Shown: positions 1-41,969 of the stretch, piece by piece | Position numbering within the stretch: the first letter of the stretch is position 1 | Layout of the letters: every line of letters begins with the position of its first letter | Virus record (IMG/VR): IMGVR_UViG_3300013006_000059 | Span: 1-41,969 of that record | Strand: one strand, 5' to 3' | From: a virus | Length of the DNA: 41,969 nucleotides | Position numbers and translations under genes: made by a program | Notes under the pieces: model-generated | Told to the model about the DNA's origin: nothing | The model's input: the letters and a program-made list of their open reading frames with translations, nothing else | Databases searched by the model: none

Positions 1-93
1 AATGTTGAAAAATCTAATATTTCAATTCACTGTGAACCACACGACAACTTCTTTACAGAACAAATGCTTGTTATGGAGTCTTTGCCTCACTAA
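1..93 (+). CDS. C-terminal end of an unknown protein (cut by window start)
   Basis: Frame 1 is open from the first base to a TAA at 91-93 and gives 30 residues ending in MESLPH. The sequence runs directly into the window edge, so this is the tail of a longer gene. It is followed after 36 bases by the first gene of the oxygenase cluster and has the same AT-rich composition, so it may belong to that cluster. Nothing in the 30 residues identifies a family. Confidence 0.5.
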   Translation, partial: NVEKSNISIHCEPHDNFFTEQMLVMESLPH

Positions 94-110
94 TCTTTAT
101 ATGATACAAT
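82..110 (+). promoter_or_regulatory. Promoter with extended -10 upstream of the oxygenase cluster
   Basis: TTGCCT at 82-87 is a 4/6 match to a -35 box. A 17-base spacer separates it from TACAAT at 105-110, which is preceded by TGA to form TGATACAAT, an extended -10. Transcription would begin near 117, leaving a short leader containing GGGGG before the ATG at 130. The element belongs to the TGnTATAAT family found repeatedly in this window. Confidence 0.5.
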
Positions 111-115
111 TGTAT
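104..115 (+). promoter_or_regulatory. Perfect 12-base palindrome over the -10 box (possible operator)
   Basis: ATACAATTGTAT is identical to its own reverse complement and covers the -10 hexamer of the promoter at 82-110. A dimeric repressor bound here would block RNA polymerase. The same palindrome was not seen at the other promoters of the window. Chance occurrence in AT-rich DNA is possible. Confidence 0.3.
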
Positions 116-129
116 AAATTGGGGGCAAG

Positions 130-879
130 ATGAGTAATCAAAAACAAAATACTGATATAGAAAATATTATTACTTTTACATCTTCTCTTCCTAAAATGGA
201 AAATGTTTTTCCAGAGCCAGAGCCATTGTCAAAAAATATTCCAGAATGGTATAAGTTACAACTATCGTATATAGAGAATGATAAAACACCAGAAAACGGT
301 AATCAAAAATTAACAATTAAAAAATGTCAAGCAATATTTGATGTTTTATCAATGGGATATACACTAAAGGCCCCATGTGATATTTACATAGATACATTAG
401 ATGGAGAAACTTTAAAATTTGATGTTGCTGGAAAGATTCCGCCTAGACATCCATTAACTGGGTCTCATGCTAAAGAACAATTTGATAAAATGCCTATTGA
501 TCCAGACTTTTATGTAAGAGATTTATTAAGATTAAATATGATTTGGTTAATAAAAACACAGCCAGGACATAGTTGCCTTTTTATGAATCCAATGCTTGGC
601 GACTCATCCCCACTGACGGCTGTTCCAGGGGTTATAGATACTGATGAATTTTATCCAACTGGTTTATTTTCATTTTTTGTTAAAAAAAATTATAAGGGAA
701 TAGTTAAAAAGGGAACACCTTTATTACAAGTAATACCATTTAAAAGAGAAGACTTTTCTCATGAAATTATAAAAGACACAGATATTAATAATAAATTAGA
801 TGAACAAATGTATCACATAAGAACAGTCTTTAACTCTGGCTATAAAACTCTATTTTGGAAAAATAAAAGATATAAATGA
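130..879 (+). CDS. DUF6065-like protein, paralogue A
   Basis: Unknown function; 249 residues. It has an IPEWYK motif near residue 40, a KKCQAIFDVLSMGYTL segment near 64-79, and a C-terminal block with PGHSCLF, PGVIDTDEF and then KKGTPLLQVIPFKRE. This order (P-W near the N-terminus, a GY/GW segment, a G-V-I/V-D/E-T-D step, then G-T/E-P...Q-IP) is what I recall of the DUF6065 family, named from memory. The last two blocks also loosely resemble the D-Y-R-G and G-x-R-I-A-Q steps of dUTPase folds, which is only a hint. The gene at 2085-2813 is a clear paralogue and that at 1451-2101 a divergent one. It opens the accessory operon and overlaps the next gene by ATGA. Confidence 0.6.
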   Translation: MSNQKQNTDIENIITFTSSLPKMENVFPEPEPLSKNIPEWYKLQLSYIENDKTPENGNQKLTIKKCQAIFDVLSMGYTLKAPCDIYIDTLDGETLKFDVAGKIPPRHPLTGSHAKEQFDKMPIDPDFYVRDLLRLNMIWLIKTQPGHSCLFMNPMLGDSSPLTAVPGVIDTDEFYPTGLFSFFVKKNYKGIVKKGTPLLQVIPFKREDFSHEIIKDTDINNKLDEQMYHIRTVFNSGYKTLFWKNKRYK

Positions 880-1451
880 AAAATATAGTAATAAATGAAT
901 TATTGACAAATGATAGTGTTATTTTATTAAAAAATATAATTGACTTAGAGTTAAATAGAAAAGACATTTGGGTAAATTATGAAACATATTATTCAACAAA
1001 AAATAGTAAAGAATTTTTACAAAAAAATATAGATACTGTAGGGGTTATAAAAACTGATTTTGCAAGAACAGATTTAAGGAATTTAGAAATTCCTATAGAG
1101 ATAATAAATGAAATATCACAAAAACTTATAGAAAATAATTTACTAAATTATAGTTATATTAATAATGCAACTGCAATGCTATATAATAAAAATTTGGGAA
1201 ATCCAAAACTTACAGAACATGTAGATTCAACAGAACATAAAAATACAATTATGGTTGATTATCAATTAGAATCAAATACCAGTTGGGCACTTTCTGTAGA
1301 AGGTAAAGACTATACCTTATTAGATAACCAGGCACTTATTTTTTGCGGTAATCAGCAAAAGCATTCAAGAAAATTTAAAAAATTTAATGATAATGAATTT
1401 ATAACAAATATAATATTCAGGTTTAGTCCCTATGAAAATACAAATTTATAA
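876..1451 (+). CDS. Predicted Fe(II)/2-oxoglutarate-dependent oxygenase 1
   Basis: 191 residues. The C-terminal half reads as a double-stranded beta-helix oxygenase core: TEHVDS supplies the HxD iron ligands (H115, D117), followed by the strand IMVDYQL, a DNQALIFCG strand and a distal histidine in QKHSRKF (H163). Such enzymes hydroxylate a protein, nucleotide or small molecule using 2-oxoglutarate and O2. The 2-oxoglutarate-binding arginine is less clear; R182 is a candidate but lies farther from H163 than the usual ten or so residues. The start overlaps the previous gene by four bases (ATGA) and the stop overlaps the next start, so translation is probably coupled. Substrate unknown. Confidence 0.6.
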   Translation: MKNIVINELLTNDSVILLKNIIDLELNRKDIWVNYETYYSTKNSKEFLQKNIDTVGVIKTDFARTDLRNLEIPIEIINEISQKLIENNLLNYSYINNATAMLYNKNLGNPKLTEHVDSTEHKNTIMVDYQLESNTSWALSVEGKDYTLLDNQALIFCGNQQKHSRKFKKFNDNEFITNIIFRFSPYENTNL

Positions 1452-2101
1452 TGACAGTTTTACTTATAAAAAATAATATACTTGGCTCTAAATATTGGAT
1501 TAATTCTGCAGAAAAAGATTTTAGTACATTGGTTGCAGAATCAAAAATGATATCAGAGTTTTCTAATAGCAGTTTATTAAAAAATATGGGTTATAGAGAT
1601 AAAGTTTTAGTACCAGTTAATCCATACGTTGAGTATTTTTATCCAAAACCAGAATTAATTAAAACTAGTACTGGAATAATTTTAAAACAAAAAACGCATG
1701 CAGAGATTTGGGTTGAATACAAAAAGGGTTATTTATATATGCTTGATAAATGTTGGCAAAGACAATTTTATCCATCAAAAAATATATATAATAGTTTAAA
1801 CAATAATCCAGTTTATAGATTTTATGTTCCTTGGACTATAGAATCTCAAGAAAATTTTTTAATTCAAACAGATAGTTTAGTTTTTGATATTTATACAAAA
1901 TCAATAACCTTTTCTAAAAGAAATTTTGATAATAATTTTATCAATACACCTTTTGTTGATTTTACAATAAAGAAATATGGTCCGCACATGAAATCAGACA
2001 ACTATGGTATAGTTAATGTTGGAACACCTATTTATGATATAATAATTAAAAATAGTGATATATCAGAAAGGATTATTAAAGAATATGAGTCAAACGTTTA
2101 A
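1451..2101 (+). CDS. Divergent DUF6065-like protein, paralogue B
   Basis: 216 residues, unknown function. Similarity to its neighbours at 130-879 and 2085-2813 is weak but ordered: a W-x-I-x-S/T-Q step (WTIESQ), then a hydrophobic beta-rich stretch, then YGIVNVGTPIYDIII, which matches the KGIVKKGTPLLQVIP block of paralogue A. The PEWYK and CQAIFD segments are not preserved, so function may have shifted or been lost. It starts by TAATG overlap with the preceding oxygenase and overlaps the following paralogue by 17 bases. Confidence 0.5.
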   Translation: MTVLLIKNNILGSKYWINSAEKDFSTLVAESKMISEFSNSSLLKNMGYRDKVLVPVNPYVEYFYPKPELIKTSTGIILKQKTHAEIWVEYKKGYLYMLDKCWQRQFYPSKNIYNSLNNNPVYRFYVPWTIESQENFLIQTDSLVFDIYTKSITFSKRNFDNNFINTPFVDFTIKKYGPHMKSDNYGIVNVGTPIYDIIIKNSDISERIIKEYESNV

Positions 2102-2813
2102 GTTTATTCCTAGTAATCCTGATAGCCCTAAAGATTCTGAAACTACTCCAACAAAGTCTGTATCTGTTCTTCCAGAATGGTATAAAGATTTGGCGGGGTA
2201 TAAAGATGGGACTAGTCATAGTTTAGAATATTTAAATCCAGTAAATGATCGTGGATCAGACGGATCTGATGTTTCAACAAAACTTTGTTTACCATTTTTT
2301 GATGCTATGGCATCGGGATATATGTATTTATTGGAAAATGATGTTTTAGTTGACATTAATGAAAATGGAAAGCCATCTATTTCGTGGGATCAAGATTCTA
2401 ATTTAATGGATATACGGCCTTCAGTAGATATGGCAATACCTGAAGATTGTCATCCAATACAGTTTGGTGTTAAAATGAATTATTATTGGGAAACTCCAAA
2501 AAATTATTCAACTTTAATCACTCATCCATTAAATAGACCAGATTTGCCATTCTACGTTCCATCTGGTATAGTTGATTCTGATATCTGGGCACTACCAGTA
2601 TTTATTCCATTTTTTATTAAAAAAAGTTTTATTGGAAAAATAAAAAAGGGAACTCCCGTATTTCAAATGATACCAATTAAAAGAGAAGCCTGGAATTTAG
2701 AAGTAGACTATTCAAAAGAGTCATTTCTAAAACATAAAATACGTGAAGAAAAAAGAAGAACACATATAACTGCACATTACAAAAAAACTACTTGGCAAAG
2801 GAAGGAATACTAA
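2085..2813 (+). CDS. DUF6065-like protein, paralogue C
   Basis: 242 residues from the ATG at 2085. An in-frame ATG at 2055 exists, but 2085 gives MSQTFKFIPSNP, a better match to the N-terminus of paralogue A, and a shorter overlap with the upstream gene. It shares with A the LPEWYK motif, an FFDAMASGYMYLL segment, and the C-terminal SGIVDSDIW then IKKGTPVFQMIPIKRE. Function is unknown. Finding it between oxygenase genes repeats the arrangement of paralogue A followed by an oxygenase, suggesting that the pair works together. Confidence 0.6.
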   Translation: MSQTFKFIPSNPDSPKDSETTPTKSVSVLPEWYKDLAGYKDGTSHSLEYLNPVNDRGSDGSDVSTKLCLPFFDAMASGYMYLLENDVLVDINENGKPSISWDQDSNLMDIRPSVDMAIPEDCHPIQFGVKMNYYWETPKNYSTLITHPLNRPDLPFYVPSGIVDSDIWALPVFIPFFIKKSFIGKIKKGTPVFQMIPIKREAWNLEVDYSKESFLKHKIREEKRRTHITAHYKKTTWQRKEY

Positions 2814-2814
2814 T

Positions 2815-3471
2815 ATGGATAGTCAATTTTACAAAAGTCCTAAAATTTATGACAAACCTCATAGATTTTTTGAAAGATATCTTAATAATGATTTAGATAG
2901 TTTGTCAAATTATTTAATCAAACAATATTCTGATATAGAAAATGGAAAAGTTCCAGGAGTAAGCACTAAAAAAGAAACAAGTTGGTCATCATCTGGCAGT
3001 CTTTCAACCATGAAGTGGAAAGATTACAATGTTTTTCAGTTTAACAATGTAGAAATTTATAACGTTTTTAAAGCCGTTAAAGATACAGTGTTAGAAGCAT
3101 GTGAGTATTATGGAATTGATTTTGAAGAACAACAGTATATGGTCCAAGGATGGTTTAATATTAATTACAACCATATTGGTAAACTTGGCTGGCATGAACA
3201 TGGTGGGCCATGGGCTCCATATTTTCATGGCTATTATTGTATAAAATCAGAGCCGTCAACAACATATTATAAAATTGACGACAATGAAAATAACATAAAA
3301 GAAAATATTAATAAAAACAATAGATTGGTTATTTCAGAAATGGGGCATCCTCACGCTATGGGAGATTGGGACTGGGAAGGTCCAAGAATAACATTAGCGT
3401 ATGACATTTATCCATTAAAGGCTTTAATCAGAGATAAAGCATCAGAGCAACACTGGATTCCTTTAATATAA
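2815..3471 (+). CDS. Predicted 2-oxoglutarate oxygenase-like protein 2 (HxH type)
   Basis: 218 residues. The core shows W-H-E-H at 126-129, a strand with HGYYCIKSEPSTTYYKI, then GHPHAMGDWDWEGPRITLAYDI, with H178/H180 and R191 as likely distal histidine and co-substrate arginine. The first iron-binding motif reads H-E-H instead of H-x-D. I recall an H-x-H reading also in the TIGR02466-type putative 2-oxoglutarate oxygenases. An SD-like GGAAGGAA at 2799-2806 precedes the ATG. Substrate is unknown; if the acidic ligand is really absent, iron binding may differ from the four related genes nearby. Confidence 0.5.
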   Translation: MDSQFYKSPKIYDKPHRFFERYLNNDLDSLSNYLIKQYSDIENGKVPGVSTKKETSWSSSGSLSTMKWKDYNVFQFNNVEIYNVFKAVKDTVLEACEYYGIDFEEQQYMVQGWFNINYNHIGKLGWHEHGGPWAPYFHGYYCIKSEPSTTYYKIDDNENNIKENINKNNRLVISEMGHPHAMGDWDWEGPRITLAYDIYPLKALIRDKASEQHWIPLI

Positions 3472-4283
3472 TGAAGATTAAAGTTTTTGTTTATTCTTAT
3501 AAAAACAAAGGTTTGTTAAGTTTTTGTGAAAATTTACAAAAAAATGCTTTTAATGAAGTTGTTATTGATGTTTATGATCAAAACACAATAGATAGATCAG
3601 AACTTTTTAATAAAAAAAGCAACATAAATTATAAACATATAAACTGGGATGACAGAAAAAGTATTTATGATTATAGATTAGAAAGTTTATCTAATAAGTT
3701 TGATTATTTTTTATCAATTTCTGACTCAACTATTTTTAATTTAGGTTGGGATAATGAATTAATAAAAGAATGTGAAAATTTAAATATAGTATCTGGAAAA
3801 GATTTAGTGTCTTTAAAAATTAATAAATTTTTTATTTTAACAGAAAATAAAATATGTGATTATGTATCACAATCACAATGGATAAGCGAAGATTTTATTT
3901 TTTTAAAAATGATAGACTCAAGTTTTTTTCCAAAATTAAATTTTTTAAAAAAGAATGGCGACAACCTGTTGTTGTCAATTTTGTTTACTGAGATTGGATT
4001 TAAAATAAAAAGTATGAAAAGTTCTTTTTATGATAAAATAATCCAAGATGAAAAATATACAGCATATTCAAAATATCATGGGTATAACAAACTATTGTTA
4101 TTAATAAAAAATAAAACAATTAAATATGAAAAGTTTGAAAAATATCATGATCTTGATTTATTAAGTCTAAAACCTTTACCGTTTGACACTGATGATGTTG
4201 CATACAATAAGATAAAGTATACAATAGATACTCCAGATGCAACAAGGTTTCATAGTAAAATAAAAAAAATAGAGATTAAATAA
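3471..4283 (+). CDS. Glycosyltransferase-like protein (GT-A type, tentative)
   Basis: 270 residues. The N-terminus KIKVFVYSYKNKGLL followed by a strand with VVIDVYDQNT looks like the first strand-helix-strand of a GT-A nucleotide-sugar transferase. Next comes WDDRKSIYDYRLESL, then YFLSISDSTIFNLGWDNELI. The pattern R-x-x-x...(I/L)-x-I-D/S-D-S...GWD-x-x-L-I resembles GlcNAc-transferase-type proteins, where the Asp-containing step binds the metal and sugar nucleotide. The C-terminal third is lysine-rich and unassigned. It starts by a TAATG overlap with the preceding oxygenase, so it is in the same operon and could add a sugar to a hydroxyl made by the oxygenases. Assignment rests on pattern only. 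Confidence 0.4.
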   Translation: MKIKVFVYSYKNKGLLSFCENLQKNAFNEVVIDVYDQNTIDRSELFNKKSNINYKHINWDDRKSIYDYRLESLSNKFDYFLSISDSTIFNLGWDNELIKECENLNIVSGKDLVSLKINKFFILTENKICDYVSQSQWISEDFIFLKMIDSSFFPKLNFLKKNGDNLLLSILFTEIGFKIKSMKSSFYDKIIQDEKYTAYSKYHGYNKLLLLIKNKTIKYEKFEKYHDLDLLSLKPLPFDTDDVAYNKIKYTIDTPDATRFHSKIKKIEIK

Positions 4284-4292
4284 GGAGGCAAT

Positions 4293-4892
4293 ATGAATAG
4301 AATTACAGTAATAGAAAATTTTATAGATAAGGATGATGCAACTGTACTGATTAATGAACAAAAAAATCCATCCGAAATAAATCCATATCCAGAATACTAT
4401 AAAGAAAGATATGGTGGTACCGCTTTTCCATATAACAAAAAAGTTATGGATATATTAAAAAAATATTCTATTCTATCAAATAATAAACACAAAGAACTTA
4501 ACGGCTTTGTTAATCCAATTTATACATTTAAAGCATTTGGATCTATGTGGACTACAGGAACAAAGGGTGGGCTACACATAGACGCACAAGGTCCAGAGCC
4601 ATGGATTGAATTTAGTACAATAATGTATTTAAATCATCAATCAGAATATACTGGTGGAAAAATATATTTTCCAAATCAAAATTTTGTTTATGAACCAAAA
4701 CAATATTCTGCAGTATTTTTTCCAAGTTCTGGCAGTGAGTATATTCACGGAATTACAACAGTGAAATCTGGAATAAGACAAACAGCCTTGTATATGCACA
4801 CAAGTATTCCCGAACATGCAGATCCAGATTTTTTGATTAATAATGAAAGTACTAGATGGATGGCTTATGACTACCCACTTACAAAACTTTGA
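4293..4892 (+). CDS. Predicted Fe(II)/2-oxoglutarate oxygenase 3 (prolyl 4-hydroxylase-like)
   Basis: 199 residues with a clear oxygenase core: GGLHIDAQG gives H95 and D97, EFSTIMYLN is the next strand, GGKIYFP follows, and the distal EYIHGITTVKSGIRQTALYM gives H152 and R162 at the usual spacing of ten residues. This is the best-matching member of the set together with the next gene. The start has a strong Shine-Dalgarno AAGGAGG just upstream, suggesting independent translation. It overlaps the next oxygenase gene. Substrate unknown. Confidence 0.75.
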   Translation: MNRITVIENFIDKDDATVLINEQKNPSEINPYPEYYKERYGGTAFPYNKKVMDILKKYSILSNNKHKELNGFVNPIYTFKAFGSMWTTGTKGGLHIDAQGPEPWIEFSTIMYLNHQSEYTGGKIYFPNQNFVYEPKQYSAVFFPSSGSEYIHGITTVKSGIRQTALYMHTSIPEHADPDFLINNESTRWMAYDYPLTKL

Positions 4893-5547
4893 TTTTGAAA
4901 TTTTAGATCTTGGACTTGTTTATTATAAAAATATAATTGATAATCCTCAAGAAATTATAAAAGAAATAGAAAAACTTGAGTTACGCTATTTAAATGATAA
5001 ACAAGAAAAAAATACTAGCATAAAACCATGGATTAAATGGACTTATGGAGAAGGTGATGACCAGTTAATGTTTTGTTGGCAAAAATTTATTCCACAGGTT
5101 AAAGATATTTCTGAACAAGATCCGTACTTTAAAGAACAAATAAAAATTTCTTCTGAGTTATTTGAGGCATTAGAAAAAACTTTAAATCATTATTCAAACA
5201 CATTATATCCTTTTGCTGGTAAAAACATTAAGTCTAGAGAAAAAACTATGCATATATTAAAATATGATAAATCTGGACATCTTCCAGCACATCAAGATCA
5301 GGGTGTTAGTAGCCGTGTTCTATCTGTACTTCTTTATTTAAATGATGATTATGAGGGAGGAGAGATTGAATTCAGACATTCTGGAATAAAATTTAAACCA
5401 AAGGCTGGAAGTATCTTATTTTTTCCATCAAATTTTTTATATGTTCACGAAGTTTATCCAGTAACAAAAGGTCCAAGATATGCGTTGCCAAATTGGTATC
5501 ATAATTTACCAGAAGAAAATAAAAGAAGTTCTACTGGAAAAGAATAG
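4867..5547 (+). CDS. Predicted Fe(II)/2-oxoglutarate oxygenase 4 (prolyl 4-hydroxylase-like)
   Basis: 226 residues from the ATG at 4867, which has GGATGG eight bases upstream; an in-frame ATG at 4843 would add eight residues. The core reads MHILKYDKSGHLPAHQDQG (H142, D144), SVLLYLNDDYEGGEIEF, KAGSILFFP, then YVHEVYPVTKGPRYALPNWY (H194, R204). The spacing and the YxGGE step are those of prolyl 4-hydroxylase-like enzymes. Substrate could be a protein side chain or another phage-modified molecule. The first bases overlap the end of the previous oxygenase gene, so the two are likely co-translated. Confidence 0.75.
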   Translation: MTTHLQNFDFEILDLGLVYYKNIIDNPQEIIKEIEKLELRYLNDKQEKNTSIKPWIKWTYGEGDDQLMFCWQKFIPQVKDISEQDPYFKEQIKISSELFEALEKTLNHYSNTLYPFAGKNIKSREKTMHILKYDKSGHLPAHQDQGVSSRVLSVLLYLNDDYEGGEIEFRHSGIKFKPKAGSILFFPSNFLYVHEVYPVTKGPRYALPNWYHNLPEENKRSSTGKE

Positions 5548-5549
5548 AG

Positions 5550-5567
5550 TATAATCAATAAAGGAGG
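5550..5567 (+). promoter_or_regulatory. -10 box and strong Shine-Dalgarno before oxygenase 5
   Basis: TATAAT at 5550-5555 lies right after the stop of the preceding gene and 17 bases before the ATG at 5573. AAGGAGG at 5561-5567 is a full-strength ribosome binding site with a 5-base gap to the start. There is no TG extension and no good -35 box, so the promoter call is weaker than for the other sites; the ribosome binding site is firm. Confidence 0.4.
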
Positions 5568-5572
5568 ATATT

Positions 5573-6196
5573 ATGGAAAATTTTAATAAATCAGAAGAGT
5601 ACATTATAGAAGATGATAATTTTTTAACAAAAAGTGATCAAGTGCAATTTATTGAAAAAATATTTAAAAATAATGGACATAAAGAAACCCCATTGCCAAA
5701 ATGGAGGGTAACTAATGGTATTGAAATTATTAACGATAAACCTTCTGGAGTATTCCCATATACAGAAACACCGTTAGCATTTAATAATAAAGATTCTAAG
5801 CCATTTTTTATGGTTTTAGGTGATTTAGAGTTAAAAGATTTTAAAGATATTTTTGATAAATTTTGTGATAAACATAACATAAAATATGATAAAATTTTAA
5901 GATCAAGAATAGCCATTACTGGAACAGACAATGAAGATAATTTGCATTATGCACACGTTGACACAATTTTAAAACATGATGTATTTTTATATTATCTTCA
6001 TGATGTTGATGGTGACACTGTTTTTTATGATAAATGGCTTGGAGATAATTTAGATGATGCAAAAATAATAAAAAGAGTTTCTCCTAAAGCAGGTAAGGCT
6101 GTAAGATTTAATGGACATCAGTTTCACTCTAATCACACAACAAATAAGAAACAATTTAGGTGTGTTTTAAACGTATGTTACACGTTAAAAAAATAA
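5573..6196 (+). CDS. Predicted Fe(II)/2-oxoglutarate oxygenase 5
   Basis: 207 residues. Motifs in order: LHYAHVDTILKHDVFLYYL gives H128 and D130, a GDTVFYDKW strand, KAGKAVRFNGHQFHSNHTT gives the distal H185, and QFRCVLNVCY gives R196, eleven residues later. All canonical ligands are present, so it should be active. The start is set by AAGGAGG at 5561-5567. It is the fifth oxygenase-type gene in about 5.3 kb, and little sequence similarity to the others is visible outside the ligand motifs, so it probably acts on a different substrate. Confidence 0.7.
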   Translation: MENFNKSEEYIIEDDNFLTKSDQVQFIEKIFKNNGHKETPLPKWRVTNGIEIINDKPSGVFPYTETPLAFNNKDSKPFFMVLGDLELKDFKDIFDKFCDKHNIKYDKILRSRIAITGTDNEDNLHYAHVDTILKHDVFLYYLHDVDGDTVFYDKWLGDNLDDAKIIKRVSPKAGKAVRFNGHQFHSNHTTNKKQFRCVLNVCYTLKK

Positions 6197-6211
6197 TAAT
6201 TTTTGCATAAA

Positions 6212-6931
6212 ATGATAATTCATAATTATAATAATTTTATTAAAGAAGTAAAAAAAACATCAAATAAAATATTTTTTATAGATGGACCAAGAAGGTGTTC
6301 AACAAACTATATAAGAAGTTGTTTTTATTATATGACACTTAATAAAAATTCTATTGTTTTTATTATGGGGCCAACACCACATGATCCAGTAATGTATTCT
6401 ATTGATGGTAAATATTTGCATAATAAAAATGTTATACATATTGTTCCATTACGTAAAATTTTTCCAGCAATTGTTTCTTCTTTAATTATGAGAGATAAAG
6501 ATTTTATTGAATTATCGGATAACAAACTTTATCTTTTTAATGAAATATATAATTTTATGTTATACTTTAATTTAAATAAAATATACACAAATGTAATAAA
6601 TGTTCCATTAGAAATTTTTAATAACAATGAAGAAAAAATTTTTAATTTATTAGTAAATAAAAACAATGTAGAAACTAAAACAGCAAAGTTTACTAAGGAT
6701 GACGTTATAAAAAATTTAGAAAGAGCAAATCAACTTGGATATGGGGCAGACTTTTATCTTAGATATCACTCATATCCAATTGAAGAACAAAATTCTGAAG
6801 AATACCAATTAACGAAAAACCTTGTTGAAAATTTTGTTAATAAAAATGCAAAAGAATTAATTGACACAATATCAAAAAAATATGAAAATATGTTAGAAGA
6901 AAAAAGAAAAGAATGGAATATTTTAAATTAA
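6212..6931 (+). CDS. Sulfotransferase-like P-loop protein (tentative)
   Basis: 239 residues from the ATG at 6212; a TTG nine bases upstream is also open, but neither has an evident Shine-Dalgarno. The N-terminal IFFIDGPRRCSTNYIRS resembles the 5'-phosphosulfate loop of sulfotransferases (P-R-x-x-S/T-T after a hydrophobic strand). HIVPLRKIFPAIVSSL could be the R...S step that binds the 3' phosphate. The rest is mainly helical and lysine-rich. If correct it would transfer sulfate from PAPS to a hydroxyl or sugar, consistent with the oxygenases and glycosyltransferase-like gene upstream. A different P-loop function remains possible. Confidence 0.35.
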   Translation: MIIHNYNNFIKEVKKTSNKIFFIDGPRRCSTNYIRSCFYYMTLNKNSIVFIMGPTPHDPVMYSIDGKYLHNKNVIHIVPLRKIFPAIVSSLIMRDKDFIELSDNKLYLFNEIYNFMLYFNLNKIYTNVINVPLEIFNNNEEKIFNLLVNKNNVETKTAKFTKDDVIKNLERANQLGYGADFYLRYHSYPIEEQNSEEYQLTKNLVENFVNKNAKELIDTISKKYENMLEEKRKEWNILN

Positions 6932-6969
6932 TAAATAACTAAATATTTTATTAAAATTTAAAAAGACTA

Positions 6970-7012
6970 AAGATTAAGATAAGGTATAGGCTTTTTGTTT
7001 ATAGTTAATCTT
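6970..7012 (+). repeat. Inverted repeat upstream of the reductase promoter
   Basis: AAGATTAA at 6970-6977 and its exact reverse complement TTAATCTT at 7005-7012 are separated by 27 bases. The right arm covers the -35 position of the promoter at 7025-7033. An inner ATAA/TTAT pairing could extend it, but as RNA it would be a weak hairpin without a U-run. It could be an operator pair or chance in AT-rich DNA. Confidence 0.25.
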
Positions 7013-7024
7013 AATTGTAAAATA

Positions 7025-7033
7025 TGATATACT
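7025..7033 (+). promoter_or_regulatory. Extended -10 promoter for the ribonucleotide reductase
   Basis: TGATATACT (TGA at 7025-7027, TATACT at 7028-7033) fits the TGnTATAAT family. No clear -35 box is visible at 17 bases. Transcription would start near 7040 and give a leader of about 49 bases that contains the hairpin at 7037-7063. The gene lies after the longest gap in the window, so a dedicated promoter is expected here. Confidence 0.5.
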
Positions 7034-7036
7034 TGG

Positions 7037-7063
7037 GAGTACTTTATAAAACTAAAAGTACTC
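7037..7063 (+). promoter_or_regulatory. Leader hairpin or operator before the ribonucleotide reductase
   Basis: GAGTACTTT at 7037-7045 is an exact inverted repeat of AAAGTACTC at 7055-7063, with a 9-base AT-rich loop. It covers the predicted transcription start (about 7040) and ends 13 bases before the Shine-Dalgarno GAAGGG. It could act as an operator for a dimeric regulator or as a 5' stem that stabilises or attenuates the message. It does not match the NrdR box consensus as I remember it. Confidence 0.45.
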
Positions 7064-7088
7064 AGGTTAATTTTTGAAGGGTAGTAAG

Positions 7089-9119
7089 ATGTCAGACGTA
7101 TTTTCTTTTCGTTTATTAGAAGACTTTGTAACAAAGTATAAAAATGTAGAGCCTCCATTTGGATTCTCAGATGCTGGATCAAACTCTCTTGGTGAAATAA
7201 CCTTTATACGTACCTATTCACGCATGAAAGAAGACGGTACAAAAGAACGCTGGCATGAAGTATGTCGTAGAGTAATTGAAGGTATGTACTCAGTACAAAA
7301 GAATCATGCTAAAGATAATCGTCTTCCATGGAATGACAATAAAGCACAAAAATCTGCTCAAGAAGCCTTTCAAAGAATGTTTGAACTAAAGTGGACTCCA
7401 CCAGGTCGTGGCTTATGGGCATTTGGAACTCCTATGACTATGGAAAAGCGCAACTCTGCCTCCTTGCAAAATTGTGCAATGGTATCTACTCGTGATATTG
7501 ATCGTAATGATCCAGGAGCCCTATTCGCTTGGGTAATGGATGCATTAATGCTTGGTATTGGAGTTGGTTTTGATACCGTTGGTCAAGACAAAGAAATGAT
7601 GATTTACACTCCTACAGAGCCAGAAAATGTATGGGAAATTCCAGACACCCGCGAAGGCTGGGTAGATTCTGTCAGAATGCTTTTAAACTCATATTTACGT
7701 CCTAATCAGGCTATACAAAAGTTTAACTATGACCTTATCCGTCCTCTAGGTGCCCCTATAAAAGGCTTTGGAGGGGTTGCTAGCGGTCCAGCACCACTCA
7801 TTGCACTACACGATAAAATCAACACAGTCATTGGTGGCAGAGCAGGAGAAAAACTTGACTCTCGTGCAATTGTAGATATTGTAAATCTTATTGGTACATG
7901 TGTTGTTTCTGGAAATGTTCGTCGTTCTGCTACCTTGGCTTTAGGACTGCCAGAAGATAAAGATTTTATTAATTTAAAAAATTCAGAAGTTTTTCCAGAT
8001 AGAAATTCATTTGATTCAAAAAATCCAGGATGGGCTTGGATGTCCAATAACTCTATATCTGCAGAAGTTGGAACAAAGTATGAAGATTATGTTAACTTAA
8101 TTGCAGATAATGGAGAGCCAGGATTTATTTGGCTAGATGTTGCTAGAGAGTATGGAAGATTAGCAGACGCTCCAGACTATAAAGATTCTCGTGTTATGGG
8201 GTTTAACCCTTGCGCTGAACAGCCATTGGAAAGTTATGAACTATGCACACTTGTAGAAGTTCATTTGAATCGTCATGAAGACAAAGAAGACTTTCTTCGT
8301 ACATTAAAGTTTGCATACCTATATGGCAAAACCGTTACATTAATGCCAACACATTGGCAAACCACAAATGGAATTATGCAACGTAATCGTCGTATTGGAA
8401 CATCTTTGACTGGCATTGCGTCATTTGCAGATACAAAAGGTATTCCAGTAATTCGTGAATGGATGGACGAAGGTTATAAAAAGATTCGTGCATACGATCA
8501 CTCATACTCAGAATGGCTATGTGTACGTGAGTCAATTCGTGTAACTACCGTTAAACCTTCTGGCTCTGTGTCACTACTTTCTGGCGCAACACCTGGAGTT
8601 CATTGGGGTCCTGGAGGAGCATTCTATCTTCGTGCTATTAGGTTTGGAAATACAGACCCAATGCTTCATTTATTTAAAGCAGCAGGGTATAAAATTGAAG
8701 CAGATCTAGTATCAGCAAACACATCAGTAGTATATTTCCCAGTAGCATCTGGACATCCAAGATCTGAAAAAGATGTAAGTCTTTTTGAAAAGATTGGTTT
8801 GGCAGCAACTGCTCAAAAATATTGGTCTGATAATGGAGTATCTGTAACTCTTTCATTTGATAAAGAGTTAGAAACGAAACATGTTGCTCCAGCACTTCAT
8901 ATGTACGAAGGTCAACTTAAGGCAGTGTCATTTTTACCAATGGGCAATCAAACATATCCTCAACAGCCATATACTCAAATAACAAAAGAAGAGTATAACT
9001 CGTACGTTGGAACAATTGGCAAAATTGATTGGTCTGCTATTTATGATGGCAAAGATAATCTTGATGCTGAATCTGAAAAATACTGCTCAACAGACGCATG
9101 CGAAATTAAATTATATTAG
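7089..9119 (+). CDS. nrdJ: Class II ribonucleotide reductase, monomeric adenosylcobalamin-dependent type
   Basis: Reduces ribonucleotides (triphosphates in the known monomeric class II enzymes) to deoxyribonucleotides for phage DNA synthesis. 676 residues; start ATG 7089 is preceded by GAAGGG at 7076-7081. All key residues are visible: C129 (LQNCAMVS) and C386 (YELCTLVEV) form the active-site redox pair, FNPCAEQ carries the thiyl-radical cysteine C375 and E377, and the C-terminal C666-x4-C671 (CSTDAC) matches the shuttle pair of Lactobacillus leichmannii RTPR. The 11-residue spacing of C375 and C386 is the same as in RTPR (408/419). The N-terminal region is shorter than RTPR (739 residues). 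Needs host cobalamin and thioredoxin; no thioredoxin gene is seen nearby. It sits between the oxygenase cluster and the virion genes, with its own promoter. No intein is visible. Confidence 0.95.
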   Translation: MSDVFSFRLLEDFVTKYKNVEPPFGFSDAGSNSLGEITFIRTYSRMKEDGTKERWHEVCRRVIEGMYSVQKNHAKDNRLPWNDNKAQKSAQEAFQRMFELKWTPPGRGLWAFGTPMTMEKRNSASLQNCAMVSTRDIDRNDPGALFAWVMDALMLGIGVGFDTVGQDKEMMIYTPTEPENVWEIPDTREGWVDSVRMLLNSYLRPNQAIQKFNYDLIRPLGAPIKGFGGVASGPAPLIALHDKINTVIGGRAGEKLDSRAIVDIVNLIGTCVVSGNVRRSATLALGLPEDKDFINLKNSEVFPDRNSFDSKNPGWAWMSNNSISAEVGTKYEDYVNLIADNGEPGFIWLDVAREYGRLADAPDYKDSRVMGFNPCAEQPLESYELCTLVEVHLNRHEDKEDFLRTLKFAYLYGKTVTLMPTHWQTTNGIMQRNRRIGTSLTGIASFADTKGIPVIREWMDEGYKKIRAYDHSYSEWLCVRESIRVTTVKPSGSVSLLSGATPGVHWGPGGAFYLRAIRFGNTDPMLHLFKAAGYKIEADLVSANTSVVYFPVASGHPRSEKDVSLFEKIGLAATAQKYWSDNGVSVTLSFDKELETKHVAPALHMYEGQLKAVSFLPMGNQTYPQQPYTQITKEEYNSYVGTIGKIDWSAIYDGKDNLDAESEKYCSTDACEIKLY

Positions 9120-9153
9120 TTCTCTCCCTGCTATAATAAGGGGATAGGAGAAC
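9119..9153 (+). repeat. Inverted repeat flanking a promoter and ribosome binding site
   Basis: GTTCTC at 9119-9124 is the reverse complement of GAGAAC at 9148-9153, and CCC at 9126-9128 can pair with GGG at 9140-9142. The repeat encloses the extended -10 at 9129-9137 and includes the AGGAGA ribosome site. It may act as an operator, or form a hairpin in read-through RNA from the reductase gene that hides the ribosome site. Confidence 0.3.
9129..9137 (+). promoter_or_regulatory. Extended -10 promoter before the large LamG-like protein
   Basis: TGCTATAAT: TGC at 9129-9131 and a perfect TATAAT at 9132-9137, ten bases after the reductase stop. Transcription would start near 9144, leaving a very short leader with AGGAGA before the ATG at 9155. 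No convincing -35 box. It would separate virion gene expression from the reductase. Confidence 0.55.
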
Positions 9154-9154
9154 T

Positions 9155-12100
9155 ATGTCTACCCCATCAAACTTGTATGCAGAAAAAATATTTGCAGAAC
9201 ACCCACTAGCCTTATGGGCACTGGATGGTGCAATTGACTACATTAGTTTAATAGATTTAGATTATCAAGATATAAATAGTTATTGGACGGTAACTGGAGG
9301 AAGTGCATCTCTAGAAACATCAGATGTTAACGCTCCATTTCCTACAGTAGAAGTAAATAAGTTATTGGGTAGCGTTCCTGTTTCTAGCACAGGGGATATT
9401 GTTTGTATTAGCCCAGATTTAATAAATTTTTCAAATTTAAATAGTGATATGGGTACTTTTTGCATAGGAAGTCACATATATATTGATAGTGAATCAGTAG
9501 AATCAGTTTCTATTGGTTTTGAATATACCGATACAACAACTGCATCTATAGTTCAAAAATTAAAAACGTATCCAATAACATCTACAAAAAAATGGGTTTT
9601 TATTTCTGAAACATTTGAGGTTGTTAGCGAAAATACAGATTTACGGGTAGTTATAAAAATTACATCAAAAAGTGGTGGAGCAACTCCTTTAGACTATTTA
9701 TATTATATAAATGGAGTTAGTGTTGGTCAATGGTCTGAAGAGTTTAACTACTCATCACTTGGACTAACACCAATTTCATTGCCATCAACAATAGCATTAA
9801 GTTCAACACAAGCAGTACCTTCCTCAGCATATGGCTTATCTGAAGATGTTGCTTATTTATTGGTTGCAAATAATAGATTGCTTGCAAAAAATACTAGCAT
9901 CCCACTAGTTTATGGATCATCAAATGTTACAACAATTACTCCAAACCCAAACGAAGAACCATCTTTAATTATTCCAGGTAAGGGGTTTTTAAATAAAGTT
10001 GGTCAATATAAAAACTATACTGTAGAATTTTGGTTAAAAGTAAACTCTGATTCTTCAATATCTAAAAAAATATTTGGTCCAATTGCTTCAGATGATGGAC
10101 TTTATGTAGATAATGGATTTTTAACTTTAAAAATTGATAACAGTTTTGCTTCACACTTTGTTGGTGAGTGGTTTAGACCAATGCTTATTCAAATAAGATT
10201 AACCAATAATTCTGCCACATTGGTTGTTAATGGTGAAGAAGTTGCACTGTTAAATATAGAAACAGGTAATTTGCAATTACCAGAAGAATATAACGAATTA
10301 AATAAAAGTCAAGATTGGCTAGGATTTTATTCTTATGAAGATATAAATCCTATAAATATTGATTGTATTGCAATATATTCATACCAGGTTCCAATAAGTG
10401 TTACAAAAAGAAGATGGGTATATGGACAAGGAGTGGTATCTCCAGAAGGAATTAACTCAGCATATGCAGGTACTACAGCATTTATTGATTATCAGTTTGC
10501 AGATTATACAGCCAATTACAATTATCCAGATTTTGCTGAATGGCAACAAGGATCTTTTGATAACTTAACAACTACACAAAAAACATTAAGAACTCCAGAA
10601 TATACCTTGCCAGAAATATATACATCAGATAAAACCATTGAACAACTATATTTTGACAATGAGTTAATTCAAGATGAAGAGTCTGGCCCAACAAATAATT
10701 ATAAATTTATTACTTTTAGACCAAATAATTCTTGGAATACAAAAATTTGCTATTTTAATTTTAATAATTTTAATATTTTAAATAGTCAAATTACTAATTT
10801 TTATGGAGTCTTTAGTAATAATAATCTTGATTCTGTTCAGACATTATTTAAAATTTATAACTCAATTAATGGAAACTATTTTTTAATTGAACAAAATAAT
10901 GATGTAATTTCTTATGTTTTAAATTATAATGGAGTAAATGAAAATATTTATACTTCAGAAATAATTGAAGACAATCAACTATTCTCTGCTGGAATTAATA
11001 TAAATTCTTTAGTAAATACCTATGGCGGAAATCTTGCTGCCTTTTTTGGTAATAGGAGTTTTTTAAAATTATACATTGGTGGTGATGGATTATTATCTAA
11101 AACATTTTTAGGAAGAATTTATTCAGTTGGTTTTTCAACATTAAAAAATTCTTTGTTAATTTCTAATTATTTTAATAACGATGGCATTGCAATATTTGAT
11201 GATTTATCTGTAAGTGGAGTTATAGAGGAAGAAAATGCAATTGCATTAGTTGAGCATTTAGCAAGTTATACTCTTTTGCCACTAGAATCTTATGGAAAAT
11301 ACTTTTTAGATATAGGAGTTTCTGGATCGTGGCAAGATTACCTTCCATTATCTTATTTTGCACAATATGTATCTGATAGTGCTGGTAATCAAATTTATGA
11401 TTTAGATTTTTTACAATTTAATATCGGATCTCCATCTCCAACAAGTTTAATAGAAGAAGAAACAGTTTTATCTTGGACATACGAAGATTTATATAGAATA
11501 TATTATCAGCCAGTACAAAAAACATATTATGACTTTGACAATCAACTACTAACTGGTTGGAATAATTATTTAGATGTATTGCAAAATGCTAAAAAAATAT
11601 ATAAATATGACACTTCAAATTCTGTAATTAAAAGTTATGTAACATTGCAATATATACAAAATGGAGCAAATTTGCTTGATAGTAATTTTACAACACTTGA
11701 GCCAGTATCTCGTGATTCAATTGTAGATATTGACGAGCATCCAAATTGGGAAACTACAAAGTTTGAAGTTGTTAACAATGCACTTATTTATCCAACAAAA
11801 ACTATTGATTTTAATGATTTAGCAATTGTTTATTACCTAGAATTTAATGTCCGTGGAATATTAAATAAACCAGTTTTACTAAATAAATTAGAAATTGCTT
11901 CTCAAGCATTTAATGATAATTCATTTAATCCAGTTGGAACTAGATTTGGCATTGACCTATTTCCTTACAAGCGATCAGGAATTTATTACGACTATAAGTC
12001 AAAAAATCCTTTTACAATTTATAAAGGAAGCACACCATATCTTTATTTAACAAAAGATTCTGGAATCCAGGTGCGTGGAGATATTTTGTCTTTAAGTAGT

Positions 12101-12787
12101 CGTGGAATTTCTTTACCAATAAATAAAACATTGTCATCAGAATATTTAATCAGTGCTATTCAAATGTGGATTAGATATTCTGAAAATGAGTTTCCACCCA
12201 TTCCAACAGAATTATTTGAAATTATTTATAAAGGTAATACAATAAAATTTTATATAGTAGCAGATAGCGATACTGGTTTAAGAGCAAAAATTTTTGCAAA
12301 AAGTGCTTTAGACAATGAAGTATTAAATGATATAGTTTATTATTGGAATGGCTCCATAGTTAGAGAACCAGTTTTAACCTCTAAAGAATGGGGATCTTTA
12401 GGAATATCTTTTACAAACCCACTAGACTATGGTGATTTTCTTGGGGCAATAAATATTAATGGTCCAATTTTGTTTAATAATATTTCTTATTATCAGGCAA
12501 ACAGTTTGCAACAAGTTCAAAAAACAATAACCAGACCTTGGTTAAAAATTAAAACAGACGGAATAACAAATTTTACATGGGGCAATTATATTAGTAGTAC
12601 ATGGAATCAGGCTTTAGTAATAGGGTCATCATCCATATACGGTGTAGACCCATCTGACATTTATAAAACATACCTTGGAACTAATAAAATAATTTTTGAT
12701 GATAATAATGGCTTAAGCCTAGATTCTGACAAAATAAAAATATATAAAGACATAAACTGGTCAATAAATACCGCATCAGCAGTGTAA
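9155..12787 (+). CDS. Large virion protein with LamG/concanavalin-like beta-sandwich regions
   Basis: 1210 residues, beta-rich, rich in Asn, Ser, Thr and Tyr, with no predicted signal or membrane segment. The start is close to EHPLALWALDG. A region near residues 280-400 (YTVEFWLKV, WFRPMLIQIRL, DCIAIYSY) and another near 1010-1130 (AIQMWIRYS, WGSLGISF, NISYYQA) read like LamG/concanavalin-type lectin folds: a W-containing strand at the start and an I-x-x-x-x-I/S-Y-Y strand at the end. The likely role is a minor tail or adsorption protein binding host glycans. Position is unusual: upstream of the portal gene and away from the other tail genes. Terminal AGTGTAA is followed after two bases by the next promoter. 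Confidence 0.55.
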   Translation: MSTPSNLYAEKIFAEHPLALWALDGAIDYISLIDLDYQDINSYWTVTGGSASLETSDVNAPFPTVEVNKLLGSVPVSSTGDIVCISPDLINFSNLNSDMGTFCIGSHIYIDSESVESVSIGFEYTDTTTASIVQKLKTYPITSTKKWVFISETFEVVSENTDLRVVIKITSKSGGATPLDYLYYINGVSVGQWSEEFNYSSLGLTPISLPSTIALSSTQAVPSSAYGLSEDVAYLLVANNRLLAKNTSIPLVYGSSNVTTITPNPNEEPSLIIPGKGFLNKVGQYKNYTVEFWLKVNSDSSISKKIFGPIASDDGLYVDNGFLTLKIDNSFASHFVGEWFRPMLIQIRLTNNSATLVVNGEEVALLNIETGNLQLPEEYNELNKSQDWLGFYSYEDINPINIDCIAIYSYQVPISVTKRRWVYGQGVVSPEGINSAYAGTTAFIDYQFADYTANYNYPDFAEWQQGSFDNLTTTQKTLRTPEYTLPEIYTSDKTIEQLYFDNELIQDEESGPTNNYKFITFRPNNSWNTKICYFNFNNFNILNSQITNFYGVFSNNNLDSVQTLFKIYNSINGNYFLIEQNNDVISYVLNYNGVNENIYTSEIIEDNQLFSAGININSLVNTYGGNLAAFFGNRSFLKLYIGGDGLLSKTFLGRIYSVGFSTLKNSLLISNYFNNDGIAIFDDLSVSGVIEEENAIALVEHLASYTLLPLESYGKYFLDIGVSGSWQDYLPLSYFAQYVSDSAGNQIYDLDFLQFNIGSPSPTSLIEEETVLSWTYEDLYRIYYQPVQKTYYDFDNQLLTGWNNYLDVLQNAKKIYKYDTSNSVIKSYVTLQYIQNGANLLDSNFTTLEPVSRDSIVDIDEHPNWETTKFEVVNNALIYPTKTIDFNDLAIVYYLEFNVRGILNKPVLLNKLEIASQAFNDNSFNPVGTRFGIDLFPYKRSGIYYDYKSKNPFTIYKGSTPYLYLTKDSGIQVRGDILSLSSRGISLPINKTLSSEYLISAIQMWIRYSENEFPPIPTELFEIIYKGNTIKFYIVADSDTGLRAKIFAKSALDNEVLNDIVYYWNGSIVREPVLTSKEWGSLGISFTNPLDYGDFLGAININGPILFNNISYYQANSLQQVQKTITRPWLKIKTDGITNFTWGNYISSTWNQALVIGSSSIYGVDPSDIYKTYLGTNKIIFDDNNGLSLDSDKIKIYKDINWSINTASAV

Positions 12788-12789
12788 TA

Positions 12790-12798
12790 TGGTATACT
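12790..12798 (+). promoter_or_regulatory. Extended -10 promoter placing transcription start at a start codon
   Basis: TGGTATACT (TGG 12790-12792, TATACT 12793-12798) lies just after the previous stop. The expected transcription start, about seven bases downstream, falls at 12805, next to the ATG at 12806. This predicts a leaderless message. No -35 box is evident. Confidence 0.5.
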
Positions 12799-12805
12799 GA
12801 TGGTT

Positions 12806-13177
12806 ATGGATAATGAAATTCTTAAAAAAGTTGGTAACGTACGGCGCAAAGTAATAGAAAAAGATTACAATTGGGGCTTGTATGTATATAAAAAATCTAA
12901 CGGGTCTTGGTTTACTGATGGTACAGGTAGTATATTAAACATTCCGTCAGAGCGTGGAGACATTACAAAAATTTCAGAATTGAAAAAAGTTGCTATTCAT
13001 TATGGCGACGATGGTGAAGGAACTGCAGTATTTGTTCCTGGACTTACAAGAATTAGCGAGGAAGAGCATTCTGAACAACTAGATAGGATGAAGAATGGTT
13101 TAATTCCTTCCATGAATGATCATGGTGCTTGGGTAGCAGCACGACAAACCTATGATAAGTATGGTAGCGATGAGTGA
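12806..13177 (+). CDS. Hypothetical protein upstream of portal
   Basis: 123 residues from ATG 12806 (MDNEILKK). An ATG at 12800 is in frame, but it lies two bases after the -10 box, so a message from that promoter would not contain it. The protein is polar, with VAIHYGDDGEGTAVFVPGLTRISEEEH in the middle and NDHGAWVAARQTYDKY near the end; no known domain is recognised. It precedes the portal gene with a short overlap, and small proteins at this place are usual in actinophage head modules. A role in packaging or portal assembly is only a guess. Confidence 0.6.
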   Translation: MDNEILKKVGNVRRKVIEKDYNWGLYVYKKSNGSWFTDGTGSILNIPSERGDITKISELKKVAIHYGDDGEGTAVFVPGLTRISEEEHSEQLDRMKNGLIPSMNDHGAWVAARQTYDKYGSDE

Positions 13178-14765
13178 AGAATACGTAAGAGTTGGATTAA
13201 ACACACAAGAAAAAGATGGCAATCCATTTTCACAACAAGACCCATTTAATAAAACTTGGGATACATTAAAAGATTTTACAGGACTAGAACAAAATTTCCG
13301 TAGAAAAACTGCAAGAAATGTTACAAAGGCAATGAACTTTGCAACAAATGAATATTTAGATTCTGCTAATGCTACACCATCTGGAGTAGATGCAGGATCA
13401 AAGGCCATTAATCCTGGCACGGTATATAGAAATGGTTACGGACTATTTGACGTAATTACTCCACCATATAACATGTATGAATTAGCCAACTTCTATGATA
13501 CATCATTTGCTAACCATGCTGCAATTGATGCTAAGGTAGAGAATGTAGTTGGCCTTGGATACCGTTTTGATATTGCAGATAGAACAATGCTTAGGTTTGA
13601 AATGAATCAAGATCAAGCAGCAGTTGATCGTGCTCGTAACAGAATTGAAAGAATGAAACTTGAGTTAAAGGATTGGCTAGAAAACCTTAACGATGACGAC
13701 TCATTTACTAAAACTATGGAAAAATTTTACACAGATGTTCAGGCAACTGGAAATGGATTTCTTGAAATTGGTAGAATGGTAACTGGTGAAATTGGTTATG
13801 TTGGTCATATCCCCGCAACCACTGTTCGTGTTCGTCGTTTACATGATGGCTTTGTTCAGATTATCGGAAACTCAGTGGTTTATTTTAGAAACTTTGGTGC
13901 TAAAAATCCAAACCCAATGACTAATGATGCACGTCCAAATGAGATTATTCATTATAAAGAATACTCTCCATTAAATACATTTTATGGTATTCCAGACATT
14001 GTTGCTGCTATGCCGTCACTTATTGGTGATCAATTAGCCTCACAATACAATATTGACTACTTTGAAAACAAAGCAGTTCCTAGATATATCGTAACGCTCA
14101 AAGGTGCAAAATTATCATCTGACGGTGAAGACAAGATGTTTAGATTTTTGCAAACTGGGCTTAAGTCTCAATCACATAGAACTCTTTATATTCCACTTCC
14201 TGGAGATACCGAGAATAATAAGGTTGAGTTTAAGATGGAGCCAATTGAAAATGGCATTCAAGAAGGATCATTTAAAGAGTATCGCAAGCAAAATCGTGAC
14301 GATATCCTAATTGCACATCAAGTCCCAATCTCTAAACTTGGTGGAGCAGATTCTGGCATTGCAGCGGCATTATCGCAAGATCGTACCTTTAAAGAGCAGG
14401 TATCTCGTCCAGCACAAAAGCATCTTGAAAAAGTTGTCAATAAACTTATTCGTGAAAAGACAGATATCCTTGAACTTAAGTTTAACGAACTAACCCTTAC
14501 AGATGAAATTGCTCAATCTCAAATTATTGAGCGTTATGTAAAAACACAGGTTATGACTCCAAACGAGGCTCGTGAAAAGTTAGACCTTCCACAAAGAGCA
14601 GATGGCGATGAGCCATTTGTAATGTCTGCAAGACAGGCAACAGATACAAGGGCTAATGTAGCAGGGAACCGTCAAAGAGATGCAGAAAGAACAAATAACA
14701 ATTCTGATTCTACTACAACTATATCTGGTCGTAATGCACAGGGTGAAGGCAGATCATCTCAATAA
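13170..14765 (+). CDS. Portal protein
   Basis: Forms the dodecameric ring at one head vertex through which DNA enters and leaves. 531 residues from ATG 13170 (MSEEYVRV); in-frame ATGs at 13152 and 13161 are possible, none with a strong ribosome site. Family marks: YGLFDVITPPYNMYELANFY in the clip/wing entry, a stretch near 265-330 with YSPLNTFYGIPDIVAA and NIDYFENKAVPRYIV, the HQVPISKLGG step, and a C-terminal VMTPNEAREKLDLP, typical of PBSX/Phage_portal-type proteins. The C-terminal tail is Asn/Arg/Ser-rich and disordered. It overlaps the preceding gene by 8 bases and is followed by the protease-scaffold gene. Confidence 0.9.
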   Translation: MSEEYVRVGLNTQEKDGNPFSQQDPFNKTWDTLKDFTGLEQNFRRKTARNVTKAMNFATNEYLDSANATPSGVDAGSKAINPGTVYRNGYGLFDVITPPYNMYELANFYDTSFANHAAIDAKVENVVGLGYRFDIADRTMLRFEMNQDQAAVDRARNRIERMKLELKDWLENLNDDDSFTKTMEKFYTDVQATGNGFLEIGRMVTGEIGYVGHIPATTVRVRRLHDGFVQIIGNSVVYFRNFGAKNPNPMTNDARPNEIIHYKEYSPLNTFYGIPDIVAAMPSLIGDQLASQYNIDYFENKAVPRYIVTLKGAKLSSDGEDKMFRFLQTGLKSQSHRTLYIPLPGDTENNKVEFKMEPIENGIQEGSFKEYRKQNRDDILIAHQVPISKLGGADSGIAAALSQDRTFKEQVSRPAQKHLEKVVNKLIREKTDILELKFNELTLTDEIAQSQIIERYVKTQVMTPNEAREKLDLPQRADGDEPFVMSARQATDTRANVAGNRQRDAERTNNNSDSTTTISGRNAQGEGRSSQ

Positions 14766-14787
14766 ATGAGATAATTGTAAAATAGTT

Positions 14788-14796
14788 TGGTATAAT
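14788..14796 (+). promoter_or_regulatory. Extended -10 promoter overlapping a possible start codon of the protease gene
   Basis: TGGTATAAT with a perfect hexamer at 14791-14796. The first in-frame ATG (14795-14797) overlaps the hexamer itself. The expected transcription start, about 14803, precedes the second ATG (14807) by about four bases. The message should be leaderless or nearly so. No Shine-Dalgarno is present. Confidence 0.55.
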
Positions 14797-14806
14797 GGAT
14801 AACGAT

Positions 14807-16126
14807 ATGTTAATAAATAAGGCTCATTGGGAAACTACTGGCGACAGCGTTCGCCTATCAATGCCTATTGGTAAAGTAGACGTAGAGCGTCGTATGGTTT
14901 CTGGTTTTGCTACTTTAGATAATATTGATAAACAAGGCGACATTGTAACAACAGAGTCAAGCGTAGAAGCATTCAAAAATTTTAGAGGAAACTTGCGTGA
15001 GATGCACCAACCATCTGCAGTTGGAAAAATTGTATCATTTAAAGAGGATCGTTATTTTGATCCATCAGTTAAAAAGTTTTATAGTGGAGTGTATGTTTCA
15101 GCATATGTTTCAAAAGGTGCACAAGATGCATGGGAAAAAGTATTAGATGGAACCTATAAAGGTTTTTCTATTGGCGGTAACATTAAAAATTGGGACGATG
15201 CATATAACGAAGAACTAAGCAAAACCATTCGTGTAATTAAAGAATATGATTTATTTGAGTTATCACTAGTTGATAATCCTGCAAATCAATTTGCAAACAT
15301 TGTATCTATTGAAAAAGTAGATGGTAAAAATGTTGTTGGTGGATATCTTTCAAAGGCAGAAATTGAAAATGTGTTTTGGGATTCAGAAACTGGAATTGTT
15401 ATGGTATCAGAGTCTGAAAACGAAACAAGCCCTACATCAGGAAAGGCAATGCAAAACATTGGCTTTATTGAAAAGGGAGACAAAAATAATACAGAAACAA
15501 TAAAGTTCTTAGTTGATAGTGCTAAAGGCATTAGTACAATTAAGATTACAAAGGAGGTTAGTCCTATGACTGAAACAACAGAAGCAGTGGTTGACACTGC
15601 AGTTGAAGAAGTACAGGTCGCTCCAGAGGCACAACTAGTAGCAGTTGAAGAAACTGTTGCAGTTGCTGAGGAGGCACTAGCAGTTGAAGAACTTGCTCTT
15701 GCTAAATCTAGCGATGGTAGTGCAGATTCTTCTATTGAAAAAACAGAAGAGGGAGAAGTTGTTGCAACTGAAACTGTTGTAGCAAAGTCTGATGAAGTAA
15801 TTGTTGAGGCAGTTACAGAAATCAAGAATTCTCTTACAAATGCCTTTGGCGATTTAGCAACAACCGTTAAGTCTCTTCACGAGCAAATTGTTGCATTGAG
15901 TAAATCTCTTGACACAGTATCAGGTGAGGTTAAGACCGTATCTGATGAAGTAAAAAATGTTAAGGGAGTTTTTAATGAGTTTGGTAAGCGAGTAGATCTT
16001 GTAGAACAAGACACCGCTTTCCGCAAGTCTGGCGATCTAGGCGAGATCGTGCAGTTTGAACCGTCAAAAGTTCAGAAATCCCTATGGGGCGGTCGTTTCC
16101 TCACATCAACCGACCTATTTAACTAA
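14807..16126 (+). CDS. Head maturation protease fused to scaffold (HK97-type, U35/S78-like)
   Basis: Cleaves scaffold and capsid delta regions during head maturation. 439 residues from ATG 14807, chosen because the upstream ATG 14795 overlaps the -10 box. Residues 1-170 form the protease: REMHQPSAVGKI has the catalytic His (H67), YKGFSIGG is the conserved Gly-rich strand, and DLFELSLVDNPAN has the catalytic Ser (S153). The segment to about 250 is a linker, and the C-terminal part is acidic and Ala/Val/Glu-rich, then heptad-like (LHEQIVALSKSLDTVSGEVKTV), ending in a polar tail; this is the scaffold. An internal ribosome site and start make the scaffold separately too (15566-16126). Located between portal and capsid, as in HK97-like modules. 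Confidence 0.85.
   Translation: MLINKAHWETTGDSVRLSMPIGKVDVERRMVSGFATLDNIDKQGDIVTTESSVEAFKNFRGNLREMHQPSAVGKIVSFKEDRYFDPSVKKFYSGVYVSAYVSKGAQDAWEKVLDGTYKGFSIGGNIKNWDDAYNEELSKTIRVIKEYDLFELSLVDNPANQFANIVSIEKVDGKNVVGGYLSKAEIENVFWDSETGIVMVSESENETSPTSGKAMQNIGFIEKGDKNNTETIKFLVDSAKGISTIKITKEVSPMTETTEAVVDTAVEEVQVAPEAQLVAVEETVAVAEEALAVEELALAKSSDGSADSSIEKTEEGEVVATETVVAKSDEVIVEAVTEIKNSLTNAFGDLATTVKSLHEQIVALSKSLDTVSGEVKTVSDEVKNVKGVFNEFGKRVDLVEQDTAFRKSGDLGEIVQFEPSKVQKSLWGGRFLTSTDLFN
15551..15557 (+). promoter_or_regulatory. Internal ribosome binding site for the nested scaffold gene
   Basis: AAGGAGG lies inside the protease-scaffold frame, eight bases before an in-frame ATG at 15566. It is as strong as the best ribosome sites of the window and stronger than that of the long frame, which has none. 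Its position at the junction between protease and acidic scaffold region argues that it is used. Confidence 0.7.
15566..16126 (+). CDS. Nested scaffold protein (internal start within the protease frame)
   Basis: Would yield 186 residues sharing frame and stop with the protease gene. It begins MTETTEAVVDTAVEEV, is very acidic and Ala/Val/Glu-rich for about 75 residues, then has a helical heptad-like segment (VKSLHEQIVALSKSLD, VSGEVKTVSDEVKNVK) and a basic C-terminal tail (KVQKSLWGGRF) that could contact the capsid shell. This organisation is that of lambda Nu3 inside gene C: excess free scaffold is made from the internal start and a small amount as protease fusion. The call is inferred from the site and composition; it could be confirmed by N-terminal peptides. 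Confidence 0.7.
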   Translation: MTETTEAVVDTAVEEVQVAPEAQLVAVEETVAVAEEALAVEELALAKSSDGSADSSIEKTEEGEVVATETVVAKSDEVIVEAVTEIKNSLTNAFGDLATTVKSLHEQIVALSKSLDTVSGEVKTVSDEVKNVKGVFNEFGKRVDLVEQDTAFRKSGDLGEIVQFEPSKVQKSLWGGRFLTSTDLFN

Positions 16127-16155
16127 GCAATAAAATCACTAGGAGGTGAAAAATA

Positions 16156-17307
16156 ATGTCGGAACAAAATAAAGACCTAGAAAAGAACTACCCAGGATCA
16201 GGCGGAGCAGGCAATGAGATTAACTCTCAAGGCGGATTCGTATCTGGTGGCGTAGGTAGTGCTACTGGTTTAGACTCTGCAGCAGCGTCTGTAGGATCAC
16301 AACTTGGTAACACTGCAACTGCAGCATTCGGATCAACATCTGGAGCAAATGCAGTAACACCAACAGGCGTCGCAGGTGGTATTCTAGCACCAGAACAAGC
16401 ACGTCGCTTCATCGACTATGTGTGGGATGCAACAGTTCTCGCTAAAGATGGTCGTAGAGTTACAATGCGTGCTAATACAATGGAGATCGAAAAGGTCAAC
16501 GTTGGAGAGCGTGTTATCCGTGCTGCCGCACAAGGCGCACCAGATTACACAAACATTGGTGCAACATTTACAAAAGTTGAACTTACTACAAAAAAGATTC
16601 GTCTTGATTGGGAAGTATCAACAGAAGCACTTGAAGACAATATTGAAGGTGGAGCGCTTGAAGATCATCTAGTTCGCTTGATGACCAATGCATTCGCTAA
16701 CGATATTGAAGACCTTGCTATTAATGGTATAGGATCAGGCGCAGATGCCTTCCTTTCAATTATGCCTGGCTTTGTTAAGCAAACTCGTGGAACAGTAGGA
16801 AATGCTGCTCACGAATATGCTGCAACAGTTGCAGACAACAACTACACCACATCAGTAATGCAAGGCTTGCTATTAGCAATGCCTCGTAAGTACCGTGCAC
16901 TTAAGAGCAATCTTAAGTTCTACGCAGGTACTGATGCTTTTGCTGGTATTGTTCGTAACAACGGTACACTTGCAGACGCTATTTCTTCAGCATTCGCTGA
17001 TAGAATTGGTAGCACACAAGCAAACCGTCAAGAGTTCCTTGATGGCGGAGCACAAACACTAGGTAACTCACGTACAACTCGTGTACTTGGTGTAGATGTT
17101 CTTGAAGTTCCTTACTACCCTGCAGGTTATGTCGATTTGACATTCCCTCAGAACCGTGTATGGGGTTTCCAACGAGACATCACTGTAAACCGTGAATACA
17201 AGCCAAAGAAAGATACAATTGAGTACACAGTATTTGTACGCTTTGGTATCCAATGGGAAGAACTAGATGCAGTCGCTTATGTTGACTCAGATAGTGCTGA
17301 TTCCTAA
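16156..17307 (+). CDS. Major capsid protein (HK97 fold)
   Basis: 383 residues. The N-terminal 70 residues are Gly/Ala/Ser/Thr-rich and probably flexible or removed by the protease. The HK97-like core begins near GGILAPEQARRFIDYVWD, followed by MEIEKVNVGERVIRAAAQG (E-loop region), LTTKKIRLDWEVSTEALEDN (spine helix entry), NAFANDIEDLAINGIGS, and a C-terminal P/A-domain with RVLGVDVLEVPYYP and RVWGFQRDITVNREY. The start has a near-perfect Shine-Dalgarno, AGGAGGTGA at 16141-16149, as expected for the most abundant virion protein. Codons differ from neighbours: arginine is mostly CGT/CGC, not AGA. A strong terminator follows. Confidence 0.9.
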   Translation: MSEQNKDLEKNYPGSGGAGNEINSQGGFVSGGVGSATGLDSAAASVGSQLGNTATAAFGSTSGANAVTPTGVAGGILAPEQARRFIDYVWDATVLAKDGRRVTMRANTMEIEKVNVGERVIRAAAQGAPDYTNIGATFTKVELTTKKIRLDWEVSTEALEDNIEGGALEDHLVRLMTNAFANDIEDLAINGIGSGADAFLSIMPGFVKQTRGTVGNAAHEYAATVADNNYTTSVMQGLLLAMPRKYRALKSNLKFYAGTDAFAGIVRNNGTLADAISSAFADRIGSTQANRQEFLDGGAQTLGNSRTTRVLGVDVLEVPYYPAGYVDLTFPQNRVWGFQRDITVNREYKPKKDTIEYTVFVRFGIQWEELDAVAYVDSDSADS

Positions 17308-17328
17308 GATCTAAAAGATCAAATATTA

Positions 17329-17365
17329 GGGCGGGTAGCGTAAAAACTACCCGCCTTATTCTTAT
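17329..17365 (+). terminator. Intrinsic terminator after the capsid gene
   Basis: GGCGGGTAG at 17330-17338 pairs perfectly with CTACCCGCC at 17347-17355 around an 8-base A-rich loop, followed by TTATTCTTATT. It is one of the most GC-rich spots in the surrounding AT-rich DNA and lies 22 bases after the capsid stop. It should end most capsid transcripts; the next promoter starts three bases later. Confidence 0.9.
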
Positions 17366-17367
17366 TC

Positions 17368-17376
17368 TGGTATAAT
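17368..17376 (+). promoter_or_regulatory. Extended -10 promoter after the capsid terminator
   Basis: TGGTATAAT: TGG 17368-17370, TATAAT 17371-17376. The -35 position lies inside the terminator stem and has no consensus match. Transcription would start near 17383, giving a leader of about 16 bases with AGGAGAA before ATG 17399. It re-starts transcription for the connector genes. Confidence 0.6.
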
Positions 17377-17398
17377 TACAAATAAGCATAGGAGAATT

Positions 17399-17752
17399 AT
17401 GAGTTTAACAATAGAAGAATTATCGACTAAAACTGTAATGGCATTAAAGGCATATGCAAAAAAAAATAATATAGAGTTATTTGAAGCAAATACTAAACTT
17501 GAAATTTTAGAAATTTTGGCTAGTTGGATACCACCAGTAGCAAAAGAAGAAACTGTAGAAGAAGCAGGAAAAGAAAAAACAATGAAAAATAAAATAGCGT
17601 TATACTCAGAAAGAAACCTACACATGGATAACCTAGGTGCTCTTAAGGTAGGATACAACATAGTCTCAAAGGAGGCATCCGAAAAATGGTTAACCCACAG
17701 GTTGGTAAGAATTGCACCACCTGAAGAGGTAGCATCATATTACGGTAAATAA
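17399..17752 (+). CDS. Small head-associated protein with HeH/LEM-like N-terminus
   Basis: 117 residues. Residues 1-40 (TIEELSTKTVMALKAYAKKNNIELFEANTKLEILEIL, by parts) match the helix-extended-helix pattern of HeH/LEM or SAP-type small DNA-binding domains: L-x-x-x-T-V-x-x-L-K-x-x-A-K-x-x-x-I and T-K-x-E-I-L-E-x-L. A charged linker follows, and the C-terminal half (MKNKIALYSERNLHMDNLGALKVGYNIV) is separate; an internal ATG at 17582 could start it alone, though its ribosome site is poor. Proteins with this N-terminal domain commonly sit between capsid and head-tail connector genes in phages. Role uncertain, perhaps at the capsid-DNA interface. Confidence 0.55.
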   Translation: MSLTIEELSTKTVMALKAYAKKNNIELFEANTKLEILEILASWIPPVAKEETVEEAGKEKTMKNKIALYSERNLHMDNLGALKVGYNIVSKEASEKWLTHRLVRIAPPEEVASYYGK

Positions 17753-17754
17753 AA

Positions 17755-18741
17755 ATGCAAATACTACGTCTTCCACCTTATCCACTTTCTGTAACCTATG
17801 TAGTTCCAGATGCTAATGCTGACTATATTATTGTTATTGAAAACGTTTCAGAATTAACAGAAATTGAAGAGACTATTGAATCTAATGCTAGTAAAAAAAT
17901 AACCTATTCTTTAGATGATGACTTTGTTAAATACGATAAATCATATGCCTTAACAATCTATGAAGATGGTGGATCTTCTGGAGCAAATATTGTACGTGGT
18001 GATATTGTAGTACAAGATAATTTAGAAATTATGAGACCATACGTAGATCCAACATCTTTGGCTACATCTGGTACAGCAACTGACATAGAACTTTATACAG
18101 GTTATGAAAATTTAGCAAGAGCAATTATTGATGCTGCTGTTGGTGGATTTTATTATGATAGAACCTACTTAGAAGTTGTTGGACAAGGAAATGACTATTT
18201 ACCGCTTTGGAAAAAAACTCACAAAATTTTAAAAGTATATGAAAATGCACAACTAGTTTATGATATAGATAACGCAAATGGACCAGAGTTACTAGATTAT
18301 ACTTTCTTAATTACTAAAGATAGAACAGCAATTACTAAAGATTCATTAGAAGAAATTGACTCTATCAATCGTGCAGAACGAAGATATTCACGTATTCCAT
18401 TAGGATATTCAGATTCTATTAGTATGTTTGATACAGAGGATAGTGGACACACTCAAACCGTTGTTCCTGGAGTTGCATTTCCAGAAGGAGCAGATTATAT
18501 TATGTTGCTAGAGACTGGATATAAAGTTGTTCCTTATGATATCCAAGATGCAACATTAATGTTAATTGATGATATTAAATGTGGAAAGTTAGATTACTAT
18601 AAAAGATATGTCAAAAACTATAGTACTGATCAATTTAAAATTGAATACGATAAACGTCTTATTGATGGTACTGGAAACATATTAGTAGATAAAATTTTAG
18701 AAAAATATAAAGAGAATATTATTCGTCCAGGAGTATTATAA
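17755..18741 (+). CDS. Head-to-tail connector (adaptor) protein
   Basis: 328 residues. The N-terminal 90 residues are a beta-rich domain (YPLSVTYVVPDANADYIIVIENV, by parts), atypical for adaptors. The middle holds YTGYENLARAIIDAAVGGFYYDRTYLEVVGQGNDYLPLW, whose helix followed by a strand with R/T-x-x-x-V-x-G-x-G-x-x-x-L-P-L resembles gp6/gp15-type head-tail connectors where a DNA-end ring protein docks under the portal. The C-terminal half is unassigned. It is followed by the head closure gene with a TAATG overlap, in the usual order adaptor, stopper, neck, tail terminator. Confidence 0.6.
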   Translation: MQILRLPPYPLSVTYVVPDANADYIIVIENVSELTEIEETIESNASKKITYSLDDDFVKYDKSYALTIYEDGGSSGANIVRGDIVVQDNLEIMRPYVDPTSLATSGTATDIELYTGYENLARAIIDAAVGGFYYDRTYLEVVGQGNDYLPLWKKTHKILKVYENAQLVYDIDNANGPELLDYTFLITKDRTAITKDSLEEIDSINRAERRYSRIPLGYSDSISMFDTEDSGHTQTVVPGVAFPEGADYIMLLETGYKVVPYDIQDATLMLIDDIKCGKLDYYKRYVKNYSTDQFKIEYDKRLIDGTGNILVDKILEKYKENIIRPGVL

Positions 18742-19190
18742 TGGAAGACTGTACAACAACAGACTTTCTTTATCCAATGAAGGCTGACTTATATTATCCA
18801 ATAATAAATCAAACGCAATACGGACAAGCAAGCAGAACTTGGTTTTATGATAGAACAATTATATGCAATGCTACCTCTGTAGGAGGGGCGGGTACTGAAC
18901 AGATTAAACCAGAAGCATTTTTACAACATGAAAATAAACTAATAGCAAGAGTAAAGGCAGATCCTAGAGTATCTTCAAATCAAACAGATAATGCAATTAG
19001 CAATATTTTAATTACAAATATCCGTAATGCCAACGATGAAGTTATTTATAGAGAAACAGCAGGACCAAGGTCTGGACGTGGAACAATTTATGAAGTGGCA
19101 ACCGTAGATCCTTTTACTGGACCATTTGGATCTGTTGAATATTTTAAAATATTGTTACGTAGAACAGAAAATCAAACAATAACAGACTAA
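18741..19190 (+). CDS. Head closure (stopper) protein, putative
   Basis: 149 residues, beta-rich, with WFYDRTIICNATSVGG and a C-terminal TIYEVATVDPFTGPFGSVEYFKILLRR. Assignment rests mainly on place and size: it lies between the connector and neck genes, where the stopper that plugs the filled head is found. An AGGAG ribosome site (18729-18733) precedes the ATG. No distinctive motif is seen. Confidence 0.5.
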   Translation: MEDCTTTDFLYPMKADLYYPIINQTQYGQASRTWFYDRTIICNATSVGGAGTEQIKPEAFLQHENKLIARVKADPRVSSNQTDNAISNILITNIRNANDEVIYRETAGPRSGRGTIYEVATVDPFTGPFGSVEYFKILLRRTENQTITD

Positions 19191-19867
19191 TGATAATTAA
19201 AACAAACACTAAGGCTTTTGATAAACAAATGAACAATATTGTTGAATATGCCTATGGATTTTTAGATGGTGCCCAAAAAGGTAAAACTATTTTTTTAAAA
19301 AATCTAGGTTTAGGAACAATAGATGCAATGGCTAAATATGTAGATGTTTCAGCAAGAGGAAACCCAGCAGCCCTTCAACATGTTTATGAGTGGTATCAAT
19401 CTGGTAGCCCTAGTGCAAGATTATTTGATATTACTTATACTGTTAGTAACCTTGGACTAAGTATTAATTCAAAATTTAAACAATCAAGAACTATTAAAAA
19501 AGACTCAAATGTACCATTTTATAATAAAGCGAAGATTATGGAAGATGGAATTCCAGTTACAATTAAACCTACAAAATCCCCAGCCCTTGTATTTAATGAA
19601 GGTGGACAAACCGTATTTACTAAAAAGTCAGTAGTTATTTCCAATCCTGGAGGAAGTCAAGCAAGAGGATCATTTGAAAAAACTATGGACGAATTTATGT
19701 TAAGATATTTTAAACAATCATTTTTACGGGCTAGTGGAATATACGACTACATTAAAAAACCAACAATCTTCAAGAAAAATATTAAAGTTGGTTCTAGAAT
19801 GGGCAGATCTAAAGGTATTGATACTGGCTTTAAGTGGATTACTAATGCAAAGATTGGTGTAGAATAG
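19190..19867 (+). CDS. Neck / HK97 gp10-like tail component, putative
   Basis: 225 residues. The N-terminal helical region (DKQMNNIVEYAYGFLDGAQKG) followed by a YVDVSARGNPAALQHVYEWY step and a beta-rich C-terminal half is like the minor tail/neck proteins that bridge the head stopper and tail terminator in actinophages. The pattern is weak and the call leans on gene order. The start overlaps the stop of the stopper gene by one base (TAATG). Confidence 0.5.
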   Translation: MIIKTNTKAFDKQMNNIVEYAYGFLDGAQKGKTIFLKNLGLGTIDAMAKYVDVSARGNPAALQHVYEWYQSGSPSARLFDITYTVSNLGLSINSKFKQSRTIKKDSNVPFYNKAKIMEDGIPVTIKPTKSPALVFNEGGQTVFTKKSVVISNPGGSQARGSFEKTMDEFMLRYFKQSFLRASGIYDYIKKPTIFKKNIKVGSRMGRSKGIDTGFKWITNAKIGVE

Positions 19868-19871
19868 TATT

Positions 19872-20465
19872 ATGGCAGAACTAATAAGTGTAAATAATAA
19901 TACAGGATTTCCACCTGTTTTTTTAAATGCCTATATTCTTGAAGAATTAAGAAAGTTTAAAGGAGTTGATGGCAATCCACTCATGCCAACTGGACCAGAG
20001 CCATTTCAGCCTTTCTTCCCAGCACAAGTTCCTGATAGCGTAGAGGGTATTTATAATGACATTCCATTTATTAGAAACAACCCAGATACAACAGTTATTA
20101 TATTTGATAGGCTTATTAGATTTAGACCAAACACATTTTACAGACATAAAAGAGAACAATTAATATATTTTATTTATAGTCCAAACCTTTCTAAATTGAT
20201 TGATACTACTAGGGTTATTATTGAATGCCTAGATAGAGAGGACGCTGCTGCTGAAGACCTAAATTTATGGATATCTCAGAATGATATTCTTGATGAAAAT
20301 GAAGAAACTATTGCCAAAAATGTATTTTTTCATAACATAAAGGTTTATCAAGCAGATGAAAGTAGGGATATCCTAGAATTAGCATCTGCTAGAACCCTTG
20401 GACTTAACAAACTTGTAATAGAGTATGACTATCATACAGGCGGGGTATCCCAAAGATACTCATAA
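19872..20465 (+). CDS. Tail terminator protein, putative
   Basis: 197 residues; has FPPVFLNAYILEELRKF at the N-terminus and a central RFRPNTFYRHKREQLIYFIYSPN, the alternating alpha-beta order expected of lambda gpU-like tail terminators, which cap the tail tube and join it to the neck. The C-terminal half (NVFFHNIKVYQADESRDI) fits a beta-sheet edge. Located just before the major tail protein, the standard place. No good ribosome site; coupled translation from the preceding gene (four bases away) is likely. Confidence 0.55.
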   Translation: MAELISVNNNTGFPPVFLNAYILEELRKFKGVDGNPLMPTGPEPFQPFFPAQVPDSVEGIYNDIPFIRNNPDTTVIIFDRLIRFRPNTFYRHKREQLIYFIYSPNLSKLIDTTRVIIECLDREDAAAEDLNLWISQNDILDENEETIAKNVFFHNIKVYQADESRDILELASARTLGLNKLVIEYDYHTGGVSQRYS

Positions 20466-20473
20466 AAAGGCAT

Positions 20474-20479
20474 TATAAT
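20474..20479 (+). promoter_or_regulatory. -10 box upstream of the tail-tube gene
   Basis: TATAAT at 20474-20479, nine bases after the previous stop. It lacks the TG extension (preceded by CAT) and a -35 match, so it is a weaker call. The leader would be about 57 bases, longer than for the other virion genes, and would begin near the ATG of a 17-codon open frame (20485-20538). Confidence 0.4.
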
Positions 20480-20484
20480 TAGTA

Positions 20485-20538
20485 ATGAGGAAACAAAACG
20501 CCAAACAACTTAATATCTATTTCTATAGAAAGAGGTGA
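20485..20538 (+). CDS. Possible leader peptide before the tail-tube gene (17 codons)
   Basis: ATG at 20485 is at the expected transcription start (about 20486) of the -10 box at 20474, so it could be read leaderlessly. It encodes MRKQNAKQLNIYFYRKR and stops at TGA 20536-20538, within the Shine-Dalgarno AGAGGTGA of the tail-tube gene. Ribosomes ending there could re-initiate five bases later at ATG 20543. The peptide is very basic. It may equally be an untranslated leader. Confidence 0.25.
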   Translation: MRKQNAKQLNIYFYRKR

Positions 20539-20542
20539 ATAA

Positions 20543-21181
20543 ATGGCATACAGTCGTGGAACATCGACCAACATTATCGTTGGCGCTGCTGCACTTTTCG
20601 TTGCAGATACAACCTTAACTCCAGGAACACTGGAGACATTTAGTACAGAAGTATCTTTTAAAGAAACACTTTCAAATGATGCAGCATATACTAACGTAGG
20701 TTATACAATGAATGGTCTTGAATTACAGTTCCAACCAGACTTCGGTGAAGTACAGGTTGACCAAATTCTTGACGTTGCAAAACTTTACAAGCAAGGCATG
20801 CAGGTAAATCTTGCAACTGCTTTTGCTGAGGCTACTCTTGAGAATCTTCTTTTGGCTCTAGCATTTAACTCAGATGAATTAACTGGAAACAAAGCAAGTC
20901 ATACAGGACAGGTTTTAAACCTATCTGCAGGAGATATCGGTGAGTGTCCAGTAGAGCGTGGAATTGTTGCAGTAGGACCTGGCACAGGTGATTGCGTAGA
21001 CTCTCCATTCGTGGAACGTGTTTACACAGCATACCGTGCTTTGTCAATTGAAAACGTAACAGTTTCAGCAAAGCGTGATGAGGCTTCAATGTTTGAAGTA
21101 TCATTCCGTTTGCTACCAGAAGATACTTCAGGCTCATATGGTAAGATCGTTGATCGTACCTTTGGAGATGCATTATCTTAA
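20543..21181 (+). CDS. Major tail (tube) protein
   Basis: 212 residues; makes the stacked hexamer rings of the tail tube. It is beta-rich with TLETFSTEVSFKETLSND, a YTMNGLELQFQPDFGEVQVDQILDVAKLY segment, and a C-terminal IENVTVSAKRDEASMFEVSFRLLPE typical of tube monomers. Ribosome site AGAGGTGA precedes the start. Codon use resembles the capsid gene (CGT arginine, more GC), consistent with high expression, and it is followed by a strong terminator. Position between tail terminator and tail assembly chaperones supports the call. Confidence 0.85.
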   Translation: MAYSRGTSTNIIVGAAALFVADTTLTPGTLETFSTEVSFKETLSNDAAYTNVGYTMNGLELQFQPDFGEVQVDQILDVAKLYKQGMQVNLATAFAEATLENLLLALAFNSDELTGNKASHTGQVLNLSAGDIGECPVERGIVAVGPGTGDCVDSPFVERVYTAYRALSIENVTVSAKRDEASMFEVSFRLLPEDTSGSYGKIVDRTFGDALS

Positions 21182-21198
21182 TAGTTTAACTATTCTAC

Positions 21199-21234
21199 AA
21201 GCCCATGTCTTCGGATGTGGGCTTTGTTGTTTTA
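21199..21234 (+). terminator. Intrinsic terminator with UUCG tetraloop after the tail-tube gene
   Basis: An 11-base-pair stem (21199-21209 with 21214-21224, two G-U pairs) closes a C-UUCG-G loop, an extra-stable tetraloop. The T-rich tail TGTTGTTTT follows. It lies 17 bases after the tail-tube stop and is followed immediately by a new extended -10 promoter. Confidence 0.9.
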
Positions 21235-21243
21235 TGGTAAAAT
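21235..21243 (+). promoter_or_regulatory. Extended -10 promoter for the long tail chaperone gene (leaderless)
   Basis: TGGTAAAAT with hexamer TAAAAT at 21238-21243. Expected transcription start is about 21250 and the ATG is at 21253, so the leader is at most a few bases and no Shine-Dalgarno exists. The -35 position lies in the terminator stem. Confidence 0.5.
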
Positions 21244-21252
21244 AGATTTTAT

Positions 21253-21948
21253 ATGGCAACTACAATATACAACTCTCAAATAATATATTTGTTTGATGGA
21301 ACAGAATTAGAGATAATTCCATTAAAAATAAAATATCTTCGTGAATTTATGTTAGAGTTTAATAATATTAAAAATACTAAAAACGATGATGAAGCAATTA
21401 GCGTATTAGTAGAATGTGTTAGAATTTGCATGAAACAATATTATCCAAAAATTTCTGTCAGTGTTAAAGATATTGAAGATAACGTTAATATGCCAACGAT
21501 ATATAAAATATTAGATATTTCTGCAGGTATTAGAATTAACAAAAAATCTCAAGAACCAGTAAAGGATCAGGCAATAGATAGTAGTCAAACCTGGGAGACT
21601 TTAGATCTTGCAAAACTAGAATCTGAAGTATTTTTATTGGGTATTTGGAAAGACTATCAAGAATTAGAAACATCTCTATCTATGCCAGAATTAATGGCAA
21701 CATTAGAGATAAGTAGAGAGTTAGATTATACAGAAAAAAAATTTTTGGCTGCCATTCAAGGAGTAGACTTAGACAAAGAGTCTGGATCTAGCAAGGGACA
21801 AAAAGAGTGGGAAGATATGAAAGCCAGAGTATTCAGCAAAGGTAAAACAAGTGATAGCAATGATGTCCTAGCCCTGCAAGGTGTGAATGCACAGAAAGCA
21901 GGGTTTGGAATTGGCATGGGATTAGATTACGAAGACCTAACAAAATAA
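21253..21948 (+). CDS. Tail assembly chaperone, long form (gpGT-like)
   Basis: 231 residues. Residues 1-100 (FDGTELEIIPLKIKYLREFM, ISVLVECVRICMKQYYP, NMPTIYKILDISAGI) are a paralogue of the short chaperone at 21989. The extra 130 C-terminal residues include SMPELMATLEISRELDYTEKKFLAAIQGVDL and end with GFGIGMGLDYEDLTK, comparable to the T extension of lambda gpGT that binds the tape measure and tail tube. In many siphophages the long form arises by frameshifting; here it is a single uninterrupted frame. Read from its own, apparently leaderless, promoter. Family call rests on place, the paralogy and the shape. Confidence 0.75.
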   Translation: MATTIYNSQIIYLFDGTELEIIPLKIKYLREFMLEFNNIKNTKNDDEAISVLVECVRICMKQYYPKISVSVKDIEDNVNMPTIYKILDISAGIRINKKSQEPVKDQAIDSSQTWETLDLAKLESEVFLLGIWKDYQELETSLSMPELMATLEISRELDYTEKKFLAAIQGVDLDKESGSSKGQKEWEDMKARVFSKGKTSDSNDVLALQGVNAQKAGFGIGMGLDYEDLTK

Positions 21949-21956
21949 TATCCTTG

Positions 21957-21965
21957 TGCTATAAT
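21957..21965 (+). promoter_or_regulatory. Extended -10 promoter for the short tail chaperone gene
   Basis: TGCTATAAT with a perfect hexamer at 21960-21965; CTAACA at 21937-21942 is a 4/6 -35 match at 17 bases. Start near 21972 gives a short leader with AGGAGGA at 21979-21985, a strong ribosome site, before ATG 21989. The short chaperone thus has its own promoter and a far stronger ribosome site than the long one. Confidence 0.6.
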
Positions 21966-21988
21966 TGACATAACCTATAGGAGGAAAT

Positions 21989-22312
21989 ATGGCGACAACA
22001 GTACATGAGAATGAACAAGTCACTCTCATTGATGGAACAAAAATAACAGTTCGCCCGTTAAAAATCTCTCTTCTTCGTCCATTTATGAAGAAGTTTGAAG
22101 GGGTGGCTAAGGTTGCAGAAGATAATGAGAAATCAATGACTCTTCTTGTTGAATGTGTGCAAATTGCTATGGAGCAATATAAGCCAGAGTTGGCTGGAGA
22201 CATTCAAAAACTAGAAGATCTTCTTGATCTTCCAACTGTGTATAAAATTGTTGAAGCAGCATCTGGCATTAATTTGTCATCTGTTACAGACATACTTAAT
22301 ACACAGGAATAA
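21989..22312 (+). CDS. Tail assembly chaperone, short form (gpG-like)
   Basis: 107 residues, aligning over nearly its whole length with residues 1-100 of the preceding gene: MATT at the start, DGT, PLKI-x-x-LR-x-FM, LVECV-x-I-x-M-x-QY-x-P, then LPTVYKI...ASGI. It ends soon after the shared domain. No downstream open frame continues it in another phase, so a frameshift product is not expected. Strong AGGAGGA ribosome site and its own promoter suggest it is made in excess over the long form, as gpG is over gpGT. Followed by the tape measure gene. Confidence 0.8.
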   Translation: MATTVHENEQVTLIDGTKITVRPLKISLLRPFMKKFEGVAKVAEDNEKSMTLLVECVQIAMEQYKPELAGDIQKLEDLLDLPTVYKIVEAASGINLSSVTDILNTQE

Positions 22313-22337
22313 TTACATATTAAAGAAGGTGTAGCAC

Positions 22338-28858
<6,521 letters not shown>

Positions 28859-28859
<1 letters not shown>

Positions 28860-29500
28860 TGGCATCAGTAGATTACATTCTCGGTAGAAGAAAATATAAT
28901 AGATCACAAGGAATACTTTGGTCAGAAAATCCTGGAGTAAATATTAATGGTTTTTATGTACCATCTGGACAAGAAATAGGTGCACATTCAAGTCTTACTA
29001 ACGGTGGGATAAATAAATTTTTAATTTTGTCAGACCATAACAGAGGTGAAATATCTTTTAATAATGAAAGAATTGAAAAACGTGAAAGAACAATTAATGG
29101 TAGAATGAGATCATATCATATTGCAGATAAACTTTCAATGACTGTTTCTTGGAATAATTTACCATCTAGTGCATATAATACAAAAGCAAATTTCTCATCA
29201 ACTGGAGTATCACCATATAAAAATACAAGTAAAGAATTTATTGCAGACGGAGGTGCTGGTGGTGTAGCAATTTTAGATTGGTATGAAAATCATCAAGGAC
29301 CATTTTGGATGTTTTTGTCATATGATAAATATAATAATTTTAAAGTAGGTGGGGAAGTTGTTGATGAATCTTTTCAACACCTTCGTGAATATAATCAAGT
29401 TATACAAGTATATTTTTCTAATTTTAATTATAGCGTTGTTAAACGTGGTGGAGCAAATCATGATCTTTGGAATATTTCAGTAACTCTGGAAGAGGTCTAA
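28859..29500 (+). CDS. Minor tail protein, distal-tail type
   Basis: 213 residues, beta-rich, with GRRKYNRSQGILWSENPG and GPFWMFLSYDKYNNFKVGG and the C-terminal YFSNFNYSVVKRGGANHDLWNISVTLEEV. Place right after the tape measure and length are those of distal tail proteins that ring the tail tip. The C-terminal D-L-W-x-I-S-V-T-L-E-E strand, closing a beta-sandwich, supports a structural role. The start shares an A with the tape measure stop. Confidence 0.65.
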
Positions 29501-29501
29501 G

Positions 29502-32500
29502 TTGTTTGTTAGTGAAACACTAAAAAATCATTTTGAAACATCAGCAACAATTCAAACTAAATCTTTAGTTATTGCTGAATGGAATATGAATATGCCAGAT
29601 AATATTTTTTATGTTGGCAACTATAGATATAGAACAATTGGGTCAGAATTAAAATATCAAACTTTACCGTCAACATTTGATCAATTAGATGAAGGAGATT
29701 ACTACACAGATGCGGTAAATTCTGAAATTTCTATAGATGGCGGAGTAAATAATCAAGATTTGCCACAACAATTTACATCTATAGAACAAAAAAGAAAACT
29801 GCTTTATTCATTAGAAGATTGTTTAAAACCATTTAGACCAAGATCTGGAATAAATAAACCATTATTTTTTTATAATAATAATCAATATCTTGCAAATTCT
29901 GGAGAGTTTTTAGCACAACGACCAAGATATTACATGTCTTCTAGATATGATCAATTTAAATATTGGAACTCATATAGAAAAGAAGATGGTTTAGAAAGGG
30001 GTATTGCAAGGATATCAGGTGGGCAATATTATATTGACGATGCAGTGCCGTTTGTAGTATATAAAGAACAAGTTCCTGCAAATAGAATTGTAATTAAAAT
30101 GCAAACAAACGTTGGAGATGTAGATTTAACTAATTTTGTTAATTTTTCATCAAATACTCCAGATCCATTATATGGAGATAGCAATAAGACAACTCCTAAA
30201 AGATGGAAAATACAATATTTAAAAAATAATAATTGGACAGATGCTTATTCGTTTAATGAAAATTCAACAAGACTAGATGGTAGTGCAATAATAAAATCAG
30301 ATGGCTATGTTGAATTAGAATATGGTTTAATAGTTCCAGATATTTTTAAAGAAAATTTTTTATTTATAAATACCTATTCCTCTACAACACTTCTTCCAGA
30401 ATCATCAATAAATGGATATGCATATTTAATTAAAAATAATGAATTAGATCTAGGAGTATTTTATGTTTGGAATAGTACTTTGTCTGAATATGAAACATTT
30501 ATTCCACAATATGGCTGGACGCTAGGTTCTGAGTTAATAACAAGTCAAACAAATTTTGTTAAAAATTTTGTATCTCCAAAAGCATTTCTTGATCCAATAA
30601 CTAAAGAATCTAAATATACAGAATTTGAATACATTCGTGGAATTAGGGTTGTTGTAGAGTTAATGAATAAAAATGAATCTACTTTTGATTTAATTGAGAT
30701 GTCTCCAAGACTTGTTGCGGATATATCAGATAGCGTTATTGAATATACTGTTCGTAAATCACTTTCTGATCTTGGAAATACATCATTGCCAGTTGGACAG
30801 TTATTAGCATCTACTGGGTCTATATCTATATTTAATATAGATCAAGCGTTTAATTATAATAATTTAAATAGTATTATTAAAAATTATTTAAGAAAAAATA
30901 TTAAATTTAATTTTTATGAAGAAATATCAAATGTAGAGGGTTCAAATTATTTTGTTCCAATAAAAACATTATATTCAGAAGGTATGCCACAATCTGATGT
31001 AACCGCAGGTAAATTATCGTTAGAGTTAAGAGATTTTTATTTCTTTTTAGAATCAATGCCTGCTCCAAGAATACTGGTTACAGAAGTTTCATTAAGTTAT
31101 GCCATATCTTTATTGTTAGATTATATTGGATTTACTAATTATTCTTTTAAAAGAGTTGATAATGAAAATGATCCAATTATTCCTTATTTTTTTGTTGCTC
31201 CAGATCAAAATGTTGCAGAAGTGTTAAACCAACTTGCAATATCAACACAAACAGCAATGTTTTTTGATGAATATAATAACTTTATAGTAATGAGCAAAGA
31301 CTACTTAATGCCAACAAATGACATGCGTAATACCGACATAGATTTACTTGGAAATAACAATCAATCAATTTCTGGCATTATTGAAAATCAAACATTATCC
31401 AAAATACCAAATATTATTGCTATAAGTAGTGAAGATAAAAAAATATTTAATGATGGCAAAATAAACTATACAACTCGATATATTCAAAGATCTTATGGCT
31501 CAATCAGACAATCGTCGGTAATTGATAAAGAAAAAACATGGATATATAAACCAGTTTTATTATGGGAAGCGTCTGGAACAACTTCAACAAAAACAATAAA
31601 CGAGGTAGCATCAAAACAAAGTAAATATGTTTTAGGTGCAATGCCATTAAACTCAAACCTATCTAATTCATTGCCAACAGTAGTTAATGGCATAGTTACT
31701 AACAACATTATTGATATTGGAGAAAATGTTTATTGGTTAACAAGATATCAGGGATATCTATTTTCTAATGGAGAAATAATTAGATATGATGCAGCAGAAT
31801 TTAGCATTACTGGAATTGGTAATGTTTGGATTTCAAGCAATCAAGAATATCAAAAATACTTTGCATCATTACCTTTTAATGGCAAAATATACCCAACTGG
31901 ACTTATTCGTATTTTTTCAACACCATACTACGAAACTAATAACTCTATAACAAGATTACAACCAGGAGAAGTTTATGAACATGGTCGTGGTCAATTTGGA
32001 ACACCAGTAACATCCCATACTGCTGGAATAGATTCTTATTGGTCTAATAATGATTATGTTCGTGGATGCAACATGAAGTCACAATATTTATTTACAACAG
32101 ATATTAATCCAACACTACCGCAAACATCCGTTGGTCCAGCAGGAATTAACAATGTTTTATCAAAACAAACATCTAGAAATAGCATTATTAAAAATTATAT
32201 GGCTACTAGTTATTCTACAGAAACAGAAGTAAATAATCTAAAATCTACACAATCTGGAACAATTCAATCTTCTGCTTTAGTTATGAATGGTCCGTCTTTT
32301 AAAAGTACAGAAACTCCAATTGATTTTGTATCTTATGTTTATAAAAATTTAGATAATGCATATAAAAATTTTGGAACAAGAATGAGGATAATTGGAAAAA
32401 TTGAAAATAATGAAATAAGAAGTCAAACACCTATTGGAAGTATGCCATATTATCAAATTGTAGGAGTTCAAGCAAATCAAAGTATTAGCATTGGTGGTGG

Positions 32501-33815
32501 TAGCGGAGGTTTAGCAGTTATGTTAAACCCAGAAACAAATAATGGATATTATTTTGAAATTGTTGCCTTAACAGAAAACAATGTTGAATCTTATTTAAAT
32601 TTAGATAAAAATAATCAATCCAATATATCAATTAATAATATAATATTTTATAAAATTAAAAAAGAAAATTCTTCGGATAATGCAATTCCAATAAAATTAT
32701 GGGGTGGACTTAGTCAAATATTAGTTGATGATGGAAAATTTACTGGCCAACACAGAGTTTCAGGAGAAGAAAACCCAACGGTATATGATTTATCGGTAGA
32801 GTATCAAGACATAGGAAATATTAGAAGATTTTTCTTGTATATTAATAATCAAATAGTTAAGGTTGTAGATGATCCAGATCCACTTCCAGTTTATAATAAT
32901 ATTGCTTTATTTACTCGTGGATCTTCAAAGTGTATGTTTGAAAATGTATATGCTTTATCAGAAAATTATTCTCAAAATTCTAGTGTATTAACTGGAGACA
33001 CAATATTATCTACTTTTAAAGATAAAGAAGTTAGTTCTAATGAATCATTTAGAAAATATGAAATGAATAAAACCGTTCAATCAACATATTTATCTGGTAT
33101 TAGTGCACAACAACCCCCTAAATATAATATGTATTTTGAAGAATTTGGATCAATTATGCGTGAATGTGCATATTTTAATATTAAATATGATCGTGCATAC
33201 CCAGCACTTTACGCAGAACTTTCTCCAACATTTAATAGAATAAAAACTTATACAGTTTCTGGATTTTATGCAGATTCTTATGGGGCAGAATTTTTAATTT
33301 TTAACTCAACAGATTCAGCAATTAATTTAGACGAAACAACTGGTAACTATTTACGAATTCAAGGTATTGCATTTACACAAGATACAACACATGAACTATC
33401 TGTTGATGAATATTTTAAAAAACGTGGAAATTTGTCAGACCCACCATTGCAGGGTAATTCTTTAATATATTCTCCAATATTTGAAAAAGTTAAATATGAT
33501 CAAATAAAACTAAGTAGATTAATCTACGGCAAGAATGAGTTTTCAATAAACACTCCATATATACAAACACAGGATGATGCAGAAGCCTTGATGGGATGGA
33601 TTATTAATAAAGTAATGACCCCTAAAAAATCAATAGGATTAAAGTTATTTGCTATACCAACATTACAATTAGGAGATATTGTTACTGTTGATTATAAGGA
33701 TTCTGATAATTTAAATTTAATATCTTCTGAAAATGATAGGTTTGTAGTATATAATATTGAATATTCAAGAAATATTAATGGCCCAGACATGACTGTTTAT
33801 TTAAGCGAGGTATAA
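29502..33815 (+). CDS. Large minor tail protein, tail hub/tip type
   Basis: 1437 residues starting at TTG 29502, preceded by AGAGG at 29491-29495; no nearer ATG. The N-terminal part has LEDCLKPFRPRSGINKPLFF and RPRYYMSSRYDQFKYW, a pattern of actinophage minor tail proteins. Residues 400-620 contain a hub-like domain (SVIEYTVRKSLSDL..., QSDVTAGKLSLELRDFYFF), and the C-terminus has DDAEALMGWIINKVMTPKKS then LQLGDIVTVDYKDSDN, ending in DMTVYLSEV, like tail-tip hub proteins (gp27/Tal-like) with an OB/beta hub. The long beta-rich middle probably forms the baseplate or receptor-contact part. Expected at the tail tip. Confidence 0.7.
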   Translation: MFVSETLKNHFETSATIQTKSLVIAEWNMNMPDNIFYVGNYRYRTIGSELKYQTLPSTFDQLDEGDYYTDAVNSEISIDGGVNNQDLPQQFTSIEQKRKLLYSLEDCLKPFRPRSGINKPLFFYNNNQYLANSGEFLAQRPRYYMSSRYDQFKYWNSYRKEDGLERGIARISGGQYYIDDAVPFVVYKEQVPANRIVIKMQTNVGDVDLTNFVNFSSNTPDPLYGDSNKTTPKRWKIQYLKNNNWTDAYSFNENSTRLDGSAIIKSDGYVELEYGLIVPDIFKENFLFINTYSSTTLLPESSINGYAYLIKNNELDLGVFYVWNSTLSEYETFIPQYGWTLGSELITSQTNFVKNFVSPKAFLDPITKESKYTEFEYIRGIRVVVELMNKNESTFDLIEMSPRLVADISDSVIEYTVRKSLSDLGNTSLPVGQLLASTGSISIFNIDQAFNYNNLNSIIKNYLRKNIKFNFYEEISNVEGSNYFVPIKTLYSEGMPQSDVTAGKLSLELRDFYFFLESMPAPRILVTEVSLSYAISLLLDYIGFTNYSFKRVDNENDPIIPYFFVAPDQNVAEVLNQLAISTQTAMFFDEYNNFIVMSKDYLMPTNDMRNTDIDLLGNNNQSISGIIENQTLSKIPNIIAISSEDKKIFNDGKINYTTRYIQRSYGSIRQSSVIDKEKTWIYKPVLLWEASGTTSTKTINEVASKQSKYVLGAMPLNSNLSNSLPTVVNGIVTNNIIDIGENVYWLTRYQGYLFSNGEIIRYDAAEFSITGIGNVWISSNQEYQKYFASLPFNGKIYPTGLIRIFSTPYYETNNSITRLQPGEVYEHGRGQFGTPVTSHTAGIDSYWSNNDYVRGCNMKSQYLFTTDINPTLPQTSVGPAGINNVLSKQTSRNSIIKNYMATSYSTETEVNNLKSTQSGTIQSSALVMNGPSFKSTETPIDFVSYVYKNLDNAYKNFGTRMRIIGKIENNEIRSQTPIGSMPYYQIVGVQANQSISIGGGSGGLAVMLNPETNNGYYFEIVALTENNVESYLNLDKNNQSNISINNIIFYKIKKENSSDNAIPIKLWGGLSQILVDDGKFTGQHRVSGEENPTVYDLSVEYQDIGNIRRFFLYINNQIVKVVDDPDPLPVYNNIALFTRGSSKCMFENVYALSENYSQNSSVLTGDTILSTFKDKEVSSNESFRKYEMNKTVQSTYLSGISAQQPPKYNMYFEEFGSIMRECAYFNIKYDRAYPALYAELSPTFNRIKTYTVSGFYADSYGAEFLIFNSTDSAINLDETTGNYLRIQGIAFTQDTTHELSVDEYFKKRGNLSDPPLQGNSLIYSPIFEKVKYDQIKLSRLIYGKNEFSINTPYIQTQDDAEALMGWIINKVMTPKKSIGLKLFAIPTLQLGDIVTVDYKDSDNLNLISSENDRFVVYNIEYSRNINGPDMTVYLSEV

Positions 33816-33816
33816 A

Positions 33817-34326
33817 ATGTCAAACAGTTTATCTCCCACTCCAAATACTCCATTAAATATTAGTCAAGTGCTTATATCTTCTAATGCAAATTTAATTAAA
33901 ACTGCTACACCAGATATTGTGTTGTTTAATAATGAAGCAGTTTCAATAGAACAAATGACTGATTTAATTTTTGAAAATATTGGTGGACAAGAATTAATTA
34001 ATATATCAAGAAATGACACTATTAATGGTCAAAATATTTCTTATCAACCAATAAAAAATATAAAATCAATACAACAAGCATATAACTCAAACAATATTTT
34101 GGGGTTGCAAAAAACTTCAGATAAATATTTTTCTGGATTTTCTATTAATTTTTATCAAAAAGTACCAAATGTTGGTAATGGGTTAAACGGTACAAATGTT
34201 TATGTTGATGACTTGGGTAATTTAGTTATAGAGGCTACTAATTTAAACAATGATGAACAACTTGAGGTTCAGTTAAGCACAAGTGGTACAATATATAGTA
34301 TACAACTTGATGGGAATGAATCATGA
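33817..34326 (+). CDS. Small structural protein of the tail tip, unassigned
   Basis: 169 residues, Asn/Ile/Ser-rich. It begins MSNSLSPTPNTPLNISQVLISSNANLI (in part) and has a C-terminal GTNVYVDDLGNLVIEATNLNND, a beta-hairpin pattern. No known family is recognised. Position between the large minor tail protein and another tail gene, ATGA overlap with the latter, and AT-rich codons like theirs argue that it is a virion protein. Confidence 0.55.
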   Translation: MSNSLSPTPNTPLNISQVLISSNANLIKTATPDIVLFNNEAVSIEQMTDLIFENIGGQELINISRNDTINGQNISYQPIKNIKSIQQAYNSNNILGLQKTSDKYFSGFSINFYQKVPNVGNGLNGTNVYVDDLGNLVIEATNLNNDEQLEVQLSTSGTIYSIQLDGNES

Positions 34327-35495
34327 TAACAGACACTGGCAAGTCAATTATTGGAAAATATTTGCTTGGTCAGGCTCCAGCCTATGCTTCATATATTGCT
34401 GTTGGGTGTGGCTCTAAACCATTAGATACATTTGATGTTCAAAATGATGTTTCTAATAAACAAAATCTTGATTTTGAAATGTTTAGAGTTCCAATTTCTT
34501 CAAAAGGTTTTATAAAAGAAAATGGTATAGATAAAATTGTTTTAACTGCAGAACTTCCAACAGAAGAAAGATATGAAATATCAGAAATAGGTTTATACTC
34601 TGCAGGATTAAATCCTTCTGCTGGAGCATATGACAGTAAGACTATTTTTGCTTTTACTAATACAGAAAATTGGCAATATCATACAGAGGCTTCTGCAGCA
34701 GAAATTGTTTTTTTTCCTGCTGCATTAGACAGTCCACAAAACGATAATATTATTTCAATTGCAAATCCAGTTTTTCAAACAAATGCTGATAATTTAATAT
34801 TTTTTAAAACATCTCGTGCAGATAGATATGAAAGATGTAGATTTTTAAATAATATAATTTTAATTCAAGGAAACGACGCAGATATAACTCTTAGCGAAGA
34901 GAGTGGCTCAACGTTAGATCATTTTGTAATTGAGCCAGGTTCAAATCATATACATTTAACTAATCCACAGGTTGATTTTAGTAAAAATTCTCCTAAAGAT
35001 GAATTAAGATTAGCATTTTCTTTAATTAGCAAAAATGGAAGTTCTTTTGCGATTCCAGACACAGTTAGAATTTTAATTGATTTTTCTTCAACAGATACTG
35101 GTTCTGGAGAGTTTGCAAGATTTGAAGCAGAAATAAATCAAGATAGTTCTGGAAATTTAGAAAACTATATTGCAGATTTTGAAACAAATAGATATTTTGT
35201 TATTTCTAAACAATTACAAGAACTTTATACAACTGCAAATTTTACTTGGGATGCAGTAACAGTTGTTAAAATTTATGCATGCGTGCTTTCTGAGGATAGT
35301 GGACCAACACCAATACCATCATCAAATTATTACATTGCTTTAGATGCATTAAGGTTAGAAAATACTCAAACGGTTAATCCGCTTTATGGTTTAACTGGGT
35401 ATTCTGTTGTTAAAAATGATAATGCAACAACAGTTATAAAGTCTCCTAATACTAGTAATTATGTAGAATTTAGATTTGCAGTCGGTGTTTCTTAA
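34323..35495 (+). CDS. Minor tail protein, N-terminal tail-associated domain plus C-terminal beta-sandwich
   Basis: 390 residues. The N-terminus MITDTGKSIIGKYLLGQAPAYASYIAVGCG (in part), with later AELPTEERYEISEIGLYSAG, is a pattern repeatedly seen in phage tail proteins that attach fibres: T-D-x-G-K...G-Q-A-P and E-I-S-E-I-G-L-Y. The middle and C-terminus have long beta stretches, including DHFVIEPGSNHIHLTNPQVDF in part, resembling a carbohydrate-binding beta-sandwich. Probably an adsorption or fibre-attachment protein. It is linked by ATGA and TAATG overlaps to its neighbours. Confidence 0.55.
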   Translation: MITDTGKSIIGKYLLGQAPAYASYIAVGCGSKPLDTFDVQNDVSNKQNLDFEMFRVPISSKGFIKENGIDKIVLTAELPTEERYEISEIGLYSAGLNPSAGAYDSKTIFAFTNTENWQYHTEASAAEIVFFPAALDSPQNDNIISIANPVFQTNADNLIFFKTSRADRYERCRFLNNIILIQGNDADITLSEESGSTLDHFVIEPGSNHIHLTNPQVDFSKNSPKDELRLAFSLISKNGSSFAIPDTVRILIDFSSTDTGSGEFARFEAEINQDSSGNLENYIADFETNRYFVISKQLQELYTTANFTWDAVTVVKIYACVLSEDSGPTPIPSSNYYIALDALRLENTQTVNPLYGLTGYSVVKNDNATTVIKSPNTSNYVEFRFAVGVS

Positions 35496-35917
35496 TGTCT
35501 GACGCAGGGATTAAAAAACTAATTATTCCTAAAAATCAACTACCGCCTGTAGGAGATAATAACGAATACTTTTTAAGATATAGAATTATTTCTGAAGATA
35601 AAAATAGATACTCTCATTGGTCACCAATATTTTCAGCAATCGCTCCAGATATAGAAGCAGTTAGTGGTCGACTAATTGTTAATGGCAACACTTCTACAGT
35701 TATTTGGGGAGATGAAAACACTAGACCTAAATATGATATATTTGTAAAGTTTGATGGAGGAAGTTATACATATCACGGAACTTCTCCAATTCATTCATAT
35801 AGTTTTATTAATACTGGCACAACAAATGTTAGAGCAGCCATACAGGTTGAAGGTGTTAACAAGGTAAGAAATGCTGAATTGACTATATTTGAATCAAGTA
35901 TAGTTTCTTTGGTATAA
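35495..35917 (+). CDS. Minor tail protein with fibronectin type III-like fold
   Basis: 140 residues. After the N-terminal LPPVGDNNEYFLRYRIISEDKNRYSHWSPIFS (in part) comes VIWGDENTRPKYDIFVKFDGGSYTYHGT and YSFINTGTTNVRAAIQVEGV, the strand pattern W...Y-x-I/V-F-V...Y-x-Y...R-A-A-I-Q of FN3-type domains used in tail adhesion proteins. The first bases overlap the previous stop (TAATG). Role inferred from fold-like pattern and place. Confidence 0.5.
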   Translation: MSDAGIKKLIIPKNQLPPVGDNNEYFLRYRIISEDKNRYSHWSPIFSAIAPDIEAVSGRLIVNGNTSTVIWGDENTRPKYDIFVKFDGGSYTYHGTSPIHSYSFINTGTTNVRAAIQVEGVNKVRNAELTIFESSIVSLV

Positions 35918-35918
35918 T
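35889..35918 (+). promoter_or_regulatory. Promoter before the last tail gene
   Basis: TTGAAT at 35889-35894 (4/6 -35 match), an 18-base spacer, then TGGTATAAT with hexamer 35913-35918. It lies across the end of the previous gene; transcription would start near 35925, inside the AGGAGGA ribosome site at 35924-35930 before ATG 35934, leaving a partly shortened site. One of the best matches in the window. Confidence 0.6.
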
Positions 35919-35933
35919 TAAATAGGAGGAACA

Positions 35934-36377
35934 ATGGCAAAAATACCGCTACCAGAACGTGGACAACCATTAGATGTTACATATATTTATGAGTTGGCTA
36001 AGACTATTAATGATTTATCTACAGAGATTTCTTCTGCAGCATATAATTTTACAAGCATTGATAATGGTCCATCAATTAAGGAAAATATAAAAACATCAAA
36101 TGCAAGAGTTGTTGGCGGGTATGTAGAAATTTTTACAAACAGTATTGTAAACGCTGGTAATGAAAGAGCATTTACTTATTCTTTTCAAAATGACTTTAAG
36201 TTTCCACCAATAGTTACAGCAACAGCATTAAATATTGGAAATACTGAGGCTGGTCAAAATGTTACGGTTGTCTTACAAAGACCAACTACGTCCAAAGTTG
36301 ATGGATTTGTAAGGTTTGGAGCATCTGGAAATGTATCACTTGCAGTTAACTTAATTGCTGTTGGTATTCCAAACTAA
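35934..36377 (+). CDS. Tail fibre tip-like protein with possible H-type lectin fold
   Basis: 147 residues. The N-terminal part has LPERGQPLDVTYIYELAKTINDLSTEIS, an extended trimerising segment as in fibre tips. The C-terminal FKFPPIVTATALNIGN, VTVVLQRPTTSKVDGFVRFG and NVSLAVNLIAVGIPN follow the H-type lectin pattern (F-x-x-P-P-I/V, a V-x-G-F step, a terminal strand with A-V/I-G). It could bind host-surface sugars. Separate promoter and strong ribosome site suggest it is made in larger amount than other minor tail proteins. Confidence 0.5.
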   Translation: MAKIPLPERGQPLDVTYIYELAKTINDLSTEISSAAYNFTSIDNGPSIKENIKTSNARVVGGYVEIFTNSIVNAGNERAFTYSFQNDFKFPPIVTATALNIGNTEAGQNVTVVLQRPTTSKVDGFVRFGASGNVSLAVNLIAVGIPN

Positions 36378-36386
36378 AGATTATTT

Positions 36387-36578
36387 ATGCTTTCTTGTGG
36401 CAAGTGCCGTGGCCGTTTATTTGTTGACAGACTCTATACTACCACACAGCACATAGAGGTATATTGTGTTCGGTGTGGGTTAAGAAAATTTTATCATCCA
36501 CCAACTGAAAGCGAGGAAGGTAGATGGTTACTCGAAAAGGAATTATCGATGAGCAAATCTATAATAACGAGTCTGTAA
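36387..36578 (+). CDS. Small zinc-ribbon protein
   Basis: 63 residues with two CxxC knuckles, SCGKCRGR near residue 4 and YCVRCGLRK near 27, spaced like a zinc ribbon. Such proteins bind nucleic acid or protein partners. The C-terminus is charged. The last 55 bases overlap the next gene in another frame, so the two are produced together. It lies at the border between tail genes and replication genes. Exact function unknown. Confidence 0.6.
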   Translation: MLSCGKCRGRLFVDRLYTTTQHIEVYCVRCGLRKFYHPPTESEEGRWLLEKELSMSKSIITSL

Positions 36579-37066
36579 TAAAAGGAAGTAAAAAAATTTG
36601 GTTTCTTAATGGCGATCTTGTAAGGTTACATCATAGTTCTAGGTCTACTGGTTTAGTTTCTGTGTATAATATTAATAAAGACAGAATTGAAACTTGTTTA
36701 AGAACTGATTTTAGAAAAAATAGAGAAAAGGCATATACAGTCGCAGAGACTGCTAAATTAATTAATCGTCATAGAAAGTATATGCCAACACTAATTAAAC
36801 GAGGAGTGATTCCACCACCAATAGGTTCTACTTTAAATGGAAAAACTGGATGGCAAATAAGATCATATTATTCAGAAAGCACAGTTAAAGCAATTCGTGA
36901 TATACTGGCATCTATACATATTGGACAACCAAGAAGAGACGGATTAATAACAAATAATATGACGCCTACAAATCAAGAGTTGACAAGGCGAATGGGTAAC
37001 GGTATACTTACATATACAAAGACAGAAGATGGAAGATTTATTCCTGTTTGGTCAGAGAATATTTAA
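36524..37066 (+). CDS. Helix-turn-helix DNA-binding protein, MerR/excisionase-like
   Basis: 180 residues; start ATG 36524 preceded by GAGGAAGG at 36513-36520. Residues 65-100 read AYTVAETAKLINRHRKYMPTLIKRG, the winged-helix entry of MerR/Xis-type proteins (Y-T-V-A-E-x-A-K-L-I-x-x-x-x...I-x-x-G-x-I-P-P), followed by WQIRSYYSESTVKAIRDIL. The N-terminal 60 residues hold a small beta-rich part with KKIWFLNGDLVRLHHSS. It may regulate the switch between early and late genes, since it sits at their boundary; that is inference. It overlaps the zinc-ribbon gene by 55 bases. Confidence 0.6.
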   Translation: MVTRKGIIDEQIYNNESVIKGSKKIWFLNGDLVRLHHSSRSTGLVSVYNINKDRIETCLRTDFRKNREKAYTVAETAKLINRHRKYMPTLIKRGVIPPPIGSTLNGKTGWQIRSYYSESTVKAIRDILASIHIGQPRRDGLITNNMTPTNQELTRRMGNGILTYTKTEDGRFIPVWSENI

Positions 37067-37085
37067 ATCAAGAATAGGTGGGATA

Positions 37086-37298
37086 ATGGAAAACGAAAGC
37101 ACAAAAGTATCAGTAACATTAGGATATACCCTTAATTTGGGTAATTTTCAGTCATTAAGGCTTGATCTTGGAGTTATTGACTCTAAGCGTGATGGTGAAA
37201 ATACAGAGCAGGCCTTTAATAGAGTCTATAAATTTGTTGAAGACAAACTAACAGAAAAGATTCAGGAAGCACAATCAGAGGCTGACAGTACAGAATAA
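37086..37298 (+). CDS. Small conserved-looking hypothetical protein
   Basis: 70 residues from ATG 37086, chosen because AGGTGGG lies upstream; an ATG at 37029 in the same frame lies within the previous gene and has no ribosome site. MENESTKVSVTLGYTLNLGNFQSLRLDLGV (in part) then an acidic helical C-terminus FVEDKLTEKIQEAQSEAD. No known function. Placed directly upstream of a helicase-linked gene by a TAATG overlap. Confidence 0.5.
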   Translation: MENESTKVSVTLGYTLNLGNFQSLRLDLGVIDSKRDGENTEQAFNRVYKFVEDKLTEKIQEAQSEADSTE

Positions 37299-37606
37299 TG
37301 GCTGAACGCAAAGACCGTATGGCTTTGCTTAGCAGATATAGTAAATTGCACACAGCAAGATACCAGCAAAAGCCATCTTTAAATTTAAATGTAGAGCAAT
37401 GGTCTTCTGATGCTTTAGTTGAATCCTATGGTATTTCAGAATGCTACGATTTGCTTGATTATTATTTTAGTATTGCCGAAGAGCCTAGTTGGAATCATTT
37501 TGCATATAATGCAGAAAAAATTATTAGTGGTAAGATAGAAACAAAAAAAGATATTCAAGAAAGATTAGAACGCAGAAAGTTAGCAAGAAGGTGGCTTAGT
37601 GAATAA
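37298..37606 (+). CDS. Hypothetical protein next to the replicative helicase
   Basis: 102 residues, helical: a basic N-terminus (ERKDRMALLSRYSKLHTARYQQK), a middle SSDALVESYGISECYDLLDYYFSIAEEP and a very basic C-terminus (RLERRKLARRWLSE). It overlaps the DnaB-type helicase start by eight bases, so the two are probably made in step. The place and shape would fit a helicase-loading or replication-accessory role, but no motif supports this. Function unknown. Confidence 0.5.
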   Translation: MAERKDRMALLSRYSKLHTARYQQKPSLNLNVEQWSSDALVESYGISECYDLLDYYFSIAEEPSWNHFAYNAEKIISGKIETKKDIQERLERRKLARRWLSE

Positions 37607-38822
37607 TACAGAAGCAAAAGTTATATCGGCACTATTGCAAGATAAGCAAATGCATGTTTTGTTACAGGCCAACGTAGAAAATCTTCTTAGAACTCATAAC
37701 GATGTATGGAATTTTATTCGTTTATATTTTGACAACAATGGATCTATTCCCCCAACATCTTTAGTTGTAGAAAAATTTAGAGATTTTCAACCAGTAGATG
37801 GCGTTGGTGCCACCAAACATCATCTTGAAGAGTTGCAGGCAGAGTATTTAAATGATAGCCTTAAAGATATATTAAGATCTGCAGCAGGTGAAGTGCAGGT
37901 TGGCAATGGGACAGAAGCATTAAATGGATTAATCACAAAAACTTCTGAGTTAAAGAAAAATACTTCTGCTATACGTGATATTGATGCTACAGATCTTGAT
38001 TCTGCAGTTGCATATTTTGAAAAGATTCAGCAACAAAAATTAACTGGTCAAGTTGGAATTAAAACAGGTTTGCCAGGATTTGACAACTACCTACCTTCTG
38101 GAATTATGCCAGGACAACTTGGTGTGTTTCTTGCCTATCCTGGAATTGGCAAGTCATGGCTTGCACTTTACTTTGCAGTTCAAGCATGGAAGCAAGGCAA
38201 ATCTCCCCTAGTAATATCTCTTGAAATGTCTGAAACAGAGGTTCGTAATCGTGTATTTGCTATTATGGGTGAGGGAATTTGGTCTCATCGCAAACTTAGT
38301 AATGGTGAAGTAGAACTTGATATGCTTAAGACTTGGCATGCTAATAAAATTGCAGGTAAACCAGAGTTTCACATTATTTCAAATGACAATGGTGGAGAAG
38401 TAAACCCATCCGTTGTGCGTGGAAAAATTGATCAATATAAACCAGATTTTGTTATTGTAGATTATTTACAACTTATGTCACCTAATCAAAAATCTGAAAA
38501 TGAAACGGTACGTATGAAAAACCTTTCCAGAGAACTTAAACTTATGGCTATTGGTGAAGAGGTTCCTATTATTGCTATTTCATCTGCCACTCCAGACGAT
38601 GTTAAAGACTTAAGTAGTGCTCCAACACTTGGTCAAACAGCATGGTCAAGACAAATTGCTTACGATGCTGACTGGGTTATGGCACTGGGTCGTGCTACGA
38701 ATAGTGATATTATTGAATGTGTATTTAGAAAAAACAGAAATGGTTTTATGGGAGACTTTTTAGTACAAGTAGATTTTGATAAAGGATATTATAGATATAA
38801 GGATTACGAAGATGGTAAATAA
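37599..38822 (+). CDS. DnaB-type replicative helicase
   Basis: Unwinds the fork as a hexamer; 407 residues, somewhat shorter than bacterial DnaB. Starts at GTG 37599 with AGAAGGTGG upstream. Residues 1-130 are the helical N-domain, then a RecA-like domain: Walker A YPGIGKS near 178, ISLEMSETEVRNR (DnaB signature), Walker B FVIVDYLQLM near 283, and ISSATPDDVKDL...WSRQIAYDADWVM. The C-terminal FRKNRNGFMGDF carries the arginine-finger type residues. It overlaps the primase gene at its stop. Confidence 0.9.
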   Translation: MNNTEAKVISALLQDKQMHVLLQANVENLLRTHNDVWNFIRLYFDNNGSIPPTSLVVEKFRDFQPVDGVGATKHHLEELQAEYLNDSLKDILRSAAGEVQVGNGTEALNGLITKTSELKKNTSAIRDIDATDLDSAVAYFEKIQQQKLTGQVGIKTGLPGFDNYLPSGIMPGQLGVFLAYPGIGKSWLALYFAVQAWKQGKSPLVISLEMSETEVRNRVFAIMGEGIWSHRKLSNGEVELDMLKTWHANKIAGKPEFHIISNDNGGEVNPSVVRGKIDQYKPDFVIVDYLQLMSPNQKSENETVRMKNLSRELKLMAIGEEVPIIAISSATPDDVKDLSSAPTLGQTAWSRQIAYDADWVMALGRATNSDIIECVFRKNRNGFMGDFLVQVDFDKGYYRYKDYEDGK

Positions 38823-39735
38823 TATTTATAGTAAAGAACAAATACAAAGAGTACTTAGTGGTGCAGGTATTGATGTTGAAGCAGAATTTGGTAATGATTA
38901 TATAATCTATTGTCCATATCATAATAATACTAGAACTCCTGCCGCTGAAATTGCAAAAGATAGTGGATTATTTTTTTGTTTTGGATGTCAAACAACTAAA
39001 AATCTTGAAGAATTTGTAATGTTTGTAACTGGTAGAACTTATTTTGAAGCAGCAAGATATATAAAAAGTAAACAAACAGAAACTAACATTGAGAGCGTAA
39101 TTAATAAAGCAATGTATGCTCCGCCAGACTTTGTTCAATATGATGAAGTATTAATTAAACGATTAAATAATCAAGCACTTGAGTCGCCAAGAGCAATGAG
39201 ATATTATTTTGGTAGATCTATAACAGAAGATTCAGTTAAAAAATTTGGACTTGGTTATTCAGAAAAACAAGACATGGTTACTATTCCAGTTCATTCCCCA
39301 GATGGAATGACACTTGGGTTTGTTGGTAGATCTGTAGAAGGTAAAGAATTTAAAAATACTCCAGGACTTCCAAAAGGTAAAATATTATTTAATTTACATA
39401 GAATTAAATCATCTAGCACTGTGTATGTAGTTGAGTCATCTTTTGATGCTATAAGACTAGACCAAGTAGGATTCCCAGCAGTTGCAACACTGGGGGCTAA
39501 TGTATCTGCATCGCAGGTTAAGTTATTAGCAAAGTACTTTAATAATGTTGTACTTGTTGCAGACAACGATGAGGCTGGCTCAATAATGAAAGATAAGTTA
39601 ATTGAAAAACTTGGATCATTAGTCACCGTAATCAACATAGATAAAAAATATAAAGACATAGGCGACATGGATGATGAGGCAATTAGAAACATTAAGTTTC
39701 AGTTTGACAAATCCATATCCTCTATGCTAAACTAA
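38812..39735 (+). CDS. DnaG-type primase
   Basis: 307 residues from ATG 38812, chosen because an upstream in-frame ATG at 38776 lies inside the helicase gene, and translation may couple with the helicase stop. Zinc-binding CHC2 domain: C34-x2-H37...C56-x2-C59 (CPYH, CFGC). TOPRIM region: VYVVESSFDAIR with E208 and VVLVADNDEAG with D251 and D253, the metal-binding acidic residues. It is shorter than bacterial DnaG and appears to lack a long C-terminal helicase-interaction domain. Function: RNA primers for the phage replisome. Confidence 0.9.
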   Translation: MVNNIYSKEQIQRVLSGAGIDVEAEFGNDYIIYCPYHNNTRTPAAEIAKDSGLFFCFGCQTTKNLEEFVMFVTGRTYFEAARYIKSKQTETNIESVINKAMYAPPDFVQYDEVLIKRLNNQALESPRAMRYYFGRSITEDSVKKFGLGYSEKQDMVTIPVHSPDGMTLGFVGRSVEGKEFKNTPGLPKGKILFNLHRIKSSSTVYVVESSFDAIRLDQVGFPAVATLGANVSASQVKLLAKYFNNVVLVADNDEAGSIMKDKLIEKLGSLVTVINIDKKYKDIGDMDDEAIRNIKFQFDKSISSMLN

Positions 39736-39758
39736 TATAACAAATCGAAGGAGAATAT

Positions 39759-40415
39759 ATGAGCGTAATAAAGGGACTCAAGAATATAAATGCCCTGCTC
39801 GACAAGCCAAAATATGATGAAAACTCACCAAAGGTAAGATGGCTTAAACTTGCCGATGGTCAAGCAGCAAAAATTCGTTTCATTGAAGAACTAGATGAGG
39901 ACTCTGCAAACTACAATGCAGATCGTGGCCTTGCTTTAGTTGTCAAAGAACATACAAATCCAAAAGACTACAAGCGCAAGGCTGTAGATACAATGGAATC
40001 AGAAGGTCGTGACTGGGCAGAAGAGATGCATCGTAAGGATCCAAAGGCTGGCTGGAGAGCACGTCTTCGTTTCTATTGCAATGTTCTAGTAGACGATGGC
40101 ATTGAAGCACCATATGTGGCTATTTGGTCAATGGGTGTTAGCAAGCAATCAGCATTTAATACAATTCGTGAGTATGCACTTGAAACAGGCAGCATCTCAA
40201 ACGTAGTCTGGAAAGTAAAGCGAAATGGTCAGGGTACTGAAACAAGTTATACAACCATTCCTAGCGCACCAGATACAGAACCATTTAAGTGGGCAGATAT
40301 AAAGCCTTATCCTCTTGAGTTAGCATTAAAGAAAATTCCTTATGCTGAACAAGAAGCATTCTATCTTGGGTTTGATGGCCCAACAACTTCATCTGCTACC
40401 AACGTAGACTGGTAA
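39759..40415 (+). CDS. Probable single-stranded DNA-binding protein (gp32/OB-fold type)
   Basis: 218 residues. The N-terminal KGLKNINALLDKPKYDE, the KVRWLKLADGQAAKIRFIEEL strand pattern, and the central RARLRFYCNVLVDDG with VAIWSMGVSKQSAFNTI are features of phage ssDNA-binding proteins. The C-terminus TSSATNVDW ends in an aromatic residue, as in many ssDNA-binding proteins that contact polymerase or helicase, but is not very acidic. It lies between primase and polymerase. Strong ribosome site AAGGAGAA. Codons are more GC than its upstream neighbours, fitting high expression. A different replication role cannot be excluded. Confidence 0.65.
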   Translation: MSVIKGLKNINALLDKPKYDENSPKVRWLKLADGQAAKIRFIEELDEDSANYNADRGLALVVKEHTNPKDYKRKAVDTMESEGRDWAEEMHRKDPKAGWRARLRFYCNVLVDDGIEAPYVAIWSMGVSKQSAFNTIREYALETGSISNVVWKVKRNGQGTETSYTTIPSAPDTEPFKWADIKPYPLELALKKIPYAEQEAFYLGFDGPTTSSATNVDW

Positions 40416-40418
40416 TAG

Positions 40419-41969
40419 ATGAACTATGTAGGCTTACATGTTCATACTCACTACTCCCTATTTGACGGCATAGCAACTCCACAAGAGTATGTAGACCGTG
40501 CTAGCAAGTTGGGTATGAACGCTCTTGCAATTACAGATCACGGTACACTTTCTGGTCACAGAGAGTTGTATCGTGCTGCAAAAGAAAAGGGTATTAAGCC
40601 AATCCTTGGTTTAGAAGGATACATGTGTGCAGACATATCAGATAAAAGAGATAAGTCTGAAAGAGAAGGTCAACAAGATCTTGTCTATAACCACATTGTC
40701 CTTCTAGCCAAGAACCAAAAAGGTTTAGAAAACCTTAACAAGATTAGTGAGATTGCATGGACAAATGGGTTTTTTAAGAAACCAAGGTTTGATTTTGAGA
40801 TTCTTAAAAAGTATAAAGAAGGAATTATTGTAACGTCTGCTTGTCCTAGTAGCGTTATTGTTAAAGCATTAGAAGAGCAAGAGTTTGCAATTGCTAAAAA
40901 GAACATTAACTGGTTTAAAGATAACTTTGGTAGCGATTACTACATTGAAGTTATGCCACACAATACACCAGAAATAAATAAATATCTTATTGAACTTGCT
41001 GATGAATTTGGTATAAAGGTTGTTGTTACGCCAGACTGTCATCATTCAGATACATTGCAAAGAGAAATACAAGAGTTTAAATTAATTTTAAATACACATG
41101 GAAAAATAAACAAAGAAGCAACATACGAAAAGTCTAAAAAGAAAACAGACATGATGGAACGACTTGATTATTTATACGGACAAGACCGCCAAATAACATT
41201 TAACAAATTTGATATTCATCTATTATCTTATGAAGAAATTAAGGCAGCAATGGAACTGCAGGGTATTGATCGACCAGACATATACTCAAACACAATACTT
41301 TTGGCAGATACAGTAGAAGACTATGACATTAAAGATGGGCTAAATCTTTTACCAGTTCAATATAAAAACCCAGATCAAGAGTTAGCAAACTTAGCGTTTG
41401 CAGGACTTGAAAAGTATCGGCTTACCGATAACTGGCTTGGAAATGATATTTATGAACAAAGACTTGACGAAGAGTTAGAAATTATTCGTAATAAAAAATT
41501 TGCACCATATTTTCTTGTAGTAAGCAATATGATTAATTGGGCTAAAAAAGAAGGTGTTTTAGTTGGTCCAGGTCGTGGATCATCTGCTGGTTCTTTAGTT
41601 TGTTATTTACTTGGTATTACAACAATTGATCCAATAGAACATGGTCTTTTGTTTTTCCGTTTTATTAATCCAGAACGTAACGACTTTCCTGATATTGATA
41701 CGGACATTCAAGATACTCGTCGTGATGAAGTAAAAGATTATTTAGTTAGACAGTATAGACACGTAGCATCTATTGCTACATTCCTTGAGTTTAAAGATAA
41801 AGGTGTTGTAAGAGATGTTGCACGAGTTTTAGATATACCATTAACAGATGTTAACAAAGTATTAAAGTTAGTCGATACTTGGGATGAATATTGTACCTCT
41901 AAAACTACACTGTGGTTTAGAGAAAAATATCCAGAGGTGGAGATTTATGGAGAACAATTACGTGGTCGT
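40419..41969 (+). CDS. dnaE: DNA polymerase III alpha subunit (DnaE type), 5' part, cut by window end
   Basis: Leading and lagging strand polymerase; 517 residues are seen, no stop before the end. PHP domain: H7-x-H9 (HVHTHYS), D40-H41 (TDHGT), E66, H92, C142, D206-x-H208 (PDCHH), the full set of metal ligands, so the PHP site may be an active proofreading exonuclease as in actinobacterial DnaE1. Polymerase motifs: VGPGRGSSAGS near 381 and FPDIDTDIQDTRRDEV near 423, holding the first two catalytic aspartates; the third lies beyond the window. Starts four bases after the ssDNA-binding gene, no clear ribosome site, so probably coupled. Confidence 0.92.
   Translation, partial: MNYVGLHVHTHYSLFDGIATPQEYVDRASKLGMNALAITDHGTLSGHRELYRAAKEKGIKPILGLEGYMCADISDKRDKSEREGQQDLVYNHIVLLAKNQKGLENLNKISEIAWTNGFFKKPRFDFEILKKYKEGIIVTSACPSSVIVKALEEQEFAIAKKNINWFKDNFGSDYYIEVMPHNTPEINKYLIELADEFGIKVVVTPDCHHSDTLQREIQEFKLILNTHGKINKEATYEKSKKKTDMMERLDYLYGQDRQITFNKFDIHLLSYEEIKAAMELQGIDRPDIYSNTILLADTVEDYDIKDGLNLLPVQYKNPDQELANLAFAGLEKYRLTDNWLGNDIYEQRLDEELEIIRNKKFAPYFLVVSNMINWAKKEGVLVGPGRGSSAGSLVCYLLGITTIDPIEHGLLFFRFINPERNDFPDIDTDIQDTRRDEVKDYLVRQYRHVASIATFLEFKDKGVVRDVARVLDIPLTDVNKVLKLVDTWDEYCTSKTTLWFREKYPEVEIYGEQLRGR

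Follow-up and report, generated by a model that had tools for sequence, protein, structure and literature searches.

The 41,969-nucleotide stretch of viral DNA analysed here (IMG/VR record IMGVR_UViG_3300013006_000059, positions 1 to 41,969; hereafter the window) opens with a phage operon that, in the reading we favour and regard as reasonably likely, both encodes an adhesin-like protein associated with the tail and supplies the enzymes for its chemical tailoring, which would act on the repeat of that protein. The preliminary description of the region had reported ten same-strand, largely overlapping genes and had left their target open between a virion protein, a host glycan and a nucleotide. 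What lies around the cassette now tips the balance towards a virion tail protein with an aromatic/proline repeat, and the nucleotide and the glycan have become the less favoured candidates. All ten open reading frames, designated A to J, were found again on the plus strand at positions 130–6931, with neighbours overlapping or lying no more than 25 bases apart. Related phages conserve the cassette: four contigs (L003–L006) carry all ten genes in synteny, a fifth (L007) carries eight of the ten, likewise syntenic, and subsets occur in L009, L014, L015 and L017. The genes are under purifying selection, with dN/dS values below 0.45 for the first nine and of 0.63–0.67 for the tenth, J. No domain fusions between the cassette families were found, no Rfam RNA families are present in the window, and INPHARED yielded no near-identical phages for window positions 1–9000; tblastn searches with E, F, C and two K proteins did not find the cassette in the cultured phages of the collection searched.

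Upstream of the cassette, positions 1..93 contain the final 30 codons and the stop codon of a truncated plus-strand gene, K, whose translation ends in NISIHCEPHDNFFTEQMLVMESLPH and corresponds to the C-terminal end of a Hint domain. This truncated fn3/repeat/Hint gene had been overlooked in the preliminary description. Complete homologues in L005, L006, L007, L009, L015 and L017 combine fibronectin-III (fn3) domains, a (Phe-Thr-Pro-Phe-Gly)n or (FTPFG)n repeat and a C-terminal Hint domain; a further contig (L093), 96% identical over window positions 1–99, holds the full gene. The repeat type can be generalised as an aromatic/proline repeat, (F[TS]PF[GS])n, and the genes preceding it encode tail-fibre or minor-tail proteins. 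The K protein is accordingly named here as the candidate substrate of the cassette enzymes, and it counts against this reading that in the window itself the repeat part of K lies beyond the left contig edge. Matches of the Hint domains to Intein_splicing stay below the cut-off (best 5.2e-6), and the only matches obtained in cultured phages by tblastn with one K protein were Hint domains of Erwinia jumbo phages.

The association between the repeat gene and the cassette is strong and one-sided. A search of IMG/VR with the repeat DNA alone retrieved the same cassette; oxygenase families occur in 61/80 repeat loci versus 2/80 control loci anchored on ribonucleotide reductase (RNR) (Fisher 3e-24), and DUF6065-like genes in 38/80 versus 4/80 (Fisher 5e-10), counts in which the phylogenetic independence of the loci goes no further than the dereplication used. 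With profiles trained without the repeat-hit contigs, oxygenases were still recovered in 51/75 versus 2/80 loci. Of the 23 dereplicated repeat genes flanked by 3 kb in each direction, 22 have the cassette downstream and 0 have it upstream, always on the same strand. In L165 and L177, fn3 + (PFF)n proteins precede oxygenase/DUF6065 clusters, which fits the same reading. This placement of the cassette next to a gene for a Phe/Pro-repeat tail protein suggests that the phage decorates its own tail protein, a use of such an enzyme kit for which we found no description in phages. Repeat count and oxygenase gene number are uncorrelated (rho 0.17, p 0.27), and only the presence or absence of oxygenases differs (27/33 versus 4/10, p 0.017). 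Repeat genes of the (FGA)n type, which contain no proline (L125, L127, L128), are followed by A only, with no oxygenase or transferase. Several loci do not fit the proposed link: L126, L136 and L137 have proline-bearing repeat genes, yet only A downstream; in L064/L071 the cassette is absent within reach of the repeat gene; and a separate group of loci (L143–L184), carrying C-A-D-F-G-H, has no FTPFG/Hint gene, four of its members having Pro/Thr-rich repeat proteins upstream.

Five of the cassette genes encode predicted Fe(II)/2-oxoglutarate (2OG) oxygenases, as initially proposed, with the ligand set present in all five and the assignments of B and I being probable. G (4293..4892; H95, D97, H152, R162, conserved 100%) and H (4867..5547; phrog_61) reach the PF13640 cut-off, H with an E-value of 4.6e-18; across the mixed set of H proteins the ligands are conserved at 69–91%, and all four are present in the window protein. 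I (5573..6196; H128, D130, H185, R196) matches PF13640 below the cut-off and phrog_274, which is common to I, G and H, at 2.6e-20, its H/H/R residues being conserved 100% and its aspartate in 7/8 proteins. B (876..1451; H115, D117, H163, R165) reaches no family cut-off and keeps its HxD...H...R ligands in 13/13 homologues. E (2815..3471) has no sequence match, carries H127, H129, H180 and R191 invariantly (n=39 E proteins), and gives a model (pLDDT 91.6) with the expected 2OG fold, the Foldseek matches including the prolyl hydroxylase PHD2, the bacterial EF-Tu prolyl hydroxylase and a Dictyostelium PHD. A double-stranded beta-helix is thus predicted for E from its model and for G and H via PF13640. 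Profile comparison of E with B detected no similarity, which argues that the oxygenases are old and divergent and not recent duplicates; PDB sequence searches with the E, B and I profiles returned nothing significant. The PHROG label "DNA endonuclease V" (phrog_274, phrog_2297) was dropped, G and H matching both families yet carrying 2OG ligands.

Of the transferase pair named in the preliminary description, the glycosyltransferase has stood, and the sulfotransferase is supported by motifs only. F (3471..4283) belongs to a GT60-like family in which 20/30 members match PF11397 at E≤1 (best 6.6e-7); a homologue in L014 exceeds the cut-off (25.8 bits versus 21), and the window's own F protein has no PF11397 match. 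F is placed near PF11397, and a PDB sequence search with its profile gave nothing significant. Neither the PF11397 matches nor the fold matches within the cassette settle what the substrate is. J (6203..6931, with an ATG at 6212), fast-evolving and putatively sulfotransferase-like, shows GPRRCSTNY and PLRxxxxxxxSS motifs spotted by eye. Library searches gave it no support, Pfam yielding nothing at E<0.05 and the PDB sequences no match. Of the hydroxylation followed by glycosylation or sulfation that had been read from the gene order, the sequence from hydroxylation to glycosylation is plausible. In the scheme we propose, the operon's first gene, K, would supply the fn3/aromatic-proline repeat/Hint tail-associated protein; the 2OG oxygenases would hydroxylate residues of the repeat, most likely proline; F would transfer a sugar, GlcNAc if the analogy below holds, to the residue so hydroxylated; J might attach another group; and A, C and D may act as accessory or scaffold proteins, perhaps as a trimer, or as a divergent enzyme. 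The decorated protein might then be incorporated into the virion and could contribute to host binding or stability. The analogy is with the Skp1 pathway of Dictyostelium and Toxoplasma, in which a PHD-type 2OG oxygenase (PhyA) is paired with a PF11397/GT60-type transferase (Gnt1) that attaches GlcNAc to hydroxyproline of Skp1, a cytoplasmic protein whose proline is modified as in our proposal (PMC6939170). Unlike that pathway, the cassette, whose activities are predicted, is phage-encoded and combines up to five oxygenases with DUF6065-like proteins and a repetitive, tail-like candidate substrate.

The three DUF6065-like proteins have likewise been upheld, as probable relatives at the edge of the family. 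A (130..879) and D (2085..2813) both belong to phrog_7084, C (1451..2101) is a divergent paralogue whose profile aligns with theirs (E 3.3e-6, probability 88%), and PF19541 (DUF6065) is matched by 16/45 and 25/46 relatives (best E 8.4e-9) and by none of the window's own proteins (Pfam search, E≤1). A PDB sequence search with the A profile gave nothing significant. The bacterial DUF6065 gene of Sinorhizobium pSymA stands alone, with no oxygenases, and its surroundings are uninformative; a Bacteroidota-side survey found DUF6065 in 2/296 genomes, and the literature searched held no paper on it. The model of A (pLDDT 91.9) resembles the dUTPase/dCTP deaminase fold (fold similarity E about 3e-3), with GVIDTD and GTPxxQ aligning to dUTPases as motif-III/IV-like segments in matching placement; a nucleotide role is thus possible for the DUF6065 part, and this likeness counts against a tail-repeat substrate. 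It is an argument for hypermodification of a nucleotide or DNA base, in which the oxygenases would hydroxylate the base, F would glycosylate it and the DUF6065 proteins would control nucleotide pools. In the window the cassette borders RNR; homologues of A sit beside RNR in phage HF2 and beside thymidylate synthase in HSTV-2; a glycosyltransferase gene lies directly upstream of RNR in Streptomyces phage Yaboi; and H matches Tet_JBP weakly (E 1.5e-4, below the cut-off). We nevertheless consider this explanation rather unlikely: the cassette occurs in 2–4 of 80 RNR-anchored phages versus nearly all repeat genes, RNR does not directly follow it in L007, L015 and the L130–L138 set, and linkage to thymidylate synthase-like hydroxymethylases was not seen. 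Moreover, the dUTPase similarity scores weakly, A and D lack motif V and the motif II arginine, PF00692 is unmatched in the window, and the L017 phage carries a genuine dUTPase alongside A.

Somewhat less likely again is tailoring of a host-surface or secreted glycan or small molecule, for example to block superinfection. Glycosyltransferases of freshwater actinophages have been proposed to modify the host wall or DNA (PMC10202952), and the L143–L184 clusters lie near carbamoyltransferase and secreted proteases; such a role leaves the one-sided adjacency to the tail repeat gene unexplained, and none of the cassette genes was identified as a lipid-carrier or export gene. We give little credence to the repeat-Hint protein being the precursor of a released, Hint-cleaved, RiPP-like peptide: a precursor followed by tailoring enzymes is a RiPP layout, and Hint C1 with a terminal HN(K) is kept in about 15/58 dereplicated proteins, but most Hint domains, the window's included, lack both, the fn3 + (PFF)n proteins of L165 and L177 have no Hint at all, and neither transporter nor leader peptide was seen in what is a tail-fibre context. 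Least credible is that the oxygenases serve host metabolism (2-oxoglutarate/nitrogen signalling) or the repair of DNA, roles suggested for cyanophage 2OG oxygenases (PMC3037559, PMC2984593), since five distinct oxygenases with a transferase and a candidate repeat substrate would be unexpected for a metabolite sink.

The proposed decoration of a tail protein by the phage that encodes it has a parallel in mycobacteriophages, whose virions, according to Freeman et al. 2023 as cited in PMC10955285, are glycosylated by phage-encoded glycosyltransferases acting on the phages' own structural proteins. The candidate acceptor in the cassette phages differs in being a short tandem repeat. We know of no oxygenase step or DUF6065 protein described for the mycobacteriophage system. 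In cyanophage S-RIM44 (L018), genes resembling A and I follow those for Gly-rich proteins and a structural gene; this phage differs in having two tryptophan halogenases in the cluster, with C, F, G and H undetected.

Oxygenases of the 2OG type are common in aquatic viruses, and the operon links a number of them with a single recognisable repeat protein, which offers a concrete, testable candidate substrate for these phage enzymes. If the proposed tailoring is true, it would give DUF6065 its first functional context and would mean that phages use a chemistry, hydroxylation followed by glycosylation, that is most familiar from eukaryotes. More speculatively, and with distinctly less confidence, a widespread class of phages without cultured members so far may devote an operon to building a low-complexity tail protein that is hydroxylated and glycosylated (hydroxyproline-glycoside-like); DUF6065 would be a new part of this operon, accessory or catalytic, and the enzyme set would track the sequence of the repeat.

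The preliminary description of a ten-gene cassette on a single strand is borne out: the ten open reading frames (window 130-6931) overlap their neighbours or sit no more than 25 bases apart, their order is kept in full in four related contigs (L003-L006), the related L007 carries the cassette without G (4293), H (4867) and J (6203), and subsets are retained in more distant contigs. Purifying selection acts on each of genes 1-9; the fastest-evolving gene is the tenth (J). Directly after the cassette come a class II-type ribonucleotide reductase (RNR; phrog_367), a 1210-aa protein without family matches, and the portal, maturation protease and capsid genes of a tailed phage. Its portal shares 44% identity with those of Stanwilliamsviridae Streptomyces phages; in Streptomyces phage Yaboi, the position immediately upstream of the RNR is held by a single glycosyltransferase. 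A DNA polymerase III alpha-like gene (40419-41969) runs off the right end, so the window is a genome fragment. In L007 (9594-10346) and L015 (12394-13200), the cassette is followed by an APS-kinase-like/nucleotidyltransferase-like fusion gene, possibly for supply of activated sulfate or a cofactor.

Window bases 1-93 translate as NVEKSNISIHCEPHDNFFTEQMLVMESLPH followed by a stop, and this same end terminates a longer gene, K, in L005, L006, L007, L009 and other relatives, where one to three fn3 domains lead into tandem FTPFG-type pentapeptides and then a Hint-like domain. Contig ends fall inside or beside this gene in the window, in L003 and L004, which likewise break off within it, and in L093, probably because the repeats and duplicated Hint ends defeat assembly, so that the FTPFG/Hint gene would be under-reported in metagenomes. 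L093, which comes from a different sample, matches window 1-99 at 96% identity and holds a complete K gene, as well as a second one at the contig end, interrupted immediately after FTPFGFTPFGFTPFGFTP. Since the cassette is absent within reach downstream of the first of these, and since some phages have two K genes, we only infer which copy adjoins the window cassette.

The link between repeat gene and cassette can be expressed in numbers. A degenerate DNA pattern for (FTPFG)2F matches 85 stretches in IMG/VR; at 80 such loci a Hint-profile gene is present in 76, an oxygenase family in 61 and a DUF6065-like family in 38, against oxygenases in 2, DUF6065-like genes in 4 and the repeat in none of 80 RNR-anchored control loci (0.92 Mb). 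Profiles trained without the repeat-containing contigs gave 51 of 75 repeat loci versus 2 of 80 controls. Of 23 repeat genes left after dereplication and flanked by 3 kb or more both ways, 22 have cassette genes on their own strand in the next 3 kb downstream (19 with oxygenases), and none has them upstream. A search in the opposite direction, starting from the DUF6065-like protein, finds loci linked to K, others with a second, K-free layout (C-A-D-F-G-H), and loci that follow Gly-rich or collagen-like proteins or lie beside a tryptophan halogenase; the cassette thus extends beyond the FTPFG-type repeat alone, though low-complexity repeat proteins recurrently adjoin it.

Several neighbourhoods may be recorded here. 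The second layout (L143-L184) lies near a carbamoyltransferase and subtilase-like and metalloprotease-like proteins with signal peptides; in L144, L148, L155 and L182 it is preceded by large proteins with Pro/Thr repeats. Two fn3 proteins that carry (PFF)n or PPFFPPSF repeats but lack a Hint domain (L165:221-1150; L177:1425-2267) precede series of 2OG-oxygenase-like and DUF6065-like genes. Flavin tryptophan halogenase genes adjoin DUF6065-like genes in an IMG/VR contig (L186:5357-6949) and in cyanophage S-RIM44 (L018:5930-9041), and a lone DUF6065-like gene adjoins an RNR or thymidylate synthase in haloarchaeal viruses HF2 (L020) and HSTV-2 (L019).

As to the place of the repeat protein, K is immediately preceded by genes that match families of tail fibres, minor tail proteins and virion structural proteins. 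In an Erwinia jumbo phage, a protein that combines collagen-like repeats with a related Hint domain is annotated as virion structural, and its gene adjoins a tail-fibre gene; together these observations support, rather than prove, a location of K in the tail.

The enzyme assignments proposed earlier fared unequally. The DUF6065-like trio stands for the relatives of its members and by PHROG, with C (1451) added through profile comparison. Among the five putative 2OG oxygenases, G and H are firm, E (2815) is firm on its predicted fold, which is that of the HIF prolyl hydroxylases and a bacterial EF-Tu prolyl hydroxylase, and B (876) and I (5573) are probable from their conserved ligands. The family of the glycosyltransferase-like F (3471) matches PF11397 in 20 of 30 members, and for J (6203) sulfotransferase is a guess from motifs. 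Proteins with 2OG-oxygenase ligands fall into phrog_274 and phrog_2297, whose PHROG label 'DNA endonuclease (V)' is probably misleading.

F falls near the GT60/PF11397 family; one enzyme of that family, Gnt1, adds a sugar to hydroxyproline in Skp1 (PMC6939170). Because each FTPFG unit has a proline, the simplest chemistry would be prolyl hydroxylation followed by O-glycosylation, with every catalytic step inferred; Phe, Thr or Gly may also be the modified residues, and the presence of five oxygenases suggests more than one modified site or residue. Proline-free (FGA)n repeat proteins in L125, L127 and L128 are followed by A (130) alone, with neither oxygenase nor transferase, which is consistent with proline as the target and carries small weight because these loci are probably related.

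That the cassette might instead serve nucleotide or DNA hypermodification draws its strongest argument from A, whose confident model (pLDDT 91.9) has dUTPases and dCTP deaminases as its best structural matches, at modest scores. In single profile comparisons, GVIDTD and GTPxxQ align to dUTPase motifs III and IV (E 0.033 and 0.0043), and motif V is missing from A. We read A as a distant jelly-roll relative with a new role; that A, C and D (2085), which recur together, might form a heterotrimer is speculation.

For cyanophage 2OG oxygenases, the proposed roles are nitrogen signalling or DNA repair (PMC3037559, PMC2984593). The literature searched, which covered neither subscription papers nor preprints, names DUF6065 in no paper and describes no hydroxylase/transferase/DUF6065 repeat-protein system. 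The cassette is real and conserved, with a quantitative link to a plausible substrate, and its candidate function would be phage virion modification.
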